Source: a bacterium (GTDB lineage Bacteria; RBG-13-66-14; B26-G2; WVWN01). Taken from it: a DNA stretch of 36,653 nucleotides. Position numbers and translations under genes: made by a program. Numbering within the stretch: the first letter of the stretch is position 1; every line of letters starts with the position of its first letter. Below the pieces are notes generated by a model. It was given only the letters and a program-made list of their open reading frames with translations, was not told the DNA's origin and did not search any database. The DNA is taken from assembly GCA_035529855.1 (NCBI GenBank), contig DATKVX010000047.1, forward strand, positions 1 through 36,653, read 5' to 3'. Shown here piece after piece: positions 1 through 36,653 of the stretch.

Positions 1-226
1 CGCGGTCCCATATCAGGTAATAAACGTGTTTGCTGGGGTACCGGTAAAGGCCGTAACCGACCCCGGCGTTGAAACGCAACGCCCCGGATTCCGCCACCGT
101 AACGCGCGCCTTCACGCCCACCGGCCCCGTCTCGCCCAGGCCGTTCAATCCGCCCAACGCGAGGTTCGGCCCGTAAAATAACGCGACCTCGACTCCCGCG
201 CAACGCGGAGGCGAGGCGATAACCAT
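1..226 (-). CDS. Outer-membrane-type protein, 5' part only (runs off window start)
   Basis: An open frame runs from an ATG at 226 leftward off the window edge, giving 75 residues. Short alternating stretches rich in Gly, Tyr and Val (for example RFNAGVGYGLYRYP) look like amphipathic beta strands of an outer-membrane barrel or a porin-like protein; this is inferred from texture, not a named family. The same frame continues upstream of 226 to a stop at 257-259 and would encode a hydrophobic segment (AWTVAVMVIAS) typical of a signal peptide. A well-placed ATG (265-267) with a GGGAGG ribosome site (275-280) lies in a different frame. Adding one base to the AAA at 256-258 would join them into MLNKIRTGAWTVAVMVIAS. 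The annotated start is therefore probably not the true one. Confidence 0.6.
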   Translation of the reverse strand, partial: MVIASPPRCAGVEVALFYGPNLALGGLNGLGETGPVGVKARVTVAESGALRFNAGVGYGLYRYPSKHVYYLIWDR

Positions 227-255
227 AACGGCGACGGTCCAAGCGCCGGTACGGA

Positions 256-280
256 TTTATTCAACATCTCGTTACCTCCC
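256..280 (-). other. Displaced ribosome site and ATG, one base out of frame
   Basis: On the minus strand GGGAGG (275-280) sits 7 bases upstream of an ATG (265-267). This is the best-formed initiation site for the outer-membrane-like gene, but its frame stops within about 30 codons. A one-base gain in the A-run (TTT at 256-258 on the plus strand) would restore the reading frame and a textbook signal peptide. Either a sequencing or assembly indel or a real frameshift explains this. Confidence 0.5.
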
Positions 281-383
281 GCAATCGCACCCTCGATACT
301 CTTCTCCGGGAGTTATTATCGGTTATAACGCGAACGCGGTCAATAGCGGATTTCCCCCGGCAGGTCCGCGCCCGGCTTGATTT

Positions 384-397
384 ATACGGCCCCGTAT
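384..397. repeat. Inverted repeat ATACGG-CC-CCGTAT upstream of the aldolase gene
   Basis: Two perfect 6-base arms separated by two bases lie where the -35 element would fall relative to the TATAAT at 410-415. This is a possible operator for a dimeric regulator. No second copy was noticed in the window. Confidence 0.35.
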
Positions 398-409
398 GTA
401 ATCATCGCG

Positions 410-415
410 TATAAT
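410..415 (+). promoter_or_regulatory. Candidate -10 element of the aldolase gene
   Basis: A consensus TATAAT lies 28 bases upstream of the start codon and just before the AAGGAG ribosome site (431-436). No convincing -35 hexamer is seen at 16-18 bases upstream; that position is occupied by the inverted repeat at 384-397. Confidence 0.4.
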
Positions 416-443
416 AAAAGGTCCCGTTTAAAGGAGAAACCGT

Positions 444-1337
444 ATGCCCCTCGCCGACGCCAAAGATATTTTAGGTACCGCCCGGGACGGCGGTTACGCC
501 GTCGCCGCGTTCAACGTCAACGACCTCGAGTTCGCCCAGGCCGTCGTGGCCGCCGCGGAGGAGGAGCGCGCGCCCATCTTCGTGGCCGCGACCGAGACCG
601 CGCTGGCCTACGGCGGCGACGCGCTGGCCCGGCTCGCCCTGGATATCATCGACGGCGCTTCGGTTCCGCTCGTCTTGCACCTCGACCACGGCTCGAGCGT
701 CGAGGCCGCGCGCAAAGCGGTCGACCTCGGCTTCAACTCCGTGATGGTGGACGGTTCCACGCTGCCGTACGACGAGAACGTCGCGCTGGTGGCCGCGGCG
801 GTGGACGAGTTCGCGCGCCGCGGCGTCGCCGTCGAAGGCGAGCTGGGCCACGTCGCCAAAGACCACGACCGGGGGGCCTTCACGGAGCCGGCCGAGGCCG
901 CGGCCTTCGTCGAAGCGACGGGCGTCCACTCGCTGGCCGTAGCGGTCGGCACGAGCCACGGCGCGTACAAGTTCGAGGGCGAGCCGACCATAGACGTCGA
1001 ACGGCTGGAGGCCATCGCCGCCGCGACGCCGGTTCCGCTCGTGCTCCACGGCGCGTCGGCGGTTTACGAGGACGTCGTGCGCCAGGTGGAGAACGCGGGA
1101 GGGCACCTTCCGCGGGCGCGGGGCCTCTCGGACAAGCTCCTACGTCAAGCGGTCGCGCGCGGCGTCGCAAAGGTCAACGTCGATACCGACCTCCGGCTGG
1201 CGTTCGTCGCCGCGGTTCGAAAATATTTTAAAAATGACGCCGCGGCCATCGACCCTAAAAAGATACTCGGGGCGGGCCGCGACGCGGTGCGCGAGATGGC
1301 CCGGCGCAAGATAAGGGCGTGCCGGGGCGCGCGTTAG
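444..1337 (+). CDS. fba: Class II fructose-bisphosphate aldolase
   Basis: This enzyme cleaves or forms fructose 1,6-bisphosphate (glyceraldehyde 3-phosphate plus DHAP) in glycolysis and gluconeogenesis, in the cytoplasm. The 297 residues match the short class II (Fba/GatY/KbaY) family. Visible motifs are GYAVAAFNVND (17-27), LHLDHG with the catalytic Asp81 and zinc ligand His82, GTSHG with zinc ligand His172, LHGAS with zinc ligand His202, and the substrate phosphate site NVDTDLR (245-251). The start is supported by AAGGAG seven bases upstream. It is a single-gene unit between a candidate TATAAT and the gdhA promoter. The related tagatose-bisphosphate aldolases share these motifs, so substrate choice is inferred, although the DHAP-type core is certain. 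The C-terminus is short and basic. Confidence 0.93.
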   Translation: MPLADAKDILGTARDGGYAVAAFNVNDLEFAQAVVAAAEEERAPIFVAATETALAYGGDALARLALDIIDGASVPLVLHLDHGSSVEAARKAVDLGFNSVMVDGSTLPYDENVALVAAAVDEFARRGVAVEGELGHVAKDHDRGAFTEPAEAAAFVEATGVHSLAVAVGTSHGAYKFEGEPTIDVERLEAIAAATPVPLVLHGASAVYEDVVRQVENAGGHLPRARGLSDKLLRQAVARGVAKVNVDTDLRLAFVAAVRKYFKNDAAAIDPKKILGAGRDAVREMARRKIRACRGAR

Positions 1338-1471
1338 CGCGGCCGCGGAACCCGGCGCCGGCCGTCCCCACGTAGAACGCATCCCCGCTCGAGGTAATAA
1401 TACCGATACCATACGCCCCGCGGGCAACGACGCGGCGCGTAAAAAATCCCCGCATTTTAGGTAAAAAACCC

Positions 1472-1500
1472 TTGACTTTGGCCGGCGCTCTTCGTAACAT
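1472..1500 (+). promoter_or_regulatory. Sigma-70-type promoter for gdhA
   Basis: TTGACT (1472-1477), a 17-base spacer and TAACAT (1495-1500) lie within the 283-base gap between fba and gdhA. About 120 bases of leader would follow, ending in AAGGAGG (1607-1613). Nothing else recognisable was found in this gap; a minus-strand open frame across it has no support. Confidence 0.5.
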
Positions 1501-1620
1501 TTCGTTTCCTTGTCCACGCCGTTACCGGCCTTCGGCCGTCCAAATAAAACCACAAAACATTAAATAAAAACGGGCGCGGTAGTAATCTAAACCGCTTCGC
1601 AACGCCAAGGAGGTTCCCTA

Positions 1621-2976
1621 ATGTACGTCGACGACGTCTTTAAGAAGGTAGCAGCCCGCGACCCCGACCAACCGGAATTCCTCCAGGCGGTGGAGGAGGT
1701 TTTTACGTCGCTCGGGGAATTCATCGACGAGAACCCCCAATACAAGAAAGGGAACATTCTTGAGCGCGTCGTCGAGCCGGACCGCACTATTCTGTTTCGC
1801 GTCCCGTGGGAAACGGACGACGGCGAAGTGATGGTAAACCGGGGTATGCGCGTGGAGTTCAACAACGCCATCGGCCCCTACAAGGGCGGCCTGCGCTTTC
1901 ACCCCTCCGTCAACCTCGGCATCATCAAGTTCCTCGGCTTCGAACAGATATTCAAGAACGCGCTCACGACGCTCCCCATGGGCGGCGGCAAAGGCGGCTC
2001 CGACTTCGACCCCAAGGGCAAGAGCGACGCCGAAGTCATGCGCTTTTGCCAGAGCTTTATGAACGAACTCTATAAATACCTCGGCCCCAATACCGACGTG
2101 CCCGCGGGCGACATCGGCGTGGGCGCCCGCGAAATAGGCTTCATGTTCGGCCAGTATAAACGCCTTACAAACGAGTTTACCGGCGTCTTTACCGGTAAGC
2201 GCCTGACCTGGGGCGGTTCGCTCATCCGGCCCGAGGCCACCGGCTACGGCGCGGTATACTTCGCCGACGAGATGTTGAAGACGCGCGGCGATTCTCTCAA
2301 CGGAAAGGTGTGCCTCGTCTCCGGTTCGGGCAACGTCGCCCAGTTCACCGTCGAAAAGCTCACCCAGCTCGGCGCCAAAGCCATTACGCTCTCCGACTCC
2401 TCGGGCTTCATACACGACCCCGACGGCATCGACGAGGAGAAGCTCGCGTTCGTCAAGGAGTTGAAGAACGTCCGGCGCGGCCGCATCAAAGAGTACGCCG
2501 AAAAGTTCAAGGTCCAATACACGCCCGCGGACCCGAAGCTGGACCACAACCCGCTGTGGGCCATCAAGGCCGACTGCGCCTGCCCGAGCGCGACGCAGAA
2601 CGAAATCAACCGCAACGACGCCGCAAACCTCGTCAAGGGTGGCGTCTTCGTCGTATCCGAGGGCGCCAACATGCCGACGATGCCGGAGGGCGTCGACGTT
2701 TTCCTGAAGGCCAAGGTCCTCTACGGCCCGGGCAAAGCGGCCAACGCCGGCGGCGTCTCCGTCTCCGGCCTCGAAATGTCGCAGAACAGCCTCCGCCTGT
2801 CGTGGTCGCGCGAGGAAGTGGATGAACGCCTCCGCGGCATCATGGCCGCCATCCACGAACAGTGCATGATGTACGGCTACGACGAGAAGGATAAATATTG
2901 CGACTACGTTAAAGGCGCCAACGTCGGCGGCTTCAAGAAGGTGGCCGACGCGATGCTGGACCAGGGCGTCGTTTAA
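1621..2976 (+). CDS. gdhA: NADP-type glutamate dehydrogenase
   Basis: Catalyses reductive amination of 2-oxoglutarate with ammonium to glutamate (or the reverse), joining carbon and nitrogen metabolism. At 451 residues it fits the small hexameric GDH family. The N-terminal Glu/Leu/Phe/Val dehydrogenase dimerisation domain contains GPYKGGLRFHP (85-95) and LPMGGGKGG with the catalytic Lys124; Asp164 in PAGDIGVG is the expected proton donor. The C-terminal Rossmann domain has GSGNVAQ (235-241). The overall sequence resembles the NADP-dependent GdhA branch, but cofactor choice was not proven from the fold. Start is fixed by AAGGAGG eight bases upstream. It has its own promoter and is followed 36 bases later by a small unknown gene, probably co-transcribed, before a strong terminator. 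Confidence 0.96.
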   Translation: MYVDDVFKKVAARDPDQPEFLQAVEEVFTSLGEFIDENPQYKKGNILERVVEPDRTILFRVPWETDDGEVMVNRGMRVEFNNAIGPYKGGLRFHPSVNLGIIKFLGFEQIFKNALTTLPMGGGKGGSDFDPKGKSDAEVMRFCQSFMNELYKYLGPNTDVPAGDIGVGAREIGFMFGQYKRLTNEFTGVFTGKRLTWGGSLIRPEATGYGAVYFADEMLKTRGDSLNGKVCLVSGSGNVAQFTVEKLTQLGAKAITLSDSSGFIHDPDGIDEEKLAFVKELKNVRRGRIKEYAEKFKVQYTPADPKLDHNPLWAIKADCACPSATQNEINRNDAANLVKGGVFVVSEGANMPTMPEGVDVFLKAKVLYGPGKAANAGGVSVSGLEMSQNSLRLSWSREEVDERLRGIMAAIHEQCMMYGYDEKDKYCDYVKGANVGGFKKVADAMLDQGVV

Positions 2977-3012
2977 CCGGCGAAGTCAATAAACGACGAA
3001 GGGAGCCCGTAG

Positions 3013-3378
3013 ATGAAAAAGATAGGATATATGGACGGTACGGACCCGCTTCTACTGAGCAAGCTCGCCGCCGCCGGCGTGGAGACGGTGCCGCTGGGGA
3101 ACGGCTACGATAACGCCGGCCGGTACATCGGCTACCTGAACCCGGCGGACGGCATCGACGCCGTCGTGGGCTACTTCCACAAGTTCCTGCCGCTGGAGGG
3201 GGCCAACATCTGCGCCGCGGACCTCCTGAAGCCGTGCCAGATCCACAACGTACCGGTATACATAATCGTCGCCAAAGAAGACCGGGCCAACGCCAAAAAG
3301 ATAATGGGCGACTGCGGCTCGAGCGTGAAGTACGTCGACCCGGGCGAGGTCGCCGGCGAGTTGATGAAAATCGTTTAG
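3013..3378 (+). CDS. Small uncharacterised protein downstream of gdhA
   Basis: I do not recognise this 121-residue protein. It has no signal peptide or membrane segment, and alternating hydrophobic and charged stretches (IDAVVGYFHKFLP, VPVYIIVAKED) suggest a small alpha/beta fold such as a half-Rossmann unit. Cysteines occur around residues 67, 75 and 101. Its start has a purine-rich AAGGGAG about eight bases upstream. It sits 36 bases after gdhA on the same strand, and a strong rho-independent terminator follows its stop, so it is very likely the second gene of a gdhA transcript. A role linked to glutamate or ammonium metabolism is an inference from position only. Confidence 0.75.
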   Translation: MKKIGYMDGTDPLLLSKLAAAGVETVPLGNGYDNAGRYIGYLNPADGIDAVVGYFHKFLPLEGANICAADLLKPCQIHNVPVYIIVAKEDRANAKKIMGDCGSSVKYVDPGEVAGELMKIV

Positions 3379-3381
3379 TAG

Positions 3382-4796
<1,415 letters not shown>

Positions 4797-4797
<1 letters not shown>

Positions 4798-5165
4798 TGC
4801 CCCGAGCCAGCGAAACGGTACACGCCGCGAAGACGCGGCGACGACGCTTCGTATTCGGCGTCGTCGCCGGCCTGGTTCTGGCCGCGCTGCTCGCGTACGT
4901 CTTCGTCTTCAGCCGCCACGGGTACTTACGCCGCTACGAGCTCGCGAGCGAGAACGAACGCCTCCAGCTCGAGCTCCGGGAACTGCGCGACGAAAACGCC
5001 CGCCTCCGCGAGGAGCTGAGCCGCCTCGACGACCCGGAGGCGGTCGAGAAACTGGCCCGCGAGAAACTGGGCCTGGTCAAAGAGGGCGAGCAGGTCTACC
5101 GCTTCGTCGAAAAAGATAAAAAGCCGGAGAACGCCGAAGAGAAGGACCCGCCGCTCGAGCCGTGA
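4797..5165 (+). CDS. ftsB: FtsB/DivIC-family septum formation initiator
   Basis: A single-pass inner-membrane division protein; the family (FtsB in Gram-negatives, DivIC in Firmicutes) bridges FtsL and FtsQ in the divisome. The 122 residues show a short basic cytoplasmic tail (KTRRRRF), one membrane helix at about 17-38, a periplasmic leucine/glutamate-rich coiled coil at about 47-78, and the family signature DDPEAVEKLAREKLGLVKEGE followed by an aromatic residue. The C-terminal tail is Lys/Glu rich. It overlaps the eno stop by one base and its own stop overlaps the next gene's GTG start (GTGA), so all three are probably translated from one message. Linkage to eno supports the FtsB assignment. 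Confidence 0.88.
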
Positions 5166-6175
5166 CCGCCTCCGCCCCCAAAATCAAGGCCGTGGGCCTG
5201 TTCTCGGGCGGCCTCGACAGCGCCCTCGCCGTAAAAATAATCCTCGAGCAGGGCGTCGCGGTGGTCGGCTACTACTTCCGCACGCCCTTCATCGGCGGCG
5301 GCTCCCGCGCCGAGCGGCTGGCCGAGCGCCTGGGCATTGAGCTGGTCGTCGACGAGGCGGGCGAGGATTACGTCGAAATGCTGAAAGCGCCCCGGTTCGG
5401 CCGGGGCGCGGCGTTCAACCCCTGCATCAACTGCCATATATTCATGCTTCGGCGCGCCGGAGCGCTTATGCTTGAGCGCGGCGCGTCGTTCTGCTTCACC
5501 GGCGAAGTGCTCGGGCAGAGGCCGATGTCGCAGCGGCGGTATCACCTTAAGCTTATAGAAAAAGAGGCCGGCCTGGAGGGCAAATTGCTAAGGCCGCTAT
5601 CGGCCAAGCTGCTGCCCCCCACCGAGGCGGAGGAAGAAGGGCTGGTCGACCGGGCCGCGCTGCTGGGCCTGGAAGGGCGCTCGCGGAAAACGCAACTCGC
5701 GCTCGCGGCGTCGTACGGCATAACCGGGTACAGCTCGCCGGCGGGGGGGTGCCTATTGACCGACAAGAACTTCGGCGCGCGGCTGGCCGACGCCTTCACC
5801 CACGGCGAAGACCGCCCGGCCGATATAGTCCTCCTAAAATTAGGCCGCCACTTCCGCCTGCCTTCCGGCGCCAAAGCCGTAGTAGGCCGGAACGAGGGCG
5901 AGAACGAAGAACTCCTGAGGTATCTGGACGGGGACGCCGCGGCCTTCGAAGTCGAGGGCGTGGGGAGCCCGGTGACGCTGCTGCGGCCTGCGCGGCGGGA
6001 GGACCGGCCGCGGGCGGCGGCGCTGACGCTGCGGTACTCCGACGCGCGCGACCGCGCCGAGGCGCCGACGCGGGTCCGGACGGCGCGAGGCGAAGCGGAA
6101 ACGATAACCGCCCGGGCCGGCGACGCCGCGGACGCCGAAACCTGGCGCATAAGCGCCGGCCCCGAGGAAAAGTAA
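5162..6175 (+). CDS. PP-loop ATPase, tRNA-thiolation (MnmA/ThiI)-like
   Basis: A cytoplasmic adenylating enzyme of the PP-loop superfamily, probably modifying tRNA with sulfur. The pyrophosphate loop FSGGLDSALA lies at 14-23. Cysteines in NPCINCHIF (Cys88, Cys91) and in SSPAGGCLLTDKNFG (Cys197) form a three-cysteine set like that of iron-sulfur-dependent thiolases. A domain beginning near 225 (LGRHFRLPSGAKAVVGRNEGEN) resembles the C-terminal portion often attached to ThiI-like PP-loop proteins. Length is 337 residues; the last 70 or so are Ala/Arg rich and less conserved-looking. Translation starts at a GTG (5162) overlapping the ftsB stop. The exact nucleotide modified cannot be read from sequence; the family is often mislabelled as a thiouridylate methyltransferase. 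Confidence 0.75.
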   Translation: MTASAPKIKAVGLFSGGLDSALAVKIILEQGVAVVGYYFRTPFIGGGSRAERLAERLGIELVVDEAGEDYVEMLKAPRFGRGAAFNPCINCHIFMLRRAGALMLERGASFCFTGEVLGQRPMSQRRYHLKLIEKEAGLEGKLLRPLSAKLLPPTEAEEEGLVDRAALLGLEGRSRKTQLALAASYGITGYSSPAGGCLLTDKNFGARLADAFTHGEDRPADIVLLKLGRHFRLPSGAKAVVGRNEGENEELLRYLDGDAAAFEVEGVGSPVTLLRPARREDRPRAAALTLRYSDARDRAEAPTRVRTARGEAETITARAGDAADAETWRISAGPEEK

Positions 6176-6178
6176 AAC

Positions 6179-6207
6179 TTGACATCCGCGGCCGCACCAA
6201 TTAAAAT
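6179..6207 (+). promoter_or_regulatory. Strong sigma-70-type promoter
   Basis: TTGACA (6179-6184, perfect), a 17-base spacer and TAAAAT (6202-6207) precede the secreted protein gene. It begins three bases after the stop of the PP-loop gene, so the secreted protein is a separate unit. Confidence 0.8.
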
Positions 6208-6248
6208 GCGGCCGGTATTCATAATCTTTAACGATTTAAGGAGGTATC

Positions 6249-6809
6249 ATGAAGAAGAGCCTGGCAATAACGTGTTCGTTCATTTTAGCGGCGACTGTCG
6301 CCGGCGCGTTCGACCTGCCCGGCGGCGGCGGGGGCAAAGTCGATACGAAAAAGTTCGACGAGCTCATAACGTCGATCGAAGAGATATCCGTCAACCTCGA
6401 CGCGGCGAAAGTTAAAATCGACGAGTGCGACAGCACCCTCGCCGCTATCGCCGAGGCGCACGGTATCGCCGACCTGATGAGCGACCCCGCCAAAGTAGCC
6501 GAGATTAAGGACGCCATCACCGACGACGACAAGGCCAAGCTCCAGGCCCAGGTCGAAAGCGTCCAAACCGTACCCGACGACCTGAACGCCATCATCGCGA
6601 AAGCCACCGAGATAATGGGCAAGATCCCGGACGCGCTGACGGACCTCGTCAGCCAAATTAAGGCGAATCCGATGGCCGCCAAAGACCTCAAGGATAAGCA
6701 GGCCAAATTGCAGGAGGGCAAAACGGCGCTCGAGCAAATTACCACCGACGCGCCGACGCTCGTGGAGTCGGCCACCAACCTCGCCAGTACCATCACCGGC
6801 TTAATGTAA
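6249..6809 (+). CDS. Secreted alpha-helical protein of unknown function
   Basis: The 186-residue product starts with a clear signal peptide (MKKSLAITCSFILAATVAGA, cleavage likely before Phe21), then a Gly-rich linker (GGGGG) and a long, almost entirely helical region rich in Lys, Asp, Glu and Ala (about residues 31-186) with heptad-like hydrophobics. There is only one cysteine after the signal peptide and no lipobox, so it should be a soluble periplasmic or secreted helical-bundle protein. It resembles small stress or scaffold proteins in texture only; I recognise no family. Its near-consensus promoter, an AAGGAGG ribosome site (6238-6244) and a strong terminator make it a self-contained and probably highly expressed gene. 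Confidence 0.85.
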   Translation: MKKSLAITCSFILAATVAGAFDLPGGGGGKVDTKKFDELITSIEEISVNLDAAKVKIDECDSTLAAIAEAHGIADLMSDPAKVAEIKDAITDDDKAKLQAQVESVQTVPDDLNAIIAKATEIMGKIPDALTDLVSQIKANPMAAKDLKDKQAKLQEGKTALEQITTDAPTLVESATNLASTITGLM

Positions 6810-6829
6810 CCTTTTCGTCATCCGAAAAA

Positions 6830-6858
6830 GGGAGCGCTCGAACGCGCTCCCTTTTTTT
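6830..6858 (+). terminator. Rho-independent terminator
   Basis: GGGAGCGC (6830-6837), a 6-base loop and GCGCTCCC (6844-6851) form a perfect 8-bp stem followed by seven T residues. Confidence 0.92.
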
Positions 6859-6865
6859 CTATCTA

Positions 6866-6894
6866 TTGCGTAAAAGCCGGCGTATTGATAATAT
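6866..6894 (+). promoter_or_regulatory. Possible promoter for mreD
   Basis: TTGCGT (6866-6871), 17 bases, then TAATAT (6889-6894); each hexamer matches the sigma-70 consensus at four of six positions. It lies directly downstream of a terminator and 40 bases before the mreD start, so some promoter is expected here. Confidence 0.35.
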
Positions 6895-6933
6895 GGTGCC
6901 ACCACCACGCTGCGAACCATAGCGAAGGCCCCG

Positions 6934-7422
6934 TTGCGCATATTCCTACGATACGTCGTCGTGCTGGCCGCGGCCGTCTACGTACACCACGCCGTGGCGC
7001 CGCGTCTCCTGCCGGACGCCGCGGTCCCGGACCTCACGTTAGCGACCGTGGTGTACGTCGCGCTCGCCGTGGGCGGCGTCCCGGCGGTGGTCTGCGGCTT
7101 CATCCTGGGCTTGGCGTCCGACCTGTTGGGATGGGGGCCCGTCGGCCTGGGCGCGTTGGTGGGCACGGCCTCGGCGGCGGCCTTCTCCCACTTCCGCGGC
7201 CAAATTTACGAGGGGAGCCTGCTCGTGCCGGCGATCTTCGCCGCGGCCGCCGTCATCGTAAAACAAACCCTCGCTTTTGTACTCGTCGCGGCCTTCGCCG
7301 GGCCGGCCTCTTTCGGCTGGCTTGTCGTCGGCAAGGTCGCGTTGGCGGCCGCCGCCACGGCCGTCGTCTCTTTCCCGCTGCTATTCTTTTATTGGCGCTT
7401 CTTACCGCCGCGCCGCACGTAG
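6934..7422 (+). CDS. mreD: Rod shape-determining protein MreD
   Basis: MreD is an inner-membrane component of the elongasome that works with MreB, MreC and RodA/PBP2 in lateral wall synthesis. The 162-residue protein has about five hydrophobic helices (near 5-22, 32-55, 62-84, 94-118, 130-152). The arrangement of an N-terminal helix, a PD motif (LPDAAVPDLTLATVVY) and GFILGLASDLLGWGPVGLGAL is the family hallmark. No ATG exists in frame after the stop at 6889-6891. The TTG at 6934, preceded by GAAGG, gives exactly the usual MreD N-terminus. It is alone: mreB, mreC and mrdA are not in the window, unlike the common mreBCD-mrdA cluster. It converges on the aldehyde dehydrogenase gene with only six bases between stop codons. 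Confidence 0.8.
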   Translation: MRIFLRYVVVLAAAVYVHHAVAPRLLPDAAVPDLTLATVVYVALAVGGVPAVVCGFILGLASDLLGWGPVGLGALVGTASAAAFSHFRGQIYEGSLLVPAIFAAAAVIVKQTLAFVLVAAFAGPASFGWLVVGKVALAAAATAVVSFPLLFFYWRFLPPRRT

Positions 7423-7431
7423 CGCGCGCTA
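7420..7431. repeat. Palindrome carrying both convergent stop codons
   Basis: TAGCGCGCGCTA is a perfect 12-base palindrome. Its left TAG ends mreD and its right end, read on the minus strand, is the TAG of the aldehyde dehydrogenase gene. There is no T-run, so it is not an obvious terminator. Confidence 0.6.
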
Positions 7432-8856
7432 CGGGCCGAACTCGCAAACTATCAACATCCGCGGTTCGGTATACCCCTCGATGGCGTAGCGCGGGCCCTC
7501 GCGGCCTATGCCCGACTCCTTGGCGCCGCCGTACGGCATGTGGTCCACGCGGAACGTCGGCACGTCGCCCGCGACTACCGCGCCCGCTCTTATATTCTCG
7601 TAGGCGTAGCGAACGCGCCCCAGGTCCCGCGTGAAAACGCCCGCCTGGAGGCCGTAGCGGGAGTCATCCGCCGCGGCAACGGCTTCGGCGAAATCGTCGT
7701 ACGGCTCGAGCAATACCACCGGCGCGAAAGCCTCCCGGCAGCTCAGCGGCAACTCCGCCGGGCACCCCTCCACCACCGCCGGCTCGAGGCGGGTTCCGTC
7801 GCGTTTGCCGCCGCACAGTACGCGCGCGCCGGCGGCCTTCGCCTCCTCGAGCCAACCCTCGACGCGCGCCGCGGCGTCCTCGTCTATCAAGCTGCCGAGG
7901 TCGGCGTCCTCGTCCAGGGGGTGGCCGACGCGCAAACGCCGCACCGCGTCCACCAAAGCGGCCGCGACGTCGTCGTAAACCGGCCGATGGATGTAAACGC
8001 GCTGGACCGAGATGCACGACTGCCCCGCGACGCCGAAGCCGCCCGCCACTACGCGCTTCACGGCGTACGCCAGGTCGGCGTCGGAATGTACAATGGCCGC
8101 GGCGTTGCCGCCCAGCTCGAGGCACACCTGCTTGCGGCCCGCCTTCCCCTTCAAACTCCAACCGACCTCCGGGGAGCCGGTGAAGGTCAACACCGCGAAC
8201 CGCTCGTCGGCGACCAGACCTTCCGCCCTCGAGCCGGGCATGGGGAGGACCGAGATTTGCCGCGCCGGCGCGCCGGCCTCGAGCGCCAGCGTCGCCAGCT
8301 CGAGCGCCGACAGCGGCGTCGCGGACGCGGGTTTGATGACTATGGGCGCGCCGCAAGCCATGGCCGGCGCCAGCTTATGGGCCACCAGGTTCAACGGGAA
8401 ATTGAACGGCGTTATCGCGAGCACCGGCCCCCGCACGAACCGCCGCACGATGCCGAAGCGGCCCCTACCCGCGGGATGCAGGTCCAACGGCACCACCTCG
8501 CCCTCCAGCCGGCTCACCTCCGCCGCCGCGACCTCGCACGTAAACGCGCACCGGCCTACCTCGCCCCGGGCCTCTCGAATATTCTTGCCGGCCTCGAGCG
8601 CGAGCGTCTTCGCCAAATCCTCCGCGTTCTCTTTCACCAGTCGCGACAGCTTGTTTAAAACGTCTACGCGCTCGTACGACGGGACACTTTCCCCCCCGCG
8701 GAAGAACTCGTACGCCGTCGTGGCCGCCTCCTCGACGTCCGCGGCGGTCGCGTTCCACGTCGCACCGACGACGTCGCCGTCGTACGGACACCGCACCGCG
8801 AGTTCCTCCTCCGAGCAGCGCCACTCACCCGCAACCAGGTATTCTTTACCGGCCAT
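7429..8856 (-). CDS. NAD(P)-dependent aldehyde dehydrogenase
   Basis: Oxidises an aldehyde to the acid with NAD(P). The 475 residues carry the ALDH fold hallmarks: TPFNFPLN with the oxyanion Asn152, cofactor lysine Lys175 in VIKPAS, FTGSPEVG (225-232), the general base Glu247 in LELGGN, and the nucleophile Cys281 in GQSCISVQRV. The N-terminus, PLDLHPAG and GIVRRFVRGPVLAITPFN pattern resemble lactaldehyde, glyceraldehyde or non-phosphorylating GAPDH-like members, but the substrate cannot be read off. The ATG at 8856 with GAGGTG six bases upstream is preferred over an in-frame GTG four codons earlier. The gene lies 19 bases downstream of the vWA gene on the same strand, so the two are probably co-transcribed. 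Confidence 0.92.
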   Translation of the reverse strand: MAGKEYLVAGEWRCSEEELAVRCPYDGDVVGATWNATAADVEEAATTAYEFFRGGESVPSYERVDVLNKLSRLVKENAEDLAKTLALEAGKNIREARGEVGRCAFTCEVAAAEVSRLEGEVVPLDLHPAGRGRFGIVRRFVRGPVLAITPFNFPLNLVAHKLAPAMACGAPIVIKPASATPLSALELATLALEAGAPARQISVLPMPGSRAEGLVADERFAVLTFTGSPEVGWSLKGKAGRKQVCLELGGNAAAIVHSDADLAYAVKRVVAGGFGVAGQSCISVQRVYIHRPVYDDVAAALVDAVRRLRVGHPLDEDADLGSLIDEDAAARVEGWLEEAKAAGARVLCGGKRDGTRLEPAVVEGCPAELPLSCREAFAPVVLLEPYDDFAEAVAAADDSRYGLQAGVFTRDLGRVRYAYENIRAGAVVAGDVPTFRVDHMPYGGAKESGIGREGPRYAIEGYTEPRMLIVCEFGP

Positions 8857-8875
8857 CGTCCACCTCACATATTTT

Positions 8876-10897
8876 TTAAGGCAACCCGGTCCTTCGCCTC
8901 AGCACCCAATCCACAACCAAAAACGCCAACGCTACGGGAAAAGCGAGCCACGCCGGCCACAGGTCTCGGCGCGTCGTCGCCACTACGCGCGGCGCGGCTT
9001 CCACCCGGGCCGCCACCGCCCGGGCCAGGCCGTCCGCGTCCTCCGGGTCGAAATAGCGGCCGCCGGTGGCCGCGGCCAAAGCCTTCAGCGGCTCGAGCCG
9101 CGGAACGAAGCCCCGGTACTCCGACGCCGCCGGCGCGACCAGCACGGCCGTCTTGGTAACCTCCGTCGCGCCGGCCGCGGGCGACCTGGCCGTCAATTCG
9201 TACCGCCCCTCGGCGGCGACCTCGAACTCGCCCGACCACAGCTCGTCGCCGAGCCGAGCCAGCGCCACCCGCTTGACGGCGCCCGCGGGGTCGGCGTATA
9301 CCACCGTCGGCTCGGCCGCCGCGCGACAACTTACCTCCACCGCGTCGCCCGGCGCGGCGACGTGACGGCTCACGGCCAAGGGGCCCCCTTGTTCGTCGTA
9401 CAGGGCGAGGACGAGCGCGGCCGCGAGCGCGGCGAGGTCGTCGCCCGAGGCCAGCCGCCACCTGTAAAGGCCCCCGGCCGCCAACAACCCGACGCGACCC
9501 AGGCCGTACGGCATCACGACGAGCGCGGGCGTGCCGTCGGCCGCCTCCCATACCGGCGTCGCGCTTTCCTTGAGGGGCCCGAGCCGCCAGACGTGCGTTA
9601 CGGGCGGCGGCGCCGCGGCCACCCGCGGCCCGCCGGGATACGACGACGCCGAAAGCGGCCCGCCGCTCACCTCGGCGACGTTCGCCTGGACCCAAACCGG
9701 CGATAGCTCGGACAACGCGCCCGTCGAAAGCGCCGCCGCGTCCACCGGCCTCGCGCTGACGACCACCAACAGGCCGCCGCCCCGGGCGACGTGGCGCGCC
9801 AACATCTCCCCGGCCACCGGCATCACCTTGGCCGCGCGGGGGTTGCCGAGCACGACGACGTCGGTCCCCTCCGGCGGCCCGCCACTCGAGCCCACGACGG
9901 CGTCGCCGGCGTCCAGGCGATACGTCAACGCCAGGCCGGCGTGCGTCGCGAGCGCGCGTTTCAAAAAGGCGAAGTCGGCGTCGCCCGCCATCTCCCAATA
10001 CCATATCGACGGCGGCGGCGCCAGGGCCTTCACGTGGAACCACGTCTCCCCCCGCCCGGGCGAGGCCGCCACGCGGAAGAAACGGTCGCCCGGCTCCCGC
10101 ACCGCGGCGCGCACGACGGCCTCGCCGGCGCCCGGCGCGGGTTTGAATTCGAACGCCGCTTCTCCCCCGCTCTCTTCCGCCACCGTCACCGAGGCCGCCT
10201 CGCCCGCCTCGAGCGTCGAATAATACCGTACGCGCACGTCGAAAGCGGTCCCGGGCAATACGGCCGCCGGCGCCTCGACGTCGGCGACGAATAACGAGTT
10301 AGCCGGCGGCTCGTCGGCCGGCGACGCGGTGAGGCACGGGGGCAAACCCTCCGCCGCCGGCGCCGCGTCCCAGACACCGTCACTCAATACCACCGCCGAG
10401 GTCAGGCCCTCCTTGCCGTAACGCGCGGCCACCTCGCGCAGCGCCCGGGCGGCGTCGGTCCGGCCGCGCGCACCCGTCCGCAACTCGTCGTCCCCGGGAA
10501 CGACGTTACCCCACGGCCGGCGGCGGGCGGCGAAGTCGTATACGTCGTACCGGCCGCCGCTCTCCTCGACGGCGCGCGCCACGGCTCGAGCCGAGGCCGC
10601 CGCCCCCTCCAACCTTGTCCCGCGGACCGCACCGAAGTCCATCGACGCCGACGAATCTATTAGAATGGCCACCGGCGGCGCCGCGGACTCAGTATAAACC
10701 GCCGTCCGGCGCGGCCCGAGCACGAATAATAAAATAGCCGATATCGCGGCCAAACGGAGCGTTAAAAAAAGAGTCGCACGCGCCCACCCGGCGGCGCGGC
10801 GCACCCGCCACACGCCGACGACGGCCGCCGCGACGGCCAGAACCGCCCCCAAGGCCGCCAACCACCAATACGGCAAAGGCTCAAATATTAAGGTCAT
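8876..10897 (-). CDS. Membrane-anchored von Willebrand factor A domain protein
   Basis: A 673-residue inner-membrane protein. Two N-terminal hydrophobic helices (about 11-30 and 42-61) are followed by a vWA domain from about 75 with a complete metal-ion-dependent adhesion motif DSSAS (81-85) and a later VVLSDG. A middle region (VVVLGNPRAAKVMPVAGEML and HVARGGGLLVVVS) looks like the class I glutamine-amidotransferase-like fold that accompanies such proteins. A further Ig-like extracytoplasmic stretch follows, and a last membrane helix (PAWLAFPVALAFLVVDWVL) with a basic tail. This architecture occurs in BatA-related operons, but no MoxR ATPase or DUF58 gene is present here. The ATG at 10897 places the first helix correctly; an upstream in-frame start would add 22 uncharacteristic residues. 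Function unknown beyond probable complex assembly or envelope sensing. Confidence 0.82.
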   Translation of the reverse strand: MTLIFEPLPYWWLAALGAVLAVAAAVVGVWRVRRAAGWARATLFLTLRLAAISAILLFVLGPRRTAVYTESAAPPVAILIDSSASMDFGAVRGTRLEGAAASARAVARAVEESGGRYDVYDFAARRRPWGNVVPGDDELRTGARGRTDAARALREVAARYGKEGLTSAVVLSDGVWDAAPAAEGLPPCLTASPADEPPANSLFVADVEAPAAVLPGTAFDVRVRYYSTLEAGEAASVTVAEESGGEAAFEFKPAPGAGEAVVRAAVREPGDRFFRVAASPGRGETWFHVKALAPPPSIWYWEMAGDADFAFLKRALATHAGLALTYRLDAGDAVVGSSGGPPEGTDVVVLGNPRAAKVMPVAGEMLARHVARGGGLLVVVSARPVDAAALSTGALSELSPVWVQANVAEVSGGPLSASSYPGGPRVAAAPPPVTHVWRLGPLKESATPVWEAADGTPALVVMPYGLGRVGLLAAGGLYRWRLASGDDLAALAAALVLALYDEQGGPLAVSRHVAAPGDAVEVSCRAAAEPTVVYADPAGAVKRVALARLGDELWSGEFEVAAEGRYELTARSPAAGATEVTKTAVLVAPAASEYRGFVPRLEPLKALAAATGGRYFDPEDADGLARAVAARVEAAPRVVATTRRDLWPAWLAFPVALAFLVVDWVLRRRTGLP

Positions 10898-10913
10898 AAC
10901 GTACCGTCCGCGT

Positions 10914-10942
10914 TTGCAGCGCGAGCCATTTTTTATTATAAT
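10914..10942 (+). promoter_or_regulatory. Promoter for the methyltransferase-radical SAM operon
   Basis: TTGCAG (10914-10919), 17 bases, and a consensus TATAAT (10937-10942) on the plus strand. It shares six bases with the -10 of the divergent vWA promoter, so the two should compete for RNA polymerase. Confidence 0.55.
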
Positions 10943-10963
10943 ATTATGATATAGACACGCCAA
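10935..10963 (-). promoter_or_regulatory. Promoter for the vWA-aldehyde dehydrogenase operon
   Basis: On the minus strand TTGGCG (10958-10963), a 17-base spacer and a consensus TATAAT (10935-10940) precede the vWA gene. The -10 overlaps the -10 of the divergent promoter. Confidence 0.65.
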
Positions 10964-11001
10964 ATGAATTCGAACCGGAAACCCGGCGTGAGAGCGAGCG
11001 A

Positions 11002-11778
11002 TTGTACGCCGCGGGGCGTTGGCGTACGGGCGGCGCGCTGCCGCCCAGGCACGCCCTCGGGCCGCTGGGTTGGTTGGTGTGGCGCACCTTCCGCCGCTTC
11101 GCCGGCCGCCGCGAGTACGAACGGCTGGTCGACCTGGGCGGTGGCGAGGGGTACTTCGCGACGCTCTTCGGCCGGGCCCGATACAAGGCGGTGGTAGACG
11201 CCGTCGCGCCGGCGCTGGCGGTCGCGAAAGGCCGCGGCCTAGCCGTCGTTCAGGGGGACGTGCGGCGCGTACCGCTGGCGGCCGGCGCCTGCGACCTGGT
11301 CTTCCTGTCGGACGTGCTCGAGCACGTGCCGCCGGCCAAGGTCGGCGTCGTCCTCCAGGAAGCGGCGCGAGTGATGAAAGAGGGTGGCGTGCTGTTGGTG
11401 AATACGTCGTGCTACGGCCTGTACCTCCGGCGATGGCTCCGGCGCGCGCCGGGAGGAGGGCGCCTCGACCAGGACGACGTCAAGGACGGCCACCGGAGTC
11501 GATTGACGCGGCTCGAGCTGGAGGCGGCGATCAAGGCCTCGGGCCTAAAAATAAATAAGCGGTTGTATTACAAACACCTTTTCCAACCGCTGACGGCCCT
11601 GACGGCGCGGGCGTTATCCGGCCGCGGCGGCGACGGGGCGGCGACGGCGAAAGAGAAGACGCTCGCCGGCGGCCCGGGCCGCGCGCTGAACGCCGTACGC
11701 ATCTTCGTCGCCGGTTGGGACGCGTTATTCTTCGGGCGGGTCCCGGGCGGCGCGGTAATATACAAACTGGAAAAATGA
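11002..11778 (+). CDS. Class I SAM-dependent methyltransferase
   Basis: The protein (258 residues from the TTG at 11002) has the class I Rossmann motifs: motif I VDLGGGEGYFATLF (about 43-56), motif II region GDVRRVPL, and FLSDVLEHVPP, the post-motif-II signature of UbiG/Methyltransf_11 enzymes. The C-terminal half is basic and partly hydrophobic (PLTALTARALSG, AVRIFVAGWDALFFG), suggesting membrane proximity or a lipid or glycan substrate. The start is uncertain. The coding-like frame extends upstream without an ATG to about 10942 (NEFEPETRRESERL precedes the TTG), an out-of-frame ATG lies at 10964, and an in-frame ATA at 10951 lies where a leaderless transcript would begin. Its stop overlaps the following radical SAM gene (ATGA). 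Confidence 0.82.
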   Translation: MYAAGRWRTGGALPPRHALGPLGWLVWRTFRRFAGRREYERLVDLGGGEGYFATLFGRARYKAVVDAVAPALAVAKGRGLAVVQGDVRRVPLAAGACDLVFLSDVLEHVPPAKVGVVLQEAARVMKEGGVLLVNTSCYGLYLRRWLRRAPGGGRLDQDDVKDGHRSRLTRLELEAAIKASGLKINKRLYYKHLFQPLTALTARALSGRGGDGAATAKEKTLAGGPGRALNAVRIFVAGWDALFFGRVPGGAVIYKLEK

Positions 11779-13211
11779 CCCGACGAGTTAAAGCGCTCTT
11801 CCTGGTGCCGCCGCTGGCGGCGGGCGACTTCGCGACGCAGACCGACGCCGTGTTGGCGCGATGCGCGGGGATATTCACCAAGACGGACTACGTCATCCCG
11901 CCGCTGGGGCTGGCGTACTGCGCCGCCGCGGTGGAGGAGTGGGCCGGCGCCGACGTCGACCTCGTCGACGCGGTGGCGGGGAAAAAGGGCGTCGATGAAA
12001 TTTTAAAACTCGTTGCCGACGAGCGGCCGGACTTGATATACGTCGCCGCGGGCACGTCGACGCTGGGACGCGACCTGGCCTTCCTGACGCGGGCGAAGGA
12101 AGCCTCGCCGACGACGAAGGCCGCGGTGATGGGGACGCACGTCAGCGCCCGACGCGACGACGGCTTCGCCGCGCCGGGGGCCGACTTCGTCATCCGCGGC
12201 GAGCCGGAGGCGACGTGCGCCGAACTCGCGCGCGCGGTGCGGGGCGAGGTGCCGTACGGAGCGGTCGCGGGTTTGAGTTGGCGCGAGGACGGCCGCGTCG
12301 TCCACAACCCGAAGCGGGGGCTTATCGGCGACCTCGACGTGCTGCCTCATCCGGCGCGCCGCTTCTTCCGGCCGTACAGCTACGAGCCGCCGTTCATGCG
12401 CCACGGCCGCTTCGACATCGTCATCACGTCGCGCGGGTGCCCCTACCCGTGCAACTATTGCTCGACCGGCACGTACTACGGCCGCAAGATAAGGTTCCGC
12501 TCCAGCGCCGACGTACTGGCGGAACTGCGCGAGATGGTGGAAGAGGAGGGCGTCCGCCAGGTGGGGTTCTGGGACGACACGTTCACCATCGGCAAGCGGC
12601 GGGTCCTGGAGCTGTGCGGCCTCATCGAGGACTCGGGGCTCGCGTTCTCGTGGATGTGCATGTCGCGCGTCGACACGGTGGACGACGAGATGCTGGCGGC
12701 GCTCAAGCGCGCGGGGTGCTACCTCGTAATCTACGGCGTCGAATCGGGGTCGCAGCGCGTGCTCGAGCGCATGGGCAAGAAGACGACGGTGGAGCAGGCC
12801 CGGCGGGCGTTCGAGGCCACGACCCGCGCCGGCCTGGAGGCCGCGGCCTTCTTCATGTTCGGCAACCTGGGCGAGCGCGAAGAGGACATGCGGGCGACGG
12901 TCCGGCTGGCCAAGGAGCTGAACGCCTCCTTCGCCTCGTTCAACGTCGCGACGCCGTACCCGGGCACGCTGTTCTACGAGCAGGTCAAGGAGGAGCTGGG
13001 CGGCGACTTCAACCGCTACGACGCCCGCCGCCCGGTATACGGCGACGAGGCGCTGCTCGAGCGTTACATAAAAAAAGCTTACCGCGAATTTTACTTGCGT
13101 CCCGGGTACGTGTGGCGGCGGCTGCGCCGCGTGCGTTCCTGGGGAGACTTCGGCCGGGCCGCCAAGGCCGGCCTGGACGTGCTGGGCCGCTACGTCCTGG
13201 GGAGAAGCTGA
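11775..13211 (+). CDS. B12-binding radical SAM protein (copy 1)
   Basis: A 478-residue protein with an N-terminal cobalamin-binding-like domain (about 1-165; IPPLGLAYCAAAVEEWAGA, then GTHVSARRDDGF and the VIRGEPEATCAEL stretch) and a radical SAM barrel with the cluster motif CPYPCNYC (Cys222, Cys226, Cys229) binding [4Fe-4S] and SAM. VIYGVESGSQRVL is the usual strand-4/5 segment. Such enzymes perform methylations or rearrangements on lipids, peptides or small molecules; the B12 ligand histidine is not evident in the classical DxHxxG form, so cobalamin use is inferred. A C-terminal tail (YLRPGYVWRRLRRVRSW) is shared with the second copy downstream. It starts in the overlap ATGA with the methyltransferase and ends overlapping the channel gene (TGATG). 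Confidence 0.9.
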   Translation: MTRRVKALFLVPPLAAGDFATQTDAVLARCAGIFTKTDYVIPPLGLAYCAAAVEEWAGADVDLVDAVAGKKGVDEILKLVADERPDLIYVAAGTSTLGRDLAFLTRAKEASPTTKAAVMGTHVSARRDDGFAAPGADFVIRGEPEATCAELARAVRGEVPYGAVAGLSWREDGRVVHNPKRGLIGDLDVLPHPARRFFRPYSYEPPFMRHGRFDIVITSRGCPYPCNYCSTGTYYGRKIRFRSSADVLAELREMVEEEGVRQVGFWDDTFTIGKRRVLELCGLIEDSGLAFSWMCMSRVDTVDDEMLAALKRAGCYLVIYGVESGSQRVLERMGKKTTVEQARRAFEATTRAGLEAAAFFMFGNLGEREEDMRATVRLAKELNASFASFNVATPYPGTLFYEQVKEELGGDFNRYDARRPVYGDEALLERYIKKAYREFYLRPGYVWRRLRRVRSWGDFGRAAKAGLDVLGRYVLGRS

Positions 13212-14467
13212 TGGCCAACGCCAACGACGAACTCGGCGAAGAACACTGGTGCGAAAGGCCGGCGTGCGCCCGGGCGGATTGCACGACGCCGGCGCTTAGT
13301 TTCGCCCGTCACTGCTGGAAGCATCTACCCGACGAGGGCGCGTACCTGGAGGAGATACGGCGCCGGGCGACGTCGCTGCACGGCTTCGCGGGCCTCAACC
13401 TGGAATCGGTGAAGTTCAAAGACATCGCCGGGCCGCGCACCAACTTCGCGGGAGCCAATCTGAAGGGCGCCGACTTCGCCGGCGGCGACTTCGCGAACGC
13501 CGACTTCTCGGACGCCGAGCTGGTGGGGGCGTCGTTCCGCGGCGCGACGCTGACCCACGCCCGCTTCACGAACGCGGACCTCTCCTTCGCCAACCTGCGC
13601 GGCGCGGAGCTGTCCCACGCCGAATTCCCCTACGCGACGTTCACCCACGGCGACCTCTCGGGGGCGAAACTCGCGCGGGCGCGCTTCGACGAGGCGGACC
13701 TCACCGGCACCACCCTCAGCAACGCCGACCTGCAGGGGGCGAGTTTCCGGCGCGTTACCTTCGTGCGGGCGGACTTCTCCGGCGCGGCGTTGGCCGGGAC
13801 TCGCTTCGACAATTGCGACTTCGCCGCCGCGGACCTGCGCCGCGCGGACCTCTACGGCGCCCTCTTCCCGGATACGGACCTGGGTCGCGCCGTCCTGCCG
13901 GACAAGCTCAAGGCCGAGAACGACCGCCCCGGAAAGCACGGCGAAGTGGCCGAGGTTTACGCCGAGCTCAAGCTCAACTTCCGCCACTTCGGCCGGTTCG
14001 GCCTGGCCGAAACCGCGCTCTACCGCGAAATGGTAGCCGGACGTCGGGCCCGCCTCGAGGGCCGAAAAACGTGGCGGCCTTTCGCGCTGCTAAGCAACGC
14101 GTTGGAATACGTCTTCCTGGACCTCTACGCCGGCTACGGGACGAAACCTCGGCGCGTCGTATCCGCGCTCGTGTTGGGTTGGCTCGGCTTCTCGGTTTAC
14201 TATTACCTGTTGCCGTATTTCGGCGGACTGGGTTTCGGCCTGACGAGTTACATCGACCCGGGCGGAGGCGTGGGCCCGCTGGTAGACCTCAGCTGGCACA
14301 GCTTCCAACGATGCCTTTACTTCTCGTTCCTGACGCTGACCAAGCTGGGCTTCACGGCCTACGAACCGTACGGGTGGGCGAAGGTGGCCGCGGGCCTGGA
14401 GAGCTCCTTCGCCATCGTCTCGTACCCGGTATTGCTCGTCACCATCGCAAGAAAGATTTGGCGATAG
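13211..14467 (+). CDS. Pentapeptide-repeat protein with C-terminal two-helix ion-channel domain
   Basis: A 418-residue fusion. The N-terminus has a cysteine-rich patch (Cys14, Cys19, Cys24, His34, Cys35, His38) that could bind a metal. From about 75 to 229 there are about thirty A(D/N)LxX pentapeptide repeats, which form a right-handed quadrilateral beta helix. A helical linker (FRHFGRFGLAETALYREM) is followed by two membrane helices (about 316-334 and 395-412) flanking a pore-like TLTKLGFTAYEP (375-386), where K+ channels carry TLTTxGYGD. The family is known as pentapeptide-repeat proteins with an Ion_trans_2-like domain; the filter here lacks the GYG, so ion selectivity is unclear. It overlaps the upstream radical SAM gene by one base, so it belongs to that operon. 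Confidence 0.87.
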   Translation: MANANDELGEEHWCERPACARADCTTPALSFARHCWKHLPDEGAYLEEIRRRATSLHGFAGLNLESVKFKDIAGPRTNFAGANLKGADFAGGDFANADFSDAELVGASFRGATLTHARFTNADLSFANLRGAELSHAEFPYATFTHGDLSGAKLARARFDEADLTGTTLSNADLQGASFRRVTFVRADFSGAALAGTRFDNCDFAAADLRRADLYGALFPDTDLGRAVLPDKLKAENDRPGKHGEVAEVYAELKLNFRHFGRFGLAETALYREMVAGRRARLEGRKTWRPFALLSNALEYVFLDLYAGYGTKPRRVVSALVLGWLGFSVYYYLLPYFGGLGFGLTSYIDPGGGVGPLVDLSWHSFQRCLYFSFLTLTKLGFTAYEPYGWAKVAAGLESSFAIVSYPVLLVTIARKIWR

Positions 14468-14521
14468 CGACGCGGCGAGGCACGCGGGCACACGACCGGA
14501 ACGTGCGGAAGCGACCGCTTG

Positions 14522-14530
14522 TGTTATAAT
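14522..14530 (+). promoter_or_regulatory. Extended -10 promoter for radical SAM copy 2
   Basis: TGTTATAAT combines a TG extension with a perfect -10 hexamer (14525-14530), 20 bases before the ATG. No good -35 is seen, as is usual for extended -10 promoters. The predicted transcript would have a leader of only about 14 bases, starting after the GAAGG at 14532. Confidence 0.6.
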
Positions 14531-14550
14531 TGAAGGCGAGTAGATAAAAA

Positions 14551-15990
14551 ATGAAAGTCGCGATGGTATTTCCGCCCTGGACGCCGAAGGAGGTCTTCAC
14601 CGGCAACTTCGGCCTCTTCGTCGGCGGCCGGTGGCACCCGCTCGGCATCCTGTCCGTGGCCGCAGCGCTCCGCGAGGCGGGGCACGACGTCCGCGTCTTC
14701 GACGGCGGCCTGATGACCGAAGACGAGATGACGCCGCGGCTGAAGGCCTTCGGCCCGGGCATGGTGGGGATGTACCTGACGACTTTCTCGTGGGAAGCCA
14801 TGAACTCGCTCGCGGCGCGCATCCATCGCGAGATGCCCGGCGTCCACGTCGCCGTGGGCGGGCCGCTGGCCAGCGGGTGGAAGGACCGCGTCCTCCGCGA
14901 GTCGCCCCACCCGGACAGCGTCACCGTCGGCGAGGGCGAGGTAACGGCGGACGTACTCGCCCGGAAGCTGGAGGCCGGCGGCGATTTGGCCGAGGTGGAG
15001 GGCATCGCGTACCGCGACGACGGCGGAATCCACCTCAACCCGCCGCGGCGCCATATCCCCGATATAAACGTCCTCCCCTTCCCGGCGCGCGACCTTATAG
15101 ACCTCGAGCGCTACACGCCGCCCCTCGGGACGTACGAGCGGCTGCCGGCGCTCTATCTCTACAGTTCGCGCGGCTGCAACGGCCGGTGCATCTTCTGCTG
15201 GCAGCTCAACGCCGAGGGCGAGTGGCGCGCGCGCAGCGCCGAGAAAGTCCTGGCCGAAATCGACCACGTCTACGAGACGTACAAGATAAAAGAGGTGCGC
15301 TTCTTCGACGACAACCTGGTCTACGACAAGGAGCGCATCCACGCCGTCCTGGACGGCATCATCGAGCGCGACTACGACCTCAGCTTCTACGCCTCCGCCC
15401 GCGCCGACGACGTCGACCCCGAGATATTCCGCAAGATGAAGAAGGCCAAGTTTTGGGGGATACTCCTGGGCATCGAATCGGGCGTGCAAAAATGCCTCGA
15501 CGCCATGAACAAGGGCACGACCGTGGAGCAGAACCGCCGCGCGGTGGAGTGGGCGCACCAGGCCGGCCTAAAAACCGTAACGCCGTTCATCTTCGGCATC
15601 CCGGGCGAGACCTTCGAGGACGGCCTGAAGTCGATACAGTTCGCCATCGACATCGACACCGACGTCGTCAACTTCCACGCCATGTCGCCGTTCCCCGGCG
15701 CGGAGCTCTACGAGCACGTCGAGAAATACGGCACGGTCGCGACCGACAACGTCCTCGACTACACCTTCGAGGGGTGCGCCTTCGTGCCCTACACGATGAA
15801 GCGTGAGCAAATCCAGGAGCTCCGGTCGCTGGCGTTCCGCCGCTTCTACCGCCGCCCGCGGTACGTGTGGAAGCGGCTCAAAGCCATCCGAACGTGGACC
15901 GACGTCAAAGTATTGGTGGCCGGCGGCCTCGCGTTCCTGCTGACGATGCTCTTCCGCAAGGAGTTCACGCCCCACGGCGCCCAGTTGTAG
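14551..15990 (+). CDS. B12-binding radical SAM protein (copy 2)
   Basis: A 479-residue paralogue of the protein encoded at 11775-13211. The N-terminal part (about 1-165) has the B12-binding fold pattern: MKVAMVFPPWTP, HPLGILSVAAALREAGHDV, then HVAVGGPLAS and VTVGEGE. The radical SAM core has CNGRCIFCW (Cys209, Cys213, Cys216), FFDDNLVYDKE and LLGIESGVQKCLDAMNKG. The C-terminal segment FYRRPRYVWKRLKAIRTW matches the tail of copy 1 almost residue for residue in pattern and is followed by a hydrophobic helix (VLVAGGLAFLLTMLF), pointing to membrane association. Typical roles of this subgroup are modifications of lipids, hopanoids or natural products. It has its own promoter but lies directly downstream of the channel gene. 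The two paralogues are distinct throughout, so this is not a recent duplication. Confidence 0.9.
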   Translation: MKVAMVFPPWTPKEVFTGNFGLFVGGRWHPLGILSVAAALREAGHDVRVFDGGLMTEDEMTPRLKAFGPGMVGMYLTTFSWEAMNSLAARIHREMPGVHVAVGGPLASGWKDRVLRESPHPDSVTVGEGEVTADVLARKLEAGGDLAEVEGIAYRDDGGIHLNPPRRHIPDINVLPFPARDLIDLERYTPPLGTYERLPALYLYSSRGCNGRCIFCWQLNAEGEWRARSAEKVLAEIDHVYETYKIKEVRFFDDNLVYDKERIHAVLDGIIERDYDLSFYASARADDVDPEIFRKMKKAKFWGILLGIESGVQKCLDAMNKGTTVEQNRRAVEWAHQAGLKTVTPFIFGIPGETFEDGLKSIQFAIDIDTDVVNFHAMSPFPGAELYEHVEKYGTVATDNVLDYTFEGCAFVPYTMKREQIQELRSLAFRRFYRRPRYVWKRLKAIRTWTDVKVLVAGGLAFLLTMLFRKEFTPHGAQL

Positions 15991-16058
15991 GGGCGGCGCG
16001 GGCGCGGGTACGCGAGCCGCTTTAGCACAATAAAACGCAACGTCGGAGGATCCCGAAC

Positions 16059-16685
16059 GTCAAACGCATACGACTCATCGTCGCGCTATCGCTCCTGGCG
16101 GCCGCCCTCGGCGGCGCCGCTACCCTCAAATATAAAGTAACGCTGTCCCCCCAGACCGCCCGGGAGTTCCTGGGGGCTTTGGTCCTCGCGCTCTTCTTCG
16201 TCGGCGACGACGAGCTGACGTGGCGCGAGGACGACGCCGGCCGCATAGACATCGAAAACGCCGGCAAATGCCTGATGAAGGTCGACCCCCCCGCCGACCG
16301 GGTATTCTTCCTCTCGTTGTTCGAGAGGAAGTTCGTTCCCGTCGAGAAAGAGCGGGCGGACAGGGTGCTTGCGCTGACGGCGTTCGTTCACAAGCCGCCC
16401 GCCGAGGGGGACGAGGTTTCCTTCGACTACCCGCTGCGGGGTAAGTCGTACCGGCTCGAGGCCGGCGTCGCGAGCCGCGGCAAGTTGACGCTACCGTCCT
16501 GGCCGGAAAGGGCGCTCCCTTGCTGCCGCGTCGACGGCCTCATCACCGGCTGGGGCGACGATAAGAGGACGACCGTCTACGCGTACGTGGGCACGGAGGG
16601 CGAGCTGGCGGGTAAGATTCTCAAGCTCTCTTTCAAGTTCACGGACTGGCCGCGCGTTACGCTTACGCTCAGCGGCGTAGAATAA
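16059..16685 (+). CDS. Secreted protein of unknown function with apparent GTC start
   Basis: The frame opens after a stop at 16023-16025. A ribosome site GGAGGA (16045-16050) is followed eight bases later by GTC AAA CGC ATA, encoding a textbook signal peptide (KRIRLIVALSLLAAALGGA) if read from 16059. There is no ATG, GTG or TTG before a TTG at 16179, which would discard the signal peptide and 40 residues. So either GTC initiates, or a GTG/ATG was mutated or misread. The mature protein (about 188 residues of 208) has beta-rich texture with Trp/Arg/Asp motifs (DELTWREDDAGRIDIE) and resembles no family I know. Its stop overlaps the A-run of the terminator serving the opposite gene. Confidence 0.65.
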   Translation, partial: VKRIRLIVALSLLAAALGGAATLKYKVTLSPQTAREFLGALVLALFFVGDDELTWREDDAGRIDIENAGKCLMKVDPPADRVFFLSLFERKFVPVEKERADRVLALTAFVHKPPAEGDEVSFDYPLRGKSYRLEAGVASRGKLTLPSWPERALPCCRVDGLITGWGDDKRTTVYAYVGTEGELAGKILKLSFKFTDWPRVTLTLSGVE

Positions 16686-16708
16686 AAAAAGCGGCCCGGG
16701 CGGGCCGC
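16684..16708 (-). terminator. Rho-independent terminator of the M16 protease operon
   Basis: Read on the minus strand, GCGGCCC (16702-16708), a four-base loop and GGGCCGC (16691-16697) are followed by seven T residues (A at 16684-16690). The same stem lies just after the plus-strand secreted-protein gene but has only a weak T-run in that direction. Confidence 0.85.
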
Positions 16709-16730
16709 CTAACCCTTTTAAAATTAAGAA

Positions 16731-19361
16731 TTACTCGTCCGCTTCGCCTACGGGCGCCTCGGGCCCCGGGGCGGAGGCCTCTCCCGGCGGCGTGGGCGTC
16801 GTGACGACGACGACCGGGTTGACGAGGTACTTGCGGGCCGCGGCCGTAACGTCGTCCGCCGTCACCGCCAGGACGCGCTCGTCGAAATCCTCGGGCCAAT
16901 CGTACCCCAGGCCCACGAGCTCATAGCGGGCGGCCAGCCCGGCGACGTCGGCGTTGGACTGGTTGTTGTAGAGGGCGTTCATAGTGAGCCAGTTCTCCCG
17001 GGCGAGCTCAAGCTCCTCGGGCGTTATGGGCTCCGCCTTTATCTTCGCGACCTCCTCCTCGACGGCCGCCAGCACCTCCTCGGCGCGCTCGGGCGACGTG
17101 GCCGCGAATATGCCGAAGAACCCCGGGTCCTGCGCGGAGATGTTATAGGCGTGAACGACGTAGACGTAGCCGGCGCCGCGCAGCCGTTCGTGCAGCCGGC
17201 CGCCCGGCAGGTATACCCCGGAAATGGCCGCGTCGAGAACGCGCAGCGGGAATTCGTCGCCGTCGCCGTACGTGACGCCGCGGTACCCCACGTATATCAC
17301 GGCCTGCTCGTTGTCGGTCTTCTCGAAGACGAGCTCGCGCTCCGCGGGCGGCGGGTCCGCCGGGACGACCGGCGGCGGAGACTCGAGCGGCCGCCACCGG
17401 GCGAGCTTCTTCTCGACGACGCGCGTTACCTCGCCCGGGTCGACGTCCCCCACCACCGCGACGACGACGTTGGCCGGCGTCGCGTACTTCTTATAATACG
17501 CCAGCGCGTCCTCGTCGGCGAGCCGCGCCACCGAGTCCACGGTGCCGGTGGTGCGGTAGCGGTACGGGTGCTTGGGGTAGAGGTAAGCGCGCATCATCTT
17601 CTCGGCCTGCAGCTCCCAGTCGTCGTCTTCGCTCTGCACCTGGGCGAGCAGGCGGTCCTGCTCGCGGCCGAACTCCACCGCGGGTATGGCGGAGTTGGCC
17701 AGGCAATCGGCTAAGACGTCGAACGCCTTCTCGAAATCGGCCGCCAGGCAAGACGCGGAGAGGGTCAGGTAATCGAGGGAGGCACTCGAGCTGATGGAGC
17801 CGCCCAACTCCTCGACCTCTTTCGCGATGCGGTCGGCCTTGCGCTTCTTCGTCCCCTTCACTAACAACTCCGCGACGAGCTCGGCGACGCCCTCCTTGCC
17901 GGGCGCCACCACCCTCGAGCCGCCGGCGATGACCGCGTGAACCGTGACCGCCGGGACCGCCGGGTTGCGGCGGACGAGGAGGCGCAGGCCGTTGGCGAGC
18001 GTTACCTTCTCCATCGGCTCCGCCTCGGCCGCCGCGGCCACCTCCTCCGCGGCGGCGGCCCAGTCGCGCGGGACGACCTTGGCCACCGTCATGTGGGACT
18101 CGCGAACGTAGCGCCGGGCCGCGTCCCTGACGTCGTCCGCGGTAATTTCCTCGATGCGGACCAGGTACTCGTCGCTGAAGTTCATGTTGCCGGTATAGAG
18201 CTCGTTCTCGCCCAGGTCGGCGGCAACGTCCTCGACGGTATCCAGGCCGAGTATATACTGCGCCGTAAGCAGCTTCTTGGCCCGCGCCAACTCGTCGCGG
18301 GAGACGCGCTTCTCCGTAAAATTCAACATCTCGGCGACGATGGCGTCCTCGGCGTAGTTGAGCTCGATGGCCTCGCCCTCGGCGTAGACGCCCAAATAGC
18401 CGGCGCCGGTGGGCGGCGTACTCAGCCAGGCCGAGATATCGGTGACGTAGCCGCCCTCCTCCAGCACGCGCCGGTAGAGCCGGCTCGAGCGCCCGTAGCC
18501 CGCTATGGCGGTAGCGACCTCCAACGCGTACGCGTCCTTCGAGCCCATCGGCGGCCCGTGGAAGCCGAGCCACATATAGGCGGCGCCGATGTCCATCGGG
18601 ACGACGACGTCGCGGCGGCCGAGCTGCGGCGGCTCGTAGAAGGCCTCCTCCGGGAAACCCCTCCCCCGCGGCAGCGCGCCGAAGGTCTCGCGTATCTTCG
18701 CCAGCGTCTGCCCGGCGTCGACGTCGCCCGCTACTACCACCACGGCTCGCTCCGGAACGTAATACCGGTCGTAGTAATCGATAAGGTCCTCGCGGGAAAT
18801 TTTAACGAAGAGCTCCTCGAAGCCGATAATGGGATAGCGCACCGGGTGCTCGCGGAACATAGTGTAGAAAAAGGCCTTCTGCAGGACGCGGTTGGGTTCG
18901 TCCTGGCCCATACGGATCTCGTTTATTATAATTTCGCGCTGGTTCTCGAGCTGCTCCGGCAGGAACGCCGCGTGGAAGACGCGCTCCTCGAGGTGCTCGA
19001 GCGCCTGGTCGGTCTTGTCGGCGCGGACGGCGATGTGGTAGCAGACGTGGTCCTTCCAGGTATACGCGTTATACGCCCCGCCCATCTCGGACACCGCGGC
19101 CTCGAGCTCGGCCTTGGAGTGCTTGTCGGTCCGCTCGCCCAGCATGTGCTCGAGGAGGTGCGACGTGCCCGCGCCCAAGTACCTCCCCTCGTAGATGGAA
19201 CCCGCCCGGACGTAGACGCGCGCCGCGGCCACGGGGTTGGCGTGGTCCTCGGCGACGATGGCTATCAGGCCGTTATCCAACACTTCCCGGACGGCCTCAA
19301 CGCCTAAAGCCGAAGCGGCCGCGAGCGCCGCGGCCAGCGTGCAGACTATTATGGTCCTCAT
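16731..19361 (-). CDS. M16 family zinc metallopeptidase (two-domain, PqqL-like)
   Basis: An exported insulinase/pitrilysin-type protease of 876 residues. A signal peptide (MRTIIVCTLAAALAAASALG) precedes an active N-terminal half with the inverted zinc motif HLLEH (68-72: ligands His68 and His72, catalytic Glu71) and the third ligand Glu148 in IIINEIRMG. The second half, beginning near 460 (EKVTLANGLRLLVRRN), repeats the fold but has AELVAEL instead of HxxEH and is the usual inactive partner; it retains the R/Y region (SNADVAGLAARYEL). Length and tandem organisation match periplasmic PqqL-type enzymes that close like a clamshell around small peptides. It starts nine bases after the WHy lipoprotein gene, is the last gene of the slipin operon and is followed by a strong terminator. 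Confidence 0.92.
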   Translation of the reverse strand: MRTIIVCTLAAALAAASALGVEAVREVLDNGLIAIVAEDHANPVAAARVYVRAGSIYEGRYLGAGTSHLLEHMLGERTDKHSKAELEAAVSEMGGAYNAYTWKDHVCYHIAVRADKTDQALEHLEERVFHAAFLPEQLENQREIIINEIRMGQDEPNRVLQKAFFYTMFREHPVRYPIIGFEELFVKISREDLIDYYDRYYVPERAVVVVAGDVDAGQTLAKIRETFGALPRGRGFPEEAFYEPPQLGRRDVVVPMDIGAAYMWLGFHGPPMGSKDAYALEVATAIAGYGRSSRLYRRVLEEGGYVTDISAWLSTPPTGAGYLGVYAEGEAIELNYAEDAIVAEMLNFTEKRVSRDELARAKKLLTAQYILGLDTVEDVAADLGENELYTGNMNFSDEYLVRIEEITADDVRDAARRYVRESHMTVAKVVPRDWAAAAEEVAAAAEAEPMEKVTLANGLRLLVRRNPAVPAVTVHAVIAGGSRVVAPGKEGVAELVAELLVKGTKKRKADRIAKEVEELGGSISSSASLDYLTLSASCLAADFEKAFDVLADCLANSAIPAVEFGREQDRLLAQVQSEDDDWELQAEKMMRAYLYPKHPYRYRTTGTVDSVARLADEDALAYYKKYATPANVVVAVVGDVDPGEVTRVVEKKLARWRPLESPPPVVPADPPPAERELVFEKTDNEQAVIYVGYRGVTYGDGDEFPLRVLDAAISGVYLPGGRLHERLRGAGYVYVVHAYNISAQDPGFFGIFAATSPERAEEVLAAVEEEVAKIKAEPITPEELELARENWLTMNALYNNQSNADVAGLAARYELVGLGYDWPEDFDERVLAVTADDVTAAARKYLVNPVVVVTTPTPPGEASAPGPEAPVGEADE

Positions 19362-19370
19362 ATATTTACC

Positions 19371-19841
19371 TCAATACTTCTTGCGAACCGTTACGGGTAT
19401 CTCCAACTCGCCGAAGAAGGTGTCCAGGTAAACGGTCGCCTGGAGGGTGTACGTTACGCCACCCCTATTCATTATTTGGTTTAAGACGCCCTTGCCCAGG
19501 TTCTTGAGCGGCGTCTTCATGGTGAACGCTATTACCCTGGTCTCGCCCGGCGGGACCTTTTCCTGGCGCCGGTGCCACCCCTCGGCGACGGCGTTCTTAT
19601 CGCTCCACAGCTTGTACGAAAAGCGGTCGACGATGACCTCGACGTCGTTGGGGTTGTAGACGGAAAGCTCGAGCAGGAGGTCGACGTCGGCGAGCGACAC
19701 GCTCTTGACCTCGACGTCGGCCAGGTCGAACTCGCAATCCTTGAGCGCCGTGCGTTTCGCGACCAGGCCGCAGCCGAGCACGGATAACGCCAACGCGACG
19801 GCCATCGGCCATCCGTATCGTAAAAACCCGGTTCGCAGCAT
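19371..19841 (-). CDS. Lipoprotein with LEA type 2 / WHy domain
   Basis: The 156-residue product begins with a basic N-terminus, a hydrophobic helix and a lipobox-like VLGC (Cys24 would be lipidated). The rest, with FDLADVEVKSVSLADVDLLLELSVYNPN, then VIVDRFSYKLW, and VTYTLQATVYLD, matches the water-stress/hypersensitive-response (WHy) or LEA_2 beta-sandwich, including the NPN motif. Such bacterial lipoproteins sit in the periplasm and are linked to desiccation or envelope stress. The ATG at 19841 gives the correct lipoprotein signal; a GTG at 19853 is an alternative. It sits 62 bases after the slipin gene and nine before the M16 protease gene. Confidence 0.82.
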   Translation of the reverse strand: MLRTGFLRYGWPMAVALALSVLGCGLVAKRTALKDCEFDLADVEVKSVSLADVDLLLELSVYNPNDVEVIVDRFSYKLWSDKNAVAEGWHRRQEKVPPGETRVIAFTMKTPLKNLGKGVLNQIMNRGGVTYTLQATVYLDTFFGELEIPVTVRKKY

Positions 19842-19903
19842 CTCGATCGTCACGCCTCGAGACCGCCGCGCGGCCCCGAGCTTACGGACGCGTATTCCCG
19901 GAC

Positions 19904-20689
19904 CTATTTCTTCGAGCCCTTGCTCTTGTCGAACGCTTCGATGAAAGGCCGGAAGAGGTCGATGGGAACCGGGAACAGCGTCGTCGAGTTGTTCTCCGCG
20001 GCGACTTCTTTCAAAGTCTGCAAGAATCGCAGCTGCAGCGCGGCCGGCGCGGTCTGGATGATGGTCGCGGCCTCGGTAAGCCTCTGGGCCGCCTGGTACT
20101 CGCCCTCGGCGTTGATGACCTTGGCGCGTCGTTCGCGCTCCGCCTCCGCCTGGCGGGCCATCGCCCGCTGCATCTCGATGGGCAGGTCGACGTGTTTGAC
20201 CTCGACCATGGAGACCTTGATGCCCCAGGGGTCGGTGGCCTGGTCCAGAATTGTCTGCAGGCTCTGGTTTATCTTCTCGCGGTGGACCAGGATATCGTCC
20301 AGCTCGGACTGGCCCAGGATGGACCGCAGCGTCGTCTGCGCCAGCTGGCTGGTCGCGAAGTAGTAATCCTCGACCTCGACGACGGCGTTGTTCGGGTCCA
20401 TTACGCGGAAATAGACGACGGCGTTGACCTTGAGGGAGACGTTGTCCCTGGTGATGACGTCCTGCGGCGGCACGTCGTGGGCTATGGTCCGGAGGTCGAC
20501 CCGCACCATCCGGTCCACGATGGGGATGAGGATGATAAGGCCGGGCCCCTTGGCGCCGATCAGCCGGCCCAGGCGGAAGATGACGCCGCGTTCGTACTCG
20601 CGCAGAATCCGTATCGCGCTGGCGAGGATGAAAATTATGATTATCGCAGCGATTATGATGGGCGTACCGACACAACCTAAGATTTCCAT
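19904..20689 (-). CDS. Slipin (SPFH/band 7 stomatin-like membrane protein)
   Basis: The 261-residue protein shows the stomatin-prohibitin architecture: a hydrophobic membrane anchor ([16 protein letters not shown], about 11-26), then the SPFH domain beginning [14 protein letters not shown], with [19 protein letters not shown] and [16 protein letters not shown], and a C-terminal coiled coil rich in Ala/Glu/Arg ([19 protein letters not shown]). Slipins form oligomeric rings in the membrane and recruit proteases; in many genomes they pair with an NfeD protease, which is absent here. Instead the next genes encode a WHy lipoprotein and an M16 protease. The ATG at 20689 is preceded by a GGGAGG site and a TATAAT promoter. 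Confidence 0.93.
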
Positions 20690-20735
20690 ATTTGGACCTC
20701 CCGTTGGGGGTGGGGGGGGCGATATTTGAGAGTGA

Positions 20736-20764
20736 ATTATAATACACCTGGGGCGCCGCGGTAA
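20736..20764 (-). promoter_or_regulatory. Promoter of the slipin-WHy-M16 operon
   Basis: Minus strand: TTACCG (20759-20764, three of six to consensus), a 17-base spacer and a consensus TATAAT (20736-20741). The short leader includes a run of C residues (G-run on the plus strand at about 20706-20719) immediately before the ribosome site. Confidence 0.55.
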
Positions 20765-20823
20765 AGGTAAATAGCTCTAAAAACTGAACGCCGGGCCGAC
20801 CAGGACGAAGGGCGCCGCCTACG

Positions 20824-20840
20824 AAAAAAACGCGGCCGCG
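20824..20840 (-). terminator. Possible terminator of the ricT operon
   Basis: On the minus strand a GC palindrome CGCGGCCGCG (20831-20840) is followed by seven T residues (20824-20830). The stem has little loop, so folding strength is doubtful. Confidence 0.35.
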
Positions 20841-20885
20841 ACGAGCGAGCCGTACGTCCGTCGAAACACCGCGCCGTTCAACCCC

Positions 20886-21737
20886 CTACGTGTCTTCGGT
20901 TTCGGGCGGAGCGTCGGTTCGGGTCGCCGCTTCGGCCACGGGCTCCACCTCCGCCAACTTAACTTTTACCGCGGCGCCGGAGTCGAGCATTACGACTACC
21001 GCGCCGGTGAGCGCCAAGACGGCCTTGACCTCGCCCTCGCCCTGCGGCGTGGAAACTCTTTTCCCGACGCCCCCCGGGAACGCTTCCTTCACGCTGCGGT
21101 AAAACTCGTTTTCGTACGCCAGGCAGCACATGAGGCGGCCGCAATAACCCGATATCTTCGACGGGCTCAGCGTAAGATTTTGCACCTTCGCCATCTTCAT
21201 CGTCACCGGGTCGAACGTCTCCAGGAAGATGGTGCAGCACAACGGCCGGCCGCAAACCGCCAAACCTCCCATCTGCTTCGCTTTGTCGCGCACGCCTATC
21301 TGGCGCATTTCGATCCGGGTGCGGAACGTCTTCGCGAGCTCGCGGACCAACGTCCGGAAATCCACCCGCTTGTCGGCTGAAAAAAAGAATATGACTTTAG
21401 CGCCGTCGAACGTCATCTTTACGGACGACAATTTCATTTCCAGCTCGAGCTTGGCCGCCAGCTCCCGGCACATCTCCGCCGCCGTTTCTTCGGTCTCCTC
21501 CTTCGTCGCGAGCCACTCCAAGTCGTTGGGCGTTGCTTTGCGGAGAACCGTAGCCGAAGGCGACTCGAGGGTTCGCCGGGGGCATTCGCGGGCGGGCGCC
21601 GTAACCTCGCAACAATCGAGGCCGTCTTCCGTCTCCACTATAACCACGTCCCCGGCCTCGAGCGGAATACCCCCCGCCGGCACGTGGAACTCGCGACTCT
21701 CGTTGAAGTACTTTACTCTAATAACTTCGACTTCCAT
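20886..21737 (-). CDS. ricT: PSP1-domain protein, RicT (YaaT)
   Basis: A 283-residue cytoplasmic protein with the PSP1 C-terminal domain. The hallmark CGRPLCCTIFLETFDPV (162-178) and GYCGRLMCCLAYE (197-209) supply six cysteines (162, 167, 168, 199, 204, 205); in Bacillus the RicT protein of the RicAFT complex binds iron-sulfur clusters and stimulates RNase Y-dependent mRNA processing. RicA and RicF partners are not in the window. The KISGYCGRLMCC stretch and length fit the YaaT group well. The acidic C-terminal tail (ATRTDAPPETEDT) is unlikely to be structured. It is the last gene of a tight four-gene operon, starting 12 bases after the CapA-like gene. Confidence 0.9.
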   Translation of the reverse strand: MEVEVIRVKYFNESREFHVPAGGIPLEAGDVVIVETEDGLDCCEVTAPARECPRRTLESPSATVLRKATPNDLEWLATKEETEETAAEMCRELAAKLELEMKLSSVKMTFDGAKVIFFFSADKRVDFRTLVRELAKTFRTRIEMRQIGVRDKAKQMGGLAVCGRPLCCTIFLETFDPVTMKMAKVQNLTLSPSKISGYCGRLMCCLAYENEFYRSVKEAFPGGVGKRVSTPQGEGEVKAVLALTGAVVVMLDSGAAVKVKLAEVEPVAEAATRTDAPPETEDT

Positions 21738-21749
21738 GATTAACGGGAG

Positions 21750-23372
21750 TTACGTCTTCGGCGCCTTGCCGCCTCGCGACGGCCGGGGCGGCCTGACGCC
21801 GACGCGTTCGCCGGAACCGCTGAGGAGGGCGAACTCCAAGAAACCCATTACGTCGGCCTCGGCCGATACCGTCGGCTCGGTGCCCTCGATGTATATGGGG
21901 ATCAAACGGAATCCCAGTATGCCGCGCGAACGCGAAACCTCTACGGCCAACAGCGTAGAGTAGTGTCGCTCCGGGTACCGCGAATCGAAGAGGAAGTTGC
22001 CCAGGCTATACGCGATTACGGCGCCCTCGTACGACTCGACGCCTTGGATGACGTGAGGGTGATGACCCAGGATTACGTCCGCGCCGGCGTCGACGAACTT
22101 GTGGGCGAGCCTCTTCTGCTCCGAGGAGGGGTAGGCCATGGATTCGCCCCCCCAGTGGAGCGATACCACGACCAGGTTGGCTTCGCTCTTGGCGCGACTT
22201 ATGGCGCTCACGACCGTACCCTCGTCAAGGGACGCGGTCCCGGCCTTGGCTGCGCCGGCGTAGTACTCTCGCGGCTCCACGCCGCTGAAGGCCAAAAACC
22301 GCACTACGTAGCCGTCGACATCCACGTCGGCGGGGGCGAGCGCCGCGGCGAGGTCAGGGCCGGCGCCCGCGTGCTCTATCTCTTCCTGCTCGAGGTAATA
22401 TATGGTGTCCGATAGACCCTGCTCGCCGTAGTCCATGATGTGGTTGTTGGCGAGCGACAACACGTCGAAGCCGGCCTCGGTTAAAATGAACGCGTAGTCC
22501 GGATTACCTTTCAGATATATCGAACCGCCGCGGGGCCCTTTCGTCGGCGCGCGCTTGGCGCGTTTGGTGAGGGGCGACTCGAGGTTCCCGAAAGCTATCC
22601 GGGCGCGGCCTATAAGGGGCGCCACGAACCGCAGCGGGCTCTCGGACCGGCCGGTGTAGAGGTCCACGTTGACGCCGCGCGCCAGGCTCATATCGCCGAC
22701 CGCGACTATCTCGAAAACGTCCTCGTCGCCCCGCATCTTGGCGGCGAGGTCGTCCACGGCGGGGAGGCCGCCGATGGCGCGCTTGTGCTGCTCGACCAGT
22801 TCGGTCCACGGCCCGTCGAGGTTCATCGCCAGGTAACGGTCGTACGCGTCGCGGGCGGCGCCGTAATCGCCCAAGGATTCGTGCGCCAGGCCCAACCCGG
22901 CGTACCCGGCCGCGTAATCGGCGTCCAGCTCCACCGCCCTCTTGAAGCTGTCCGCGGCGACGCGCGGTTTATGGAGATAGAACAACTGGACTACGCCGAG
23001 GTTAAAGTACGCCCGGGCGAAACCGGGGTCGGCCTCCGCCGCGCGCTTGAACTGGTCGGAGGCGGCCGCGGCGTCGCCGTTAACCGCCAGCTCCAAAACG
23101 CCGAGGTTGAAATGGGCGAGCTCATTACCCGGGTCGAGCGCGACGGCGTACTTCAACAAGGCCATGGCCTCGAAGACCTTGTTCTGGGCCACGAGCGCCC
23201 GGGCCTCGTCCGTCGAACGCCGCGAACGCCAGGCCGCGATCTGGGGCGGCAGCGCGACCGTCGAAACCACGAGCGCCGCTATCAGCGCCGCTACCAAGAG
23301 TAAGGTGTAGAGACCGACCTTAATGTTGCGCATCCGCTTATCGAGCGTACGCCGAGTCGTCCTGTTGACCAT
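21750..23372 (-). CDS. TPR-CapA fusion: membrane-anchored CapA-family phosphoesterase-like protein
   Basis: A 540-residue protein: a basic N-terminus, one membrane helix (about 19-41), three to four TPR units (about 52-195; NELAHFNLGVLEL, ARAYFNLGVVQL, AAGYAGLGLAHESLGDY), then a CapA/poly-gamma-glutamate-synthesis-type metallophosphoesterase domain (about 220-500). Domain motifs include VAVGDMSLARG with Gly226-Asp227, FGNLESPL (261-268), SLANNHIMDYGE (306-317), LHWGGE (405-410) and GHHPHVIQG (436-444). CapA proteins assist export or anchoring of capsule polymer; here no capBC or pgs genes are near, so substrate is unknown. The TPR part probably recruits envelope partners. The start overlaps the upstream lipoprotein stop (TAATG). 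Confidence 0.88.
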   Translation of the reverse strand: MVNRTTRRTLDKRMRNIKVGLYTLLLVAALIAALVVSTVALPPQIAAWRSRRSTDEARALVAQNKVFEAMALLKYAVALDPGNELAHFNLGVLELAVNGDAAAASDQFKRAAEADPGFARAYFNLGVVQLFYLHKPRVAADSFKRAVELDADYAAGYAGLGLAHESLGDYGAARDAYDRYLAMNLDGPWTELVEQHKRAIGGLPAVDDLAAKMRGDEDVFEIVAVGDMSLARGVNVDLYTGRSESPLRFVAPLIGRARIAFGNLESPLTKRAKRAPTKGPRGGSIYLKGNPDYAFILTEAGFDVLSLANNHIMDYGEQGLSDTIYYLEQEEIEHAGAGPDLAAALAPADVDVDGYVVRFLAFSGVEPREYYAGAAKAGTASLDEGTVVSAISRAKSEANLVVVSLHWGGESMAYPSSEQKRLAHKFVDAGADVILGHHPHVIQGVESYEGAVIAYSLGNFLFDSRYPERHYSTLLAVEVSRSRGILGFRLIPIYIEGTEPTVSAEADVMGFLEFALLSGSGERVGVRPPRPSRGGKAPKT

Positions 23373-24202
23373 TACGAAGCCTCACTTCTCCAGAAGGTGA
23401 ACCTCTCCACCGTCGTCTGATTCTTGATTACGGCTACGCCGGCGGAGAAGTCCCGCGTCCCGGCCCAACGGACCGCTACGCCGTAACGGCCGGGCAACAA
23501 CGCCAACGGCCGATCGCTCTTCCCGGTAGCTACCGGCACCCGGGTCGACCCCGGCCCATAGACCCATACTTCCGCCTCGAGCGGCTCGCCGGCCTGGTCC
23601 ACGACCTCCACCGAGAGGTACCCCACCGGCTCGAGCAGCGTCCGCTCCTCGCGATCGCCCGCCTCCACCGACACGCCGAGCAGCCAACGTTCCCTCGCCT
23701 GGACCGTAACCCGTACGTCGTACGTACCGGCCAGGACGGCGAGGTCCTCGAAGGTCTCGCCCTTCATAACCGGCGGCCCCTCCGCCCCGCCCGAGGGATA
23801 TATCGCGACGCGGCCCTCCAGCCGGTCGCCGCGGCTCGAGCGCGCCTCGACGGCGAGCGTACCCATCGGCAACTTGAAGGTCTCCTCGCCTCCCGCGAGC
23901 GCTACGCCGCGCCGCCAATACTTCTGGCCGAAATATTCCACCAGGACGTCGTAGTCGCCCGGCTCGAGCTCGAACGGTTCGCCGGCCAACCCCTCCCACA
24001 ACGGCTCGTCGTGCTCGCCCGGGCGATAGACGGCTACGCCCCCGGGTAGAGGTCTATCCTCCGGCCCCACCACGGCGAACGAACCGGCCGAGGTTGTCTC
24101 GACGACGGCGGTACCCGCCCCGGCCTCGACCTCTTCCTTGTCGCCGCCGCACCCCGCCGCGAGCAGCGCCGATATAAAAACGAATAGAAGTACTTTTTTC
24201 AT
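23372..24202 (-). CDS. Lipoprotein with three PEGA/Ig-like repeat modules
   Basis: The 276-residue product has a clear lipoprotein signal (MKKVLLFVFISALLAAGC; Cys18 lipidated). The mature part shows a repeated module: a G-rich turn, DYDVLVEYFGQKYWRRGVAL, then TYDVRVTVQARERWLLGVSV, then RYGVAVRWAGTRDFSAGVAV, each preceded by a segment like GDRLEGRVAIYPSGG or GEPLEAEVWVYGPGS. The pattern resembles PEGA or carboxypeptidase-regulatory-like beta-sandwich repeats that display proteins at the envelope. Function is unknown. It lies 18 bases after the Yip1-like gene and overlaps the CapA-like gene by one base, so it belongs to the same operon. Confidence 0.83.
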   Translation of the reverse strand: MKKVLLFVFISALLAAGCGGDKEEVEAGAGTAVVETTSAGSFAVVGPEDRPLPGGVAVYRPGEHDEPLWEGLAGEPFELEPGDYDVLVEYFGQKYWRRGVALAGGEETFKLPMGTLAVEARSSRGDRLEGRVAIYPSGGAEGPPVMKGETFEDLAVLAGTYDVRVTVQARERWLLGVSVEAGDREERTLLEPVGYLSVEVVDQAGEPLEAEVWVYGPGSTRVPVATGKSDRPLALLPGRYGVAVRWAGTRDFSAGVAVIKNQTTVERFTFWRSEAS

Positions 24203-24220
24203 TCCGCCTACCCCGGATTC

Positions 24221-24994
24221 TTAAACGCCCGGCGGCAGGAACGGCGTCAGCAGCCTTACGCCGAAATAGATGAAACCCGCCGCGGCGACCAATACGATAA
24301 CATAAAACGCTATGGCCTTCTTGAGGGAAAAGCCGTGCACCGCCGACACGCCCCACCCGTAGAGCGAAAGCCGCAAGACGAACGCGAGGATGCCGCCTAC
24401 GGCCGGGATAACCTCGGCCACCGCGGCGGCCTGGGCGTAGGCCGCGGCGCGGGTCGTGCCGCGTACGGCGGCCCGCCCCCCCAAGCCCCGCGCGAGCAAG
24501 TGCAGGAACGCCACCGTTACGACGAACGATAGTACGTACGTCGCCGGCGCAAGCGCCAGCGCCATAGCCGCGACCAGCGCCGCGCCGGAAGGGCCGACGA
24601 GCGCGCTGGCCGCTTCGCCTATGCCCCATAAACTCCCCACCATGCCGATAGCCAGGCATATCGCGGCGAAGACCAACGGCTTGAAGAGGCCGCCCTCGGG
24701 CGCGAGGCCGGCGAAGAACGCGCGCGGCGCGAAGATGACGTCGCGCCAGGTCGAGAAAAAAGCGCGCGCGTACGACATCCCGCGACGGTTTTCCCAGGGC
24801 ACTTCCCGGCGCAAACCGCTCTTGGCCGAGAGCGCCTCCATACACTCGCGACAGACGAGCCGGCCCGAGACCTCGGCGCCGCGGCTAACGCATAATGCGC
24901 ACATATACCGGCCGCAACGCGGACAACCCGCTATGGCCGGCCGGCCGGCGTGCCGGGGGCAAACGCCGTAGGTTTTACGCTCGTCGGCGGGCAT
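24221..24994 (-). CDS. Yip1-family membrane protein with N-terminal zinc-binding domain
   Basis: A 257-residue protein. Residues 12-51 contain C-x2-H, CPRC, C-x2-C and C-x2-C pairs (Cys12, His15, Cys24, Cys27, Cys32, Cys35, Cys48, Cys51), a B-box-like fold that should hold two zinc ions. From about 72 the protein matches the YIP1 family: an amphipathic start (SYARAFFSTWRDVIFAPRAFF) and five hydrophobic helices to the C-terminus (about 103-123, 131-160, 166-175, 190-215, 226-247). Bacterial YIP1 proteins have no settled function. The start is unusual: a near-consensus promoter lies so close that the transcript should begin at or next to the ATG. It is the first gene of an operon ending in ricT. 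Confidence 0.82.
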   Translation of the reverse strand: MPADERKTYGVCPRHAGRPAIAGCPRCGRYMCALCVSRGAEVSGRLVCRECMEALSAKSGLRREVPWENRRGMSYARAFFSTWRDVIFAPRAFFAGLAPEGGLFKPLVFAAICLAIGMVGSLWGIGEAASALVGPSGAALVAAMALALAPATYVLSFVVTVAFLHLLARGLGGRAAVRGTTRAAAYAQAAAVAEVIPAVGGILAFVLRLSLYGWGVSAVHGFSLKKAIAFYVIVLVAAAGFIYFGVRLLTPFLPPGV

Positions 24995-25001
24995 CCCTTA
25001 A

Positions 25002-25030
25002 AATATATCAATAAAGAGGAATGGAGTCAA
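25002..25030 (-). promoter_or_regulatory. Promoter of the Yip1-ricT operon (probably leaderless)
   Basis: Minus strand: TTGACT (25025-25030), a 17-base spacer and TATATT (25002-25007). Only seven bases separate the -10 from the ATG at 24994, so transcription is predicted to start on the start codon. Confidence 0.75.
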
Positions 25031-25052
25031 TAAAGCGAACTCCCTACGCGAA

Positions 25053-25073
25053 GGCGGCCTCGTCGAGGCCGCC
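25053..25073. repeat. Palindromic hairpin downstream of smc
   Basis: GGCGGCCTCG and CGAGGCCGCC are perfect 10-base arms around one central T. No T-run follows on either strand, so it is an mRNA-end hairpin at best rather than a normal intrinsic terminator. Confidence 0.5.
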
Positions 25074-25103
25074 CGCGCTCAAGGGAATACCGGAGCCCCG
25101 ATC

Positions 25104-28100
25104 TTAAGCCGGCGGCGCCGCCGCCGCGACCTCCATAAACTCCAGAGGTACTTCTTGCATCTTCAACGATAAAATTTTAGAGATGCCCCGCCGTTCCATC
25201 GTAACGCCGTAAATGGCGTCGGACGCCTCCATCGTGCGGCGCGCGTGGGTGATGACCATGAATTGGACGCTATCGCGGTACTGCGCCAATATCTTGAGGA
25301 ACCGGTTGATATTGTTCTCGTCGAGCGGCGCGTCGACCTCGTCCAGGATGGCGAACGGCGCCGGACGCGCGTTGAAGAGGGCGAATATCAACGCTATGGC
25401 CGCGAGCGCTTTTTCGCCCCCCGATAGGAGCGAGAGGTGTTCCATCTTTTTACCCGGCGGTTGGGCGTAGACGTATATCCCGGCGTCGAGGGGGTCCACT
25501 CCCGGTTGCAGCTTAAGGTCGGCCTGGCCGCCTTCGAAGGCCTCCCGGAAGATCCGCTGGAACTCTTCGCGAACGACCTCGAAGGTCGCGGCGAATTTTT
25601 CGCGGCTGTGGGCGTCGATTCTCGCTATACCCTCGTCGAGGTCGGCGCGGGCCCGGGCGAGGTCCGCCCGCTGCTCCTCCAGCTCGGTCAGCGTCGCGGC
25701 CAGCTCGTCGTACTCGCGCGCGGCGAGGAAGTTGATCTCGCCCATCTTGCCGAGCCGCTTGGCCAGCTCTTCCCGCTCGGCCTCCGCCGCGGAGACGTCG
25801 CCCTCCAGCTCGTACTCGTCGGCGGCGAGGGCGCTCAACCGGACGTCGTGCTTCGCGGCGGCCGCTTCCTCGAGCGCGCTCAACTCGCCCACCAGCGACG
25901 CGACTTCGACCTCTCTCTCCTTCAACACGTCGGCCACTTCCGCGGCCGCGCCCTCCGCGGCGGCCCGCGCTTCCTCCGCCTCCCGCCGCCGGCCTATAAG
26001 CTCCGCCCGGATGAGGCGGGCCTCTTCGACGCCGCGCTCCGCGTTATGGAAAGCGGCCGCGCGCTCCGCGATTTCGGCGCCGCACTCTTCTACCTCCGCG
26101 GCAAGCTCGGCGGCCTCCGCGGCCTTTCGTCCCGACGCCGCGGCCAGCGCTTCGAGTCTGGCCGCGCCCTCCTCTTTTAACCGCTCAAGGCGCTCGCGCT
26201 CGCCGGCGAGCCCCCGCGATTTCTCGCCCAACGCGGCGACTACCTCGCGCGCCGCGGCCGCCGCTTTTTCGTTCTCGACGACGACGCCGCGGACGGCACG
26301 CAGCTGTTCCTCGATCTCCGCCACGGCCTCGCCGGTTTCCTCGCAGGCGCGGGACGTGGCGTCGAGCTGGCCGCCGAGCCGTTCCTCGTCGCCGAAGACC
26401 TCCGCGAGGCGAGCTTCAACCTGCCCTATTTCCGCCGCCAGGACGCCGCGGTTTTCCCCCAGCACGCGGCCCTCGTCGCGGGCGCGCGCCAACGCGCCTT
26501 CGACGCTTCCGCGCGCCGCCTCGAGCCGCACCAGGCGCGCCGCGTTCTCCTGCTTCCGGCGGACGAGCTCTTCGCGGGCCGCCCGCAAACGCGCCACCTC
26601 GCGGCGAGCCGCTTCCAGCCTCGAGTCGAGGTCGGCGACGGCCGCGCCGAGCCTTTCGATCTCCGCGCGGCGACCCAGGATGGTAGCGCCGACCTCCTCG
26701 GCCGCGCCGGCGAACAGCGTCGCCCGGCCGTCCCACCAATCGCCGTCGACCGTTACCGCCGGCGTCCCGGGCGACACTTCGGACACCGCCTCGAGCGCCG
26801 CCAGGCCGTCGACGACCACGACGCCGGCCAATAACCCTTTCACGGCGTCGGCGTACGGCCCTTGGGCCGCTACGAAATCCGACGCCCAACCCTTCACGCC
26901 CTCTACCACGGGCAGGTCCGCGGCCGCGGCCCGGCCCTCGCCGGGGACGACGAAAGCGGCGCGCCCCGCGCCCGAGTCTTTAAGGCTACGGCCGTAGGCG
27001 GTGGCGGTGGCCAGGTCTTCGGCCAAGAGCGCCGCCGCGGCGCAACCCAGCGCCCGCTCCACCGCGGCCTCGTACCCTTCCCGCACCGCGACCACGTCCG
27101 CCAGGACGCCGGCGATGCCGGAAGGAGCACCACCCTCCAAAAGCGCCGCCGCGCCCGCGCCGAAGGACTCGAACCCGCGGGCGAGTTCCTCCAGCGACTG
27201 GAGGCGCGACCGAGCTTTCTCGCGCTCGCTGCCGAGTTCCGCCGCCGCCGCTTCGGCCGCGGCGTGCTCGCGCGCCAGACGCTCCTCGGAAGCCGCCAAC
27301 TCCTCGGCCCCGTTCCGGCATTCGGTCCACTCCCGCCCGAGCGACTCCAGCTCGGCCGAAATATTATTCAGCGACGCGTAGTTCTCGTCGAAGAGCGACG
27401 CCTGGCGGCCTGCTTCGTCCCGGAGGCGGCGGAGCTCCTGGGCAAAACTTTTGCGCGTGGCCGCGGCCGTGGCGTGGAGGTTGGCGAGCTGGGTCCGGTC
27501 GTGGAACCGCGCCAACTGCTCGCCGCGCGCCGCCTCCAACCCGCCCGAGAGCTCGCCCTCCCGCGACCGGGCGGCCGCGAGCTCGGCCGCGGCGCGCTCC
27601 TTACGCTCCTCGCCGTCGGCGATTTGCTTTTGGGTTCGCTCGAGTTCGGCGGCCAGCCGCTCGCCCTCCTCGCCCGCGCCGCGGAGCTTCGCGACGAGCT
27701 GTTCGCCCTCCTCGCCCAGGCGCCCGACTTCCTGGTCGACGGCGCGGCGCCTTTCTTCGGCGAGCTGCTTCGCCGCCTCGGCCTCGTTCATCCCCCGTTG
27801 GCGCTCGAGGAGGTCTTTTTCCTTACGCTCCAGCTCGATCTCGCCCGCGGCGACTTCGGCGTCGAGGCGCGAGACCTCGGCGGCGGCGGCGGCCGCGCGA
27901 CCCTTAGCCTCGCGGTTAGCCGCGGCGCACTCGTCGCGGCCCGCCAGCGCGGCACGCCTCTCCTCCGCTTTGGCGACGTACTTGCGCTTGGCGAAGGCGA
28001 CGTCGAGCTCGCGGAGCCGGTCCACCAGGCCCTGGTACCGCCGCGCGGCGCCGGCCTGGCGCTTTAACGCCCGCGCCCGCCGCTTATACTCGGCGTACAG

Positions 28101-28679
28101 GTCGTCGATGCGCTCCATGTTGGCCTCGACGTCTTCCAGCTTACGCAGCGCTTCGGCGCGCTTGGTCCGGTATCCCCGGATACCGGCGGCCTCCTCGAAA
28201 AAGGCCCGCCGCTCGTCGGCCTTGGCCTTGACGATAGCCTCTACCATTCCCTGTTCGACCACGGCGTACGAGGCCTTTCCCAAACCCGTATCCGCGAACA
28301 GGTCGCGCACGTCCTTCAAACGGACGGGCCGTCTGTTGATGAAATAGTGCGACTCGCCCGAACGGTACATGCGCCGCGTTACGACCAGCTCGTCGCCGTC
28401 GGTCGGAACGTATCCGCTAACGTCGGAGAAAGCGATGGAAACCTCGGCCATCGAAAGGGCCGGCGTGTCGGCGGTGCCGTTGAAGACCAGGTCCTCCATG
28501 ACGTCGCCGCGCAACGCCTTGGCCGATTGCTCGCCCAGCGCCCAGCGGAAGGCGTCGGCGACGTTGGATTTGCCGCACCCGTTCGGCCCCACAACGGCGC
28601 TGACGCCCGCGCCGAACTCGACGCGGGTCCGGTGGGGGAAAGATTTAAAGCCGAAAATATCTAAAGTCCTTAAGCGCAT
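25104..28679 (-). CDS. smc: Chromosome segregation SMC ATPase
   Basis: The bacterial condensin core protein: a dimeric ABC-type ATPase that organises and segregates the chromosome with ScpA and ScpB. The 1191 residues match family length. The N-terminal head has FGFKSF and Walker A GPNGCGKSN (31-39), with the QGMVEAIVKAKADERR segment after it. Two very long coiled coils flank a mid-protein hinge (GIAGVLADVVAVREGYEAA onward). The C-terminal head has the ABC signature LSLLSGGEKALAAIA, Walker B AILDEVDAPLD and the H-loop VITHARRTM. The coiled coils are extremely Ala/Glu/Arg rich. The ATG at 28679 with AAGGG upstream gives the usual N-terminus. It has its own promoter and is monocistronic here; scpA and scpB are not nearby. 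Confidence 0.97.
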   Translation of the reverse strand: MRLRTLDIFGFKSFPHRTRVEFGAGVSAVVGPNGCGKSNVADAFRWALGEQSAKALRGDVMEDLVFNGTADTPALSMAEVSIAFSDVSGYVPTDGDELVVTRRMYRSGESHYFINRRPVRLKDVRDLFADTGLGKASYAVVEQGMVEAIVKAKADERRAFFEEAAGIRGYRTKRAEALRKLEDVEANMERIDDLYAEYKRRARALKRQAGAARRYQGLVDRLRELDVAFAKRKYVAKAEERRAALAGRDECAAANREAKGRAAAAAAEVSRLDAEVAAGEIELERKEKDLLERQRGMNEAEAAKQLAEERRRAVDQEVGRLGEEGEQLVAKLRGAGEEGERLAAELERTQKQIADGEERKERAAAELAAARSREGELSGGLEAARGEQLARFHDRTQLANLHATAAATRKSFAQELRRLRDEAGRQASLFDENYASLNNISAELESLGREWTECRNGAEELAASEERLAREHAAAEAAAAELGSEREKARSRLQSLEELARGFESFGAGAAALLEGGAPSGIAGVLADVVAVREGYEAAVERALGCAAAALLAEDLATATAYGRSLKDSGAGRAAFVVPGEGRAAAADLPVVEGVKGWASDFVAAQGPYADAVKGLLAGVVVVDGLAALEAVSEVSPGTPAVTVDGDWWDGRATLFAGAAEEVGATILGRRAEIERLGAAVADLDSRLEAARREVARLRAAREELVRRKQENAARLVRLEAARGSVEGALARARDEGRVLGENRGVLAAEIGQVEARLAEVFGDEERLGGQLDATSRACEETGEAVAEIEEQLRAVRGVVVENEKAAAAAREVVAALGEKSRGLAGERERLERLKEEGAARLEALAAASGRKAAEAAELAAEVEECGAEIAERAAAFHNAERGVEEARLIRAELIGRRREAEEARAAAEGAAAEVADVLKEREVEVASLVGELSALEEAAAAKHDVRLSALAADEYELEGDVSAAEAEREELAKRLGKMGEINFLAAREYDELAATLTELEEQRADLARARADLDEGIARIDAHSREKFAATFEVVREEFQRIFREAFEGGQADLKLQPGVDPLDAGIYVYAQPPGKKMEHLSLLSGGEKALAAIALIFALFNARPAPFAILDEVDAPLDENNINRFLKILAQYRDSVQFMVITHARRTMEASDAIYGVTMERRGISKILSLKMQEVPLEFMEVAAAAPPA

Positions 28680-28706
28680 ATTACACCCTTCTCTACCTCC
28701 GTGGCC

Positions 28707-28735
28707 ATTCTAACAACATAGGCGTTTTTTGGCAA
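28707..28735 (-). promoter_or_regulatory. Promoter of smc
   Basis: Minus strand: TTGCCA (28730-28735), a 17-base spacer containing an A-run, and TAGAAT (28707-28712); both hexamers match at five of six positions. Confidence 0.75.
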
Positions 28736-28804
28736 GAAAAAAACGCAACATAATGTGGTATGGGAGGATATAACCCCAAGATATGGTGCTTTGGGTATAT
28801 ATTA

Positions 28805-28833
28805 TAGACAAACGACTGAATGGGTGTTATAAT
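28805..28833 (+). promoter_or_regulatory. Distal promoter of the secreted-protein gene
   Basis: TAGACA (28805-28810), a 17-base spacer and a consensus TATAAT (28828-28833) preceded by TGT, an extended -10. It lies about 118 bases before the start codon and upstream of a second promoter. The rest of the 28680-28950 gap is an AT-rich stretch with no gene. Confidence 0.6.
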
Positions 28834-28872
28834 TACCGGGCGCCGGCCTACTTCGGAAAATACGGCCGTCTA

Positions 28873-28901
28873 TTGACGGAGCCGCGTATCGGGTTTATAA
28901 T
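28873..28901 (+). promoter_or_regulatory. Proximal promoter of the secreted-protein gene
   Basis: TTGACG (28873-28878), a 17-base spacer and a consensus TATAAT (28896-28901), followed after about 40 bases by an AAGGGG ribosome site and the ATG at 28951. Confidence 0.8.
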
Positions 28902-28950
28902 AACTGCGTACGGCCGGGCCATTTTTCCGGGTTAACGGAAGGGGTCGAAT

Positions 28951-29595
28951 ATGGGAAAAAGGGTTATCGTCATATTAGCGTGCTTTGCGTTAGGCGCCGT
29001 AGCGGGCGAAGGCGCGGATCTACGGAACGAGTCGAGCCGAATTACCTCGTACGCTGAGCCCGTAGAAAGTACCGAACAAGAATTGAAGTGGGACAACGGC
29101 ACGCTGGGGTACGTTCTGGCCCAATTCGTCACGGGCACCTGGATCGGCAACGGCTTCGACTGCTCGACGCTCGCGGCGGGCAATATAAAACTTATGCGGA
29201 TCCGCTCGAGCGGCGTATGGCCCAACGACCGGTGGGACGGTTTCAACATCGGCGTTTTCGACTTCCAAAGCGGCGTTCCCGGGGCGCGGATTTGGGGCCC
29301 GACGTACGTTAGGGGGACCGGGCGCGGGTACCCGTGGTGCGATTTCAGCGTTAACTGGACATTGCCCAAAGGCATACGCAAGTTCGTAGCCGCTATGGAG
29401 CAGCGTTACAACTACCCCAACATCGACCCATACTGCCTGGATACGGGGCCGCCGCAGCGGCGGGGATGGACCTATTATTTGGGCGTCTGGCAACCGTTCG
29501 AATCCGAATCCAATTTGATGTTCCGCATCGTGATGCAGGGCGACATCGGCGTGGCGCCGACGAGCCTTGGCCGAGTCAAAGCCTTATACTACTGA
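28951..29595 (+). CDS. Secreted protein of unknown function with conserved-looking C-terminal tail
   Basis: A 214-residue exported protein: signal peptide MGKRVIVILACFALGAVAGE, then an aromatic- and glycine-rich mature domain (LKWDNGTLGYVLAQF, GTWIGNGFDCSTL, VWPNDRWDGFNIGVFDF, GYPWCDFSVNW) that looks like a beta-sandwich extracellular domain with Cys residues available for disulfides. The end, APTSLGRVKALYY, follows a hydrophobic strand and resembles short C-terminal tails I have seen on secreted proteins of several uncultivated lineages, although I cannot verify that here. It has two upstream promoters and its own terminator. No enzyme motif is visible, so adhesion or a surface role is only a guess. 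Confidence 0.8.
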   Translation: MGKRVIVILACFALGAVAGEGADLRNESSRITSYAEPVESTEQELKWDNGTLGYVLAQFVTGTWIGNGFDCSTLAAGNIKLMRIRSSGVWPNDRWDGFNIGVFDFQSGVPGARIWGPTYVRGTGRGYPWCDFSVNWTLPKGIRKFVAAMEQRYNYPNIDPYCLDTGPPQRRGWTYYLGVWQPFESESNLMFRIVMQGDIGVAPTSLGRVKALYY

Positions 29596-29621
29596 GCCAC
29601 GCGCTGTGTATGGTTACCAAA

Positions 29622-29647
29622 AGCCGGCCCCAAGAGGCCGGCTTTTT
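29622..29647 (+). terminator. Rho-independent terminator
   Basis: AGCCGGCC (29622-29629), a six-base loop and GGCCGGCT (29636-29643) with a T-run (29643-29647). It follows the secreted-protein gene and could also stop the opposing rubredoxin-fusion transcript, with fewer T residues in that direction. Confidence 0.85.
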
Positions 29648-29668
29648 CGCGTCCCGGTCATACACGGA

Positions 29669-31483
29669 TCACGATTTGGAGCCCTTTTCCGCCGCCGGCG
29701 CGACGCCCGCCGGCGCGGCCATCGCCGCCGGGTCGACGATCACTTCGATTAACGACGGCCGGCTGTTCTCTTTAAGGGCTTTTTTTACCGCGGGCGCGAA
29801 GTCGTCGGGGTCGTCTACGCGCGCGCCGAAGCCGCCGGCCGAAGCGGCGAACGCGGCGAAGTCGGCGTTGGGGAACTCGACGCCGTACGGTGGGAAACCC
29901 GCGACGGCCTGCTCCTTCACGATGTTCTTCAAGCGACCGTCGTTGAAGAGCACTACCTTTATGGGCAGCTTCTCGCGGACGGCGGTGGTGAAGTCCGCCA
30001 TGAGCATGCCGAAGCCGCCGTCGCCGGTAACGCAGAACGTCGGCGTCGAGCGCTCGTGGAGCGAGGCCGCGAGCGCCGCCGGGAGGGCGAAGGCCATACT
30101 GGCCATGTTGGCGGAGAGGCACGTCCGCTGGCCGTCGGCGACGAACATCTTGTAAAACCAATAGGTGTGGTCGCCCACGTCGACGGTTACGACGGCGTCC
30201 TTGGGAATCAGCTCGTTCAACCAGCTCACGACGAAGCCGGGATGCACCGGCCTCGTCTTCTTGGCGCGCAGCGCGGCGACGTCGCGCATGTGCTCGTCGC
30301 GGTGCCGGCGGACGGTTTTTTTGTAATCCTCGTCCATATCCTTCGCCGGTACGAGCTCCAAGAGCCGCGGCAGCGCCTCGCGCACGTCGCCCACGGCGCC
30401 CGCCTCGACCTCGAAGGTTTTGCCGATGCGGGCGGCGTTCCAATCCACTTGCACGGCGGGCACGTCCGGGACGAGGTTGCGCTGCCGGAATCCCGAGCCG
30501 AGGATTACGAGGAGGTCCGACGCCTGCGCCGCCCGGGCCGCGCACGGCGCGCCGATGCTGCCCATCACGCCCACGGCCAGCTCGCGGGTTTCGGGCACGA
30601 CGCCCTTGGCGCGGGAGGTGGTGGCGACGAAGGCGCCGATGCGCTCGGCGAGGGCGATGACGTCGGCGCCGGAGAAGCGGGCTCCCCAGCCCGCGAAGAC
30701 CAGCGGCCTTTGGGCCCGGGCGATTACCTCCGCCACCGCCCGGAGCGACTCCTCCGTCGGCGCGGCGCGGCCGCGGAAGACGCGGCGGTCGCCGGTGAAT
30801 ATGCCGCCCGCCGCGGGCGCGGCCAGCACGTCGGTGGGGAGGCTCAGCGCCGCCACGCCGTGTTCGGCGTACGCTTTCTTTACGGCCATGCTAACGACAT
30901 TGGCCGCCCGCGCCGGCGCCGAGACCGTCTCCGCGTATACGGTGAACGGGTGGTAGAGCGCGAGCTGGTCGACTTCCTGAAAAGCTTCGCTGCCCAACCT
31001 AACCTCGGTCACCTGGCCCAACAGCGCGAGCACCGGCGAGCGGTCCGTCGCGGCGTCCATAAGGCCCGTTATCAAGTTGGTCGTCCCCGGGCCGGCGATG
31101 GAAAGGCATACCCCTATCTCGTTGAATATCTTAAAGCGGGCGGAGGCCATAAAGGCCGCCGTCTCCTCGTGGCGCACGAGTACGAAGTCCACGTCCTCCG
31201 AGCGGCGGATGGCGTCCACCAGCGGCAGGTTGGAGTCGCCCGGTATGCCGCAGACGTAGCGCACGCCGTACGCGGCGAGCTGCGCTACGATCTGGTCGGC
31301 GACCGTCCCCGCGAACTCGCCCTCGGCGACTTCGCGCTCCCCGGCTCCCTCGAGCCGATTGAAGGCGGACTTGGGGGCGCCGCACACCGGGCACGTCCAA
31401 TCGTCCGCCAACGCCGCGAAGGGGACCTCCTCGCGCGCCTCGTCGTAGATGTAACCGCAAACGCTGCACTTCCACTTGGCCAT
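29669..31483 (-). CDS. Rubredoxin domain fused to a pyruvate oxidase-type thiamine diphosphate enzyme
   Basis: A 604-residue fusion. Residues 1-42 form a compact rubredoxin: WKCSVCGYIYDE (Cys6, Cys9) and WTCPVCGAPK (Cys31, Cys34) bind one iron, with a shorter loop than free rubredoxins. From about 58 the protein is a POX/PoxB-like ThDP enzyme: the cofactor-activating Glu106 in RHEETAAFMA, GPGTTNLITGL (131-141), a central domain with GWGARFSGAD, and the ThDP motif from GDGGFGMLMADF (487-498) to Asn514. Such enzymes decarboxylate pyruvate or related 2-keto acids; a fused rubredoxin suggests electrons pass to an iron-sulfur or quinone partner. A strong GGAGGGG site fixes the start. Neighbouring cytochromes support an electron-transfer role. 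Acetolactate synthase-like activity is the main alternative. Confidence 0.88.
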   Translation of the reverse strand: MAKWKCSVCGYIYDEAREEVPFAALADDWTCPVCGAPKSAFNRLEGAGEREVAEGEFAGTVADQIVAQLAAYGVRYVCGIPGDSNLPLVDAIRRSEDVDFVLVRHEETAAFMASARFKIFNEIGVCLSIAGPGTTNLITGLMDAATDRSPVLALLGQVTEVRLGSEAFQEVDQLALYHPFTVYAETVSAPARAANVVSMAVKKAYAEHGVAALSLPTDVLAAPAAGGIFTGDRRVFRGRAAPTEESLRAVAEVIARAQRPLVFAGWGARFSGADVIALAERIGAFVATTSRAKGVVPETRELAVGVMGSIGAPCAARAAQASDLLVILGSGFRQRNLVPDVPAVQVDWNAARIGKTFEVEAGAVGDVREALPRLLELVPAKDMDEDYKKTVRRHRDEHMRDVAALRAKKTRPVHPGFVVSWLNELIPKDAVVTVDVGDHTYWFYKMFVADGQRTCLSANMASMAFALPAALAASLHERSTPTFCVTGDGGFGMLMADFTTAVREKLPIKVVLFNDGRLKNIVKEQAVAGFPPYGVEFPNADFAAFAASAGGFGARVDDPDDFAPAVKKALKENSRPSLIEVIVDPAAMAAPAGVAPAAEKGSKS

Positions 31484-31667
31484 AACCCCTCCGGATCTGA
31501 AACGCGCAATACTTTAACTAACGGCCCGGGAAGGAACCGCCGCCTATATCGGACCGGGCTTTACCGGCATCCCCGTCGGCGAGCGCTTCGTACTCGTAGA
31601 CGATGGGCGTCAATTAACGCCGGCCCCTTCCCATCAGCACGACGCCGTTTACGCTAAGCCGGCGACC

Positions 31668-32387
31668 TTAGCGTCCCGGGCCGTAATCGTTAACGAGGTA
31701 AAGTTCGATTTCCTCGGCGTCGACGTCGCTTATCCAACTCCGGTCGTAGCTCCGCATCCGCTCGAGCAACGGCGGCCAGTCCGCCTCGGTCCGGGGCTTG
31801 GCCAAGGGACGCCGGAGATGGTGGCATTTACCACACTTCTCGGCGAAGACGAAGCGAGCGGCGTGAAGGCGGTCGGCCTCCCCCACGGCGGGGCGCATGA
31901 GCTCCATCATCTCTTCGTGCCGCTCGACCATTTCCTCGCCCGGTATAACCTCGACTACGGGCGGCCCCGCCGGTTCCCCGGCGCCGAGGCGGGCCAAGAG
32001 CTTCGTCGTGGCGCCCAACATTATTACGACGAACGCCAGCCCGAAAACGGTCATCCCCAACGGCGGCGCGAACTTCATCAGGCCGCGGTAAGGCCGGACG
32101 ACGGCCCATTTGAGGAACAGAAACGCCACGACGGCGAAACCCGCGGCGCCGTGCCAGGCGACCCTCGCCGAGAGCACGTTGCCGTACGCCGTTATCTTGT
32201 ACAACATCCCGGCGAATAGGAAAATCATTATCGCAAGGAAGACGTACCCGGCGACGCGGTGGACCCATAGCAGCGCGGCCCCGCCCTTCCCGGCGGCGGC
32301 CCCGCTCAACCGGGCGAGCATGGCCAAGACGGCCGTCAACGCCGCGGCCAAGGCGACGTACGCTAAAACGATCGATATTAATACCAT
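31668..32387 (-). CDS. Membrane b-type cytochrome with C-terminal c-type heme domain
   Basis: A 239-residue inner-membrane protein. Four hydrophobic helices (about 1-25, 44-62, 79-96, 109-130) contain histidines that could ligate heme b (His43 in WVHRVAGY, His79 in AWHGAAGF). After an acidic linker a single c-type site CGKCH (Cys185, Cys188, His189) lies in a short cytochrome-c-like tail, with ADWPPLLERMRSY and a final EIELYLVNDYG. The helical part resembles DUF420/DUF4405-like proteins. The ATG at 32387 with GAGAGG six bases upstream is preferred over a TTG six bases earlier. It is divergent from the lipoprotein cytochrome c. Its partner may be the rubredoxin-fused enzyme, but that is inferred from proximity. 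Confidence 0.82.
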   Translation of the reverse strand: MVLISIVLAYVALAAALTAVLAMLARLSGAAAGKGGAALLWVHRVAGYVFLAIMIFLFAGMLYKITAYGNVLSARVAWHGAAGFAVVAFLFLKWAVVRPYRGLMKFAPPLGMTVFGLAFVVIMLGATTKLLARLGAGEPAGPPVVEVIPGEEMVERHEEMMELMRPAVGEADRLHAARFVFAEKCGKCHHLRRPLAKPRTEADWPPLLERMRSYDRSWISDVDAEEIELYLVNDYGPGR

Positions 32388-32585
32388 TATCAACCTCTCG
32401 CCGAAAAGCCGGCGTAGACCGTCCCAAGGGACCAGCGCCTACCGGCCGGCGCCAAACGTTACTTTCCGCAGTTCTATCACTTGCGTTCAATTTTAGCTTG
32501 CTTTTTTATACTATATATATTAAATTGTTTGCAAGATAATATTTACACGTTTTCGTTCATAAGTCCATAACCAAGGAGGACGGCA
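32388..32585. promoter_or_regulatory. AT-rich divergent control region between the cytochrome genes
   Basis: The 198-base gap is far more AT rich (32475-32550) than the surrounding DNA. It contains TATACT (32507-32512), GATAAT (32535-32540) and an inverted repeat CTTGC (32497-32501) / GCAAG (32531-32535) that could bind a regulator. No complete -35/-10 pair was convincing. The cytochrome c gene has AAGGAGG at 32573-32579. Confidence 0.4.
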
Positions 32586-33020
32586 ATGCGGAAATTTCTA
32601 GTCTGTTTGGGGGTAGTTGCCGCCGTCGCGGCGCTATTCGTCGCGTGCAAGAAGAAAGAGGAAGCGCCGACCGCGGAAACCGCCATGACCGCCGAGACGG
32701 CCGAAGTCGCCATGGCGGGCGACGTCGAGCGCGGCAAAGCGTTATTCGCCGACGTCAACCTCGGCACCACCGGCAAAAGCTGCGAGTCGTGCCACCCCAA
32801 CGGCGGCACCGAGGGCATGGAGATGGAGGGGATGACGACCAAGCCGCTCACCGGCGTCAAGGACCGCTACCCCGGCGTCTTCACGATGATGGACCCCGAA
32901 AAAGAGGTCGCGCTGGCCGAAGTCGTAAACTTCTGCATCACAAACCCGTTGGGCGGCGAAGCCCTGGCCGAGGACGGCCAGGAGATGAAGGACTTCCTCG
33001 CGTACCTGGAGTCGCTGTAA
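32586..33020 (+). CDS. Lipoprotein cytochrome c (single heme)
   Basis: A 144-residue periplasmic electron carrier. A lipoprotein signal ends at LFVAC (Cys21), followed by a Lys/Glu/Ala/Thr-rich spacer and a small class I-like cytochrome with CESCH (Cys66, Cys69, His70) and a likely distal Met among the Met-rich GTEGMEMEGM or TMMDPEKE segments. The C-terminal helix (GQEMKDFLAYLESL) is typical. It has an AAGGAGG site six bases upstream. It is divergently transcribed from the membrane b/c cytochrome, sharing an AT-rich control region, so the two are likely co-regulated and may be redox partners. A weak terminator follows. Confidence 0.9.
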   Translation: MRKFLVCLGVVAAVAALFVACKKKEEAPTAETAMTAETAEVAMAGDVERGKALFADVNLGTTGKSCESCHPNGGTEGMEMEGMTTKPLTGVKDRYPGVFTMMDPEKEVALAEVVNFCITNPLGGEALAEDGQEMKDFLAYLESL

Positions 33021-33051
33021 TTCAACGCTATCGGCTTAACGTCCCGTTCAA

Positions 33052-33079
33052 AGCCGGCTCATATCGGGCCGGCTCTTTT
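33052..33079 (+). terminator. Weak rho-independent terminator
   Basis: AGCCGGC (33052-33058), a nine-base loop and GCCGGCT (33068-33074), then C and four T residues; it lies after the cytochrome c gene and just before the hppA promoter. Confidence 0.6.
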
Positions 33080-33088
33080 AGTAAACCT

Positions 33089-33117
33089 TTGACATAAAAA
33101 TCTTTCCGTGGTATTAT
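33089..33117 (+). promoter_or_regulatory. Strong sigma-70-type promoter of hppA
   Basis: TTGACA (33089-33094, perfect), a 17-base spacer and TATTAT (33112-33117), followed by a leader with GAGGAG ahead of the ATG at 33183. Confidence 0.85.
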
Positions 33118-33182
33118 TTCAAGAGAATTAAACCCTCGACGGCCCGTCCCGGGCCGCCGGTAGCAATTTCGAGGAGACCTTT

Positions 33183-35360
33183 ATGGCCTCTTATTCGCTA
33201 TTCGAAAAAATCGCTCTTTGGACGGTCTTTGGCAGTGCCTTCGTCGGCATAGGCTACGCCCTCATACTCGTCGGCAGGATTCTCAAGCTCGACCCCGGCA
33301 CGCCGGCGATGCAGAAGATAGCGCGCGCGATCCAACAAGGCGCCCGGGCGTACCTCAATCGGCAATTTAAAACCATCCTGCTAATAACCGGCGTCATCGC
33401 CGCCGCGATGTTCTTCACGGGCGAGACGCTGACGATGCAGTTCGGCCGCGCGGGCGCGTTCCTGCTGGGCGCGTTCTTCTCGGGGCTCGTGGGCTTCGTG
33501 GGGATGAGCCTGGCGGTGCGGGGCAACGTCCGCTGCGCCAACGCCGCGCGCACCTCCTACAAGCGCGCGCTCACCATCGCCTTTCAAACCGGCACCATCG
33601 CCGGGATGTTCTGCGTGGGCCTGGGCCTCCTCGGCGCCACCTCCATCTTCATCCTCTACGGTTCGAAGGCGTACGAGGTGCTTATCGGCTTCGGCTTCGG
33701 CGGCTCCTTGTTGGCGCTGTTCATGCGGGTAGGGGGCGGCATATACACCAAGGCCGCGGACATCGGCGCCGACCTCGTCGGCAAGGTCGAGGCCGGCATC
33801 CCGGAGGACGACCCCCGCAACGCCGCCGTTATTGCCGACAACGTGGGGGACAACGTCGGCGACTGCGCCGGCATGGCGGCGGACATCTTCGAGTCGTACG
33901 AGGTCACGTTGGTCGCGGCGATGATACTCGGCTGGACCGTAATGGGCGTCAAGGGCGTCATCTTCCCGCTCATCGTGCGCGGCGTCGGCGTCATCACGTC
34001 CATCATCGGGACCGCCGCCGTCCGGCCCCTCTCCGAGACCGAACCGGGGATGCGGCCCATAAACCGGGGCTACATCATCTCCGCTATAACGTCAGCTTTG
34101 GGGTTTTACTTCTTCGCCTATTATTACGTGGGCGACCTGCGCGTCTTCTGGGCTACCGTCTTCGGCCTGATACTCTCCGTGTTTATCTCGTTGTTGACCG
34201 AACACTTCACGTCCATCAAACGCGGCCCGGTCAAGGAGATCGCCGCGGCGACGCGCACCGGCGAGGCCACGACCATCCTGATGGGCGTGGCCGTAGGGCT
34301 CGAGTCGTCGGTGTGGGCCATCCTCGTTATCTGCGGCGCCATCTTCTCCTCCATCCTCATCGTGGGCGACCCGAGCAACGTCACGTACATCCTCTACTCC
34401 ATCTCGCTCGCCGGTATGGGCATGCTCACCACGACGGGGGTCGTCGTCTCGATGGATACCTTCGGGCCGGTGGCCGACAACGCCAACGGCATCATAGAGA
34501 TGTCGAAGGAGGGCGACGAGAAGACGCGCAAGACCATCGCAGACCTCGACGCCGTCGGCAACACGACGAAGGCCATCACGAAAGGCTTCGCCATCGCGAC
34601 CGCGGTCATGGCCGCGACGTCGCTCTTCGGCGCGTACTTCCAGGAGTTGCGAAAAGCGGGCGCCGCGATTACCACCATCGACGTCGCCAACCCCGTCGTC
34701 CTCATCGGCCTGCTCGTCGGCGGCGCCGTACCCTTCCTCTTCTCCTCGTTGCTGATACGGGCCGTGGGCCGCGCGGCCGCCCTCGTCATAAACGAGGTCC
34801 GGCGCCAGTTCCACACGATCAAAGGCTTGATGGCGGGCGAGGCCGAGCCGGAGTACACGAGGGCGGTGGACATCTGCACCCGGGCCGCCCTTAAGGAGCT
34901 CGTCGGCCCGGGCCTCTTGGCGGTGTTGACGCCGATAATCGTCGGCTTCCTCCTCGACGCCGCGGCGCTGGGCGGCTTCCTGGCCGGCATCATCCTGACG
35001 GGCCAGCTTATGGCGGTCTTCCTGGCGAACTCCGGCGGCGCCTGGGACAACGCCAAGAAGTCCATCGAGGACGGCCTTTACGGCGGCAAGGGTTCCCCGG
35101 CGCACAAGGCCGCCGTCGTCGGCGACACCGTCGGTGACCCCTTCAAGGATACCGCCGGGCCGGCCATCAACCCCCTCATCAAGGTGATGAACCTGGTGGC
35201 GCTCATCGTCGCGCCGCTCATCATCAAGTACCGCGGGACGTGGTACATCACGGTCCCCGTCGTCGTCGTCGGTCTGGTCATCGTCGGCTGGGCCATCTGG
35301 CGCACGAAGAAGGGCTCCTTCGCGGCGGTGGGCGAGGCCGAGGAAGCGGTGGAGAAGTAA
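33183..35360 (+). CDS. hppA: Membrane-bound proton-translocating pyrophosphatase
   Basis: An integral membrane pump that hydrolyses pyrophosphate and exports protons. The 725 residues (about 16 helices) carry GGGIYTKAADIGADLVGKVE (184-203), the active-site EDDPRNAAVIADNVGDNVGD (208-227) and DTVGDPFKDTAGPA near the C-terminus, with further acidic metal ligands. At the subfamily-diagnostic position the sequence reads GNTTKAITKG, so Lys463 and Thr466 occupy the sites that are Ala and Gly/Ala in K+-dependent enzymes; this predicts a K+-independent, hence H+-pumping type. The family is used for energy saving where PPi is abundant. Its strong own promoter suggests high expression; downstream hairpins end the unit. 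Confidence 0.95.
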   Translation: MASYSLFEKIALWTVFGSAFVGIGYALILVGRILKLDPGTPAMQKIARAIQQGARAYLNRQFKTILLITGVIAAAMFFTGETLTMQFGRAGAFLLGAFFSGLVGFVGMSLAVRGNVRCANAARTSYKRALTIAFQTGTIAGMFCVGLGLLGATSIFILYGSKAYEVLIGFGFGGSLLALFMRVGGGIYTKAADIGADLVGKVEAGIPEDDPRNAAVIADNVGDNVGDCAGMAADIFESYEVTLVAAMILGWTVMGVKGVIFPLIVRGVGVITSIIGTAAVRPLSETEPGMRPINRGYIISAITSALGFYFFAYYYVGDLRVFWATVFGLILSVFISLLTEHFTSIKRGPVKEIAAATRTGEATTILMGVAVGLESSVWAILVICGAIFSSILIVGDPSNVTYILYSISLAGMGMLTTTGVVVSMDTFGPVADNANGIIEMSKEGDEKTRKTIADLDAVGNTTKAITKGFAIATAVMAATSLFGAYFQELRKAGAAITTIDVANPVVLIGLLVGGAVPFLFSSLLIRAVGRAAALVINEVRRQFHTIKGLMAGEAEPEYTRAVDICTRAALKELVGPGLLAVLTPIIVGFLLDAAALGGFLAGIILTGQLMAVFLANSGGAWDNAKKSIEDGLYGGKGSPAHKAAVVGDTVGDPFKDTAGPAINPLIKVMNLVALIVAPLIIKYRGTWYITVPVVVVGLVIVGWAIWRTKKGSFAAVGEAEEAVEK

Positions 35361-35382
35361 ACCGTTCCTTTCAAGGGACGGT
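35361..35382. repeat. Perfect hairpin directly after hppA
   Basis: ACCGTTCCTT and AAGGGACGGT form ten pairs (one G-T) around a two-base centre, beginning right after the stop codon. There is no T-run; it probably caps the mRNA end. Confidence 0.5.
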
Positions 35383-35430
35383 CCTTAACCGGCGACGCGT
35401 TAACGGCCGGCTTCAGCCGGGAATTATAAA

Positions 35431-35450
35431 GGGCGACTGGCCAGTCGCCC
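35431..35450. repeat. 20-base perfect palindrome GGGCGACTGGCCAGTCGCCC
   Basis: Ten-base perfect arms without a spacer, flanked on the right by CTACC. A smaller hairpin with arms CCGGC and GCCGG (35407-35420) lies upstream. It resembles extragenic REP-like palindromes; only this copy is in the window. Confidence 0.65.
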
Positions 35451-35467
35451 CTACCCAGAAACGAAAC

Positions 35468-35489
35468 GCCGCCCCCAGGGGCGGCTTTT
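35468..35489 (+). terminator. Rho-independent terminator before the restriction genes
   Basis: GCCGCCCC (35468-35475), a two-base centre and GGGGCGGC (35478-35485) followed by TTTT. It should end transcription from hppA. Confidence 0.7.
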
Positions 35490-35492
35490 CTG

Positions 35493-35521
35493 TTGCGGTA
35501 ACCGGGGGTGTCGATTATAAT
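35493..35521 (+). promoter_or_regulatory. Promoter of the restriction-modification pair (probably leaderless)
   Basis: TTGCGG (35493-35498), a 17-base spacer and a consensus TATAAT (35516-35521). Eight bases separate the -10 from the ATG at 35530, and there is no ribosome site, so the transcript likely begins at or within a base or two of the start codon. Confidence 0.6.
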
Positions 35522-35529
35522 AAACGGCG

Positions 35530-36126
35530 ATGGTTACTTTCGCCGAAGCGATAGGAGATTTATATCGTATAGCCGTTACCGAAGGGAAAGCGCAATCGCC
35601 GGCGCGGCTTTCGAAGCTGGCCGCATATTGCATAGAGGAACTCGCGAAGAGAGGGTTACCGGGCGCCGGGGCGGAAGTTAAAATACCGGGAGGAGCCAGA
35701 GATAAAAGCTGGGATATCGCTTGGGAATACGACGCGAAATACCGCCTCGGGATTTCCTTAAAATCCCTGTTGAAGAATATACCGGGTACGGTACCTAACC
35801 GTCTGGACGATTTAATGGGCGAAGTAGCGAACGCGCAAATGTACTCGCCCGAGATAGTACTGGGCTATATAATGATTTTCGACGTAAGCCAGGATACTAC
35901 TCGAGGTAAGAACGGCAAATTATGGTCCGAATTCCTGGAGAGCAAACTTCGCTTCCTATCCGGACGTCGCGCGCCGGCGTGGAGCACCGGTACGCTCGAG
36001 GCGACGGTCCTTGTCCGAATCGATTTTTCCCGAGGCGCCGAAATTATTTCGGGCGAAACGGTTTTCGGGCGGTTCTTCAACCAGCTCGCGCGCGCTGTGA
36101 AAACGCGCAACCCGGGGATTAAATAA
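35530..36126 (+). CDS. Probable type II restriction endonuclease, PD-(D/E)XK-like
   Basis: A 198-residue protein paired with a DNA methyltransferase gene starting 12 bases downstream. The central pattern WDIAWEYDAKYRLGISLKSL (Asp62, then Ser76-Leu-Lys78) looks like a PD-(D/E)XK nuclease core with Ser in place of the second acidic residue, followed by GTVPNRLDDLMGEVANAQ and a PEIVLGYIMIFDV strand. I recall similar proteins as small restriction enzymes or resolution-type nucleases beside methyltransferases. No known recognition sequence can be assigned. Codon usage is visibly richer in A/T (many GAA, AAA, TTA, ATA codons) than the neighbours, pointing to horizontal acquisition. Translation starts without a ribosome site. 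Confidence 0.62.
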   Translation: MVTFAEAIGDLYRIAVTEGKAQSPARLSKLAAYCIEELAKRGLPGAGAEVKIPGGARDKSWDIAWEYDAKYRLGISLKSLLKNIPGTVPNRLDDLMGEVANAQMYSPEIVLGYIMIFDVSQDTTRGKNGKLWSEFLESKLRFLSGRRAPAWSTGTLEATVLVRIDFSRGAEIISGETVFGRFFNQLARAVKTRNPGIK

Positions 36127-36138
36127 AATTACGCGACG

Positions 36139-36653
36139 ATGACGGCGGAACCACATAGGGATTTCTTAAAGGGCCTTAAAGTAAACGGCGAAACGCCCGA
36201 AGCCGCAGATATCGCCAACCCTCAGACGCTTATACCGCGGCTCGCCAAAGACCCGGCGGCGCTGAGCGCCATAGAAACGTACGTCGCGACGCTAAAAACC
36301 CACCACGACTTGAGGCTCGGCGACGCACGCGATATGGCCGACATAGAAGACGAGGCTGTTCATCTCGTAGTCACGTCGCCGCCCTACTGGACCCTAAAAA
36401 AGTATAATGACCGCGACGGCCAACTGGGCGACGTCGGCGATTTCGACGAGTTTCTGGATGAACTCGATAAGGTTTGGCGGCATTGTTACCGGGCGCTGGT
36501 TCAGGGCGGCCGAATGGTGGTGGTCGTGGGCGACGTGTGCCAGGCGAGGCGGAAAGCGGGCCGGCACTTCGTCGCGCCGCTCCACGCCGCCATCCAGGAA
36601 CGTTGCCGCGCCATCGGCTTCGACAACCTCGCGCCCATAATTTGGTACAAGAT
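36139..36653 (+). CDS. DNA methyltransferase (N4-cytosine/N6-adenine), partial, runs off window end
   Basis: Open from an ATG at 36139 to the window edge (171 codons). The catalytic motif IV TSPPYW (79-84) is the hallmark of amino-methyltransferases acting on cytosine N4 or adenine N6. It occurs before any FxGxG motif, so the enzyme is of the permuted beta type with the SAM-binding motif expected beyond the window. LRLGDARDMADIEDEAVHLV (58-77) and GGRMVVVVGDV are the usual flanks. It should protect the host from the nuclease encoded just upstream, forming a type II restriction-modification pair. Whether it is m4C or m6A cannot be told from TSPPYW alone. The stop and C-terminal half are missing from this window. 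Confidence 0.92.
   Translation, partial: MTAEPHRDFLKGLKVNGETPEAADIANPQTLIPRLAKDPAALSAIETYVATLKTHHDLRLGDARDMADIEDEAVHLVVTSPPYWTLKKYNDRDGQLGDVGDFDEFLDELDKVWRHCYRALVQGGRMVVVVGDVCQARRKAGRHFVAPLHAAIQERCRAIGFDNLAPIIWYK

Follow-up and report, generated by a model that had tools for sequence, protein, structure and literature searches.

The window analysed here, a stretch of 36,653 nucleotides of bacterial DNA, carries on its minus strand a single open reading frame of 604 amino acids (29669-31483) in which a rubredoxin is joined to a pyruvate oxidase-type ThDP enzyme, and this fusion belongs to an old and widespread family. We read the protein, with a probability of roughly 0.6, as a soluble pyruvate-oxidase-type 2-oxoacid oxidase with a built-in one-electron exit through rubredoxin, the acceptors of which would be lineage-specific. 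The gene and its parts are as follows:

29669..31483, minus strand: rubredoxin-pyruvate oxidase-type fusion, 604 aa (ORF list, Pfam, homologues, tree, structure comparison)
31361..31477, minus strand: rubredoxin domain, residues 3-41, with predicted Fe ligands C6, C9, C31 and C34 and a short loop (Pfam, alignment, PDB matches)
31307..31360, minus strand: linker, about residues 42-59, presumably flexible (low model confidence)
30956..31306, minus strand: TPP_enzyme_N, residues 60-176, with catalytic Glu106 (Glu50 of E. coli PoxB) (Pfam, alignment)
30362..30742, minus strand: TPP_enzyme_M, the FAD-type domain, residues 248-374, with R291/K293 common to PoxB (Pfam, alignment)
29741..30181, minus strand: TPP_enzyme_C, residues 435-581, with the GDGG...N ThDP motif, K519-N520 replacing PoxB G464-F465, and Glu524 corresponding to PoxB Glu469 (Pfam, alignment)

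A preliminary description had recognised a four-cysteine rubredoxin and a full ThDP enzyme in one chain, and the Pfam matches (residues 3-41, then 60-581) bear this out. The Rubredoxin model reaches 36.8 bits (cut-off 23) over a CxxC...CPxC ligand pattern, and the three TPP_enzyme domains follow in the order N, M, C, each far above its cut-off. Searched alone, the first 57 amino acids match solved rubredoxins at E 2e-14, the short-loop 6nw0 and 6rxn being among them, and all four cysteines are kept in every aligned fusion N-terminus except one that is truncated at a contig end. The predicted model of the fusion has a mean pLDDT of 90 and a pTM of 0.87, with values below 50 at linker residues 46-51 and 58 for the block 41-50; the structural aligner barely covered the rubredoxin part of this model, the identity of which rests on the sequence match.

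The search for this architecture proposed in the same description was productive, since one scan of genome contigs fetched 80 loci, 61 of which belong to the fusion family, and the N-terminal rubredoxin is seen in all but a few of these, the exceptions being truncated at contig ends. The bacterial records are labelled Coatesbacteria, Eisenbacteria, WOR-3/Stahlbacteria and 'Actinomycetes' MAGs, and the archaeal ones Methanococcoides, Methanohalophilus, ANME-2, Methanomicrobia, Thermoplasmata, Bathyarchaeota, Nitrososphaeria and Asgard archaea. Most of the fusion loci come from MAGs and some of the taxon names are questionable: L005 goes under Zixiibacteriota, yet its FrdA is the same as in genome G001, which belongs to the window's genus. 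An artefact of chance, frame or assembly was rejected given the same fused frame in these 61 loci and a dN/dS of 0.13 between the window's gene and that of its 92%-identical relative L005 (0.07 in the rubredoxin part), by which the window's gene is under purifying selection. Cultured methanogens, namely Methanococcoides and Methanohalophilus, carry the fusion too, which places its reality beyond doubt. In Methanohalophilus sp. RSK (L025:7158) the frame ends at residue 385 and homology runs on, indicating either a broken gene or a sequencing error. No plasmid-borne copy of the fusion was found.

In a tree built on the ThDP part, with the rubredoxin left out, the fused enzymes form a major clade (45 rows, SH-aLRT 100) and a second clade (13 rows) that join in one branch (SH-aLRT 94), separate from the unfused enzymes, those of PoxB type included. 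A single further row falls within this branch, a long-branched ThDP oxidase of genome G019 that has an N-terminal Rieske [2Fe-2S] domain where the others have rubredoxin (L086 / L120 / L140, G019:C179); further Rieske-POX fusions were sought at E 1e-60 in 145 genomes around G019 and none was found. Since two unrelated one-electron iron domains share the same end of related oxidases, the N-terminal domain would be the electron exit, and this swap, otherwise hard to explain, is the strongest argument that the sequences offer for such a role.

The core of the fusion is closest to the pyruvate oxidases. Its best PDB sequence matches are C. glutamicum PQO and E. coli PoxB, which are also the best Foldseek matches of the predicted model, and a second structural aligner ranks PoxB first (Z 44.9), in effect a tie, since other pyruvate oxidases and ThDP synthases score within 1 of it. 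Pyruvate oxidase models are the top-scoring ones in NCBIfam but remain under their curated cut-offs (best 414.9 bits versus 742), and the fusion is therefore a relative of the named pyruvate oxidase subfamilies rather than a standard member. The FAD- and ThDP-binding residues had been set beforehand as a test, and in an alignment with E. coli PoxB, IlvI, IlvB, Gcl and Oxc PoxB-like motifs are present for both cofactors: the catalytic E106, G487-D488-G489-G490 and N514 for ThDP, and, for predicted FAD binding, G265xG267, R291/K293, G305/G308/G311 and D347, all common to the fusion and PoxB. Furthermore, E524 aligns with PoxB Glu469, of which we take Glu483 of LpPOX to be the counterpart, at a position where AHAS has W or Q. 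An acetohydroxyacid/acetolactate synthase was rejected, the fusion having neither W or Q at Glu524 nor M at the R291 position as seen in IlvI and IlvB. Every fusion protein also ends short of the C-terminal membrane and lipid-activation segment that PoxB, a quinone user, possesses, which suggests a soluble enzyme that is not adapted to quinone; the missing helix agrees with the earlier suggestion of an acceptor other than quinone.

A zinc site with a structural or regulatory function, attached to an ordinary acetolactate synthase or decarboxylase, is a very unlikely reading of the rubredoxin-like domain. Four-cysteine rubredoxin-like sites bind zinc in some other proteins and the fold is common to acetolactate synthases, but the match here is to true rubredoxins, with ligands and core conserved in both clades, a Rieske domain holds the same position in one relative, and at Glu524 and R291/K293 the enzyme follows the pyruvate oxidases and not the synthases.

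The substrate is a subtler matter. At the position of PoxB Phe465 (Phe479 in LpPOX) the fusion has Asn520 in place of Phe, and C. glutamicum PQO has Met there, so that Phe is not an absolute marker of pyruvate oxidases. The pair K519-N520 (PoxB G464-F465) is invariant in the major clade, whereas most of the second clade carries G-M there, the pair seen in C. glutamicum PQO, and the two clades may differ in substrate for this reason; K519-N520 throughout the window's clade may point to a substrate other than pyruvate. With the same electron logic, 2-oxoglutarate or another dicarboxylic 2-oxoacid might be converted directly to succinate, in a TCA-cycle bypass beside SdhAB, fumarase and citrate synthase. 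The replaced pair lies in the active-site region, the window's clade has R269 and R333 without exception, and citrate synthase, fumarase and SdhAB surround the fusion in a Lokiarchaeal cluster; we nevertheless hold this substrate to be improbable, as the nearest models and structures are pyruvate oxidases and the second clade keeps G-M and adjoins malic enzyme, the product of which is pyruvate.

The neighbours suggest where electrons could go from a rubredoxin-linked pyruvate oxidase. A neighbour table was made by tblastn over all 80 loci, with 20 unfused loci as controls. Of the 61 fusion loci, 11 have FrdA and/or FrdB no more than 850 bp from the fusion, versus none of the 20 controls; these 11 are from Coatesbacteria (L004, L005), Eisenbacteria-type genomes (L028, L030, L033, L038, L044, L045), a Lokiarchaeal genome (L037) and Methanomicrobia (L058, L059). 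No SdhC/D anchor was found inside the SdhA/FrdA-SdhB/FrdB clusters beside the fusion, and in L044, L045, L058 and L059 the cluster genes are set end to end, so that an anchor gene would not fit. Sdh_cyt anchors, searched with PF01127 only, were absent from five of the seven cluster-bearing genomes and from G000-G003; the genomes of L044 and L045 have them elsewhere than in the cluster, and in a fusion-less relative (G005) two of them adjoin FrdA. An anchorless FrdAB requires a soluble donor or acceptor, for which the rubredoxin of the same cluster is the obvious candidate.

The frdAB clusters often also hold class II fumarase, malic enzyme (L058, L059) or an FMN-dependent dehydrogenase. In L045 (8136-9311) and L044 (from 7988) the latter is lactate dehydrogenase-like and has an N-terminal rubredoxin-like domain of its own, in a cluster that also holds fumarase, frdAB and the fusion; near 8545 the L044 copy changes its reading frame. 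We tentatively propose, as a serious possibility but one that falls somewhat short of even odds, a membrane-free electron system from pyruvate (or from lactate or malate via pyruvate) to fumarate, in which the rubredoxin-fused pyruvate oxidase, together with the rubredoxin-fused hydroxyacid dehydrogenase where present, would reduce the anchorless FrdAB via rubredoxin. The FrdA of L005 scores over the cut-off of a succinate dehydrogenase model, and the frdAB reaction could run in the opposite direction.

In the window itself this linkage is broken. The surroundings of the gene are:

31484..31667: intergenic stretch, where frdA and frdB lie in L005 and L004 (comparison with relatives)
31668..32393, minus strand: membrane cytochrome with a hydrophobic N-terminal part, invariant H45 and H81 (possible b-haem ligands) and a C-terminal CxxCH (alignment, linkage)
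32586..33020, plus strand: divergent SoxA/TsdA-like c-type cytochrome, accessory at most (ORF list, Pfam)

The relatives L005 and L004 present the order b/c cytochrome, (small ORF in L005), frdA, frdB and fusion, with frdB running 8 bp into the start of the fusion, and the window has some 190 bp of unrelated DNA instead of the 2.9 kb with frdAB. No FrdB was found in the window's genome (97% complete), and the frdAB candidates elsewhere in it, a 42% FrdA-like match and a weaker one, were set aside as probably other flavoproteins such as L-aspartate oxidase. The window's species has thus lost frdAB at the fusion locus, and in G003, of the same genus, both the fusion and frdAB are missing from the site, which is therefore a variable cassette. 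A multicopper-oxidase-like gene, named from its sequence and including a run of N, replaces the fusion there (L144:4938-7324, G003:C59). Because the window's genome is devoid of frdAB, fumarate reduction is not the general role of the fusion, which, being under purifying selection, must work without frdAB in this species.

The window's genome encodes several rubrerythrins along with flavodiiron-type proteins, a fusion of flavin reductase with rubredoxin, a lone rubredoxin and five POR-family matches, and for these reasons an oxygen-defence or cytochrome-linked role of the fusion is likely in this species. The flavin reductase carries its rubredoxin at the C-terminus and is followed by the lone rubredoxin gene (G000:C81, L002:1365-2268, G000 being the window's genome). 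For the family as a whole, the fused rubredoxin may relay pyruvate electrons to rubrerythrin, superoxide reductase or flavodiiron proteins, the frdAB linkage being a lineage-specific add-on; this is possible, although on balance unlikely. At the archaeal locus L032, desulfoferrodoxin (superoxide reductase) and rubrerythrin adjoin the fusion, the window's genome lacks frdB, its five POR-family matches leave a pyruvate oxidase unneeded for energy, and aerotolerant Methanococcoides exist (PMC12422968). On the other hand, such neighbours occur at one fusion locus only, and the defence genes of the window's genus sit on other contigs and are also found in the fusion-less G003.

The next genes had been described as encoding two cytochromes, and both are confirmed. 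The b/c cytochrome lies directly upstream of the fusion on the same strand and is linked to it in Coatesbacteria and Eisenbacteria; the other has no such linkage in another phylum. An H+-translocating pyrophosphatase (33183-35360, plus strand) adjoins the cytochromes and is syntenic in the genus. A route from the fusion to the membrane b/c cytochrome and on to the divergent cytochrome c, for respiration or an external acceptor, would fit this linkage, its persistence in the window after the loss of frdAB and the two invariant His of the hydrophobic part together with CxxCH. We judge this route rather unlikely, for the b/c cytochrome stands at the same site in G003 without the fusion and is missing from most fusion loci.

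Elsewhere the company of the fusion is more varied. A glutamate-synthase-like FMN protein with an N-terminal rubredoxin adjoins it in L014, L017, L019, L039 and L042, and a small cysteine-rich DUF2769 gene lies upstream, mostly directly adjacent, in L019, L023, L035, L039, L040, L042, L043 and L046. In L018, L020, L014, L017 and other Methanococcoides loci the neighbour is a CDGSH and divergent 4Fe-4S protein, and in Methanococcoides a DUF427 gene is found on the other side of the fusion. Some fusion loci have an adjoining thioredoxin reductase gene. We infer a rubredoxin-reducing pyruvate oxidase whose partner would vary by lineage, and the likelihoods of the alternatives overlap, as several partners could hold in different lineages.

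The substrate, electron path and partners that we propose for such an enzyme are the following. ThDP would decarboxylate a 2-oxoacid, most likely pyruvate, and the enamine would reduce the enzyme's own FAD; FADH2 would then pass single electrons to the iron of the N-terminal rubredoxin, which on its flexible linker would replace the quinone of PoxB. Reduced rubredoxin would deliver them to rubredoxin-accepting partners. In Coatesbacteria, Eisenbacteria, Lokiarchaea and Methanomicrobia the partner would be an anchorless FrdA/FrdB that turns fumarate into succinate, in other lineages the rubredoxin-fused glutamate-synthase-like flavoprotein, in one archaeon superoxide reductase/rubrerythrin and, in the window's species, probably either the oxygen-defence set of rubrerythrin and flavodiiron proteins or the b/c cytochrome next door. 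Points against this scheme include the following: the four-cysteine site may hold iron or zinc, between which sequence does not discriminate, and the low confidence of the linker places the iron-FAD geometry outside the reach of the model. POX active sites are located at subunit interfaces.

The oxidation of pyruvate to acetate and CO2 has a potential near -0.7 V, rubredoxins lie at about -60 to +30 mV and fumarate/succinate near +30 mV. Electrons can thus flow downhill to rubredoxin and then to fumarate, peroxide or cytochromes, and rubredoxin cannot readily serve a ferredoxin-level partner. The preliminary description had rubredoxin feeding a low-potential or oxygen-protective partner; the second option is plausible in view of the neighbours in L032, but the first falls with a rubredoxin near 0 mV.

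That no characterised example was known agrees with our search of the full-text literature, which covered few subscription papers, found no description of a rubredoxin-ThDP fusion and is no proof of novelty. Domain databases probably list the architecture already, and the apparent novelty lies in the spread of the family, its linkage to anchorless FrdAB, the exchange of rubredoxin for Rieske and the window's loss of frdAB. A new electron route from a pyruvate oxidase kind of enzyme is plausible but unproven. If true, the acceptors of pyruvate oxidases would not be limited to quinone or oxygen, a widespread branch in anaerobes reducing rubredoxin instead. The physiological donors of rubredoxin are poorly known, and the fusion is a concrete candidate fed straight from central metabolism. 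The anchorless FrdAB neighbours make the soluble fumarate reduction route directly testable, and the cultured methanogens carry the fusion without a known partner. Together with the rubredoxin-fused glutamate-synthase-like and Rieske-fused forms, the family would suggest an economy of central-carbon flavoenzymes that bear their own one-electron iron carrier.

Among known systems, PoxB and PQO (E. coli 3ey9, 3eya; C. glutamicum 9ev3-9ev6) share with the fusion core 31-32% identity over its whole length, the three ThDP-enzyme domains with an FAD-type middle domain, the catalytic Glu, the ThDP motif and the Glu469 equivalent, whereas the fusion differs by its N-terminal rubredoxin, the lack of a C-terminal membrane segment, K-N for G464-F465 and its sub-cut-off NCBIfam scores. 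The phosphate- and oxygen-using POX of L. plantarum and A. viridans are similar in fold (Z about 44) and type of chemistry, but at 25-26% identity they pass electrons to O2 and lack an iron protein. Standalone rubredoxins (1yk5, 1bq8; short-loop 6nw0, 6rxn) have the same CxxC...CPxC fold and core (E 2e-14 to 4e-12), whereas here the domain is N-terminal to an oxidase and its loop is, in the major clade, about 8 residues shorter than usual. The flavin reductase-rubredoxin fusions of the high-molecular-weight rubredoxin type similarly combine a flavoenzyme with a fused rubredoxin as electron exit, but are flavin reductases with a C-terminal rubredoxin and not ThDP enzymes. Finally, TfrAB, the soluble CoM/CoB fumarate reductase of methanogens, is likewise an anchorless FrdA/FrdB pair with a soluble donor; scores with the TfrA model stay under its cut-off, however, and the donor proposed here is rubredoxin instead of thiols.
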